A program made the position numbers and the translations under genes. This document shows positions 1 to 40,936 of a stretch of DNA of 40,936 nt, piece after piece. Position 1 is the stretch's first letter, and each line of letters opens with the position of its first letter. The notes under the pieces are model-generated. The model did no database searches. It worked only from the letters and a program-made list of their open reading frames with translations, and had not been told where the DNA came from. Location of the stretch: assembly GCA_028876065.1 (NCBI GenBank), contig JAGWTI010000022.1:1-40936 (forward strand), in the 5' to 3' direction. This DNA is from Nitrospirota bacterium. Its GTDB lineage: Bacteria > Nitrospirota > Nitrospiria > Nitrospirales > Nitrospiraceae.

Positions 1-96
1 TTCGCCTCGACAGTGGGCGTCAACGAAGCCACGATTCGGCAGTATGTCCGGTACCAGGGCGAGCAGGAGACGGGTCAAGCGCAGCTTGAACTTTAA
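1..96 (+). CDS. tnpA: IS200/IS605-type transposase (TnpA), C-terminal fragment
   Basis: An open frame enters from the left edge and ends with TAA at 94-96. It gives 31 residues ending in QAQLEL. The pattern (S-T-V-G, then E-A-T-I-R-Q-Y-V, then a Gln/Glu-rich tail) resembles the C-terminal helix and tail of Y1 single-strand transposases of the IS200/IS605 group. The catalytic Tyr and the HUH motif would lie outside the window, so activity cannot be judged. A GC-rich hairpin starts 5 bases after the stop, as expected at an IS200/IS605 right end. The family call rests on a short tail only and could be wrong. Confidence 0.55.
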   Translation, partial: FASTVGVNEATIRQYVRYQGEQETGQAQLEL

Positions 97-100
97 GGAG

Positions 101-122
101 ACCCCGCCTGTAAGGGCGGGGT
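101..122 (+). repeat. Hairpin at the transposase 3' end (probable IS200/IS605 end or terminator)
   Basis: Perfect 8-bp stem: 101-108 (ACCCCGCC) pairs with 115-122 (GGCGGGGT), with loop TGTAAG. It follows the transposase stop by 5 bases and is followed by TCTTCAT rather than a T-run. IS200/IS605 elements end in subterminal hairpins recognised by TnpA, so this is read as an element end. A weak terminator is the alternative. A near-identical hairpin lies at 40839-40858. Confidence 0.55.
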
Positions 123-285
123 TCTTCATGGCCCAACCAGACGAGGGGCCGTTGCTGCCTTTGATACTCGATGCATATTCGAATCTCTCGGTTAGGCGGC
201 CGATCAACTGACACTGTTATGATTCTCCGAAGGATTCATCGGCTGCTCAAAACGGTCAGCCAACGAGGCCATGAGGAGTCCGGAG

Positions 286-678
286 CTACCGCTTTACTGG
301 AACCAGATGCTGTTTGACCCATTCGGTCAAGACTTCCCGTTTCAAATTGCCTGCCGTAAGTTGGAGCATCAGTTGCTCTTGTTCGTCTACGCCCCCACGC
401 AATTCGTGGCCATTCAGCATCAGGAATACTTCCATGGCCGCATGCCCAATTCGTTTGTTTCCATCGACGAATGGGTGGTTGAGGACCAACGAAAAGCACA
501 AGGCTGCAGCTTTGGTGGCGAGGTCGGGATAGAGGTCGGCCCCACCGAATCCCTGGCGAGGTTGTGCGAGTGCCGATTCGAGCGCGTTGATATCTCGAAT
601 CCCGCCGGAGCCGCCCCAGCGTTCCAGCACAGATCGGTGCAGTTCTAAGGCTTCGGCAAGAGAGAGGTAGCGGATCAC
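286..678 (-). CDS. doc: Doc/Fic-family toxin of a type II toxin-antitoxin pair
   Basis: A 130-residue protein, the usual size of Doc (death-on-curing) toxins. The Fic/Doc signature HPFVDGNKRIG lies around residues 67-77: the His, the acidic residue and the Asn-Lys-Arg block are present. Doc proteins phosphorylate elongation factor Tu using ATP, whereas canonical Fic enzymes (GNGR motif) AMPylate. The GNKR form seen here places it on the Doc side. Its ATG overlaps the stop of the upstream antitoxin gene by 4 bases, so the two are translationally coupled, antitoxin first. It sits next to a transposase remnant, in keeping with a mobile module. The catalytic motif is intact and the gene looks functional. 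Confidence 0.87.
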   Translation of the reverse strand: MIRYLSLAEALELHRSVLERWGGSGGIRDINALESALAQPRQGFGGADLYPDLATKAAALCFSLVLNHPFVDGNKRIGHAAMEVFLMLNGHELRGGVDEQEQLMLQLTAGNLKREVLTEWVKQHLVPVKR

Positions 679-872
679 GCGAGGCGATGATACAGCTCGG
701 CGTTTTTCTCCAGAATGCGTTTCGCCGAGGCGTGAAACGTCTCGTCCGGCTGGCTGATGAAGTCATGGATGCCGAGCCGCACCATCTGCTCGACAGTGAG
801 GCCTTCTCGCTTGCTCAGCTCCTCCAGCCGACGCATTTCTTCATCTGATAGAGACACCTTCACGGTTGCCAT
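675..872 (-). CDS. Antitoxin of the Doc pair, ribbon-helix-helix-like
   Basis: A 65-residue protein that starts M-A-T-V-K-V-S-L-S-D-E-E, a short beta strand followed by helices, as in ribbon-helix-helix DNA-binding antitoxins. The C-terminal part (DETFHASAKRILEKNAELYHRLA, residues about 43-65) is probably the unstructured toxin-neutralising tail. A GAGGAG ribosome site lies about 8 bases before the ATG. It overlaps the toxin start by 4 bases. By analogy with Phd/Doc systems it should repress its own promoter. It is not a recognisable Phd sequence, so the exact antitoxin family is open. Confidence 0.72.
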   Translation of the reverse strand: MATVKVSLSDEEMRRLEELSKREGLTVEQMVRLGIHDFISQPDETFHASAKRILEKNAELYHRLA

Positions 873-915
873 TGTCTTTTGTCTCCTCAGTGTTGAGTAG
901 GCTCAAACTGTCATC

Positions 916-944
916 AGTATATTGGAAAGAGCCCTAGGGGGCAA
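916..944 (-). promoter_or_regulatory. Candidate promoter of the toxin-antitoxin operon
   Basis: On the minus strand there is TTGCCC (939-944), a 17-base spacer and TATACT (916-921), a 4/6 and a 5/6 match to sigma70 boxes. It lies about 45 bases upstream of the antitoxin ATG. No other promoter is visible in the short gap to the next gene. Confidence 0.4.
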
Positions 945-983
945 ATTGCCAGACGGGACGCTTCACGAGATACGCTTCACGAA

Positions 984-2075
984 CTACGGCTCTATTATAA
1001 CGTCCACATAGACCGGCACGCTATCCGCCCCGCTCTTGTCGGTGACGCGCAGCTTGAAACGGTAGAGTCGTTTTTCGGAGACCTGGGGGGCCAGGAAGCT
1101 GGCTTTGGGCATGTTAAGGTCGAGCAGCGCGACTTTCCCCCCGCGCACCTGGCTCCAGGCATAGTACAGCGCTTCGCCTTCCGGATCGCGGCTGTTCAAT
1201 CCGTTCAGCTCGACTTTCGTCCCGGCCTTCACGGTCCGGTTCGGGCCTGCGTTCGCGATGGGCGGTTCGTTCGGCTCATCGTTGACTTCGACCTTCACGT
1301 CTAGTGCCGCCTGTTTGCCGTGATTGGTCACGGTGATCGTGGTTGTCCCGTTCCCGACGATTTGGAACAGGCCCTCCGGCAGGACCTTGATCACCTTGCT
1401 GTTGGAGGACTGGTAGGTCGTGCCGGTCGAGGGATGGGTGATCGGCCTGGTGACGCCGTCGGCGAACAGGCCGACGACCGGCAGGTCGAAGATCTTGCCC
1501 AGCGAATCCACTTGGCCGTAGGTGGCCGCCTGTCCGGCCCGTCCCAAGAGGAGCGGCTTGTCGGTTTCGAAATCAATGGAGGTGAGTTCGGCCTCCGGCT
1601 GGACCTGCACGAGGATTTCATCGAACTGGGTGCGGGTGCCCAGCCTGCCTCGGGAGACTTCCCCGACGGCCAGCAGCCGCATGGTGCCGATGGCCTCGGC
1701 GGGAATGCGCAGGGAACCGCCGAAGGGGGGGCTATCCTGTGCCGTGGCGACGAGCGAGGGAATGGCGACGATGGCGCCGCCGGCGGCGCTGTCGCGCTGC
1801 CAGTATTTTTCGTCGGCAATTTTATTTTTGCCGCCTCCCGTTCCGCCGGCGACGTCTTCCTGCTCCACCAACGTGTCGCTCTGCTCGGTGTACCAGTAGT
1901 AGCGGACGTTCACGACACCTGGGTCGTTGCCCAGGTCCACTTTGACCGTGACCGTCTGGCCGGACTTCAACACCGCCTGCTCGGCCGGCGCCACGATCTT
2001 GAAGGCGTACGCCGGCTGTGCGGCGAACACGAGGCACAAGGCGGAAGGCAGCAGGCCGAGGCGCCCCACCCGCAT
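984..2075 (-). CDS. Secreted protein with a C-terminal PKD-type domain
   Basis: 363 residues when started at the ATG at 2075. A longer frame exists, but it runs into the upstream transporter gene, while GAGG lies 6-7 bases before this ATG and a clean signal peptide follows (residues 1-24, ending A-Y-A). The mature part has an N-terminal beta domain, a middle segment resembling a bacterial Ig-like (BIG2) fold, in which Ser/Asn-rich turns precede a V-G-N-G-T-T-T-I-T-V strand, and a C-terminal PKD domain starting at P-P-I-A-N-A-G-P-N. PKD and Ig-like domains mediate binding or act as spacers outside the cell. It lies 35 bases downstream of the transporter gene, on the same strand. The substrate or partner is unknown. 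Confidence 0.7.
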   Translation of the reverse strand: MRVGRLGLLPSALCLVFAAQPAYAFKIVAPAEQAVLKSGQTVTVKVDLGNDPGVVNVRYYWYTEQSDTLVEQEDVAGGTGGGKNKIADEKYWQRDSAAGGAIVAIPSLVATAQDSPPFGGSLRIPAEAIGTMRLLAVGEVSRGRLGTRTQFDEILVQVQPEAELTSIDFETDKPLLLGRAGQAATYGQVDSLGKIFDLPVVGLFADGVTRPITHPSTGTTYQSSNSKVIKVLPEGLFQIVGNGTTTITVTNHGKQAALDVKVEVNDEPNEPPIANAGPNRTVKAGTKVELNGLNSRDPEGEALYYAWSQVRGGKVALLDLNMPKASFLAPQVSEKRLYRFKLRVTDKSGADSVPVYVDVIIEP

Positions 2076-2110
2076 CCAACGCCTCACGTCTAACGTTTTA
2101 CGTGTCACGG

Positions 2111-3931
2111 TTATCGCTCCAAATGGAACGGCACATCGGTGAGGATGACCCGTTCCTTGAACAACAGCGCGGCTTTCAGCATGAGCGCCCGCTGGTTGTG
2201 CAGGATGTTTTGCCACCACTTGGCCGGCAGGATTTCCGGGATGACCACCGTCACCCAGCCGTCCGGGTCCTTGGCGAGCAGTTCCTCGATGTAGTCCAGG
2301 AGCGAGCCCATCACCGACCGGTAGGGGGAGTGCAGGAGGATCAGCGGGACTCCGCAGCCCCATTGAGCCCATTTGATCTGCGTCAGGGCGGTTTCTTCCT
2401 TGTCCACGTTGACCATCACGGCGCGGATATCCCCGGCCTGGCCGCGCGCGTAGTCGACGGCCCGAATGACGGCGAGGTTCACCCCGCTGATCGGGACGAT
2501 GACGGTGTTGCGGCGGGGCGGAGGAGGCCGGTGGTCCCTGGTCAGCGCGACTTGTTCGTGCACGGCGACGTAATGGGCATGGATGGCCCGGAACCACATG
2601 ATGATCAACGGCAACAGGGCGATGACGATCCAGGCCCCGTGCAGGAACTTAGTGCTGGCGATGATCAGGGTGGCGATGCCGGTGGCGACGGCGCCGATAC
2701 CGTTCACGAGCAATTTTTGACGCCAGCCCGGCCCGCCCTTCGTCAGCCAGCGCTTGACCATGCCGGCCTGGGAGAAGGTGAAGGAGAGGAAGACGCCGAC
2801 GGCATAGAGGGGAATCAAGGCGTGCGTGTCTCCGTTGAACAGGATGATCAGCAGGCAGGAGAAGAGCCCCAGAATGATGATGCCGTTCGAGAAGACCAGC
2901 CGGTCGCCCATGATCTGCATCTGGTGCGGCATGTACCGGTCTTTGGCGAGCAGCGAGGCCAGGCGCGGGAATCCCGCGAAGCTGCTGTTGGCCGCCAGGA
3001 TCAGGATCATCATGGTCGAGGCCTGGACCAGGTAGTAGAGCGGGCCGCCGCCGAAGACCTGGCGCGCGATCTGGGAGACCACGGTTTCATCCTCACGCGG
3101 CAGGACCCCGTACTGGTACGCCAACAGGCTGATGCCGATGAAGAGCGTGCCCAAAATCACGGCCATGCCGACCATGGTGAGGGCCGCGTTCTTGGACTCC
3201 GGCGGCTTGAAGGCGGAGACGCCGTTGGAAATGACTTCCACCCCGGTCAGCGCGGTACAACCGGACGAGAAGGCGCGGAGCAAGAGGAACACCGTGAGTC
3301 CCTCGACCGCCGCCGGCGCGGCCGCCCGTTGCGCGAACATGTCGGGGGATTTCCCAAACACAAACTGCACTAGGCCGACGAGCAGCATCAACAGAATGCT
3401 GCCGATAAAGATGTAGGTCGGGGTGGCGAAGAACTGTCCGGACTCGCGGACTCCGCGGAGATTCACCATGACGACCAGGATAATGGCCAACAAGCAGAAA
3501 GCCTCGCGGTGGGGAAAGAGCGCGGGAACGGCCGAGGTGAGGGCGGCGATGCCGGCGGCCACGCTCACGGCCACGGTCAGCACGTAGTCAATCATCAGCG
3601 CGGCGGCGGCGGTCAGGCCAGCCCAGTCGCCAAGATTCGATTTGGCGACGATATAGGCGCCGCCCCCGTTGGGATACTCGAAAATGATCTGCCGGTAGGA
3701 CATGGTCAGGACGGCCAAGAGTCCGATGATGGCCAGACTGACCGGAATGGAGGCCGACACGGCGGCCGCTCCGGCTAGAACCAGGACCAGCAGGATTTCT
3801 TCTGTGGCATAGGCGACGGAAGACAGGGCGTCGGACGAAAACACGGCCAGCGCCAGCCGCTTGGAGAGCCGTTCGTGGACCGCTTGTGCCGTTTTGAGGG
3901 GAAGCCCGACCAGCCAACGCTTCAACAGCAT
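2111..3931 (-). CDS. kimA: KimA-type high-affinity potassium importer (APC superfamily)
   Basis: 606 residues, the length of Bacillus subtilis KimA. About 12 membrane helices fill residues 1-450, and a soluble C-terminal domain of the universal-stress-like type follows (from about residue 465, R-N-T-V-I-V-P-I-S-G-V). Family blocks recalled from KimA are present: SSDALSSVAY near the N-terminus, SYRQII, P-N-G-G-G-A-Y-I-V, A-F-S-S-G-C-x-A-L-T-G-V-E and L-I-P-L-Y-A-V-G-V-F. KimA is a K+/H+ symporter; the B. subtilis protein is controlled by c-di-AMP. The start at 3931 is chosen because the 46 extra codons upstream have no membrane or family character. No clear ribosome site precedes it, and a GATAAT box sits about 10 bases upstream, so a nearly leaderless transcript is possible. 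A generic amino-acid permease is the alternative. Confidence 0.8.
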   Translation of the reverse strand: MLLKRWLVGLPLKTAQAVHERLSKRLALAVFSSDALSSVAYATEEILLVLVLAGAAAVSASIPVSLAIIGLLAVLTMSYRQIIFEYPNGGGAYIVAKSNLGDWAGLTAAAALMIDYVLTVAVSVAAGIAALTSAVPALFPHREAFCLLAIILVVMVNLRGVRESGQFFATPTYIFIGSILLMLLVGLVQFVFGKSPDMFAQRAAAPAAVEGLTVFLLLRAFSSGCTALTGVEVISNGVSAFKPPESKNAALTMVGMAVILGTLFIGISLLAYQYGVLPREDETVVSQIARQVFGGGPLYYLVQASTMMILILAANSSFAGFPRLASLLAKDRYMPHQMQIMGDRLVFSNGIIILGLFSCLLIILFNGDTHALIPLYAVGVFLSFTFSQAGMVKRWLTKGGPGWRQKLLVNGIGAVATGIATLIIASTKFLHGAWIVIALLPLIIMWFRAIHAHYVAVHEQVALTRDHRPPPPRRNTVIVPISGVNLAVIRAVDYARGQAGDIRAVMVNVDKEETALTQIKWAQWGCGVPLILLHSPYRSVMGSLLDYIEELLAKDPDGWVTVVIPEILPAKWWQNILHNQRALMLKAALLFKERVILTDVPFHLER

Positions 3932-4382
3932 GGGTATATTATCGCATAACCGCCGCCAGGAATGAAAAGCCCGGTGCGGGTGCCTGCCTTGACAGGTCCG
4001 GGGGCGAAGGCTCGGGGCGGACAAAGCGACGTGGTTATTCGGCAAGGGCCAGGCGTACATGACGTACATGTGGTGGAGAACAACTCAGGCAAGGAGGTCG
4101 CGCATATCCAGGGCGAAGAGCCGATCTCCATCCGGCCCGCCGAACGGGTCAATCGGCTGTAAGCCTCAGCCAGCACGTCCGACGTCGGGGAGGGCTGGGT
4201 CCTTATGGGGCCTGGCCTTCTCTCTTCCAATGGTTTGAGGGCGCTCCCGTTGGATAGTTGGATAGGCCTTCCACGAGGGCCATTTTTTATTGTCATTCGG
4301 TCGCGGAGAGGGCGCAATGCTCTCCCAGCCCACGTGCGGATCGTGATGATCCGCCGGTCGAACGGCTTCCTCAAAGTAGGGG
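3932..4382. other. Intergenic gap between the divergent transporter and multicopper oxidase genes
   Basis: About 450 bases between two divergently transcribed genes. Short open frames run through it on both strands (for example plus 3962-4162), but none has a ribosome site or family character, so none is called. I looked for a c-di-AMP (ydaO-type) riboswitch upstream of the KimA gene and could not recognise its conserved core. It may hold promoters and operators for both genes. Confidence 0.5.
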
Positions 4383-4411
4383 TTGACAGTGGAAGGCGAC
4401 TTGAGTATCTT
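4383..4411 (+). promoter_or_regulatory. Promoter of the multicopper oxidase gene
   Basis: TTGACA (4383-4388), a 17-base spacer and TATCTT (4406-4411): a perfect -35 box and a 4/6 -10 box. The predicted start near 4418 gives a leader of about 145 bases to the ATG at 4563. It overlaps the first codons of the longer open frame, which supports the shorter protein start. Confidence 0.62.
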
Positions 4412-4562
4412 TGGGCTTTCTCGCGAGCCTCGATGGGCGCAGGCTTGGTTCATCAATAAGCAAACCGGAGATTCCCCTCCACAACCTGCCAGAGATTGCC
4501 TATGTAACCGTCATGTAATCGTCAGGGTCATTCATCAGTCGTATTCTCAAGGAGGCCGGTCC

Positions 4563-7500
4563 ATGTACCATTCCACATTCTCACTGCACAGTTTTGTCCG
4601 CACGCTTGGCTTGATGGCCGGCGGCGCCCTGCTGTGGGTGCCGCTGTCCGTTTCGGCCGAGTCCCCCTCGTCCCACGAGGGACACGCCACCGTCCAGCAG
4701 ACCGCCATGTCGCACCAGACTCCGGCCTGGGCTGAAAAGCTCAAGGGCCAGACCATCGTGGAAGACACGATGTCGGGGCGCGCGGACCGGTCCGCGCAGG
4801 TCGAGCAGCAGCATCAGCGGATCATGGAGCATCTGAACCAGGATCCGCAGGTGCAGGGCGTCAACACGGGCATGTTCAACACCACCTCCATGCTGCACCA
4901 ATATGGAGCCGGCGGCCAGGACCTGCTGCTGGTCTCGGACCCCCGCGTCGAGCCGGTGTCCATGAATGCGGGAGGCAAGTGCCCCGCCAGCGCGCCGGTG
5001 AAGTCCTACGACGTGTCGGCGATCAACGTCGAGATCACGCTCAACCAGTGGCTGGATTTCTATCCCGGCTACATGTACACGCTGACCGAGAACATGGATA
5101 AGGTGCGCGCGGAAGAGGCCACGAACAAGGCGGCGCGCGAGAAGGAAGGGTGGGATCCGGGCGCGGTGCTTCCCGGCATCCAGGCCCAGTGGATCCAGCC
5201 GCTGGTGATCCGCGGCAACCAGGGCGACTGCGTCAAGATCACCTTGCAGAACAAGCTCGATGGCGGCGAGGAAGTCAGCCTGCACATCCACGGGTCCAGC
5301 ACGGTCATCAGCGCCACCGGCAAGCCGGCGACGACGACCAATCCCGACTCGATCGTGGCGAAGGACAAGAGCGTGGAGATGGAGTGGTACATCCACCCCA
5401 GCACGCAGGAGGGCGGCCGCCAGTTCCATACCTACAGCAACGACCGGGAATTGACGGTGATGGGCCTGTTCGGCGTCTTCGTCGTCGAGCCGAAGGGGTC
5501 TGAGTATCTCGAACCGCTCGGCACCGGCGATCCGACCCCGGCCCGGAGCGGCTGGCAGGTAATCATCAAGAACGGCAGCGGTCCGGACTTCCGCGAGTTC
5601 GCGCTGATTTATCATGAGGTGGGCGACGAAGCCTTCCGTCCGGTGAACAAGAAGGGCGACTTCCTCCCGCAGCGCGATCCTCTGACCGACGCGTACCGTC
5701 CGGGCGGCCGTGCGATCAACTATCGCAGCGAGCCGTTCGGCATCAACAACATGCACGTGCAGCACGAGTACTTCGGGTTCGAGGACGAGTCGATGGGCTA
5801 CAGCTCCTATACCTTCGGCGATCCGTCCCCGACGATTCCCCGCTCCTACATGGGCGACCCGGCCAAGTTCCGTCTGGTCCACGGCGGGTCCGAGGTGTTC
5901 CACTCGCACCATCCCCATGGCGGGACGATCCGCTGGCCGCGCAGCCCGCGCGCCATCGACGACATGAACCTCTGGGCCACGGCGACCAACGGTCCGGTGA
6001 AGTACCCGGTCATCCGCCACAAGACGGACCGGGTGGACGTGGAAGTGATCGGGCCGTCCGAGGCGCTGGACCTGGAGACCGAGTGCGGCTCCGGGCTCTG
6101 CCAGCAGCTGGCCGGCGACTTCCTGTTCCACTGCCACGTGGCGCACCATTATGTGGCCGGCATGTGGGGCTACTGGCGCGTGTACAACACGATGCAGGTG
6201 GGCGAGTACCGGAACGACACGATGCCGGATCTGCGCGAGCTGCCGGACCGCAAGGGCCGGATGAAGCTGCCGGTCACGTCCGACAAGCTGGTCGGCAAGA
6301 CCGTGGATTGGTTCGGCAAGACCTTCCAAATCGTGGAGAAGGGCAAGAGCAACTGGAAATCCAACCCGGCGGTGATCACCATCAAGGATTGGGTGGCAAT
6401 GCAGTTGCCCCCGCAAGGGAAGCCCGGCCACAAGGACGATGAGAAGGGCCAGATCGTGTCCTACGACGCGACCGTGCTGGATTGGACCTGGGAAGGCAAT
6501 CGTGCGATGAGCGAGAAGGAAAGCACGATCGACAACCCCAAGTACAAGTCTAGCCATCCGGGCAAGCGGCATCCGATCACGTTCGAGCCGACGACCGGGA
6601 AGGTCGCCTGGCCGCATTTGACGCCGCACTTCGGCAAGCGGGTGATGTTCTCGCCGAACCACGTGGGCGCGCCCTGGCTGGAGATGATCCGCCGGGATGC
6701 CAGCGGCGAGGAGAGCACGGAACAGGCCGCGCCGGGCGAGAACGGGGTGTGGAGCCTCTGTCCGGAGAACGCGGGCCGGAAGAACTACAACGTGCACTTT
6801 ATCAAGCTGCCGATCAAGATCGCCAAGGCGCAGGGCAAGGAGCCGGCGGTGGTCGATCCGAACGGCTTGATTTACGTGCTCCATGAGGAAGAAGAGGCCA
6901 TCCGGAAGAACGATGACCTCAAATATCCGCTGGTCGTTCGCGGCAACATCTACGATTGCGTGGATTGGACGCTGACCAGCGAGTGGGACGATGACGACTA
7001 CACCAACTTCCAGTCGTCCAAGATCAACACCCACTGGCACTTCCTGCAGTTCGACAACCAGGCGTCGGACGGCGTGATCACCGGCTTCTCCTACGAACAG
7101 TCGGTGCGGCCGTTCACGATGCTGGAAAAGAAGGTCAAGAAGGGGCTGCCCCCGCCGATGAACACGGTGCTGACCGCGGCGGCCAAGAAGGGCGCCACCA
7201 GCCTGTCGGTGAAGAACGCGGCCCAGTATCACGTGGGGACCGATATTCTGGTCGGGGCCGATAATGTGAAGGGGAACGAAGTTTCCCGGATCAAGGCGAT
7301 CAGCGGCAACACGATCACCCTGAGCAAGGGCCTGCGGAACGATCATCCGGCGAACGACATCGTGACGGTCGAGTTCGTCCGGCAGCGGTTCTGGGTGGAT
7401 GCGGACGTGGGGACGGTCTTCTGGCACGACCACGCGTTCGGCGCCACGACCTGGCCGCACGGCGGATTCGGGACCTTCATCGCCGAGCCGGTCGGTTCGA

Positions 7501-9437
7501 CGTACCATGACCCGAAGACCGGCAAGCTGATCCGGAGCGGTCCGATCGCGGACATCCGGACCGTCGAGCCGGTGGGTTACGGCGTGAACGGCAGCTTCCG
7601 CGAGTTGATGGTGCAGGTGCACGATACGGTGCCGCATACGGTGAACATCGTGACCGCGGGCAACCCGCCCGGCCAGCCGGTGGAAGTGGCGCTGGAAGCG
7701 GGCAAGACCGTGTCGTTCATGATGCCGGAGAAGATTTACATGACGCCGATGCCGTTCCTGAACGGCGGCACGCATACGACCGGAAGCGGCTTGAACTTCA
7801 GGGCCGGCCCGATCGCGCAGCGCCTGGCGACGAATCCGGAATCGTCGCAGATTTTCAACAGCGCCATCCACGGGGACCCCTATACGCCGCTGCTGCGGGC
7901 GTACACGGGGGACACGATGGTGTTCCGGCTGCTGCATACGCTCATGAACGAGACGATGACCTGGACTCTCTCGGGCCACACGTTCTTGTCGGAGCGGTAT
8001 GCGGGCGATGCCAATCGCAAGTACTCGATGCATATCGGGATCGCCGAGCGGTATGACCTGGTCGTGCCGCAGGCTGGCGGCCCGCGGTTGCAGGCCGGCG
8101 ATTTCATCCACTTCAACGGCCGGTCCTCCAAGTTCTCCGAGGGCGGCTGGGGCATCGTGCGCGTGTACAACAAGGAGCAGCAGGACCTGCAGAAGCTGCC
8201 GGCCGGTTATTCGGGCCGGAACGAGATCCCGGCGGCGAAGCCCGTCTGTCCGGCTGACGCGCCGGTGAAGAGCTTCAACGTCGTGGCCATGGATTATCCG
8301 TCCATGAAGTTCAACCAGAACGCGCCCGAGGCGATCGAGGTGGACTTTGAGCGGAAGATTCAGATTTCCAATCCGGACGCCAAGATCTATGCGTTGGAAG
8401 AAGATGTCGCGAAGGTGGCGGGAGGCATGCAACCCATGCCGTTGACCATCCGCGCGAACGTCGGTGACTGCATCAAGGTGAATCTGAAGAACAACATGAA
8501 GGCGAGCCGTGCGTCCTTCTCGGCGATCGGCTTGGCCTTCGATCCGAAGGATTCCTTGGGCGCCAACGTGGGCAACAATACGGGGGATCAGACGATCGCT
8601 CCCGGTGAAAGCCGGACCTACACCTACTATGCCGATCCCTTCCTGGGAGAGGCGACGTCGATCGTGTGGGACTGGGGCAACGTGATGGTGAACCCGCGCA
8701 ACGGACTGTTCGGCGCGGTGGTCATCGGTCCGAAGGGGTCCACGTATCGCGATCCCCAGACGGGCGCCGATATCACCACCAAGAACAGCTGGGCGGCCGA
8801 CGTGATCGTGGATCGCACGATCCCCGGCAACGAATACCGGCATAGCTACCGGGATGTGGCCCTGTTCTTCCAGGACGAGGACAACATCATCGGGACCAGC
8901 TTCATGCCCTACGTGCAGAACGTGGCCGGCTTGACCGGGGTGAACTACCGGTCCGAGCCGTATAAGTACCGCGAGGAACAAGGCTGTTCGTTGGGCAAGG
9001 TGTTCCAGCCTTGCAAAGTGGACAAGCCGGAAGATCCGGTCACGCCGATCATCTACGCGCATGCCGGCGATCCGGTTCGCATCCACATCCTGGGCGCCAA
9101 CAACGAACAGAACGGGATGTTCAGCGTCGAGAAGCATGAGTGGCCGATCGAGCCGTTCATGCGCGGGGCCGACCAGATCAGCGTGGTCGAGTTCTCCGGA
9201 TCGGAAGCGATCGACGCGTTCATTCACTCTGCCGGCGGGCCGGCTCGGATGGCCGGCGATTATGTGTACAGCAATCAGCGGCTGCCGTACTCGCAGTCCG
9301 GTCAGTGGGGCTACCTGCGGGTGCTCCCGGCTGGCGACCAGCGGATCCTTCCATTGGCCGGCTCGGCGGCTGGTATGAAGAGCGCGCAGACGGACCTGCC
9401 TGCTGCCGGTCAGGCCATTCCCGTGGCGGCGAAGTAA
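4563..9437 (+). CDS. Giant MofA/OmpB-like multicopper oxidase
   Basis: 1624 residues, secreted: signal peptide at residues 1-32, ATG preceded by AAGGAGG at 4549-4555. Three related modules each begin with a C-P-x-x-A motif (Cys140, Cys733, Cys1229). Copper motifs are HIHG (His241/His243), HSHHPHG (447-453), HCHVAHHYVAGM (523-534, the joint type 1/type 3 motif with axial Met534), HWH (824-826) and HDH (955-957). Having the HCH motif in the first third differs from laccases, where it is C-terminal, and resembles the large oxidases MofA (Leptothrix) and OmpB (Geobacter). A small beta domain (about 865-940) is inserted between the HWH and HDH motifs. The third module has lost its copper ligands. 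MofA has been linked to Mn(II) oxidation, so a metal substrate is plausible but unproven. It is monocistronic, between its own promoter and a terminator. Confidence 0.87.
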   Translation: MYHSTFSLHSFVRTLGLMAGGALLWVPLSVSAESPSSHEGHATVQQTAMSHQTPAWAEKLKGQTIVEDTMSGRADRSAQVEQQHQRIMEHLNQDPQVQGVNTGMFNTTSMLHQYGAGGQDLLLVSDPRVEPVSMNAGGKCPASAPVKSYDVSAINVEITLNQWLDFYPGYMYTLTENMDKVRAEEATNKAAREKEGWDPGAVLPGIQAQWIQPLVIRGNQGDCVKITLQNKLDGGEEVSLHIHGSSTVISATGKPATTTNPDSIVAKDKSVEMEWYIHPSTQEGGRQFHTYSNDRELTVMGLFGVFVVEPKGSEYLEPLGTGDPTPARSGWQVIIKNGSGPDFREFALIYHEVGDEAFRPVNKKGDFLPQRDPLTDAYRPGGRAINYRSEPFGINNMHVQHEYFGFEDESMGYSSYTFGDPSPTIPRSYMGDPAKFRLVHGGSEVFHSHHPHGGTIRWPRSPRAIDDMNLWATATNGPVKYPVIRHKTDRVDVEVIGPSEALDLETECGSGLCQQLAGDFLFHCHVAHHYVAGMWGYWRVYNTMQVGEYRNDTMPDLRELPDRKGRMKLPVTSDKLVGKTVDWFGKTFQIVEKGKSNWKSNPAVITIKDWVAMQLPPQGKPGHKDDEKGQIVSYDATVLDWTWEGNRAMSEKESTIDNPKYKSSHPGKRHPITFEPTTGKVAWPHLTPHFGKRVMFSPNHVGAPWLEMIRRDASGEESTEQAAPGENGVWSLCPENAGRKNYNVHFIKLPIKIAKAQGKEPAVVDPNGLIYVLHEEEEAIRKNDDLKYPLVVRGNIYDCVDWTLTSEWDDDDYTNFQSSKINTHWHFLQFDNQASDGVITGFSYEQSVRPFTMLEKKVKKGLPPPMNTVLTAAAKKGATSLSVKNAAQYHVGTDILVGADNVKGNEVSRIKAISGNTITLSKGLRNDHPANDIVTVEFVRQRFWVDADVGTVFWHDHAFGATTWPHGGFGTFIAEPVGSTYHDPKTGKLIRSGPIADIRTVEPVGYGVNGSFRELMVQVHDTVPHTVNIVTAGNPPGQPVEVALEAGKTVSFMMPEKIYMTPMPFLNGGTHTTGSGLNFRAGPIAQRLATNPESSQIFNSAIHGDPYTPLLRAYTGDTMVFRLLHTLMNETMTWTLSGHTFLSERYAGDANRKYSMHIGIAERYDLVVPQAGGPRLQAGDFIHFNGRSSKFSEGGWGIVRVYNKEQQDLQKLPAGYSGRNEIPAAKPVCPADAPVKSFNVVAMDYPSMKFNQNAPEAIEVDFERKIQISNPDAKIYALEEDVAKVAGGMQPMPLTIRANVGDCIKVNLKNNMKASRASFSAIGLAFDPKDSLGANVGNNTGDQTIAPGESRTYTYYADPFLGEATSIVWDWGNVMVNPRNGLFGAVVIGPKGSTYRDPQTGADITTKNSWAADVIVDRTIPGNEYRHSYRDVALFFQDEDNIIGTSFMPYVQNVAGLTGVNYRSEPYKYREEQGCSLGKVFQPCKVDKPEDPVTPIIYAHAGDPVRIHILGANNEQNGMFSVEKHEWPIEPFMRGADQISVVEFSGSEAIDAFIHSAGGPARMAGDYVYSNQRLPYSQSGQWGYLRVLPAGDQRILPLAGSAAGMKSAQTDLPAAGQAIPVAAK

Positions 9438-9474
9438 CACAGCTACGCGCGCTCGTTCGGACAGGTGAGTCTGA

Positions 9475-9505
9475 GGGGGAGCCGACGAGGCTCCCCCTTT
9501 TTTTT
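9475..9505 (+). terminator. Rho-independent terminator after the multicopper oxidase
   Basis: 9-bp perfect stem: GGGGGAGCC (9475-9483) pairs with GGCTCCCCC (9489-9497), with a 5-base loop, followed by eight T (9498-9505). Confidence 0.93.
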
Positions 9506-9577
9506 GCCCGAGTCTTCGGTTAGGATAAGCCGCCTATCAGGCAATCTTTTATCTTCGCGAAGTCATACGGAGGCAGG

Positions 9578-10483
9578 ATGAGCCGGTTTGCGATAACCCT
9601 ATGCCTGACGCTGTTCCTGGCCGCACCGGCCTTGGCGTATGACGTCGTCGAGGTCAAGGATGGCGGGACCGTGGCGGGTCGTGTGACGCTGGACGGGCCG
9701 GTTCCGGCTCCCAAGGGCTACAATCTCGTCATCTATCCGGACCCTCAGTACTGCGGCCGGATTTCGAACGGGAAGGGATGGCGTCTCCTCTATGATTTCT
9801 CGGTGGATGGTGCGCACGGGCTGAAAGACTCCGTCGTCATGATCGAGGGGATTTCGGCCGGGAAGGCGTTCGAGGTGTCGGTTCCCCGCGTCGAGGCGCG
9901 GGATTGCCGATTCATGCCCTTTGTCACGGTCGTGCGCGACGGCCATGCCGTCGAAGTCGTCAACATGGATCCGGTGATGCACGATATCCAGGCCTACGAA
10001 AACTCGATGCTCCAGGGTGCCCGCGTCCTGTTCAACCAACCCTTGCCGATGAACTTCCATCACAAGCGCGGCGACCTGCATGCGTCGCATCAACATGAAC
10101 TCGGCAAGTCCCTGTTGGGGCCCATTTATCTCAGCAAGGGACGACGGATGTTCGTCATGCAGTGCGGCTTCCACCCCTACATGGAAAGTTGGGCCGTCGC
10201 CATCGACAATCCCTACTATGCCATCACCGATGCGTCCGGCTCGTTCACGATCACCGGTGTTCCTCCCGGCACCTACCGATTGGTCGCCTGGCACCCCCAG
10301 ACAGGCATTGTGCCCGCTCAATTGGTCACGGTGGAACCGAACGGAACCGTGAATGCGGCCTTGTCTTTCAAGGCGCCGGTCGGTCGACGCACGGCGCACG
10401 AAGTCGTTGACAACCCACGCTTCGGCCCTGGAGTCCTGGGCTACCCGCTCGACATTATCCCCCTCGTAGAGCGCCAGCAGTAA
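9578..10483 (+). CDS. Secreted cupredoxin-like protein with carboxypeptidase-regulatory-like domain (copy 1)
   Basis: 301 residues. A signal peptide covers residues 1-20 and GGAGG lies 4 bases before the ATG. Residues carrying a type 1 copper pattern are His135 (in VMHD), Cys196, His199 and Met202 (C-x2-H-x2-M), consistent with a plastocyanin-like electron-transfer site. The N-terminal strand K-D-G-G-T-V-A-G-R-V and the C-terminal G-S-F-T-I-T-G-V-P-P-G-T-Y block belong to a carboxypeptidase-regulatory-like beta domain. It is a paralogue of the protein at 12179-12976, with the same ligand spacing. It lies just downstream of the multicopper oxidase and its terminator and upstream of a HEAT-repeat gene with a 4-base gap. 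A periplasmic copper or electron carrier for this neighbourhood is a reasonable inference; copper binding is not proven. Confidence 0.72.
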   Translation: MSRFAITLCLTLFLAAPALAYDVVEVKDGGTVAGRVTLDGPVPAPKGYNLVIYPDPQYCGRISNGKGWRLLYDFSVDGAHGLKDSVVMIEGISAGKAFEVSVPRVEARDCRFMPFVTVVRDGHAVEVVNMDPVMHDIQAYENSMLQGARVLFNQPLPMNFHHKRGDLHASHQHELGKSLLGPIYLSKGRRMFVMQCGFHPYMESWAVAIDNPYYAITDASGSFTITGVPPGTYRLVAWHPQTGIVPAQLVTVEPNGTVNAALSFKAPVGRRTAHEVVDNPRFGPGVLGYPLDIIPLVERQQ

Positions 10484-10487
10484 GTTA

Positions 10488-11921
10488 ATGACGCCTCCTG
10501 TCACGATTGCCCCGCGTGTCCTTTGGCCTGTTCTGCTGCCGACCCTAGTCCTGTTGTTGATGGGGGCTCCCGGCTTGGGCCAGGCCGGTGAGAAGCCGGC
10601 ACATTCGTTCAAGGATGCCCAGGCCGCCTACGACCAGCGGCACTATGATCAGGCGCTGGCGTTGGTCGAGCCCTTCACACAGGATGGAGGGCAAGGGGCC
10701 GATGCGCTGCGGCTCAAAGCCAGGATCCTGGTTCGTCTGGGCAGACCGGTTGATGCCCTGCCGGTCTACGATCAGGTTGCGGCCAAATTGGGGAGAGACG
10801 ACGGCCCCCTGCTGCACGACCTGGCCTTCGCCTTCATCGTCGCCGTGCTCAAGGACATGCGGGAGCAGATGCGGGGGGCCGGCTATACGGCGTTGAAAGA
10901 AGTCCAATCCAACAGTAATGAGGCGATTCCCCACTTCCTCGACGGGCTGAGCGATGGGTCCGGCTTGGTTCGGGCATTGGCCGCGGAGGGATTAGGGCGC
11001 ATGAAGCCGGGACCCCATACCGCGCGTTTGAAGAAAGCGCTGGAGGATCGAGCCGCGATGGTGCGGGTGGTGGTGTTGAAAGCCCTGGGGCGCTCGGGGG
11101 ACCGAGCCCAGATTCCGGTCGTCGAACAAGCGCTGAAAGACGAGCAGGCGACGGTGCGCGTCGCCGCATCGGGAGCCCTGGTCATGCTCGGACGATCCGA
11201 GGCCTGGAATCAAGTCCGCGAATTGGCTGAAGCGCAAAACCCGGAGGATCGGGCGGCGGCGTTACGGATGCTGGGCGACTTGGGCGACCGGCGCGCCCTC
11301 CCATTACTGCGGCAAGCGCTGGTCCATACCCAGCCATCTGTGCGGGGCGCGGCTGCCACTGCCTTGGGCGACCTGAAGGATCCGGCGGCGGCGCCCGATC
11401 TGGTTGCCGCATTGCGGGATCCCATTCCCGGTGTACGGGCTTCCGTGGCCGTCAGCTTGGGAGAAGTCGCGGCTCCCGAATCCGCCGCCGCCCTGAAAGA
11501 TTCGTTGTTGGATCCGAACCCGGCGGTCCGGGCCGCGTCGGTCTCGGCCTTGCTCCGTCTTGGAACCCCCTTTAAAGATGTGGTGGATACCGTCATGGCC
11601 TTGACCCGCAATACCGATCCAGGCATCAGGGCCTCGGTCGGTAGAGCCCTTGCCCAGACTCACGGCAAAAGCCGAACGGACGCGGTGGAAGTGTTGCGAT
11701 TGCTGCTGGAGGACCCCCTTCCACGGCCTCGGATTGCTGCGGCGCGGAGCCTGGGACAGCTCTCATCTCCTGAGCTTGGACAGGAGCAACTGCGCGAAAT
11801 CATTGGCATATTGAAGATAGGTCTCAAGGACAAAGATGAGGCGGTCCGGGCGACGGTCGGGGGGGCGCTTATCCGGGCGCTGACGGCTGCCGCACCGGTT
11901 CAGCCAGCAAAAGGACAATGA
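10488..11921 (+). CDS. Secreted TPR/HEAT-repeat protein
   Basis: 477 residues. A signal peptide covers about residues 1-33 (L-L-M-G-A-P-G-L-G-Q-A). A TPR-like helical pair follows (A-Y-D-Q-R-H-Y-D-Q-A-L-A), then from about residue 145 to 460 come HEAT repeats of about 30 residues with the usual V-R-x-x-A-A-x-A-L-G-x-L pattern. HEAT solenoids are protein-protein scaffolds. It starts 4 bases after the copper-protein stop, with no clear ribosome site of its own, so it is probably translated by coupling. It may hold copper proteins or an oxidase together in the periplasm; there is no catalytic motif. The repeat class is clear, the role is not. Confidence 0.75.
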   Translation: MTPPVTIAPRVLWPVLLPTLVLLLMGAPGLGQAGEKPAHSFKDAQAAYDQRHYDQALALVEPFTQDGGQGADALRLKARILVRLGRPVDALPVYDQVAAKLGRDDGPLLHDLAFAFIVAVLKDMREQMRGAGYTALKEVQSNSNEAIPHFLDGLSDGSGLVRALAAEGLGRMKPGPHTARLKKALEDRAAMVRVVVLKALGRSGDRAQIPVVEQALKDEQATVRVAASGALVMLGRSEAWNQVRELAEAQNPEDRAAALRMLGDLGDRRALPLLRQALVHTQPSVRGAAATALGDLKDPAAAPDLVAALRDPIPGVRASVAVSLGEVAAPESAAALKDSLLDPNPAVRAASVSALLRLGTPFKDVVDTVMALTRNTDPGIRASVGRALAQTHGKSRTDAVEVLRLLLEDPLPRPRIAAARSLGQLSSPELGQEQLREIIGILKIGLKDKDEAVRATVGGALIRALTAAAPVQPAKGQ

Positions 11922-11944
11922 CCGGAGGAAATTCCGACCGGCGC

Positions 11945-11974
11945 TTGACAGGCTCCGGCCAGGTGAGCTATACA
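11945..11974 (+). promoter_or_regulatory. Promoter of the second cupredoxin-like gene
   Basis: TTGACA (11945-11950), an 18-base spacer and TATACA (11969-11974): a perfect -35 box and a 5/6 -10 box. It starts 24 bases after the HEAT-repeat gene and predicts transcription from about 11981, leaving a leader of nearly 200 bases. Confidence 0.65.
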
Positions 11975-11977
11975 GGA

Positions 11978-12178
11978 CCGTTCGAAAGCCTCAAGGGTGA
12001 CCCTCCAGCACGGTCCGCATTGTCGACGGCTACCCCGGCGTGGCTTGAGGATGGTCGTTCTACCCATTGCGAACGGTTCAGCCGTTAGAGGGCGCGGCAG
12101 TTCCTAAGGGACTCATTCGAACGGGCGGTTAAGCAATATCGGGCTGGTTTTACGGTTTATTCACAAGGAGGCGGTGTC
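11978..12178 (+). promoter_or_regulatory. Long leader with nested inverted repeats
   Basis: The leader between the promoter and the ATG at 12179 contains three nested complementary pairs: CCGTTCGAA 11978-11986 with TTCGAACGG 12116-12124; CCTCAAG 11989-11995 with CTTGAGG 12044-12050; and AACGG 12072-12076 with CCGTT 12082-12086. It ends in the ribosome site AAGGAGG just before the ATG. It has no open frame. It matches no RNA class that I know. The outermost 5' arm starts about where transcription should begin, so that pair may be partly trimmed in the RNA. Confidence 0.4.
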
Positions 12179-12976
12179 ATGAAGAAGGGTGCGATGACGT
12201 TTGTGTTTGGTCTGGCGGCAGCGGCACTGGTGGCTGCGCCCCTTACCTCGTACGCTGGCGGGACGGTGACCGGAAAGGTGACCTATGCCGGCAAGGCGGA
12301 AGAGAAGGAATTCCTCTTCTCCAAGTTCCCCAATCCCAAGTTCTGCCCGAAGAACCCGAACAAGGCAATGGTGAAGGGCGATAAGCGCGTCCTTCCGACC
12401 ATCACCGTCGGAAAAGACGGCGGGCTGGCCGGCGCCGTTGTGGCCGTGCTCGACATCGAGGACAAGGCGTTCATGGACGGGTACAAGGGGACCGAGGTGG
12501 TCGCGGAATTTTGCGAGTTCCTGCCCTACACCGGCGTGGTCGTGAAGCAGAAGAATTTCCACGTGGAGAACCACGATTCCGATCCGGACGATCCCAAGTC
12601 CGTGAAGGGCGTGCTGCACAACCCACACTCCTTCGAGGTGATGGGCCCGAGCTCCACCACGGTCTTTAACATCGGTCTGGCCGAGAAAGGTTCCAAGCTG
12701 GACAAGCCGGTGGTGCTGCGCAAGGACAAGCAGGGTTCTATGTTCCGGCTGCAGTGCGACCAGCATGAGTTCATGCAGGGGTTCTATCTTCCGGTGTCCA
12801 ACCCCTTCTATGCGGTTGTGAAGGAAGATGGAAGCTTCGAGCTGAAGGATGTTCCGGCCGGCAAGCACAAGATCGTGGCCTGGCACCCTGGCGACGGCAA
12901 GGGTATGCGGGTGGAGATGGAAGTGGATGTGCCTGAAGGGGGCAAGGCCGAGGCCAAGCTCCAGCTCAAGAAGTAA
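12179..12976 (+). CDS. Secreted cupredoxin-like protein with carboxypeptidase-regulatory-like domain (copy 2)
   Basis: 265 residues. A signal peptide (residues 1-27, ending S-Y-A-G) and AAGGAGG before the ATG fix the start. Likely copper ligands are His147 and His150 (HNPH), Cys193, His196 and Met199 (C-x2-H-x2-M), the same spacing as in the protein at 9578. The strand G-G-T-V-T-G-K-V opens the protein, and G-S-F-E-L-K-D-V-P-A-G-K-H closes it as the regulatory-like beta domain. Lys is abundant, as in soluble periplasmic carriers. It is transcribed alone from a strong promoter, with a long leader and a strong terminator, which suggests high and separately controlled expression. A small copper electron shuttle is the best guess. 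Confidence 0.75.
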   Translation: MKKGAMTFVFGLAAAALVAAPLTSYAGGTVTGKVTYAGKAEEKEFLFSKFPNPKFCPKNPNKAMVKGDKRVLPTITVGKDGGLAGAVVAVLDIEDKAFMDGYKGTEVVAEFCEFLPYTGVVVKQKNFHVENHDSDPDDPKSVKGVLHNPHSFEVMGPSSTTVFNIGLAEKGSKLDKPVVLRKDKQGSMFRLQCDQHEFMQGFYLPVSNPFYAVVKEDGSFELKDVPAGKHKIVAWHPGDGKGMRVEMEVDVPEGGKAEAKLQLKK

Positions 12977-13008
12977 GGTTTCGAATCGTTCGTTCTTCGT
13001 TGCCTGCG

Positions 13009-13044
13009 AAACGGGCGGCGACCTTCCGGGTCGCCGCCCGTTTT
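13009..13044 (+). terminator. Rho-independent terminator after the second cupredoxin-like gene
   Basis: Stem of 15 bp: 13009-13023 pairs with 13029-13043 (core ACGGGCGGCGACC), with a 5-base loop. The right arm ends in four T (13041-13044). Confidence 0.88.
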
Positions 13045-13074
13045 GTTGTGAACCTGGACCCGCCTCCGTGCGCC

Positions 13075-13104
13075 TTGCCTTTCGGTAACTGACCTGGGTA
13101 AAAT
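13075..13104 (+). promoter_or_regulatory. Candidate promoter of the first oxidase gene cluster
   Basis: TTGCCT (13075-13080), an 18-base spacer and TAAAAT (13099-13104). It sits between the terminator and the methyltransferase ATG at 13124, so the leader would be short. Confidence 0.42.
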
Positions 13105-13123
13105 TGTTCGCTTCTCAACCGGA

Positions 13124-14140
13124 ATGCGGTTACCGCCGCTGCTGACGCGAGGTTGTGTGCGTCGAGAGTTGTCACTCGCCGAAATTTTCCAGCTCGGCTA
13201 TTACTGGGAAACGAAGATTCTCCTGACGGCCGTCAGGCTGGATGTATTTTCAGCATTGGGGGAGCGAGAACAAACTGTGCCGGAGATTGCGCAGCAGGTG
13301 GGGGCGGATACGAGAGCCTTGGAATTGCTGTTGAACGCCTTGGTGGCGATGAAGGTGCTGACCAAGGAAGGAGTGCGGTACGCGAATACGGGTACGGCGC
13401 GGACGCACTTGGTCAAGACCTCGCCGAGCTATGTCGGCCACTTGCTGCTCCTGCACGACGCCGAATGGAATAACTGGGGGAGGCTGGAGGAGGCCATCAA
13501 GACCGGCCGCTCGCCGGTCAGCCGGCATGTCTTTGAAACCAATCCGGAACTGGGGGCCAACGTTCTGACCGTCTTGGACCGGATCGGACAGCAAAGCGGC
13601 CCCGGTTTGGCCAAGCGGCTGGGACTGGAGAAGGCAAAGACATTGCTGGACCTTGGCGGAGGCGCCGGCACCAACGCCATCGCCTTCTGCACGGTCTATC
13701 CGAACTTGACGGCGACGGTCTTTGATCTGCCGCAGACGCTGGCGGTCACCGAGCGCGTGGTCAAGGAGGCCGGCCTCGAAGGGCGGATCAGCCTCAAACC
13801 AGGAGACTTTAACGCAGATCCTCTTGGCGGCCCCTACGATGCCATTCTGATGTCAGACATCCTGCATTATCAGGGACCGGAGGCGAATGCGGCTGTGGTC
13901 AGGAAGACCTTCGCCCATTTGTCCCCAGGCGGCACGTTGATCATCAAGGACCGGTTCCTGGAGGAGTCGAGGACGGGCCCCGCCTGGGTGACGGCTTTCG
14001 CGGTGCACATTCTGGTGAATACGGAACAAGGCCGTTGCTATACGGCGGCCGAAGCGATGGATTGGATGAAGGCGGCCGGGTTCGCGTCGATCGTCGAGTT
14101 GGAGCGGACCGCGGTGGTACAAGGGATCAAACAAGGATAA
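13124..14140 (+). CDS. SAM-dependent O-methyltransferase, dimerising winged-helix type
   Basis: 338 residues. The N-terminal part (about 15-110) is the winged-helix dimerisation domain of the acetylserotonin/hydroxyneurosporene O-methyltransferase family, including T-V-P-E-I-A-Q-Q-V-G. The C-terminal Rossmann domain has motif I D-L-G-G-G-A-G (Asp176-Gly182), then V-F-D-L-P-Q-T and the acidic G-D-F block, then S-D-I-L-H. These enzymes methylate hydroxyl groups of small aromatic or isoprenoid compounds. Here it leads a respiratory gene run, so a quinone- or heme-related substrate is possible but unproven. The ATG at 13124 lacks a good ribosome site; a start near residue 17 (TTG) is an alternative. 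Confidence 0.78.
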   Translation: MRLPPLLTRGCVRRELSLAEIFQLGYYWETKILLTAVRLDVFSALGEREQTVPEIAQQVGADTRALELLLNALVAMKVLTKEGVRYANTGTARTHLVKTSPSYVGHLLLLHDAEWNNWGRLEEAIKTGRSPVSRHVFETNPELGANVLTVLDRIGQQSGPGLAKRLGLEKAKTLLDLGGGAGTNAIAFCTVYPNLTATVFDLPQTLAVTERVVKEAGLEGRISLKPGDFNADPLGGPYDAILMSDILHYQGPEANAAVVRKTFAHLSPGGTLIIKDRFLEESRTGPAWVTAFAVHILVNTEQGRCYTAAEAMDWMKAAGFASIVELERTAVVQGIKQG

Positions 14141-14148
14141 CCACGACG

Positions 14149-14865
14149 ATGTTAGAGTGGCTGAAACAGCCGGGATTCTTCGGGACCCATGCGACGTTGG
14201 GCGCGGACATCAGCCAGCTCATGGCGACCTTGTTCACCGGCCTCTTTGTGATCGGATGGGTGCAGGCGAAGCGCCGCCAGGCCGATGCGCACCATTGGCT
14301 GATGTTGGGCGGGATGGTGACGATGCTGGTGTTCTTCACGAACTACTACCTCTTCCGGCAGCTCGGCGTGCTGGCGGTGGAAGGAAAGGAAGGATTCGGC
14401 GGCTCGCAGGACCTGTACGACCACGTGTTCATTCCGCTGCTGACCCTGCATATCCTGCTCGTCATCATCGGACTGGTGATGGCGGTCTATATGATCGTGT
14501 TGGGATTTCGGGCGCAGGCCTTTGACCAGGGGAAGCGCATGCTCAAGGACGTCACCCTCCTGACCTCGTGGGGCAAGGTCGGCAAGATCTTCGGCGGCAT
14601 CACGGCGGTCATCCTGTTGTTGTTTGCCGCCCGTGTGGCCAGCGCCGGATTCTCTGCCCGCAAGCTGATGGTCTATGCGGGGTTGCTCGTGCTGATCGCG
14701 ATCGTGTTCTCGGTGGAGATCACCATTCAACGGATCTGGCCGAACGCGGAACGGCGCCATCGGGTGCTCGGGCGGTTCACGATGATCGTCTATTGCGTGT
14801 TGTTCGTGACCGGCAGCGTGACCTATACGATGTTGTATATCCTGTATCCGGGGAAAATCGGATAA
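14149..14865 (+). CDS. DUF420-like membrane protein
   Basis: 238 residues with about six or seven membrane helices. Histidines occur at helix ends: His-His in D-A-H-H-W, D-H-V-F-I-P, T-L-H-I-L and R-R-H-R-V-L-G-R-F near the last helix, followed by V-T-G-S-V-T-Y. This matches the layout of DUF420 (YozB-like) proteins, which are often encoded near terminal oxidases and may aid cofactor assembly. The start is taken at 14149, 8 bases after the methyltransferase stop; upstream codons overlap that gene. It is followed after 4 bases by the PCP_red gene, so they form one transcription unit. Confidence 0.6.
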   Translation: MLEWLKQPGFFGTHATLGADISQLMATLFTGLFVIGWVQAKRRQADAHHWLMLGGMVTMLVFFTNYYLFRQLGVLAVEGKEGFGGSQDLYDHVFIPLLTLHILLVIIGLVMAVYMIVLGFRAQAFDQGKRMLKDVTLLTSWGKVGKIFGGITAVILLLFAARVASAGFSARKLMVYAGLLVLIAIVFSVEITIQRIWPNAERRHRVLGRFTMIVYCVLFVTGSVTYTMLYILYPGKIG

Positions 14866-14869
14866 TCCT

Positions 14870-15361
14870 ATGCTGGTCTGCGGCTGCGGACGTTGGATGC
14901 ACACGCAGGGGGTGGATGAGGCGTTCGATGACGAGCCGCACCGCGCGTGGCTCGTCCGGTCCGAATGTGTGGGTTGCGGGCTGGCCGTCGGTTGCGAGGG
15001 TTCCCCCGAAGAAACGCTGGCTCTGGTGGATCGGCTTGTGTGGAGCGACGATGCCCGCCACGCGCTGGAGCGGATGCCTCCCTATGTGGCGCCGCTGGTC
15101 AAGCCGGAGGTCGAAGACTATGTCCGGTCCAAGGGGCAGAAAGTCGTCACGATGGCCTTGATGGCTCAGGCCCGGCAGGGAGGGGCCGTCGCGTGGGAGC
15201 CGGAAGCAGAGCAGCGGTTGGTGAACGTGCCGGGTGCGGTGAGAGCCATGGCGAGGCTGGAGTTGGAGCGAACCGCCGTTGAACGCGGCCTCGCTCGAGT
15301 CACAGTGGCCCTGATGGAAGAAGTGAAAGCCCGATATTTCGGGATGGCCGCTGGGAAATGA
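14870..15361 (+). CDS. Cys-rich protein with C-terminal PCP_red domain
   Basis: 163 residues. The N-terminal part has Cys4, Cys6, Cys33, Cys36 and Cys42, a likely metal-binding (zinc or Fe-S) cluster. The C-terminal part, from about residue 108 (W-E-P-E-A-E-Q-R-L), fits the PCP_red domain first known at the end of the light-independent protochlorophyllide reductase subunit BchB. Its hallmarks are seen: W-x-P-E-A, V-P-x-x-V-R-x-M, E-x-x-A-x-x-x-G and V-T-x-x-x-M. In non-photosynthetic bacteria this domain appears alone, with no settled role. It starts 4 bases after the DUF420-like gene. A tetrapyrrole or redox-assembly role near the oxidase genes is inference. Confidence 0.65.
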   Translation: MLVCGCGRWMHTQGVDEAFDDEPHRAWLVRSECVGCGLAVGCEGSPEETLALVDRLVWSDDARHALERMPPYVAPLVKPEVEDYVRSKGQKVVTMALMAQARQGGAVAWEPEAEQRLVNVPGAVRAMARLELERTAVERGLARVTVALMEEVKARYFGMAAGK

Positions 15362-15370
15362 TGAACGCGG

Positions 15371-15458
15371 AATGCTGAACGATGAACGGCAGAGCAAAGA
15401 GGAAGCATGAAACGTTCTCAGCTCTTCGTTCATCACTCAGCCTTCATCGTTCAGCGTT
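15371..15458. repeat. Intergenic inverted repeat
   Basis: 16-base arms, 15371-15386 and 15443-15458, are complementary with one G-T pair (core GCTGAACGATGAA against TTCATCGTTCAGC), enclosing about 56 bases. The surrounding sequence repeats GAACG/TGAACG short units. It lies just before the unknown membrane protein gene and ends a few bases before its start codon, so it could form an mRNA stem that affects translation. Confidence 0.5.
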
Positions 15459-15467
15459 GAGGAAGTG

Positions 15468-16550
15468 ATGTTGCACCGGCTGACGTTGCGCGTGTTGCCC
15501 CGTTTGACCTTGGCGGTGACCGAGGACTCAGTCCGCAGGCGCAAGCGGTTGGTGATGCTGGTGCCGGGGCTGGTGGCCTTTGCCATCTATCGAATTGTGA
15601 AGCGGGCAGACCCGCTGACCGATCCGTTCTTGTTGCTCTTCGTGAGCGGCCTGATTGCGGCGATGACGGCTTTGCTGGCCTATAGGGTTGGCCGTCGAAC
15701 CGGGTTCGCCGCTTTGTGGGAGGAAGACGGAGGACGGCGGCTCGGTTGGGTGACGGGCTGGATCGGATTCTGTTACGGGGTGCAGCTCTCGCTGATGGTG
15801 CTGGCTCTGCTGAAGATCCTTGCCGGGTACGACTATCTCCTCCATCCGGACGGGCCGGCCATGATGGCCATCATCATTGCCTGCACCTCGGTGGCACGGG
15901 ATGCGTTCGAAATCGGACATGTGCGGCGATTGCAACGTGACGGCCAACCGATCCTGACCTTCCCCGACGGTGGTGCCTTGCGCGCCCTCGTTCGAGAACA
16001 GCCGGGGATCTTGGCCGGGTGGACGCTGCTGGCCGGTTTGGGCGGAGCGCTGTTGGCGGTCGGACTGTCCGGCCTGGGCAAGGGAGATGACGCGTTGGCC
16101 GTCCAGTTCGCCTTGATCAGCCTGCTGGCCGGCTCTGTCGCGCTGCCCGCCTATCTATCGGGCCAACAACGGTCTGGGGGATGGGTGGCGGCCTTCGGCT
16201 TGCTGGGCTGGCCTGAACTCTTTCGATTCTGGTGGTGGCCGGGCTTGGCCTTTGCCGCGACGTACTATTTGGTATTGGCCGGGGCGGTGGCGTTCCTGGT
16301 GCGACCGGATCCTATCCCCGGCTCCATCCATGGGCTGATCGGCCTGCTGGTGACGGGTATCATGGCCCTCTATTGCTACTATCTTGGGTACCGGCGGGCG
16401 TTGGAGGATCGCATCCAGCAGCAGGTGCCCACTTCCTTGTTGCGTTGTCCGTTCGTCTTTGGCATTCTGTCGAAAACACAAGCTGTGCCGACCGACGGGG
16501 TGGTCCCGCCGGCCGGGGTTGCTCTCGGAGAGAGCGGGAGGCAAGGTTAA
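15468..16550 (+). CDS. Unknown multi-spanning membrane protein
   Basis: 360 residues with about eight predicted membrane helices (for example L-V-M-L-V-P-G-L-V-A-F-A-I-Y, M-M-A-I-I-I-A and a helix near residue 280). Several Trp/Gly-rich segments occur, such as F-R-F-W-W-W-P-G. No family was recognised. The ATG at 15468 has GAGGAAG just before it; a GTG at 15465 in the same frame is possible. The gene ends directly at the first codon of the bd-like oxidase gene (TAA then GTG), so the two are probably translationally coupled. A role as oxidase partner or assembly factor is suggested only by position. Confidence 0.6.
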   Translation: MLHRLTLRVLPRLTLAVTEDSVRRRKRLVMLVPGLVAFAIYRIVKRADPLTDPFLLLFVSGLIAAMTALLAYRVGRRTGFAALWEEDGGRRLGWVTGWIGFCYGVQLSLMVLALLKILAGYDYLLHPDGPAMMAIIIACTSVARDAFEIGHVRRLQRDGQPILTFPDGGALRALVREQPGILAGWTLLAGLGGALLAVGLSGLGKGDDALAVQFALISLLAGSVALPAYLSGQQRSGGWVAAFGLLGWPELFRFWWWPGLAFAATYYLVLAGAVAFLVRPDPIPGSIHGLIGLLVTGIMALYCYYLGYRRALEDRIQQQVPTSLLRCPFVFGILSKTQAVPTDGVVPPAGVALGESGRQG

Positions 16551-18470
16551 GTGCAACGGGCTGTGTGGTGCCGGGGGATACCCTCCGTCATGGCGATGGT
16601 CACACCAACTGGCGTGCGGCTGCTTGCGTTCGTCGTCCTGCTTTCCTGTGTGACGGTACCGGCGGTGTTTGCGCAGAGCGTCGTCGATTCAACCCCGTCC
16701 GGCGTCGCGCGGGACATTTATTACAAGACCGACGGTGTGCCGACCGGGCCGCCCGCTCCGGCTTCGGACGAAACGCGCTACCCGCGCTACGGCTCGTTCG
16801 ACAACCGGACGTTTGTGTGGTTCGTGACCCAACAGCATACCTACTTCGGCGGGTTCGTGTTGGCCCTGCCGATCTTTTGCGTGATCATCGAATTGATCGG
16901 CCTGTTCACGCGCGATAAAACGGTGGCGGCCCGGTACGATTGTCTGGCGCGCGATTTCTTGCGCGTGTCGCTGCTGGCCTTGTCTTTGACGGCCGTCGTG
17001 GGGAGTTTGATGCTGGGCATGTTTCTCTGGCTCTATCCCAGCTTCATGCGTTACATGGGCGGGACCTTCAAGGCGATGATGCCGGTGTATGCGTTCATCT
17101 TTGTGGCGCAATCGGTCTGCCTCATCGCCTATTACTACAGCTGGGACCGCATGGCCGGGCCCTCCTTGAAATGGCTGCACGTCTCCCTCGGGGTGGTCGT
17201 GAACAGTCTCGGCGGGGTGCTCCTCCTGTTGGCCAATGCCTGGGCGGCGTTCATGATGGCGCCGGCCGGTGTGGACGCGCAGGGGCGCTACCTCGGCAAT
17301 GTGGCGCACCTGCTCCATTCGGCTTTGTGGAATCCGCTCAATGTGCACCGGTTCCTGGCGGACATCATGTCCGGCGGCGCGGTGGTCATCGCCTACGCGT
17401 CCTATCGCTTTTTGACCAGCAAGACGGACGAGGAGCGGGCCTACTACGACTGGGTCGGATATGTGTTTCTCTTCGTCACGGTCTGCGCGTTGTTACCCAT
17501 GCCCTTTGCCGGCTATTGGCTCATGCGGTCGGTCTATGCATTCCGGCAGAGCATGGGCGTGACGATGATGGGCGGGTTGCTCACCTGGTTGTTCGTCGTC
17601 CAGGCGCTGCTCGTCGGGGTCCTGTTCCTGGGGATCAACTATTATCTCTGGCAGAGCATGGGACGCATGCGGGGCGGCGATCGGTACCAGCCGTACTTCC
17701 AATACTTGGTGTGGGCCCTGATGGGCTGCCTGTTCGTCTGGCTGACCCCGCACACGGTGGTCATGGCCCCCAGCGAGGTCAAGGCCATGGGCGGGGCGCA
17801 GCATCCGGTGATCGGCAACTACGGGGTCATGTCGTCCAAGAACGGGGCGATCAATGTGATGATCTGTCTGACGGCTCTCAGTTATATCTTTTTCCGGCGG
17901 GCCAACCGCGCCATCACGGTCCCGTGGGTCCGGATGGGGAATATCGTGCTGGCGACGCTCTTTGTGACGGGCATCGCGAATATCATCTGGCTCTCGGTCT
18001 ACGGGTTCTATCTGCCCGCCAGCGTGCGGGTGGGGCTGTCCAGCCCGCAGGCGTGGACGACGTTGACGGTGCTGGTGGTCGGGCTGCTGATCAACCGGAG
18101 CATGATGCGGGGCGCGAAGGTGCACGGGCCGATCGAATGGGGCAAGATCTCCGTGCGCGGCATGGTTGCGCTGTTTGGGCTTGCGGCGACGTTTACGTGG
18201 GTGATGGGATTGATGGGCTACATCCGATCCTCCGGACGGCTCTCCTGGCATGTGAACGAACTGATGTCGGATGTGTCCCCCTGGGCCTATACCCCGTCGT
18301 TGGGTTTTGCGGCGAAAATGGTGACGCTCAACATGGTGGTGTTCTGGCTGACGGTTCTGCTGCTGTTTTGGATCAGCAGTCGGGATCGCCGGACCGTTCC
18401 GGTAACGGGATTGATCCCGCACGATCGTGCGCCGATGCTCCCCGGGGCTCGCGAGGCCCAGCCGTCATGA
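16551..18470 (+). CDS. Cytochrome bd-like terminal oxidase subunit, copy 1 (CydA-like)
   Basis: 639 residues with a signal-like first helix and about 13 further membrane segments, longer than E. coli CydA (about 520 residues, 9 helices). Candidate heme ligands are His96 (T-Q-Q-H, in a position resembling the N-terminal His of CydA) and His266 (N-P-L-N-V-H-R). The S-P-W-A-Y-T block near the C-terminus resembles the CydA GRQPW region. There is no CydB and no obvious Q-loop, so quinol oxidation is doubtful; cytochrome c as donor is an inference. GGGAGG lies 9 bases before the GTG at 16551; ATG 16590 is an alternative. It is a close paralogue of the protein at 22100. Its function as an oxidase is likely but unproven. 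Confidence 0.78.
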   Translation: MQRAVWCRGIPSVMAMVTPTGVRLLAFVVLLSCVTVPAVFAQSVVDSTPSGVARDIYYKTDGVPTGPPAPASDETRYPRYGSFDNRTFVWFVTQQHTYFGGFVLALPIFCVIIELIGLFTRDKTVAARYDCLARDFLRVSLLALSLTAVVGSLMLGMFLWLYPSFMRYMGGTFKAMMPVYAFIFVAQSVCLIAYYYSWDRMAGPSLKWLHVSLGVVVNSLGGVLLLLANAWAAFMMAPAGVDAQGRYLGNVAHLLHSALWNPLNVHRFLADIMSGGAVVIAYASYRFLTSKTDEERAYYDWVGYVFLFVTVCALLPMPFAGYWLMRSVYAFRQSMGVTMMGGLLTWLFVVQALLVGVLFLGINYYLWQSMGRMRGGDRYQPYFQYLVWALMGCLFVWLTPHTVVMAPSEVKAMGGAQHPVIGNYGVMSSKNGAINVMICLTALSYIFFRRANRAITVPWVRMGNIVLATLFVTGIANIIWLSVYGFYLPASVRVGLSSPQAWTTLTVLVVGLLINRSMMRGAKVHGPIEWGKISVRGMVALFGLAATFTWVMGLMGYIRSSGRLSWHVNELMSDVSPWAYTPSLGFAAKMVTLNMVVFWLTVLLLFWISSRDRRTVPVTGLIPHDRAPMLPGAREAQPS

Positions 18471-19102
18471 TGCGGTTCGTCTTGGCCGTCTTGGTCGGTG
18501 CGACTTGTCTCTTCGCATCGGGCGCAGGGCTGGACGCTCAGCCTGCCGGTCAGGCGGTGCTGGAAGATTTCACCACGAAAGACTCCGACGGTTTTCCGAA
18601 AGAATGGAAAGCCCAGCATGGGGAGGGTAAAGCCAGGCAGAGCTATGCGGTGCAGGCCGAGGGCGCACAGTCGTTCTTAGCCGTGCGCAAGGCGGACCAG
18701 CGGATTTACAAACGGAAGATTTCCTGGGACCCGAAGGCCCAACCGGTGCTGACCTGGCGCTGGCGGGTCAAGGTTGCACCGGCCGGGGCAGAGCCCATCG
18801 CCGCTGTCTTTGTCTCGTTGGATACGGATTTGATGGTGATCCCCGTGTCCAATAAATACGTCTGGAGCTCGACCAAGGCCAAGGGGACGGTGACGGAGGG
18901 CGGCATGTTCGGCGCGTCCGAAATCGTCCTTCGGTCAGGGCCGCAGCCGCTCGGAGAGTGGATCGAAGAGCGGGTGGACGTTTACGAAGACTTCAAGCGC
19001 ATTCATCAGCACGAGCCGGCCGACAAAGCCTGGGGGATTTCCCTGCAAGGCGGCCCGGGCGTCGAAGTGGATTTTGGCCCCCTGACGGTGTCGTCTCGCT
19101 AG
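18467..19102 (+). CDS. DUF3047 family periplasmic protein
   Basis: 211 residues. A signal peptide ends near residue 25 (L-D-A-Q). The body matches the recalled pattern of DUF3047: an N-terminal D-F-T-T strand, a block P-V-L-T-W-R-W-R-V, an A-x-V-F-V-S-L-D-T-D segment and a final G-V-E-V-D-F-G-P-L strand, a jelly-roll-like beta fold. The ATG overlaps the oxidase stop by 4 bases (ATGA), so translation is coupled. The function of the family is unknown. Coupling to the bd-like subunit suggests a periplasmic partner. Confidence 0.65.
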   Translation: MMRFVLAVLVGATCLFASGAGLDAQPAGQAVLEDFTTKDSDGFPKEWKAQHGEGKARQSYAVQAEGAQSFLAVRKADQRIYKRKISWDPKAQPVLTWRWRVKVAPAGAEPIAAVFVSLDTDLMVIPVSNKYVWSSTKAKGTVTEGGMFGASEIVLRSGPQPLGEWIEERVDVYEDFKRIHQHEPADKAWGISLQGGPGVEVDFGPLTVSSR

Positions 19103-19121
19103 CGATGGCTCTGAGGAACAT

Positions 19122-19523
19122 GTGAGCTCCGCCGATACGACATCTCAAGCCTCTTCCCGCAAGATCCTCGATATGCTCTTCGGTGCGTTGGTCATGGGCA
19201 CCGTGGGCACGTTGTTGGGCCTGCTCATGGGTGGCCGGGTGCTGCCGATTGCCGTCGGAATCGGGTTGGTCATGGGCACGGTGGTCGGCCTCTTTGGGGG
19301 GCGCCGATTTTTGGTGAGCATCCTGATCGGGACGCTCCTGGGCGGGATCTTGGCGTGGCTGCTGGCCGGAGCGGAAAAAATCTCCGTCGGTGCTGGGGCC
19401 GGGGCGGCGATGGGAGGGTTTCTGGGCGTGCAGTACTCCATGTTGATGGACATGTGGGCCGAGCGTAAGCGGGCTGCGGCGGATGCGCAGGTCCCGCCAG
19501 GCGAGAACCGGGAGGCTCCTTGA
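19122..19523 (+). CDS. Small glycine-zipper membrane protein
   Basis: 133 residues starting with GTG at 19122, preceded by GAGGA. About four membrane helices, rich in Gly-x-x-x-Gly spacings (L-G-L-L-M-G-G, G-L-V-M-G-T-V-V-G-L-F-G-G, G-A-G-A-G-A-A-M-G-G), which favour tight helix packing. The tail after residue 110 is soluble and charged. No family is recognised. It lies between DUF3047 and the FGE-fold gene with short gaps, so it belongs to the same unit. A structural or assembly role is a guess. Confidence 0.6.
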   Translation: MSSADTTSQASSRKILDMLFGALVMGTVGTLLGLLMGGRVLPIAVGIGLVMGTVVGLFGGRRFLVSILIGTLLGGILAWLLAGAEKISVGAGAGAAMGGFLGVQYSMLMDMWAERKRAAADAQVPPGENREAP

Positions 19524-19529
19524 GGAACT

Positions 19530-20453
19530 ATGGAAAATAGAGGCGTCTTGATCGGGTCCATCATCTTTGTGTTTGCGTCTTTTATCTTGATGATCGTGGG
19601 ACTGGTCTACGAATCGTATCGCGCCAAGCAACAACGGTTGCTGGCCGAGTCCATTGTCGTAGAAAACAAGCCGGTGGCCACGGTGGCGCCGCGGGATTAT
19701 TCGATTTACAAGACCATCGTGGGCGACGATGGGCGTGAAATGGTGCAGATCCCCGAGGGGCCGTTTACGATGGGGAGCAAGGACGGGGACCCGGACGAGG
19801 CGCCCGAGCACCAAGTCTATCTGCGCACCTATTACATGGATAAGAAGGAAGTGACCCAAGCGGAGTACGAGCGCTTTGTGAAGATGACCAAGCGCGGGAA
19901 ACCGTTCATTCCGGTGTTCGAGGACGACCAGGCGAAGATTCTCAAGCCCGAGCTGCCGGCCATGGGGATGTCGTGGGCTGATGCGGAAGCCTATTGCAAG
20001 TGGGCCGGTAAGCGTCTGCCGACCGAGGCGGAATGGGAAAAGGCCGGTCGCGGCGAGGGGAAGCGACGGTACCCGTGGGGTGACGACTTCGGTTCCGGCC
20101 ACGCCAATGTGGACGGCGACGAGGATGGGTTTAAGTACTTGTCCCCGCCAGGGTCGTTCGAGTCGGGGCGAAGCTTGTATGGGTTGTATGACATGACGGG
20201 GAACGTGGCCGAGTGGGTGGCGGATACATACAGCGAGCAGTATTATCAAAAGACGCCCTATCGCGATCCTCTTGGCCCCGAAGATGGGCAGCACAAAGTG
20301 ATTCGCGGAGGGTCATGGCGGGAAACGCATCACAATGCGCGGCTCTCGAAGCGGTTTCAGGCCAAAATGTGGAGGACCGACACGACGATCGGGATTCGAT
20401 GCGCCAAGGACGCAGACGAGCCGTCTGCCGAGGCGCGGAAGAGCAAAGGCTAG
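19530..20453 (+). CDS. Membrane-anchored FGE/SUMF1-fold protein, copy 1, lacking catalytic cysteines
   Basis: 307 residues. One N-terminal membrane helix (residues 7-27) anchors a periplasmic domain of the formylglycine-generating-enzyme fold (about 65-295): I-P-E-G-P-F-T-M-G-S near the start, then E-V-T-Q-A-E-Y, the [22 protein letters not shown] block, the G-N-V-A-E-W-V motif and a final R-C-A strand. In true FGE two cysteines sit in the R-G-G-S-W segment region; here that stretch (W-R-E-T-H-H-N-A-R) has none. It is probably a binding or structural member rather than an oxidase of sulfatases. No sulfatase gene is nearby. Confidence 0.8.
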   Translation: MENRGVLIGSIIFVFASFILMIVGLVYESYRAKQQRLLAESIVVENKPVATVAPRDYSIYKTIVGDDGREMVQIPEGPFTMGSKDGDPDEAPEHQVYLRTYYMDKKEVTQAEYERFVKMTKRGKPFIPVFEDDQAKILKPELPAMGMSWADAEAYCKWAGKRLPTEAEWEKAGRGEGKRRYPWGDDFGSGHANVDGDEDGFKYLSPPGSFESGRSLYGLYDMTGNVAEWVADTYSEQYYQKTPYRDPLGPEDGQHKVIRGGSWRETHHNARLSKRFQAKMWRTDTTIGIRCAKDADEPSAEARKSKG

Positions 20454-20500
20454 GCTCGCTGCCGGTTCGATGCCGGCCGCCTGAGGCGCATATCTGAGCC

Positions 20501-21415
20501 ATGCTGGAACCCAAATTCAAAATTGCCTTCCTGTTGGTGGTCCTCGCCTTTATCAGCTTTCCGGTCATGGGAATTTTGCGGGGCACCACCCCGCCCCCTG
20601 AAGCTCCTCCTGCTCCGGGAGAAAGCTCGACACCTGCCTCCACTGCATCCAGCCAACCGGGTCCAAGCGAGGTGCCCGTTCCTGAGGAGATGGTGTCGAT
20701 TCCCGCCGGTCCCTTCCTACGGGGCACGAAGAGCGGCGGCTATGATGAGCAGCCGGAGCGGACTATCTACGTCGATGCCTTTTCCATTGACCGATACGAA
20801 GTCACCAACGCGCAGTATCAAGCCTTTGTCGCTGCGACAGGTCACCGCAAGGCCGCGCCCCCGTCTCGTTATGCCAAGAACCTCAGTCGCATGAAAGGCG
20901 TCAACCAGCCCGTAGCCTATGTGTCGTGGGAGGACGCCGATGCCTATTGCCGGTGGGCCGGCAAGCGCTTGCCCACTGAAGCGGAATGGGAAAAGGCCAT
21001 GCGCGGGGTGGACGGCCGACTCTGGCCGTGGGGCAATGAGCCGGACCAATTAGCGTTCAACGGAGGCTCGTCGCGCGACGGATTTGAAGCGACGGCGCCG
21101 GTGGGTTCGTTCAAACGCGACATCAGCCCCTTTGGCGTGGCGGATGGAACGGGGAACGTTATGGAATGGGTGGCCGACTGGTACGGGGAAGAGGCCTATC
21201 GAGACCCAGCCGACCGCAATCCCACCGGCCCCGAACATGGCGTGTTTCGGGTGATGCGGGGCGGCGGCTATACGAGCCAAGGATCGGATGTGCGGATCAC
21301 CAGTCGGAGCAAGATGGTGCCCGACTTTCGCGACGAGACGATCGGTTTTCGTTGTGCGGTTTCTAAGGCAGGAGAGACGGGCGGAGCCCAGTCGTCGGCC
21401 AGTCAAAAATCATAG
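20501..21415 (+). CDS. Membrane-anchored FGE/SUMF1-fold protein, copy 2, lacking catalytic cysteines
   Basis: 304 residues. An N-terminal membrane helix (about 6-27) is followed by a Pro/Ser-rich linker (about 28-60), then the FGE fold: [54 protein letters not shown] and G-F-R-C-A-V. The [10 protein letters not shown] segment again lacks the cysteine pair of active enzymes. It follows copy 1 by 47 bases. Two adjacent, non-catalytic FGE folds with anchors suggest a heterodimer presented to the periplasm, perhaps holding an oxidase or cytochrome; this is inference. Confidence 0.8.
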
Positions 21416-21514
21416 GAAATCAAAGTAATAGAGGATCAAAAACACGGCCAAAATTATATTGACAACCATTCCGGCCAAAACTATAATGTCGAACACTTTT
21501 GAGTTTTTGCTCAT
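21410..21514 (-). CDS. Possible 34-residue membrane micro-protein
   Basis: Minus-strand ATG at 21514 with AGAGGA about 8 bases upstream; stop at 21410-21412. The peptide begins M-S-K-N-S-K-V-F-D and continues as a single hydrophobic helix ending Y-Y-F-D-F-L. Positive N-terminus plus one helix is typical of small membrane proteins. A TTGACA-N17-TATTGC promoter on the same strand lies just upstream. However, the frame also covers a perfect promoter read from the other strand, so it may be a chance frame in AT-rich regulatory DNA. Convergent with the FGE copy 2 gene, overlapping its stop by 6 bases. Confidence 0.42.
   Translation of the reverse strand: MSKNSKVFDIIVLAGMVVNIILAVFLILYYFDFL
21459..21487 (+). 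promoter_or_regulatory. Perfect-consensus sigma70 promoter of the second oxidase operon
   Basis: TTGACA (21459-21464), a 17-base spacer and TATAAT (21482-21487). All twelve box positions and the spacer length are consensus, in locally AT-rich sequence. It predicts transcription from about 21494 and a leader of about 157 bases to the first micro-protein at 21651. Such a strong promoter implies high constitutive output or strict repression. Confidence 0.75.
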
Positions 21515-21547
21515 CCTTTGTCCTCTTCAGTAAAAACGACGAAGAGA

Positions 21548-21576
21548 GCAATAACATAGACTTAGCGCACTGTCAA
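21548..21576 (-). promoter_or_regulatory. Candidate opposing promoter for the 34-residue micro-protein
   Basis: On the minus strand TTGACA (21571-21576), a 17-base spacer and TATTGC (21548-21553). The -35 box is perfect, the -10 box is weak. It points towards the minus-strand ATG at 21514 and across the leader of the oxidase operon. Confidence 0.3.
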
Positions 21577-21650
21577 GGCGACGAAATAGGTACTGCAGAG
21601 TTAAGCGGACGCGGACCATCAACCTAAGGTTGTAGCTGAGGAGAAGGGAC

Positions 21651-21791
21651 ATGGGAGAAGCAGTCGCAAGCGCACCAGACAAGCCGGATAGCGAACTGAA
21701 GGTCAAGATCGGCAAGATGATTTTCTACATCACTTGCGCGGTGAGTCTCTGGTTCTTTTATTGGTTTGCAGGCATTCAGTGTCCCTGCTAA
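21651..21791 (+). CDS. 46-residue single-helix membrane protein, oxidase-linked
   Basis: The ATG at 21651 follows GAGGAGAAGGG. A polar N-terminus (M-G-E-A-V-A-S-A-P-D-K-P) is followed by K-V-K-I-G-K and one membrane helix (M-I-F-Y-I-T-C-A-V-S-L-W-F-F-Y-W-F), ending I-Q-C-P-C. The two terminal cysteines could bind metal or form a disulfide. It is the first gene after the strong promoter. Tiny single-helix subunits such as CydX stabilise bd oxidases; no sequence relation to CydX is claimed. Confidence 0.65.
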   Translation: MGEAVASAPDKPDSELKVKIGKMIFYITCAVSLWFFYWFAGIQCPC

Positions 21792-21859
21792 GCAATGGTT
21801 CTTAATGTGTTCCGGTATGCCGCGTGGGCGAAGGGGCGTGGCAGGAGGAGAGGGGAGCA

Positions 21860-21991
21860 ATGAGCGCGCTGAACAATCCCGTAATTGCTGTGATCGTATC
21901 CGTGATTATCGCCGTGAGCTACTTCACGCTGGTGGATCATTTCCTGATGGACATGCAGGGGCTGGATTATTGGTATCTGTTCCGCAAGTAA
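21860..21991 (+). CDS. 43-residue single-helix membrane protein, oxidase-linked
   Basis: The ATG at 21860 has AGGAGAGGGG upstream. A short polar start (M-S-A-L-N-N-P) leads into one helix (V-I-A-V-I-V-S-V-I-I-A-V-S-Y-F), then an acidic and aromatic tail with D-H-F-L-M-D-M and D-Y-W-Y-L-F-R-K. It sits between the 46-residue protein and the bd-like subunit, in the same direction. A candidate small subunit; no family was recognised. Confidence 0.65.
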   Translation: MSALNNPVIAVIVSVIIAVSYFTLVDHFLMDMQGLDYWYLFRK

Positions 21992-22099
21992 CCGACGTCA
22001 TCATGGCGCACCGAGCCGACGTAGGGCGAGAGCGTCGGGATTCGGGCGCAGGAATGTTTTGTAACCATCTCGTGTCAGTTATTGTTTAAGGAGGAAGCC

Positions 22100-24046
22100 A
22101 TGGGCAGTTTGACCAGAAAGAAGACGCTGGCGGTCATGGCGTTAAGCGCGATGATTGGCCTCCTTCTCCTGCCAATCGTGGTCTCGGTTCCTGCGCTTGC
22201 GAGCGGAGGCGGGGCTCCGGCTGGTGGGCCTCCCCCTGACGTGGTCAAGAAAGAAGGGGGTGAGGGGGATAAGGACAAGAAGGTCGAGAAGGCTCGCGAT
22301 GTCTACTACAAGACCGAAGGGATCGTATCCGGGCTTCCGGCTCCCAAAACCGGGGACAACGCAAAGGACTATCCGCGCTACAACTTCGAGAGCCGGGTGC
22401 TCCTCTGGTTCGCCAATCAGCAGCACCTTTACTATGGCAGCTTCGTCCTGGCGGTGCCCATCTTTTGTATGGTCATCGAATTCATGGGGGTGATGACAAA
22501 GGATAAGGCGATGGCCAAGAAATATGACCAGCTCGCCTATGACTTCATCAAGATCAGTTTAACGGCGTACTCCTTGACCGCGATTCTTGGCGGTATCCTG
22601 ATCTTCACCTTCCTGACACTCTATCCTGCCTTCTTCGGGTATCTCTCGAGCATCTTCCGTCCGGTCATGCATATCTACGCGTTGATGTTCGTGGCCGAGA
22701 GCGGCACCCTCTACATCTACTACTACGGCTGGGATAAGATGAAAGAGGGGTTCTTGAAGTGGATTCACCTCAGCATGTCGGTGATTCTGAACGTGATCGG
22801 GACGGTGCTGATGTTCCTGGCCAACTCCTGGATCGGGTTCATGATGTCCCCGGCCGGTGTGGATGAGCAGGGGCGCTTTCTCGGAAACATCTGGCATGTG
22901 ATCCATACGGCGCTTTGGAATCCGTTGAACGTGCACCGGATCCTGGGCAATATGGCCTTCGGTGGCGGCGTGGTCGCGGCCTATGCGGCGTATCGGTTCC
23001 TGTCCTCGAAGACCGACGAAGAGCGGGCCCACTATGACTGGATGGGCTACATCGCCATGTCGTTGGGCGTGGCCTTCTTGATCCCGCTGCCCTTTGCCGG
23101 TTACTGGCTGATGCGTGAAGTGTATGCCTATCGGCAGCAGATGGGTATCACGCTGATGGGCGGTCTGTTGGCTTGGCTGTTCATCATTCAGGCGACCATG
23201 ATCGGCATCCTCTTCCTGAGCACCAATTACTATCTCTGGCAGGCTCTGGGGCGGATGCGCGGCGCCGAGCGGTTTCAGCGCTGGATCAAGTATTTCGTGT
23301 TCCTCCTGGTGTGCGGCTTCCTGGTGTTCATCACGCCACACACGATGGTGATGACCCCGGCTGAACTAAAGGCTATGGGCGGGCAGCAGCATCCAGTGTT
23401 GGGGAACTATGGAGTCATGTCCGCGAAGAACGGCGGGATCAACGTGATTATCACGACCACCGTGCTGACTTTCATCTGGTATCAGCGCGGGAATCGGGTG
23501 CCGAGCGTATCCTGGTCCAAGTTCGGTAATATCTTCATGGGCGTGTTCTTTTTCTTCGCCTACGTGAATATTATCTGGCTGGCCATCTACGGCTATTTCA
23601 TTCCGGCTAACGTCCGGGTGGGATTGTCCGTGCCGCAGGTGGCGACCACGCTCTCCTGCCTGTTCTTTATGACCGCGCTGAACCTCTCCATGTTGAAGGG
23701 GGCCAAGCAGATCGGGCCGATCGAATGGGGCAAGATATCGGTGCGTTCCCAGTACGCATTGATCATGCTCGCGACGGCTTTCACCTGGATGATGGGCTTG
23801 ATGGGCTACATCCGCTCCTCGGTGCGGTTGTTCTGGCACGTCAATGAGATCATGCGCGACAACTCTCCCTGGGCCTATACGCATACGGTGGGGTTCGCCG
23901 CCAATATGATTTCCTTCAACGTGTTGTTCTTCTGGATTAGCATTATGTTCGTATTCTGGCTCGGCACGCTGGCGGCGAAGAAAGCGCCGGTGGAAGCGAA
24001 AGCGCCGGTTCCTGGGCAAGCGCCCCAGCCGGCGGTTGGACACTAA
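22100..24046 (+). CDS. Cytochrome bd-like terminal oxidase subunit, copy 2 (CydA-like)
   Basis: 648 residues, ATG preceded by AAGGAGG (22088-22094). A signal-like first helix (about 9-35) and a Gly/Pro/Lys-rich linker come before about 13 membrane helices. Candidate heme ligands are His109 (N-Q-Q-H) and His279 (N-P-L-N-V-H-R). Blocks shared with the copy at 16551 include D-x-Y-Y-K-T, P-F-A-G-Y-W-L-M, I-T-P-H-T, Q-H-P-V, G-N-Y-G-V-M-S, I-G-P-I-E-W-G-K-I-S-V-R and S-P-W-A-Y-T. No CydB gene accompanies it; instead three c-type cytochrome genes follow in the same operon, which favours cytochrome c as electron donor. The tail from about residue 625 is Ala/Pro-rich and probably disordered. Oxidase function and substrate are inferred from the fold and operon. 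Confidence 0.82.
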   Translation: MGSLTRKKTLAVMALSAMIGLLLLPIVVSVPALASGGGAPAGGPPPDVVKKEGGEGDKDKKVEKARDVYYKTEGIVSGLPAPKTGDNAKDYPRYNFESRVLLWFANQQHLYYGSFVLAVPIFCMVIEFMGVMTKDKAMAKKYDQLAYDFIKISLTAYSLTAILGGILIFTFLTLYPAFFGYLSSIFRPVMHIYALMFVAESGTLYIYYYGWDKMKEGFLKWIHLSMSVILNVIGTVLMFLANSWIGFMMSPAGVDEQGRFLGNIWHVIHTALWNPLNVHRILGNMAFGGGVVAAYAAYRFLSSKTDEERAHYDWMGYIAMSLGVAFLIPLPFAGYWLMREVYAYRQQMGITLMGGLLAWLFIIQATMIGILFLSTNYYLWQALGRMRGAERFQRWIKYFVFLLVCGFLVFITPHTMVMTPAELKAMGGQQHPVLGNYGVMSAKNGGINVIITTTVLTFIWYQRGNRVPSVSWSKFGNIFMGVFFFFAYVNIIWLAIYGYFIPANVRVGLSVPQVATTLSCLFFMTALNLSMLKGAKQIGPIEWGKISVRSQYALIMLATAFTWMMGLMGYIRSSVRLFWHVNEIMRDNSPWAYTHTVGFAANMISFNVLFFWISIMFVFWLGTLAAKKAPVEAKAPVPGQAPQPAVGH

Positions 24047-24077
24047 CGTTCTTCGGCCTTTCAAGACTTGCAGGGTG

Positions 24078-24103
24078 TCCTCCCCGGGCTAACCCGGGGA
24101 GGA
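24078..24103 (+). repeat. Intercistronic stem-loop between oxidase and cytochrome genes
   Basis: Perfect 11-bp stem: TCCTCCCCGGG (24078-24088) pairs with CCCGGGGAGGA (24093-24103), with loop CTAA. No T-run follows. The ribosome site of the next gene starts 6 bases later. Likely an mRNA processing or stability element setting the ratio of oxidase to cytochrome, or a partial attenuator. Confidence 0.7.
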
Positions 24104-24122
24104 ATCCCAGGAGGGTTGTCAC

Positions 24123-25436
24123 GTGGTCGAGTTAATTCAGGCAGCGTTGGACATGGGGTGGCCGATACTGGCCTTTCTCGTCTGCTTGCTTGTCTATTTC
24201 CAGGTGAGCATCAGCGACCCTGCGAAGAAGAAGCAAGCGACATTCAAGACATTCATCGGCATGATCGCGGCATTCATGTTGCTGATGGCTATCGCCAATT
24301 ACAAAATCAATTTCTTTGCCAATTCGAGGCTCCTGCCCGTCTCTCTGGCCATGATTACCGCGCTGGCCTTTATGATGGGCATCTATTTCACGAACATTGG
24401 CGCGCTCTTTAAGATCGGCGGGTTCATGTTCCTGGTGGCTGCGGGCCTCTCAGGATATGGGAACTGGCTGCCTCAGGTTGAGGGTGGATTCCCTCCGGCC
24501 GAAGTCAAGTTGGACTTCGGAAGCATGTCGGCTCAGCAGCTGGCCGACGAGGGAGAGAAGATCATTTTCGGTGGGATCGGGCAGAGCAAGGTGCAGGGCG
24601 CGATCGGCAAGGGCCAGTGTCCCCTCTGTCACGGGTTCAACGAGGGGTTCTTGAGCGAGCGGGCCCCCAACCTTTGGGGTGTTCCTGATCGGGCGAAGAC
24701 AAGGCTGGATGATCCCCGCTACCATAAAGGGAAGCCGGGTGATCGCGATACGGAGCAGAAAGAGGCATTCCCTGGGTCCGGTACGGCGGAGACCGGTCAG
24801 GAATATATTGCTGAGTCCCATTCCTGCCCGAGCTGCTTTGTCGTCGCCGGATTCGGAGTGAAGGGGACGAACGATAAGCAAAGCCCGATGCCGGCGATTC
24901 ACAAGCCGCCCATCTCCCTCTCTTTGGGTGAGCTGGCCGCCGTGGATACCTGGATGTATGTGCGCGAAGGCAAGGAAGCTCCGTCTTTCGAGGAAATTAC
25001 CAAAGCCTACGAGAAGTTCATCCCGGAGGCGGACCGGCCCAAGCAAACGGAAGACAAGCCGGGGGCGGCCGGCGGTGGTGGCGTGTTGGCGACCGGCGAG
25101 GAGCCTGTGGATCAGATTTTCCAGAAGGCGACTTGCGTGGCTTGCCATACGATCCCCGGCATTGCCGGAGCGGTCGGGACCATCGGTCCCAAGCTGGTGG
25201 AGGGCACCAATGCCCCGACTCGGATCAAGGATCCGGCTTACAAGGGCACGGCCAAGTCGACGCGCGAGTACATTACGGAATCGGTCATCAATCCGAGCGC
25301 GTTCGTGGTAAAAGGCTTCCCGGACAATACGATGCCGAAAGAGTTCGGGAAGAAGCTCAGTGCCGGTGCGCTGAACAAGATTGTGGATTATCTCTCCCAG
25401 CTGCAAGAAGGCAAGGAGCCTCCCAAAATTTCTTAA
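24123..25436 (+). CDS. Membrane-anchored cytochrome c with two heme sites
   Basis: 437 residues starting with GTG at 24123 (AGGAGGG, 7 bases upstream). The first 115 residues form about four membrane helices; two cytochrome c domains follow. Heme sites are CPLCH (Cys166, Cys169, His170) and CVACH (Cys338, Cys341, His342). The second domain has a likely axial Met in D-N-T-M-P; the matching site in the first is S-P-M-P. Cys235/Cys238 (CPSCF) look like a broken heme site, but the flanking sequence aligns with I-N-P-S-A-F-V-V of the other domain, so it is a cysteine pair, not a lost heme. It would receive electrons in the periplasm and pass them to the bd-like subunit encoded just upstream. Confidence 0.83.
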   Translation: MVELIQAALDMGWPILAFLVCLLVYFQVSISDPAKKKQATFKTFIGMIAAFMLLMAIANYKINFFANSRLLPVSLAMITALAFMMGIYFTNIGALFKIGGFMFLVAAGLSGYGNWLPQVEGGFPPAEVKLDFGSMSAQQLADEGEKIIFGGIGQSKVQGAIGKGQCPLCHGFNEGFLSERAPNLWGVPDRAKTRLDDPRYHKGKPGDRDTEQKEAFPGSGTAETGQEYIAESHSCPSCFVVAGFGVKGTNDKQSPMPAIHKPPISLSLGELAAVDTWMYVREGKEAPSFEEITKAYEKFIPEADRPKQTEDKPGAAGGGGVLATGEEPVDQIFQKATCVACHTIPGIAGAVGTIGPKLVEGTNAPTRIKDPAYKGTAKSTREYITESVINPSAFVVKGFPDNTMPKEFGKKLSAGALNKIVDYLSQLQEGKEPPKIS

Positions 25437-25492
25437 TCTAAAAATGGTTGGACCTGAATTAGGAACGGGAGCGTAAGAAGGAGAGCCGGACG

Positions 25493-26524
25493 ATGAAGGT
25501 ATTAATCGGATCAGTGCTTGGAGGGTTGGTGGTGGTGCTTATTGCACTTCTGGCCTTCGGTGTCCTTCCAGCCACGTCCCTCAAGCTGGTGGAAGGCTAT
25601 ATGCCGATGCAGATGTTGTTTGAGCTGGGTGCCAGCGTGGCCATCTTTGCCGTGATGAGCTACCTGCTCGGCCAAGGCGGCGTCCAGCTGTCTCGGTTTT
25701 GGCAAGGGATTTTATTTTGGGCATACGTCCTCCTGTACCTCAAGTTCAGGGTGTATCCGCCCATTCCTTTCAGCGTTCGGGCCATGTATGGCACGGTGAC
25801 GCTGATTGCCGTGTTCATGTGGGTGTCCAGCAACGAAGAAGACTGGAAGAAGTTCAAGCAGCCGATCATGAATGTGCTGGATGCCAACACCGGTTTCCAT
25901 AAAGCGCTTCGCACGGTCTATCTGATCGCGTTGCCCATTCTTCTCTGGGGCTTCTCCTACAGTTCCTTCCTGCCCAATCTGGACGAGCCGGTCGAGCTGC
26001 GCACGGTGCACCCGGCGCCGCCGGCCAGCACCAAGGTGCACGGAAAGACCTTTGTGCTCCAGACGTCGCAAAATCCCTATCGGGTCAATCCGGAAGGGAA
26101 GTATGACCAGGAATATACCAATGCCCGAATCGTTGAACAGGCGATGGGGCGTCTGATGAAGCCCGATGCCAATCCCTGGGACGAGAAGGCTGAGGGGTAC
26201 CTCAAGTACGTGCGCGAGGGTGGGGAAATTTTCTTCCAGAACTGTCACTTCTGCCACGGCGACAACCTAAACGGCCGCGGCTTGCACGCCTTTGCCTTTA
26301 ACCCGATCCCGGCCAACTTTACGGACCCGGGCACGATTGCCCAGTTGCAGGAGACGTTCATCTTCTGGCGCGTCTCGAAGGGTGGAATCGGGTTGCCGAA
26401 CGAAGGATTCCCCTGGGCATCGGTAATGCCGCCCTGGGAGCAGCACCTGACGACGGACGAGATTTGGAAAGTCATTTTGTTCGAATACTGGCACACAGGC
26501 TATTATCCGAGAACTTGGGATTAA
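25493..26524 (+). CDS. Membrane-anchored cytochrome c with one heme site
   Basis: 343 residues; AAGGAG precedes the ATG at 25493. About five membrane helices occupy residues 1-165, then a periplasmic cytochrome c domain with CHFCH (Cys251, Cys254, His255) and a likely Met ligand in S-V-M-P-P-W. The domain order, membrane part first and heme domain last, matches the preceding cytochrome gene. Gaps to both neighbours are short (56 and 32 bases). Likely a fixed electron relay in the same complex as the bd-like subunit and the other cytochromes. Confidence 0.82.
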   Translation: MKVLIGSVLGGLVVVLIALLAFGVLPATSLKLVEGYMPMQMLFELGASVAIFAVMSYLLGQGGVQLSRFWQGILFWAYVLLYLKFRVYPPIPFSVRAMYGTVTLIAVFMWVSSNEEDWKKFKQPIMNVLDANTGFHKALRTVYLIALPILLWGFSYSSFLPNLDEPVELRTVHPAPPASTKVHGKTFVLQTSQNPYRVNPEGKYDQEYTNARIVEQAMGRLMKPDANPWDEKAEGYLKYVREGGEIFFQNCHFCHGDNLNGRGLHAFAFNPIPANFTDPGTIAQLQETFIFWRVSKGGIGLPNEGFPWASVMPPWEQHLTTDEIWKVILFEYWHTGYYPRTWD

Positions 26525-26556
26525 TCCCACACATCTTTCGGTGAAGGGGTATAGCT

Positions 26557-28329
26557 ATGAGGCATGTGAAGAGTAAGGTGCTGTTAGTCGCGCTCGCGGC
26601 CCTGGGGATCACGATGGTCTCCGGCAGCGCAGGGGTCTCGATCTTCGCGCAAGAAGGGGGCGGGCTCCCCGAAGGTTTTAAGAAGGGTGAACTGGCGCCG
26701 CTTCCCTCTGCGGAGATGATCGAAGCGGGCAAGCGGGTCTACTTTACGAAGTGCGTCTGGTGCCATGGGGTGGACGGGGCCGGCGATGGTCCTGCCGCCG
26801 ACCGCCTCTGGCCTCGTCCTCGCAACTTCAACCAGGGGACCTTCAAAATTCGACGGACGGCCAGCGGCGAACTGCCGTTGTTCGACTCCAAGAAGCCGGT
26901 CGAGGCCGAGAACGACTTGTTTGCAACCGTGACCCACGGGCTTCCCGGATCCGCCATGCCGTCCTGGGAAGGCATTCTGACCGAGGAACAGCGGTTGCAG
27001 GTCTTGTCGTTCGTCACGACCCAGCTCATCAAGGACCGCAAGTTCGACGACAAGGCGACGGAAACACAGACTGTACTGCAGTTGGACGAAATCAAGCCGA
27101 TTCCTGTTAGCAAGGAGAGCCTGGAAAAGGGCGCCCAGTTGATCGTGGACAAGAAGTGCATCGAGTGCCACGGGGTCACCGGGCGGGGGGACGGCAACGC
27201 GTTCAACCTGAAGGATGACTGGGGTTTTCCGATTCAGCCGGCCAACTGGCACAAGTGCTGGAACTTCCGAGGGAGCCGCCAGGATCCGTACAACATCAAG
27301 AACATTTTCCGGACCTTCTCCACGGGGGTGAGCGGCACGCCGATGCCCTCCTTCGCGGACAACACGACGGTCGAAGAGCGGTGGCACATCGCCAACTTCG
27401 TGAACTCGCTCTGCGAGCGGGACCCAGAAGGGAACCCGCTGCCGATCGATCCGCTGACCGACAAGCCGAAGGTGAACTTCGTGATCCGGTCCGGTCCGGT
27501 GCTGGAAGGGGAGATCTCCGACGATCCGGAGAACGAGATGTGGCAGAAGCGTGAGCGCCGGATCGTGTTGTTCGGCGGGCAGATCACACACAAGCCGCGG
27601 AATTTCGTCAACCGGATCGACGACGTCTGGGTCAAGTCTCTGTACAACGATAAGAACATCGTGTTCCTGTTTCAGTGGGATGACCGATCCAAGAGCGTGG
27701 CAGAAGGGAAGCTGCCATGGCAGCCCACCGAAGTGAACGTGGAGAACTACGGGGTCAAGGAACAGGCACCGAAGACCGGCGAAGGTGATTCGATTGCCGC
27801 CCAACAGAGCAAGTATCCGGTCTACAACGACGCCTTTGCGTTCCAGTTTCCGGTCAAGTGGCAGGAACTGCCGGCCCCGATCAAGCCGCGCTACCTCTGG
27901 GGAGACCAGAAGTATCCGGTGGACATCGTGAAGTGGGAAGCCAACGGGACCATCAAGGCGTTTACGGGAACCGGCTGGGACCAGGACTTCCAGGATCGGG
28001 ACGATTATACCGAGAAGCTCAAGGTCCTGAAACAGGAGTGGAAGGATGGTCGCTGGACCTTGATGGTCAGCCGGCCCATCAAGGAAGACTACGACGAAGA
28101 CACCTACTTCGAGATGGGCAAGTACATCCCGACGGTGTTCTTCGCGTGGGATGGGCACAACGGGGATGCAGGCCGCAAGATGGCCGTGTCCGCCTTCTAC
28201 TACACGGTCTTGGAGCCGCCCATTCCAAGGGAGACTTACATCTATCCGACTCTGATCGCGATCGGTGTCGTGATCTTGGAAGGGTGGGTGTTGACCCGTC
28301 GGGCTAACAAGAAGAAGGGCAAAGTCTAA
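26557..28329 (+). CDS. Dihaem cytochrome c fused to an ethylbenzene-dehydrogenase-type heme b domain
   Basis: 590 residues. Signal peptide to about residue 31. Two cytochrome c domains follow, with CVWCH (Cys66, Cys69, His70) and CIECH (Cys201, Cys204, His205). From about residue 305 to 560 comes an EB_dh-type domain, the heme b-binding beta fold of ethylbenzene dehydrogenase gamma and NxrC-like subunits (E-G-E-I-S-D-D-P, then R-R-I-V-L-F-G-G-Q-I, W-V-K-S-L-Y-N-D, V-F-L-F-Q-W-D-D and later R-W-T-L-M-V-S-R). A final membrane helix (about 564-582) with a Lys/Arg tail anchors it. It is the last gene of the operon. It could collect electrons from a periplasmic donor and pass them to the membrane cytochromes; partner enzymes are not in view. 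Confidence 0.83.
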   Translation: MRHVKSKVLLVALAALGITMVSGSAGVSIFAQEGGGLPEGFKKGELAPLPSAEMIEAGKRVYFTKCVWCHGVDGAGDGPAADRLWPRPRNFNQGTFKIRRTASGELPLFDSKKPVEAENDLFATVTHGLPGSAMPSWEGILTEEQRLQVLSFVTTQLIKDRKFDDKATETQTVLQLDEIKPIPVSKESLEKGAQLIVDKKCIECHGVTGRGDGNAFNLKDDWGFPIQPANWHKCWNFRGSRQDPYNIKNIFRTFSTGVSGTPMPSFADNTTVEERWHIANFVNSLCERDPEGNPLPIDPLTDKPKVNFVIRSGPVLEGEISDDPENEMWQKRERRIVLFGGQITHKPRNFVNRIDDVWVKSLYNDKNIVFLFQWDDRSKSVAEGKLPWQPTEVNVENYGVKEQAPKTGEGDSIAAQQSKYPVYNDAFAFQFPVKWQELPAPIKPRYLWGDQKYPVDIVKWEANGTIKAFTGTGWDQDFQDRDDYTEKLKVLKQEWKDGRWTLMVSRPIKEDYDEDTYFEMGKYIPTVFFAWDGHNGDAGRKMAVSAFYYTVLEPPIPRETYIYPTLIAIGVVILEGWVLTRRANKKKGKV

Positions 28330-28353
28330 CCCGTAAGGGTAGACAAGGTTCGG

Positions 28354-28387
28354 AAAGGGGGTGGGGTGGCCCACCCCCTTTTTTTTT
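28354..28387 (+). terminator. Rho-independent terminator of the second oxidase operon
   Basis: 12-bp stem: AAAGGGGGTGGG (28354-28365) pairs with 28370-28381 (CCCACCCCCTTT), with loop GTGG, and a run of nine T at 28379-28387. Confidence 0.93.
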
Positions 28388-28413
28388 AGCGTCATGCCGA
28401 TGGGCATAGGGAT

Positions 28414-29052
28414 ATGGGGGCCACGATCGGACAGATGACCGGCCTCTTGTTGGCCGGCGGCAAGAGCCGCCGGATGGGCCGGGATAAGCGGTTTCTCGAG
28501 CTCGGGGGAAGGACTTTGCTGGAGCGATCCCTGAGCGTGCTGGACAGTCTGTTTGCGGAAGTGATTGTATCTGTGGCTGAGCCCCTTCCCGAGTTGAGAG
28601 AACTGCGAGCCAGAGTCGTGACCGATATAATTCCCGATTGTGCGACGCTGGGCGGGCTGTATACGGGCCTCTTCAGCTCCAGCTATCCGCGCGTCTTTGC
28701 GGCTGCCTGCGACATGCCCTTTCTGGCGGTGCCATTGATCCAGCGGATGATTGATCTGGGGCGGGATGCCGACGTGGTGATGGTTCGTCTGACGAACGGG
28801 CTCCAGCCCATGCACGCGATTTATTCCAAGGCCTGTCTGCCGCACTTGGAGCAGATGCTCCGCGTTAAAAATCTGAGAGTGCAGGAGTTGCTCTCCGCCT
28901 CGGGTCTCTCCGTGAAGATTCTCTCAGAGGACGACGTGAGGGATGCAGACCCACAGTTGCTCAGCTTCCTCAATGTGAACCAGCCGGCCGATTTGGAGTT
29001 TGCTCGAAAACTGCTAGCCGGGAAACAGGAGACGGCAGGCAATGGCGAATGA
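28414..29052 (+). CDS. mobA: Molybdenum cofactor guanylyltransferase
   Basis: 212 residues, the usual MobA length. It joins GMP from GTP to molybdopterin, giving the guanine dinucleotide cofactor of DMSO-reductase-family enzymes. The nucleotide-binding signature L-L-A-G-G-K-S-R-R-M-G-R-D-K lies at residues 11-24. A-C-D-M-P-F at about residue 96 carries the metal-binding Asp, and N-V-N-Q-P closes the family pattern. The ATG at 28414 has a weak ribosome site; ATG 28435, seven codons later, is an alternative. It overlaps the GT9 gene by 11 bases. Need for this cofactor fits a genome with a molybdenum enzyme such as nitrite oxidoreductase, not seen here. Confidence 0.9.
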   Translation: MGATIGQMTGLLLAGGKSRRMGRDKRFLELGGRTLLERSLSVLDSLFAEVIVSVAEPLPELRELRARVVTDIIPDCATLGGLYTGLFSSSYPRVFAAACDMPFLAVPLIQRMIDLGRDADVVMVRLTNGLQPMHAIYSKACLPHLEQMLRVKNLRVQELLSASGLSVKILSEDDVRDADPQLLSFLNVNQPADLEFARKLLAGKQETAGNGE

Positions 29053-30097
29053 AGACGCGCAACGAACCGTCCTGGTCATCCACCCCGGGGCTCTAGGCGA
29101 TGTATTGTTGGCCCTCCCTGCGATCCGCAGGGTACGCGCTGCTTTTCCAGGACGGGCTTGCGGGCTGATGGCAGGGGAGCCAGTCGGCCGCCTGCTAAGC
29201 GCCTGCCGAGAGGTGGATCGGCTGTTCCCATTGGAGCAAGGCAGCCTGGCCGGTCTGCTCGCTGGGGCCGAAGCAATAGATTGGCATCTGCGTTCTTGGC
29301 TGGACAGGGCAGATCTGGTGATTGGGTGGATGAAGGATCCTGAAGGGAGCCTTGCCAAGACCATAGGCGCTCTCGGGGCAAACAGAACCGTCATTCGTAG
29401 TCCCTTTGACTCCGATTGCACAAGCCTGCACCAGACAGACCGATACCTTGAAATAGTTGGTCTAGGACTGTGCGGGGAGCGATCAGCAAGGCCATTACAG
29501 CTGTCGGAAGCCATTTTGCACGAGGCGTGGGCCTCTTTGGCGGAGGCGGGAATTAGAAGAGAACAACTGCTCGTCGGGATACATCCAGGCAGCGGAAGCC
29601 CTCATAAATGTTGCACGCCAGGAGTGTTGGTCAAACTGATCGAGCAGTTGCGGGCAAAGGGCACTGTGCCTATTGTGTTGGCTGGCCCGGCCGATACCGA
29701 TCAGCTCCGGGCGATCCTGCAATCCAGTCCTCACCCGTTGACCGTGTTCGACAGGCTGTCCCTGAACGCGATGGCTGGACTGCTGGCCCATATGGGCCTG
29801 TACGTCGGGCACGATTCAGGACTGACCCATATGGCGGCCTGCCTGGGCGTGGAGACCATTGCGCTTTTTGGGCCAACCGACCCAAGCCGATGGGCGCCAC
29901 GGGGCAGTCATGTCGAGGTGTTGAGCGGGGCTCCTTGTACCTGCGGCAACTGGCCGCAGGTGCAGGCTTGTTCTGAAAAACCGTGCTTGCCTCGGCAGGT
30001 TGAACAAGTGGTCGAGCGCTGCTTGAAGAAGATGCAGGATAGGAAGAAGCGTCTGCCTGGCATCCGGAGGCACGGCACATTGCCTTGTCATGTCTGA
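29042..30097 (+). CDS. Glycosyltransferase family 9 (heptosyltransferase-like)
   Basis: 351 residues. Two Rossmann-like halves are seen: V-L-V-I-H-P-G-A-L-G-D-V-L-L-A-L-P-A at the N-terminus and the donor-binding half with G-I-H-P-G-S-G-S, G-P-A-D-T-D, then V-G-H-D-S-G-L-T-H-M-A-A and F-G-P-T-D-P-S-R-W-A-P near residues 246-282. These are hallmarks of ADP-heptose:LPS heptosyltransferases, so a role in lipopolysaccharide core synthesis on the inner face of the membrane is likely. The exact acceptor cannot be told. A Cys-rich stretch follows (C-T-C-G-N-W, later C-S-E-K-P-C), as in some family members. AGGAGA precedes the ATG. Confidence 0.85.
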   Translation: MANEDAQRTVLVIHPGALGDVLLALPAIRRVRAAFPGRACGLMAGEPVGRLLSACREVDRLFPLEQGSLAGLLAGAEAIDWHLRSWLDRADLVIGWMKDPEGSLAKTIGALGANRTVIRSPFDSDCTSLHQTDRYLEIVGLGLCGERSARPLQLSEAILHEAWASLAEAGIRREQLLVGIHPGSGSPHKCCTPGVLVKLIEQLRAKGTVPIVLAGPADTDQLRAILQSSPHPLTVFDRLSLNAMAGLLAHMGLYVGHDSGLTHMAACLGVETIALFGPTDPSRWAPRGSHVEVLSGAPCTCGNWPQVQACSEKPCLPRQVEQVVERCLKKMQDRKKRLPGIRRHGTLPCHV

Positions 30098-30113
30098 GAG
30101 GTTGTGTTAGATT
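30085..30113 (+). promoter_or_regulatory. Candidate promoter of argS
   Basis: TTGTCA (30085-30090), a 17-base spacer and TAGATT (30108-30113), a 5/6 and a 4/6 match. It overlaps the end of the glycosyltransferase gene and gives a leader of about 40 bases to the GTG at 30160. Confidence 0.33.
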
Positions 30114-30159
30114 CACCAGTTGGTTTTTTGTTAGACAAAAGAAGAGGTTCGGACGGGTT

Positions 30160-31917
30160 GTGTCTCACGATATCGTGCAAGAAAAAGTCATCACCGCACT
30201 CCAGGGGGCCTTGCAGGAAGCCAAGCGCAAGGGGCAATTGAAAGTGGAATCGGTTCCGACTCTGACGTTGGATCTTCCCAAGCGACCGGAATGGGGCGAC
30301 TTGGCTTCGACGGTAGCCATGAGCCTTGCGCCGTCCGAGCAGCGGGCTCCCTATGATGTTGCCCAGATTATTCTCGAGAATATCGCCCAGCGCGAGATGT
30401 TGTTTGATCGGGTGGAGATCGTCAGGCCAGGTTTTTTGAACCTGACCGTCAAACGGAATCTCTGGCTGGAGGTGTTGGCGGAGATCGAGGCGCAAGGGCC
30501 TTCCTATGGACGGACGACGATGGGGCAGGGGCGCCGCGTCCTGGTGGAATACGTCAGCGCCAACCCGACCGGGCCGCTCCACGTCGGGCATGGGCGAGGG
30601 GCCGCAGTCGGCCAGGCAATCGCCAAGCTCCTCCTGGCGGCCGGCTATGACGTGGTGCAGGAATACTATATCAATGACGCCGGTCGCCAGATGAAGCTGC
30701 TCGGCGCGTCCGTTTATGCTCGCTATCAAGAATTACTGGGCCAGGCTGCCACGTTCCCAGAGGACGGCTATCGGGGTGCCTATATCGAGGCGGTGGCGGC
30801 GCAGGTGCGCGAGCGGGAGGGAACGTCACTGCTCAACCTGCCGGCCGAGCAGGCAGAGCAACGGTGCCGGGAGTTGGCGTACAAGGATTTGCTCGAAAAG
30901 ATCGGGCAGGATCTCCGATCCTTTGGCATCGAGTTCGATGCCTGGTTCAGCGAAGCCTCCTTGCTGGCGTCCGGCGGGGTGGAGCAGGTGTTGGCCGATC
31001 TTCGCGCGCGCGATTTGCTGTTCGAGCAGGACGGAGCCTGGTGGTTTCGCTCTTCGTCGTTCGGCGACGAGAAGGATCGTGTGGTGCGGAAGCAGGAAGG
31101 GGACTATACCTATCTGGCCTCGGACATCGCCTACCATCGGGATAAGCTCCAGCGTGGCTATGACCTGCTGATCGATGTCTGGGGCGCCGACCATCATGGA
31201 TACATACCCAGAATGGAAGCGGTGGTGCAGGCCTATGGCTATCCCAAGGAGCGGCTGCGAGTGGTGCTCGTCCAGATGGTCAATTTGCTGCGCGGAGGGC
31301 GGAAAGTGGAAATGTCCAAGCGCGCCGGCGAGTTCATCACGATGCGGGAAGTGATGGACGAGGTGGGCGCGGATGCAGCCAAGTTTTTCTTCCTCATGCG
31401 CCGATCGGACACGCACCTGGATTTTGATCTGGAACTCGCCAAACAACAGTCGGCGGAAAATCCCGTCTACTACGTTCAGTATGCACATGCGCGGATCGCC
31501 AGCCTGTTTCGGGTGGCAGGCGAGCGTGGGCTGGCCGTTCCCAAGCCGACGGAGGCGGACCTGTCGTTGCTATGCGATCCGGATGAATTTGGACTGATTC
31601 GGAAGCTCTCAGCCTATCCGTCTGTCATCCAGGCCAGTGCGGCGGCGCTGGAGCCTCATCGGGTGACCTTCTATCTGCAGGAACTGGCCAGCTTGCTGCA
31701 TACCTTCTATTTCAAGCACCGCATCATGCCCTCCGCCGTGGATCAGGATGTGGCTGAGGCCGCGGCCTTTGTCAAAGATGCGCACGCCACGACCACGCAA
31801 CGGGAGCACGTCAGTCCCGGATTGACGGGAGCGAGGCTGGCGTTGATGTATGCGGTGCGACAGGTGCTCCGCAACGGGCTGGGGGTTCTTGGGATTTCCG
31901 CCCCGGAGCGGATGTAA
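30160..31917 (+). CDS. argS: Arginyl-tRNA synthetase
   Basis: 585 residues, in the normal range. Charges tRNA-Arg with arginine in the cytoplasm. The N-terminal tRNA-recognition domain (about 1-110) precedes the class I catalytic core: the HIGH-type motif is H-V-G-H in N-P-T-G-P-L-H-V-G-H-G-R-G, and the KMSKS-equivalent is M-S-K-R-A-G, as commonly found in ArgS. The C-terminal all-helical DALR anticodon-binding domain ends at M-Y-A-V-R-Q-V-L. The GTG at 30160 is taken as start, with GAAGAGG at 30141-30147 as a rather distant ribosome site; the 25 codons upstream are not family-like. It lies upstream of tgt with a 15-base gap. Confidence 0.95.
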   Translation: MSHDIVQEKVITALQGALQEAKRKGQLKVESVPTLTLDLPKRPEWGDLASTVAMSLAPSEQRAPYDVAQIILENIAQREMLFDRVEIVRPGFLNLTVKRNLWLEVLAEIEAQGPSYGRTTMGQGRRVLVEYVSANPTGPLHVGHGRGAAVGQAIAKLLLAAGYDVVQEYYINDAGRQMKLLGASVYARYQELLGQAATFPEDGYRGAYIEAVAAQVREREGTSLLNLPAEQAEQRCRELAYKDLLEKIGQDLRSFGIEFDAWFSEASLLASGGVEQVLADLRARDLLFEQDGAWWFRSSSFGDEKDRVVRKQEGDYTYLASDIAYHRDKLQRGYDLLIDVWGADHHGYIPRMEAVVQAYGYPKERLRVVLVQMVNLLRGGRKVEMSKRAGEFITMREVMDEVGADAAKFFFLMRRSDTHLDFDLELAKQQSAENPVYYVQYAHARIASLFRVAGERGLAVPKPTEADLSLLCDPDEFGLIRKLSAYPSVIQASAAALEPHRVTFYLQELASLLHTFYFKHRIMPSAVDQDVAEAAAFVKDAHATTTQREHVSPGLTGARLALMYAVRQVLRNGLGVLGISAPERM

Positions 31918-31932
31918 GGATGGTTCTCGGCG

Positions 31933-33117
31933 ATGTTTGAGTTCACCCTGCGGCGGACGGATGCGAACGGAGGGGCGCGTCTGGGGACACTCACGACGGC
32001 CCATGGAACGATCGAGACGCCTGCGTTTATGCCGGTCGGTTCCCTCGGGGCCGTCAAAGGGATTGGGCCAGAGGACCTCGAGAGGCTCGGATTCGGACTG
32101 ATCCTGAACAACGCCTACCATCTTTATCTGCGTCCGGGACATCGGGTCGTTGAGGAGCTGGGGGGATTGCACGCGTTCACGGGATGGTCCGGGGCTATCC
32201 TGACCGATAGCGGCGGGTTTCAAGTGTTCAGCCTGGCGAAGCTCTGCCGTGTGACGGACGAAGGGGTGACGTTCCAGTCTCACGTGGACGGCTCTTCTCA
32301 CCATATTACGCCGGAGCGCGCGATCGAGATTCAGGAAGCCTTGGGCGCAGACATCATCATGGCGTTCGACGAATGCGTCGCGCTTCCCTCCTCCCGCGAG
32401 CGGGTGCATGAGGCGATGCAGCGCACGAGCGCCTGGGCACGCCGCTGCCAGGCGGCTCGGCGTCGGCCCGACCAGGCACTGTTCGGAATCGTCCAGGGTG
32501 GACATGATCCGGCTCTGCGCGTCGAGTCTGCTCGGGACTTGGTTTCGCTGGGGTTCGACGGCTATGCCATCGGCGGGCTTTCCGTCGGGGAAGCGAAGCC
32601 GGTCATGTACTCGATGCTGGAGGCGACCGTTCCCGAATTGCCGGCCGGCCGGCCTCGTTATTTAATGGGAGTCGGGATGCCCGAGGATCTTGTCGAAGGA
32701 GTGGCCAGAGGCATTGATTTGTTCGACTGCGTGGTGCCGACCAGGCACGGACGTACCGGCTGGTTGTTCACCTCCACCGGTCGGGTGCTGATCAAGCAAG
32801 CTCGCTACGCGAAGGATGAAGGGCCGATTGATCCTGCCTGCCGATGTCCGGTCTGCCAGAAGCATTCGCGGGCGTACTTGCACCACTTGTTCGGTGTGAA
32901 AGAGATGTTGGGAGTGCGCCTCAATACCTTGCACAACTTGTATTATTTTGCCGACTTGATGCGGCAGGTTCGCGCGGCGATTGCCGCCGGCTCGTTTGCG
33001 GCGTTTCGCCGAGAGTTTCATGCCAAGCGGGAGGCGGCGGACGCTCCGGGTGTGGAAGAGACGGGTGATGGCCAGAGGCTCGAAGAGTCGGTAACGGCGC
33101 AGGAGGGGGGGCGGTAA
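31933..33117 (+). CDS. tgt: tRNA-guanine transglycosylase
   Basis: 394 residues. Exchanges guanine 34 for the queuosine precursor preQ1 in tRNAs with GUN anticodons. The catalytic residues are in view: Asp92 in L-T-D-S-G-G-F-Q-V-F and the nucleophile Asp265 in L-F-D-C-V-V-P-T-R-H-G-R. The zinc site is Cys303, Cys305, Cys308 and a downstream His in A-Y-L-H-H-L-F. The last 30 residues (after about 365) are polar and less conserved. It heads the classic tgt-yajC-secD-secF cluster, an order kept in many bacteria. AAGGA lies upstream of the ATG at 31933. Confidence 0.96.
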   Translation: MFEFTLRRTDANGGARLGTLTTAHGTIETPAFMPVGSLGAVKGIGPEDLERLGFGLILNNAYHLYLRPGHRVVEELGGLHAFTGWSGAILTDSGGFQVFSLAKLCRVTDEGVTFQSHVDGSSHHITPERAIEIQEALGADIIMAFDECVALPSSRERVHEAMQRTSAWARRCQAARRRPDQALFGIVQGGHDPALRVESARDLVSLGFDGYAIGGLSVGEAKPVMYSMLEATVPELPAGRPRYLMGVGMPEDLVEGVARGIDLFDCVVPTRHGRTGWLFTSTGRVLIKQARYAKDEGPIDPACRCPVCQKHSRAYLHHLFGVKEMLGVRLNTLHNLYYFADLMRQVRAAIAAGSFAAFRREFHAKREAADAPGVEETGDGQRLEESVTAQEGGR

Positions 33118-33119
33118 GC

Positions 33120-33443
33120 ATGATGGCATCGGTGGCGTGGGCGCAAGGGGCACAGGGCGGCGGCGCAGGCGCAGGAGCGTCGTTGCTGTCGCTGGTGCCG
33201 TTCGTCTTGATTTTCATCGTCTTCTATTTTTTGTTGATCCTGCCCCAACAGAAGCGACAAAAGAAACTGAAGGCGATGTTGGAGGCGCTGAAAAAGGGCG
33301 ATAAAGTCGTGACCTCCGGCGGCATCTGGGGCACGGTCACCAATTTGGGCAAAGAGACGGTGACGCTGCAGATCTCTGACAATACCAAAATCAAAGTGCA
33401 ACGGGAATCCATCTCCAGACTTCGGGCGGATGAAGAAGAATAG
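33120..33443 (+). CDS. yajC: Preprotein translocase accessory subunit YajC
   Basis: 107 residues. A Gly/Ala-rich start is followed by one membrane helix (about 21-42, ending F-L-L-I-L-P-Q-Q-K) and a conserved cytoplasmic domain with K-G-D-K-V-V-T-S-G-G-I-W-G-T-V and a final strand V-Q-R-E-S-I-S-R. YajC joins SecDF at the Sec translocon. It starts 2 bases after the tgt stop, with GGAGGGGGGG upstream, and precedes secD by 44 bases. A second ATG directly follows the first. Confidence 0.95.
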   Translation: MMASVAWAQGAQGGGAGAGASLLSLVPFVLIFIVFYFLLILPQQKRQKKLKAMLEALKKGDKVVTSGGIWGTVTNLGKETVTLQISDNTKIKVQRESISRLRADEEE

Positions 33444-33487
33444 CGAGGCCTCCGTCATGCGGGGCCGCTTCAACGATTGAGGGACGA

Positions 33488-35131
33488 ATGAAGAAGGTCG
33501 GCGGGCGATTTGCATTGCTGGGCATCGTGCTGGTGCTCTCGGTGGCGTTTTTCCTTCCCTCCTATCCTCGGCTGTACCAGGCCCTGCCTGACTGGTCGAA
33601 GAAGGTCCTTCCAACCAAGGGCATTACCCTGGGGCTGGACCTGCAGGGGGGGATTCATCTGGTGTTGGAGGTCGAGGAGGAGCGGGCCGTGGAGATCGCC
33701 GTGGACCGGTCCGTCACGGCCATGCAGGATCAATTGGTCGACAAGAAGATCCCTGTCGAGTCAGTCAAGCGCAGCGGGCCTTCACAAGTCACGCTGTTCT
33801 TTCAGAATGCGGACCTGAAGGCGCAGATCCAGAAGGTCCTGGAGGATTTCCCATCCTTCTACGAGCTGGAGCAAAAGAGCACCGGCGGCAGCCTGGTCTA
33901 CGAATTGCGCGAGGGAGAGATCAAGCGAATCAAGGACTCCGCCATCAACCAGGCCTTGGAGACGATTCGAAACCGGATCGATCAGTTCGGCGTGGCCGAA
34001 CCTCTGATCCAGCGGCAGGGCTTGAAACAGATCGTGGTCCAACTCCCGGGCATCACCGAACCAAAGCGGGCCAAGGATCTGATCAAGGAAACGGCGCTGC
34101 TCGAATTCAAGCTGTTGGATGAGTCCAGCAAGCTGGCGATGGAACTCCCGCAGCGGATTCCCAAGGGCAAGGAAGAGGAGGTGCTCAAGCAGGTTCAGGG
34201 GCAGCTGCCGGAAGGCGATCAAATCCTCTTTGAAAAGTCGATCGAGAAAGACACGGGCCGGGAATTCCGCACGCCCTATCTGGTCAAAAAGCGCGTGATG
34301 CTGGCCGGGGACGTGTTGAGCGATGCGCGCGTCTCGATCGGGCAGTTCAACGAGCCCTATGTGTCGGTGACGTTCGATGCCAAGGGCGCTCGGGAGTTCG
34401 AGCGCATCACGTCGGAGAACGTCAAAAAACGCATGGCGATCGTGCTGGACAATACCATCTACTCCGCTCCCGTCATTCAGGAACGGATCAGCGGGGGGCG
34501 AGCCCAGATCAGCGGCACCTTCACGATGCAGGAAGCCAACGACCTCGCCATCGTGCTCCGGGCCGGCGCCTTGCCCGCTCCGCTGAAAATCATCCAAGAC
34601 TTGACCGTCGGCCCATCCCTGGGGCGCGACTCGATCGAGAAGGGCGTTCGCGCCACTTTATTTGCCGGCGCCATGGTCGTTCTCTTCATGATGGTCTATT
34701 ACCGGCTGTCGGGCGTGATTGCTGATTTCGCCCTGGCGTTGAATCTGATCTGCCTGATCGGATCGCTGGCCGGGTTGAACGCGACGCTCACGTTGCCCGG
34801 CATTGCGGGGATCATCCTGACCATCGGCATGGGGGTGGATTCCAACGTTCTGATCTTCGAGCGCATCCGTGAAGAGTTACGGCAAGGCAAGCCGGTGCGT
34901 TTGGCGATCGATGGGGGGTATGACAAGGCGTTGCTGACGATCATCGACTCTCACGTGACGACCCTGATCACAGGTTTGGCGCTGTTCTTGTTCGGAACCG
35001 GCCCGATCAAGGGGTTTGCCGTCACGCTCTGTTTGGGAATCGCGATCAACCTGTTCACCGCGTTGGTGGGCACGAAAGTGGTTTTCGACACGCTGAACCA
35101 GCGCCGCAAAGTCGAGCAATTGAGCATTTAG
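33488..35131 (+). CDS. secD: Protein-export membrane protein SecD
   Basis: 547 residues with the SecD layout: first membrane helix (about 8-28), the L-G-L-D-L-Q-G-G motif, a large periplasmic domain (to about 365) and five more helices. The conserved G-I-I-L-T-I-G-M-G-V-D-S-N-V-L-I-F-E-R motif lies in helix 4, with the Asp needed for proton use. SecDF uses proton motive force to pull exported proteins out on the periplasmic side. The gene follows yajC and precedes secF by 32 bases. Confidence 0.96.
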   Translation: MKKVGGRFALLGIVLVLSVAFFLPSYPRLYQALPDWSKKVLPTKGITLGLDLQGGIHLVLEVEEERAVEIAVDRSVTAMQDQLVDKKIPVESVKRSGPSQVTLFFQNADLKAQIQKVLEDFPSFYELEQKSTGGSLVYELREGEIKRIKDSAINQALETIRNRIDQFGVAEPLIQRQGLKQIVVQLPGITEPKRAKDLIKETALLEFKLLDESSKLAMELPQRIPKGKEEEVLKQVQGQLPEGDQILFEKSIEKDTGREFRTPYLVKKRVMLAGDVLSDARVSIGQFNEPYVSVTFDAKGAREFERITSENVKKRMAIVLDNTIYSAPVIQERISGGRAQISGTFTMQEANDLAIVLRAGALPAPLKIIQDLTVGPSLGRDSIEKGVRATLFAGAMVVLFMMVYYRLSGVIADFALALNLICLIGSLAGLNATLTLPGIAGIILTIGMGVDSNVLIFERIREELRQGKPVRLAIDGGYDKALLTIIDSHVTTLITGLALFLFGTGPIKGFAVTLCLGIAINLFTALVGTKVVFDTLNQRRKVEQLSI

Positions 35132-35163
35132 CGCTTTCGAGCGATCCTTTAAGAGAGGCAGGC

Positions 35164-36081
35164 ATGTTCGAGATTTTGGGAAAAACCAATATTGATTTCA
35201 TGGGCAAGCGGAAGATCGCGTTTGTCTTTTCGGGTGTGCTGGTGCTGCTGGGGATTGTAGCGGTGATCCAGATTGCCAGAGGAGCGGCTAATCTGGGGAT
35301 CGATTTTGCCGGGGGGACTGCCGTCCAGTTGAAGTTCGACCAGCCCATCCGTATCGACGAAGCCCGCAAGGCCTTAGAGTCCAATGGGTTATCCAATGCG
35401 GATTTGCAGGAGTTCGTCGAGGCCAATAAACTGCTGGTTCGCATCAAGACCTCGACCACGATCGAGGAGAAGGTCGCGGATCGTGTCGTCGCGGTCTTCA
35501 GTAAGGAATTTCCGAACAACAAATTCGTGGTGGATTCCTCGACCGAAATCGGCCCCACGATCGGGCAGAAGCTGCAACAGGATGCCCTGATCGCCGTCCT
35601 GGTGTCCTTTTTCGGGATCATCCTGTACATCGCCGCCCGGTTCGAATTTCGCTTCGGCGTGGCTGCGGCGCTCTCCACCTTTCATGACGTGCTGGCCGTG
35701 CTGGGGGCGTTTTATATCCTGGACAAGGAAATCACGTTGTTGGTCGTGACGGCCCTGCTGACTCTGGCGGGATATTCACTGACGGATACGGTTGTCGTAT
35801 TCGACCGGATCCGTGAAAATCTTCGTGTGCGCCGCCGGGATAATATGGAGACCGTGATCAACAATGGGATCAACCAGGTGTTGAGCCGGACGATCGTGAC
35901 CAGCCTCACAGTCGTGCTGGTGTTGATTCCCTTGACTCTCGCCGGGGGCGAAGTCCTGCACGATTTTTCCTTGGCGCTCCTGTGGGGCGTCATTTTTGGG
36001 ACCTATTCCTCGATCTTCGTGGCCAGCCCCTTGCTGCTGATTTGGCCGGGCGGGGGAGGGCACCTGCTCAAACGGGGATAG
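35164..36081 (+). CDS. secF: Protein-export membrane protein SecF
   Basis: 305 residues with six membrane helices. The family blocks are G-I-D-F-A-G-G-T near residue 46 and the helix-4 motif S-L-T-D-T-V-V-V-F-D-R-I-R-E-N, which carries the conserved Asp. It forms the SecDF complex with the product of the gene just upstream. AGAGG precedes the ATG. It is the last gene of the tgt-yajC-secD-secF unit. Confidence 0.96.
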   Translation: MFEILGKTNIDFMGKRKIAFVFSGVLVLLGIVAVIQIARGAANLGIDFAGGTAVQLKFDQPIRIDEARKALESNGLSNADLQEFVEANKLLVRIKTSTTIEEKVADRVVAVFSKEFPNNKFVVDSSTEIGPTIGQKLQQDALIAVLVSFFGIILYIAARFEFRFGVAAALSTFHDVLAVLGAFYILDKEITLLVVTALLTLAGYSLTDTVVVFDRIRENLRVRRRDNMETVINNGINQVLSRTIVTSLTVVLVLIPLTLAGGEVLHDFSLALLWGVIFGTYSSIFVASPLLLIWPGGGGHLLKRG

Positions 36082-36099
36082 GTTTCGCGTTACCTTTAC

Positions 36100-36128
36100 T
36101 TGACATTCGAGGGAGGCCGAATGAAAAT
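36100..36128 (+). promoter_or_regulatory. Candidate promoter of the sensor kinase operon
   Basis: TTGACA (36100-36105), a 17-base spacer and GAAAAT (36123-36128): a perfect -35 box and a 4/6 -10 box, in the 78-base gap after secF. Confidence 0.45.
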
Positions 36129-36159
36129 AAGCACTTAGAAAGGACCTTGTGTTACCTTC

Positions 36160-39100
36160 ATGACAGCCTGGAGCCAATCGCACAGCCTCCAGCGTAAGAT
36201 CATTACGGCCATTGTGATGGTCGGTCTCCTGCCTCTGAGCGTGTCTCTCTTCCTGACCTACGTCGAAGAACGCCGAGCCCTCCGCGAAAGTGTTGGCGCC
36301 AACTTTAAAGAATCGGCGGTGGAAGCCGCGCGTCGGGTTGAAATGCAGGTGACCCGCGGGCTGAGCGAGGCTCAACAACTGGCCGCAACCCCGTTTCTCC
36401 GGACGGCCGTAACCGAAGCCAACCGCGGCTATGCGAATAAAGACGAAGCCAGCATCCAGGCCATGATTAAAGACTGGCAGCAACAGTGGCGTCACCGCGA
36501 GCGCCGCAACGAATTCCCCCTGTTCATCAACCGCATCGTCACGAACTATCTCATTCGTTGGCATGACATCCGGCGCTCGGACTACGTCGGCATTTTCGTG
36601 ACCGATGCACGCGGCGCGTTGGTGGTCAGCTCGATCCCGCAAGTCGAGTATTACTATGGCAAGAGCGCCTGGTGGCGGGCCGTATACAACGACGGGGCCG
36701 GGCAGCTCTACGTCGGCGAGATCTACTTTGATCCCTCGTTCGGGACCCGTGTGCTCAATGTGTCGGTGCCGATTCTGGACGAGGACCAGCAGACTGCGAT
36801 TGGGGCCGTGACGGTCTTGTTGCGCCGAGATTCGCTGTTCCAGGCGGTGGCCGAGGTGACGGTGGGCCAGACGGGCCACGCGATGCTCTTGGCTTCGGAC
36901 GGGACGCCCTTGATCTGCCCGGTGCTGCCCCCCGAGGAGCATTCGGTGACGCCGGCCTTGCTCGAATCCGTTGCGGGTTCTCAGGCCGGATGGGTCGTCG
37001 CTACCGACGACATGCACGGGGGGCGTGATGCCATCGTTGGATTTTCCCCTGTCCGGCTGGGAAGCAAACTCGCTCCGGGCAGCCTCGACGGCAAGCGGTG
37101 GCTGACCGTCGTCCGGCAGAACCCGGAAGAGACCTATGCCCCGTTGAATCAGCTGGTGGTCAAGGTCGCTGCCTACGGGGCCTTGGTCTTTGCCGCGCTG
37201 TGGGGCACGGGTGTGTTGGCGGCTCGACGAATCGTCCGCCCGGTCCAGGTTCTTCATGAAGGGGTTCAGCGGATCGGAAGCGGCAGTCTGGATCACCAGC
37301 TGTCGCTGAAGACCGGCGATGAGATCGAACAGCTCGCCGACGCATTCAATAAAATGGCGGCCAACCTCAAGGCTTCGTTTGCCCAGCTGGAGCAGAGGAT
37401 GGCGGACATCCGCAGGCTGGAGGAACGCTATCGGGACCTGATCGAGAACTCGCCGGAAATGATCCATCAGATCAACAAGGGCGGGCAGTTTGTCCATGTC
37501 AATCAGACCGAACTGGACAAGCTGGGGTACAGCTTAGAGGACATGTTGGGGATGCGCCTGTGGGACATCGTGCCGCGCGGGCGGGAGCCGGAGATTTTGG
37601 CCTACCTCGAACAGATGGTGTCGAAGGGGCGGACCACGATCGAAACCGTGTTCCTGACCAAGAACGGCAAGCCGATCGACGTCGAAATTCATTCCACGGC
37701 GCTGTTCGACGTCGAGGGCGGGGGGCTCATCTACTCCCGCGCGTTCGTGCGGGACATTACCCAACGCAAGGCCCTGGAACAGAAAGTCCAACGCTACACG
37801 ACCCAGTTGGAACAGGAAGTGGCCGAACGGACCCAGCAATTATCACTCTCGCAGAAGCGGTATAAGGCGCTCTTCGACCTGGCGGCCGACCCGGTATTTA
37901 TGGTGGAGGCGGACGGCCGCATCATGGCGGTTAACCAGCGCGAAGAGCGGGTACTGGGCTACGCAGAGGCCGAATTGATCGGGCGTCCGCTGCTCGACGT
38001 GGTCGCCCCAAGTCATCAAACCCGCACGCGTGCCCTCATCGAGAAAATCGTCCGTGGTGAACAGCAAGTGCCCACAGAGGAAATCGAAGTGACGGGTCGT
38101 GGCGGGAGCCCCATGCTGGTTGAAATGGACCTGATTCGGATCGAGGATGGCCCTACGGTTTCCGTCATGGCGCAACTGCGCGATATTACGCAACGTAAAC
38201 GGCTGGAGCAGCAGCTGCATGAATATAGTGTGGAGCTCGAAGCCAAGGTCAAGGCCAGGACGAGGGAGATCGAGGAGACGAAGACCTATTTGGAAAATCT
38301 TCTCGAGAACGCCAACGACGTGATCTATACCCTGGATACGGAGCAGCGGTTCACCTACGTGAACAATAAAGTGGCTGCCTGGGGGTATCGCAAGGAAGAT
38401 TTGATCGGCCGCCCCTACCTTTCGCTGCTCTCCAAGCGGCACCGCGGACGCCGCTTGAAGAGCACGTTGGATATCGGCGCGAAGCAGGTTTACGAAGTCG
38501 AGGTGATGAGCCGTTCGGGGGACATGCGGACGGTCATGGTGAGCGTATCCCCCCTTCACGATCCGGACGGTCATATCCAGGGGGTGCTGGGCATTGCACG
38601 GGATATCACCGACACGAAGAAGTTGGAGCAGCAGATTTTGAATACCGAGAAGCTGGCGTCCGTCGGGAAACTGGCGGCCGGCGTGGCGCACGAGATCAAC
38701 AATCCGTTGGGGGGGATTTTGAACTGTCTATATAACCTGCGGAAAGGGACTCTGTCGCCGGCCAGGCAGGAAGAATACGTAGTCTCGATGGAAGATGGGC
38801 TTCGACGGGTTCAGAAGATCGTCCGGCAGTTACTGGACTTTTCCCAGCAGCACGAACCGGAACTCTCCGCCACGGACATCAATATGGTCGTCGAACGTGT
38901 GTTGGTGCTTACCGAGCACGCCTTTGTCGCCGGCCAGATCCGTTTGGACAAGCAGCTCCAGACCGGTCTGCCGGTCCTCATGGTGGACCGCCATATGCTG
39001 GAGCAGGTGTTGATGAACCTGGTCCTGAACGCGATCCAAGCGATCAAGGGCGGGGGAACGGTCACCATCCGAACCCGGATCGTCGACGAGGCCTGCGCCA

Positions 39101-39339
39101 TCGATGTGCAAGACACGGGGTGCGGGATCCAGCCCCATGTATTGTCGCGCATCTTTGATCCTTTCTTTACGACCAAGGGCGTGGGCGAGGGGACCGGCCT
39201 GGGCCTCTCCGTCAGTCTGGGCATCGTGGAGCGACATGGCGGCCGGATTCTGGTCGAAAGCGAGGTGGGTAAGGGATCGTTGTTCACCGTCTCCCTCCCG
39301 CTTGCACGGGAGGGGGTGGCGGCGGGGAGGGGTGAGTGA
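36160..39339 (+). CDS. Membrane sensor histidine kinase with periplasmic sensor, HAMP and three PAS domains
   Basis: 1059 residues. Membrane helix 1 (about 13-33), a large periplasmic dCache-like sensor (about 35-325), membrane helix 2 (about 330-355), HAMP (about 355-410), then PAS domains at about 425-545, 565-690 and 710-830, each joined by coiled-coil linkers such as the one after I-T-Q-R-K. The HisKA domain carries His844 in V-A-H-E-I-N-N-P-L, the NtrB-like form. The ATPase domain has N-L-V-L-N-A-I-Q-A, D-T-G-C-G-I and G-T-G-L-G-L-S-V. It is followed with a 4-base overlap by its response regulator. The ligand is unknown; PAS domains could sense redox state. The ribosome site (AAAGGA) is rather far from the ATG. 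Confidence 0.9.
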   Translation: MTAWSQSHSLQRKIITAIVMVGLLPLSVSLFLTYVEERRALRESVGANFKESAVEAARRVEMQVTRGLSEAQQLAATPFLRTAVTEANRGYANKDEASIQAMIKDWQQQWRHRERRNEFPLFINRIVTNYLIRWHDIRRSDYVGIFVTDARGALVVSSIPQVEYYYGKSAWWRAVYNDGAGQLYVGEIYFDPSFGTRVLNVSVPILDEDQQTAIGAVTVLLRRDSLFQAVAEVTVGQTGHAMLLASDGTPLICPVLPPEEHSVTPALLESVAGSQAGWVVATDDMHGGRDAIVGFSPVRLGSKLAPGSLDGKRWLTVVRQNPEETYAPLNQLVVKVAAYGALVFAALWGTGVLAARRIVRPVQVLHEGVQRIGSGSLDHQLSLKTGDEIEQLADAFNKMAANLKASFAQLEQRMADIRRLEERYRDLIENSPEMIHQINKGGQFVHVNQTELDKLGYSLEDMLGMRLWDIVPRGREPEILAYLEQMVSKGRTTIETVFLTKNGKPIDVEIHSTALFDVEGGGLIYSRAFVRDITQRKALEQKVQRYTTQLEQEVAERTQQLSLSQKRYKALFDLAADPVFMVEADGRIMAVNQREERVLGYAEAELIGRPLLDVVAPSHQTRTRALIEKIVRGEQQVPTEEIEVTGRGGSPMLVEMDLIRIEDGPTVSVMAQLRDITQRKRLEQQLHEYSVELEAKVKARTREIEETKTYLENLLENANDVIYTLDTEQRFTYVNNKVAAWGYRKEDLIGRPYLSLLSKRHRGRRLKSTLDIGAKQVYEVEVMSRSGDMRTVMVSVSPLHDPDGHIQGVLGIARDITDTKKLEQQILNTEKLASVGKLAAGVAHEINNPLGGILNCLYNLRKGTLSPARQEEYVVSMEDGLRRVQKIVRQLLDFSQQHEPELSATDINMVVERVLVLTEHAFVAGQIRLDKQLQTGLPVLMVDRHMLEQVLMNLVLNAIQAIKGGGTVTIRTRIVDEACAIDVQDTGCGIQPHVLSRIFDPFFTTKGVGEGTGLGLSVSLGIVERHGGRILVESEVGKGSLFTVSLPLAREGVAAGRGE

Positions 39340-40781
39340 AAGCTCCATCGATCTTGATCGTTGACGACGAGCCGTTGATGCGGCTCTCGATGCTCGACGC
39401 GTTGAAGGCCGTCGGCTATGAGGTCCGGGCGGCGGCCACGGGACAGGAGGGGCATGCCATCCTCTCCTCGGAGACGTTCGACATCGTGATCACCGACCTG
39501 CGTCTGCCCGGATCGGACGGGTTGTCGTTGCTGCAGGCGTGCAAACAACGGTCGCCGCGGTCGGAAGTGATTCTGATTACGGCGCACGGCTCGGTGGAGA
39601 CGGCGGTCGAGGCGATGAAGTTGGGCGCTTACGATTACGTCACCAAGCCCTTTGCGATGGACGAACTGCTGCTGGTTGTGGACCGGGTGACGAAAGTCCT
39701 GGCGCTGCGCCAGGAAAACCTGCAGCTCCGGGAGGAGCTGGAGGGGCGGTTCAGCTTCGAGGGCATTCTCGGGAAGAACGACCGGATGCGGGAGGTGTTG
39801 GAGAAGATCCAGTTGGTTGCCGCGACGGACTCGACGGTGCTGATTGTCGGGGAGAGCGGAACCGGCAAAGAATTGGTGGCCAATGCGCTGCACCGCAGCA
39901 GCCCGCGTCGCGATCACGCGCTGATTAAAGTCAGTTGCGCGGCCTTGCCGGAATCTCTGTTGGAGGCGGAACTGTTCGGACACGAAAAGGGAGCGTTCAC
40001 GGGCGCGCTCAAGCAGCGGCGAGGCCGGTTCGAATTGGCCCACAAGGGGACGCTGTTCCTGGACGAGATCGGGGAAATTTCCCCGGTGGTGCAGGTGAAG
40101 CTGCTGCGGGTCTTGCAGGAACGGCAATTCGAGCGGGTGGGAGGGAACGAAACCGTCGAGGTGGACGTGCGGCTCGTGTGTGCGACGCAAAAGGATCTCA
40201 AGAAAGAGGTGCAACAGGGGCGGTTTCGGGAAGATCTCTATTATCGCCTGAACGTCGTGCCGGTGGTCTTGCCCCCGCTGCGCGAGCGCCGGGAGGATGT
40301 GTTGCTGATCGGCGAGCACATACTGCAGGCCCGTGCGGCGAAAATCAATAAGCCGCTGAAAGGGTTTTCCCATCGAGCCCAAGAGCTCTTGCTCCGCTAT
40401 TCGTTCCCCGGCAATGTGCGCGAGCTTGAAAATATGATCGAGCGGGCGGTCGCGCTGGGGCGCTCCGGCGAGGAGGTCCAGCCCTGGGACTTGTGCGGAT
40501 TCTCCGTCTGTCCGTACTTGGGCGGGACGCATCAAGATGCCTGCGGGTTCTGTAGCGAAGGGCTGACCGGCAAGCGGGCCACCAGCGCCGCGTTGGACTC
40601 CCTGTCGTCGGCCAGAGAACAGTTCGAGAAGGACTATATCGTCACCGTCCTGGAACGGGTCGGCGGAAGCCGGACCGATGCGTCGCGGTTGCTGGGACTC
40701 TCCCGAAAAGCTTTGTGGGAAAAGTGTAAGCGCTACGGCATCCCCTCCTCGCGCGGCGAGGCGGAAGAAGCGGACGAGTAG
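39336..40781 (+). CDS. NtrC-type sigma54-activating response regulator with a cysteine-rich linker
   Basis: 481 residues starting with GTG, overlapping the kinase stop by 4 bases. Receiver domain (1-120) with acidic pocket Asp10/Asp11 and phosphorylation site Asp54. The AAA+ domain (about 145-380) has Walker A G-E-S-G-T-G-K (172-178), the sigma54-contact loop G-A-F-T-G-A (219-224) and Walker B T-L-F-L-D-E-I-G-E. The C-terminal Fis-type helix-turn-helix is at about 430-470 (D-A-S-R-L-L-G-L-S-R-K-A-L-W). Between them lie Cys387, Cys392, Cys403 and Cys406 (C-x4-C-x10-C-x2-C) with His399, an unusual putative metal or Fe-S site. It activates sigma54 promoters; targets are not visible. Confidence 0.93.
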   Translation: MKAPSILIVDDEPLMRLSMLDALKAVGYEVRAAATGQEGHAILSSETFDIVITDLRLPGSDGLSLLQACKQRSPRSEVILITAHGSVETAVEAMKLGAYDYVTKPFAMDELLLVVDRVTKVLALRQENLQLREELEGRFSFEGILGKNDRMREVLEKIQLVAATDSTVLIVGESGTGKELVANALHRSSPRRDHALIKVSCAALPESLLEAELFGHEKGAFTGALKQRRGRFELAHKGTLFLDEIGEISPVVQVKLLRVLQERQFERVGGNETVEVDVRLVCATQKDLKKEVQQGRFREDLYYRLNVVPVVLPPLRERREDVLLIGEHILQARAAKINKPLKGFSHRAQELLLRYSFPGNVRELENMIERAVALGRSGEEVQPWDLCGFSVCPYLGGTHQDACGFCSEGLTGKRATSAALDSLSSAREQFEKDYIVTVLERVGGSRTDASRLLGLSRKALWEKCKRYGIPSSRGEAEEADE

Positions 40782-40838
40782 GCGGCCGTAGCGGGGCAGT
40801 CCGCATCCGTGCTCGCAGTTTCTAATTTAGCGGGAGTT

Positions 40839-40858
40839 CCCCACCTGTCAGGGTGGGG
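40839..40858 (+). repeat. Hairpin similar to the one at the left edge
   Basis: 7-bp stem: CCCCACC (40839-40845) pairs with GGTGGGG (40852-40858), loop TGTCAG. Stem and loop differ from the hairpin at 101-122 by only two changes (CCCCGCC, TGTAAG). No T-run follows, so it is more like an insertion-element end or remnant than a terminator. Confidence 0.5.
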
Positions 40859-40909
40859 GTGAGAGCTGGGAGCCGTCTGTTGCTCGCCCTGGTGCTATGA
40901 TGGGCGCCA

Positions 40910-40936
40910 ATGAAGCTCCATCGACAGGCCCATGTC
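40910..40936 (+). CDS. Start of an unidentified gene, cut by the window edge
   Basis: Nine open codons (M-K-L-H-R-Q-A-H-V) run to the right edge. A TATGAT box lies at 40896-40901, 8 bases upstream of the ATG, which would give an almost leaderless transcript. There is no clear ribosome site. Too short to assign. Confidence 0.25.

Follow-up and report, generated by a model that had tools for sequence, protein, structure and literature searches.

Three conserved micro-protein genes accompanying a bd-like/alt_NxrC_2 gene cluster of Nitrospirota, one of them overlapping a putative promoter

Single-span proteins of about 40 residues that are tied to a CydA-type gene are known as CydX, CydY and CydZ (DUF2474). 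Among the defining features of CydX are its location downstream of cydB in the cydABX operon and the dependence of oxidase stability or activity on it; its reported topology is N-in/C-out, and a conserved acidic residue lies near the end of its helix (PMC4325964). Larger gene clusters comparable with the one considered here have been described from Nitrospira, where bd-like_3 and alt_NxrC_2 (so named by Mundinger et al. 2019) occur with two c-type cytochromes and a bd-like_4 copy nearby, and where the cluster genes of N. moscoviensis are among the 40 most transcribed, according to the passages of PMC6606698 that deal with them. The corresponding section of PMC3578206 describes a bd-like cluster with the same gene content in Nitrospina and Kuenenia, and terms the function of its bd-like proteins enigmatic because they lack quinol-binding residues. 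Where these two papers treat the bd-like paralogues, they propose a different one, bd-like_2, as the terminal oxidase of Nitrospira, and discuss bd-like_3 as an NXR-associated or reverse-electron-flow complex. Finally, the bd-like oxygen reductases of the OR-N type are thought to use cytochrome c and not quinol (Murali et al. 2021, cited in the relevant parts of PMC12342949 and PMC10839748).

The window, by which we mean the whole stretch of 40,936 nucleotides analysed here, contains a cluster that by its gene content and order is the Nitrospira bd-like_3 plus alt_NxrC_2 cluster, preceded by three very short genes that we call m0, m1 and m2. The features concerned are as follows.

21410..21514, minus strand: micro-protein gene m0, 34 aa, predicted single span, divergent from m1
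21459..21487, plus strand: putative perfect sigma-70-type promoter TTGACA-N17-TATAAT (12/12 consensus match), lying in the m0 coding sequence and facing m1-m2-bd
21515-21525, minus strand: Shine-Dalgarno-like sequence gaggacaaagg of m0
21640..21649, plus strand: Shine-Dalgarno-like sequence ggagaaggga before m1
21651..21791, plus strand: micro-protein gene m1, ATG start, 46 aa, ending GIQCPC-stop, predicted single span, C-terminus probably periplasmic
21844..21856, plus strand: Shine-Dalgarno-like sequence ggaggagagggga before m2 (ggagga/gagggg)
21860..21991, plus strand: micro-protein gene m2, ATG start, 43 aa, one predicted helix, conserved D...LM..QGL in the C-terminal part
22100..24046, plus strand: bd-like (CydA-superfamily) core subunit, 648 aa, Pfam PF01654 Cyt_bd_oxida_I at 7e-20, Shine-Dalgarno sequence aaggagg
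24123..25436, plus strand: membrane-bound c-type cytochrome, 437 aa, with a homologue in 79/80 of the best distant loci
25493..26524, plus strand: second c-type cytochrome, 343 aa, with a homologue in 68/80 of the best distant loci
26557..28329, plus strand: alt_NxrC_2-type protein, 590 aa, two cytochrome c domains (diheme c) and an ethylbenzene-dehydrogenase-like heme b domain, with a homologue in 67/80 of the best distant loci

A sequence-only reading of the window had already drawn attention to two micro-ORFs of 46 and 43 codons, each with a ribosome-binding site, in front of the bd-like gene. Both hold at these coordinates, and Shine-Dalgarno-like sequences also precede their orthologues at the loci inspected; the count of two fell short, as m0 on the minus strand, between an FGE-sulfatase gene and m1, had been overlooked. 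The clue to m0 was an outgroup locus (L143) at which m0, m1, m2 and the bd-like gene stand in a row on one strand. Upstream, the window holds a gene for a PCP_red (protochlorophyllide reductase 57 kD) domain protein (14870-15361), here in a Nitrospirota genome, and PCP_red-like ORFs surround the bd-like cassette in 16 of the 80 best distant loci. It is followed by an ORF of 361 aa (15465-16550) with no Pfam or NCBIfam match and by the bd-like_4 paralogue (16551-18470), which is 56% identical and has no micro-protein partner. Two tandem formylglycine-generating-enzyme-like (FGE-sulfatase) genes, at 19530-20453 and 20501-21415, separate the two bd-like operons, and the second is arranged tail to tail with m0, whose end it overlaps. 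The genome itself (3.41 Mb) carries an NxrB-like gene.

The core protein of the cluster has a CydA fold: its AF2 model matches 7ose_A with a Z of 33.7 and an rmsd of 3.6 over 351 residues (structure matches ranked below the CydA group were taken as common helical arrangements). The QxH, E and NxxHR columns, which by their position we take to be the heme ligands of E. coli CydA (N-terminal His, Glu and second His), are invariant in 53 bd-like sequences across phyla. In its fold and heme-ligand positions the protein is also like the OR-N type, a likeness of features and not of tree placement. The label "bd oxidase" used in the earlier reading needs changing: the protein belongs to the bd-like group, which is without the quinol site, and bd-like_2 is the terminal oxidase proposed for Nitrospira.

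That m1 and m2 are real, conserved protein-coding genes, far beyond chance, is clear from their relatives. Conservation and the rates of synonymous and non-synonymous change had been set as tests for them: of the 175 genomes in the window's family, 160 have m1 and 155 have m2, profile matches recur upstream of the bd-like gene in distant loci (below), and the median pairwise dN/dS, from alignments made without a motif filter, is 0.066 for m1 and 0.087 for m2, not near 1. The third gene behaves likewise, with a dN/dS of 0.068 and a nearly identical m0 as the divergent neighbour of m1 in 160/175 family genomes. The alignments give an invariant core GKMIFY.T.A....FFYW..G.QCPC for m1 and S......YF..VDH.LMD.QGLD.WY for m2, and in m0 both the G and the N of a GxxxN motif are invariant in 71 distinct sequences. 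Each micro-gene occurs in the genome as a single copy, at the bd-like_3-type paralogue only; a genome search found no micro-gene in front of the other bd-like genes. The description of both proteins as single helices applies to the window, but several genera have an m2 with two helices: at L009, L018, L024, L027 and L038 it measures 67-70 aa and has an additional N-terminal transmembrane helix, which suggests an older or longer version of the micro-protein.

To follow the module further, 84,980 species genomes were scanned with a bd-like profile, and the best 80 loci of those listed were taken as distant loci. The MAGs that supplied them are labelled as Nitrospirota, Nitrospinota, Alpha-, Beta-, Gamma-, Zeta- (Mariprofundus) and 'Delta'-proteobacteria, and at those displayed the 437-aa cytochrome homologue is the next gene after the bd-like one. 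The bd-like gene is likewise preceded by two or three small single-span ORFs at loci of further families and orders in the class and the phylum. Within 1.8 kb upstream of it, profile matches to m0, m1 and m2 across these best 80 loci numbered 45, 49 and 63, respectively, while the remaining 747 kb, serving as a control, gave none for m1 or m2 and two for m0. Counting just the 72 of them with more than 700 nt of upstream DNA, m0 is found at 52, m1 at 54, m2 at 66 and all three at 43. The spacing of the micro-genes varies among the distant loci, and a few residues are fixed or nearly so across the distant sequences (the G and N of m0 and a G of m1 at 100%; in m2, D at 92%, Q at 91%, G at 91% and L at 96%). 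A search for relatives among plasmid records found none. In several proteobacterial MAGs (L215, L224, L231 and L246) a bd-cytochrome-cytochrome-altNxrC cassette stands twice in tandem. The presence of the cassette in many MAGs of other groups sets it apart from the published Nitrospira, Nitrospina and Kuenenia clusters and rules out a module specific to NXR.

The Nitrospinota are a special case. Five of their loci lacked the trio beside the bd-like gene found, which could have been read as an absence; a search of eight whole genomes overturned this, with m2 in 8/8 and m0 in 5/8. In six of the eight, m1 and m2 lie together with no bd-like gene in the stretch examined, and in four of those six m0 is found alone elsewhere. 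At these places (L311-L316 and L318-L321) the m1-m2 pair and m0 sit among unrelated genes. In several Nitrospinota the trio thus stands apart from the bd-like gene that was found, which makes its partner there uncertain.

How do these proteins compare with CydX? They resemble it in size, in their single span and in their tie to a CydA-type gene; moreover, the D of m2 recalls the acidic residue near the end of the CydX helix, and N-terminal extensions forming a second helix occur both in m2 and in CydX (PMC4325964). However, m1 and m2 are encoded before the cydA-like gene and m0 on the opposite strand, the cassette has no cydB and its cytochromes c come after the bd-like gene, and there are three different proteins here. 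The sequence-only reading had seen no similarity to CydX, and rightly so: neither CydX nor DUF2474 in Pfam and NCBIfam matches m0, m1, m2 or their distant homologues, and hhalign against E. coli CydX gave a probability of 10% for m1 (10 columns) and 0.2% for m2, a comparison of low power with a single CydX sequence. In fact the m0 search of these libraries and those with m1, m2 and their distant homologues returned no family at all, nor did m1 or m2 match the PDB. The Trp at the start of the CydX helix is missing from the window proteins and from alignments A1 and A2; many proteobacterial m1 have W-A-G-P at the start of the helix. Judged by sequence, gene position and this Trp, m0, m1 and m2 are not CydX. 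The small-subunit role of CydX type suggested earlier is nevertheless the best reading of their conservation and link to the bd-like gene, with three proteins instead of two. Such small subunits are not described in the portions of the OR-N texts concerned with these enzymes (PMC12342949, PMC10839748), unlike in the window cassette.

The m0 gene carries a second message. Scanning the region for the promoter consensus gave a single promoter-like site, at 21459-21487, and perfect sites of this type number three in the whole genome, this one included. The site is intact in 71 of 79 distinct m0 cores, always with a spacer of 17 bases; all 71 distinct cores of families f1-f3 keep it, and the eight without it belong to f40 and to families outside the order. 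The codons under the hexamers (ATT ATA and GTT GTC) show no synonymous variation in the 71 cores, whereas those of the spacer vary freely (about 1.5 bits), and ATA is a rare codon, used for 3 of 192 Ile in the remaining genes of the window. No such promoter stands out above shuffled sequences in m0 from other phyla. There is selection on the DNA of the putative promoter within m0, and the stretch would be dual coding. The frozen promoter codons can also explain why the synonymous difference is lower in m0 (0.48) than in m1 (0.78) or m2 (0.76). Transcription would start from this site inside m0; if the promoter is used, the m0 and m1 transcripts would overlap at their 5' ends. This would be a clean case of a single DNA segment that encodes a protein on one of its strands and acts as a promoter on the opposite one. 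The strand of m0 is not constant: among the best 80 loci listed it is divergent at 37 and co-directional at 15. It switches between lineages, yet m0 remains with the m1-m2 set.

In Acidiferrobacteraceae-type MAGs (L215, L238 and L246), m1 runs on into a class I cytochrome c with a CxxCH motif (Pfam Cytochrome_CBB3, 1e-11; fusions at 5099-5704 of L215 and 5115-5630 of L246). Maturation of c-type cytochromes takes place in the periplasm, so that the m1 C-terminus, and with it the CPC end of the window protein, should face that side. The positive N-termini and hydrophobic stretches of the micro-proteins fit the same N-in/C-out arrangement, which is predicted for all three as single-span proteins. 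The CPC end had been remarked upon as unusual; it is indeed present in the window m1, but proved to be lineage-specific, being shared within the order by families f1, f2 and f3 (in one instance as CPCL). In f40 the end reads ATVVHH, other families of the class have H-containing ends, and most proteobacterial m1 stop directly after the helix without a C or H tail. A constant C or H at this end, as the first class-level loci had suggested, was therefore dropped, and CPC as an essential feature is rejected, since the majority of distant m1 lack it.

Could the CPC be a metal or thiol-redox site, for Cu(I) binding or a disulfide, added with the acquisition of NXR? Such a role would be compatible with a subunit; it is in keeping with the probably periplasmic C-terminus, with the H-containing tails elsewhere in the class and with the distribution of NxrB-like matches of about 175 bits, which are present in f1 and f2 and in part of f3, and were not found in f40 or other class members. 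Family f40 probably corresponds to the Nitrospirales family UBA2166, reported in the pertinent part of PMC12342949 to be without NXR. CPC marks the NXR-bearing Nitrospirales clade, but its link to NXR amounts to one evolutionary event; four of the seven f3 genomes tested have no NxrB match though CPC is retained (these are fragmented MAGs), and the tailless proteobacterial m1 speak against a core function. We regard the redox site as rather unlikely.

Co-folding with the 648-residue subunit, proposed earlier as a check, was done by reading through the stops, for m2+bd of the window and m1+m2+bd of L270. The former (AF2, alignment of 53 sequences) reached a pTM of 0.78 with the m2 helix at a pLDDT of 85-96; an isolated helix can also reach high pLDDT. 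In the latter, three sequences deep, m1 was not placed (pLDDT about 54). The score of m2 describes its helix and defines no docking site.

Taken together, m0, m1 and m2 are probably accessory subunits, each with a single span, in a membrane complex that comprises the bd-like protein, the two c-type cytochromes and the alt_NxrC_2-type protein. We infer their physical membership, topology and function, and the use of the promoter, from several lines: purifying selection, co-occurrence in the same place from genus to phylum and single copies at one paralogue; the retention of m0 despite its strand switch, persistence when unlinked in Nitrospinota, the joining of m1 with a cytochrome c that has CxxCH, and the invariant residues within the helices; and, finally, the pLDDT of the m2 helix, the CydA-like core, the promoter and the strong transcription in N. 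moscoviensis described in the passages of PMC6606698 on this cluster. Against it count the incompleteness of the trio, with all three at 43/72 loci with enough upstream DNA among the best 80 listed, the low pLDDT of m1 in the co-folding model and the position of the trio away from the bd-like gene in several Nitrospinota. On the model of CydX, CydS and other micro-subunits of oxidases, the three would most likely pack against the bd-like helices and support assembly and heme retention, and m1, with its C-terminus in the periplasm, may help to dock a c-type cytochrome. In the Nitrospirales that bear NXR, m0 is inverted, and its coding DNA would also contain the strong promoter from which the m1-m2-bd-cytochrome operon is transcribed.

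Alternatively, the micro-proteins might be assembly or maturation factors, for heme insertion or cytochrome docking, that stay outside the finished bd-like complex. Small membrane proteins dedicated to assembly serve several oxidases, the Nitrospinota micro-genes can sit apart from the bd-like operon, and m1 can carry a cytochrome c domain, all of which would suit this role. In most lineages, however, the micro-genes keep a fixed position ahead of the structural gene, and their products are very short, lie almost wholly within the membrane and have invariant residues in the helix; this looks more like subunits, and we hold the assembly factors to be distinctly unlikely. It is very improbable that m1 and m2 are regulatory leader peptides controlling the bd-like gene by translation, as short ORFs upstream of an operon might suggest: they are conserved at the amino-acid level with low dN/dS, m1 is fused to a cytochrome domain, the spacing is variable, and the persistence of the micro-proteins at Nitrospinota loci unlinked from the bd-like gene makes this reading fail. 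Chance ORFs or gene fragments, for which the very short length might speak, are a negligible prospect and ruled out by conservation in more than 150 genomes and many classes together with the dN/dS, the fusion and the unlinked persistence.

Returning to accessory subunits as the preferred reading, we lean, with some reserve, towards a broader proposal: that an undescribed m0-m1-m2 module belongs invariably to a cytochrome-c-linked bd-like complex that is widespread and occurs in several phyla, and that in NXR-bearing Nitrospirales m0 is truly dual-coding, its codons frozen for a perfect-consensus promoter of its partners' operon, which arose in the lineage that also gained the CPC tail of m1 and the bd-like_4 duplicate. 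The open-access passages on these clusters (PMC6606698, PMC3578206) make no mention of the micro-proteins, an antisense m0 or an embedded promoter; the proteins may have been listed earlier as hypothetical in supplementary tables or in Murali et al. 2021. In nitrite oxidisers and their relatives, the bd-like complexes show strong expression, have no solved structure and are termed enigmatic in the literature. Three unlisted, probable subunits would provide targets for structural and proteomic work, as well as a sequence marker of the complex in many phyla.
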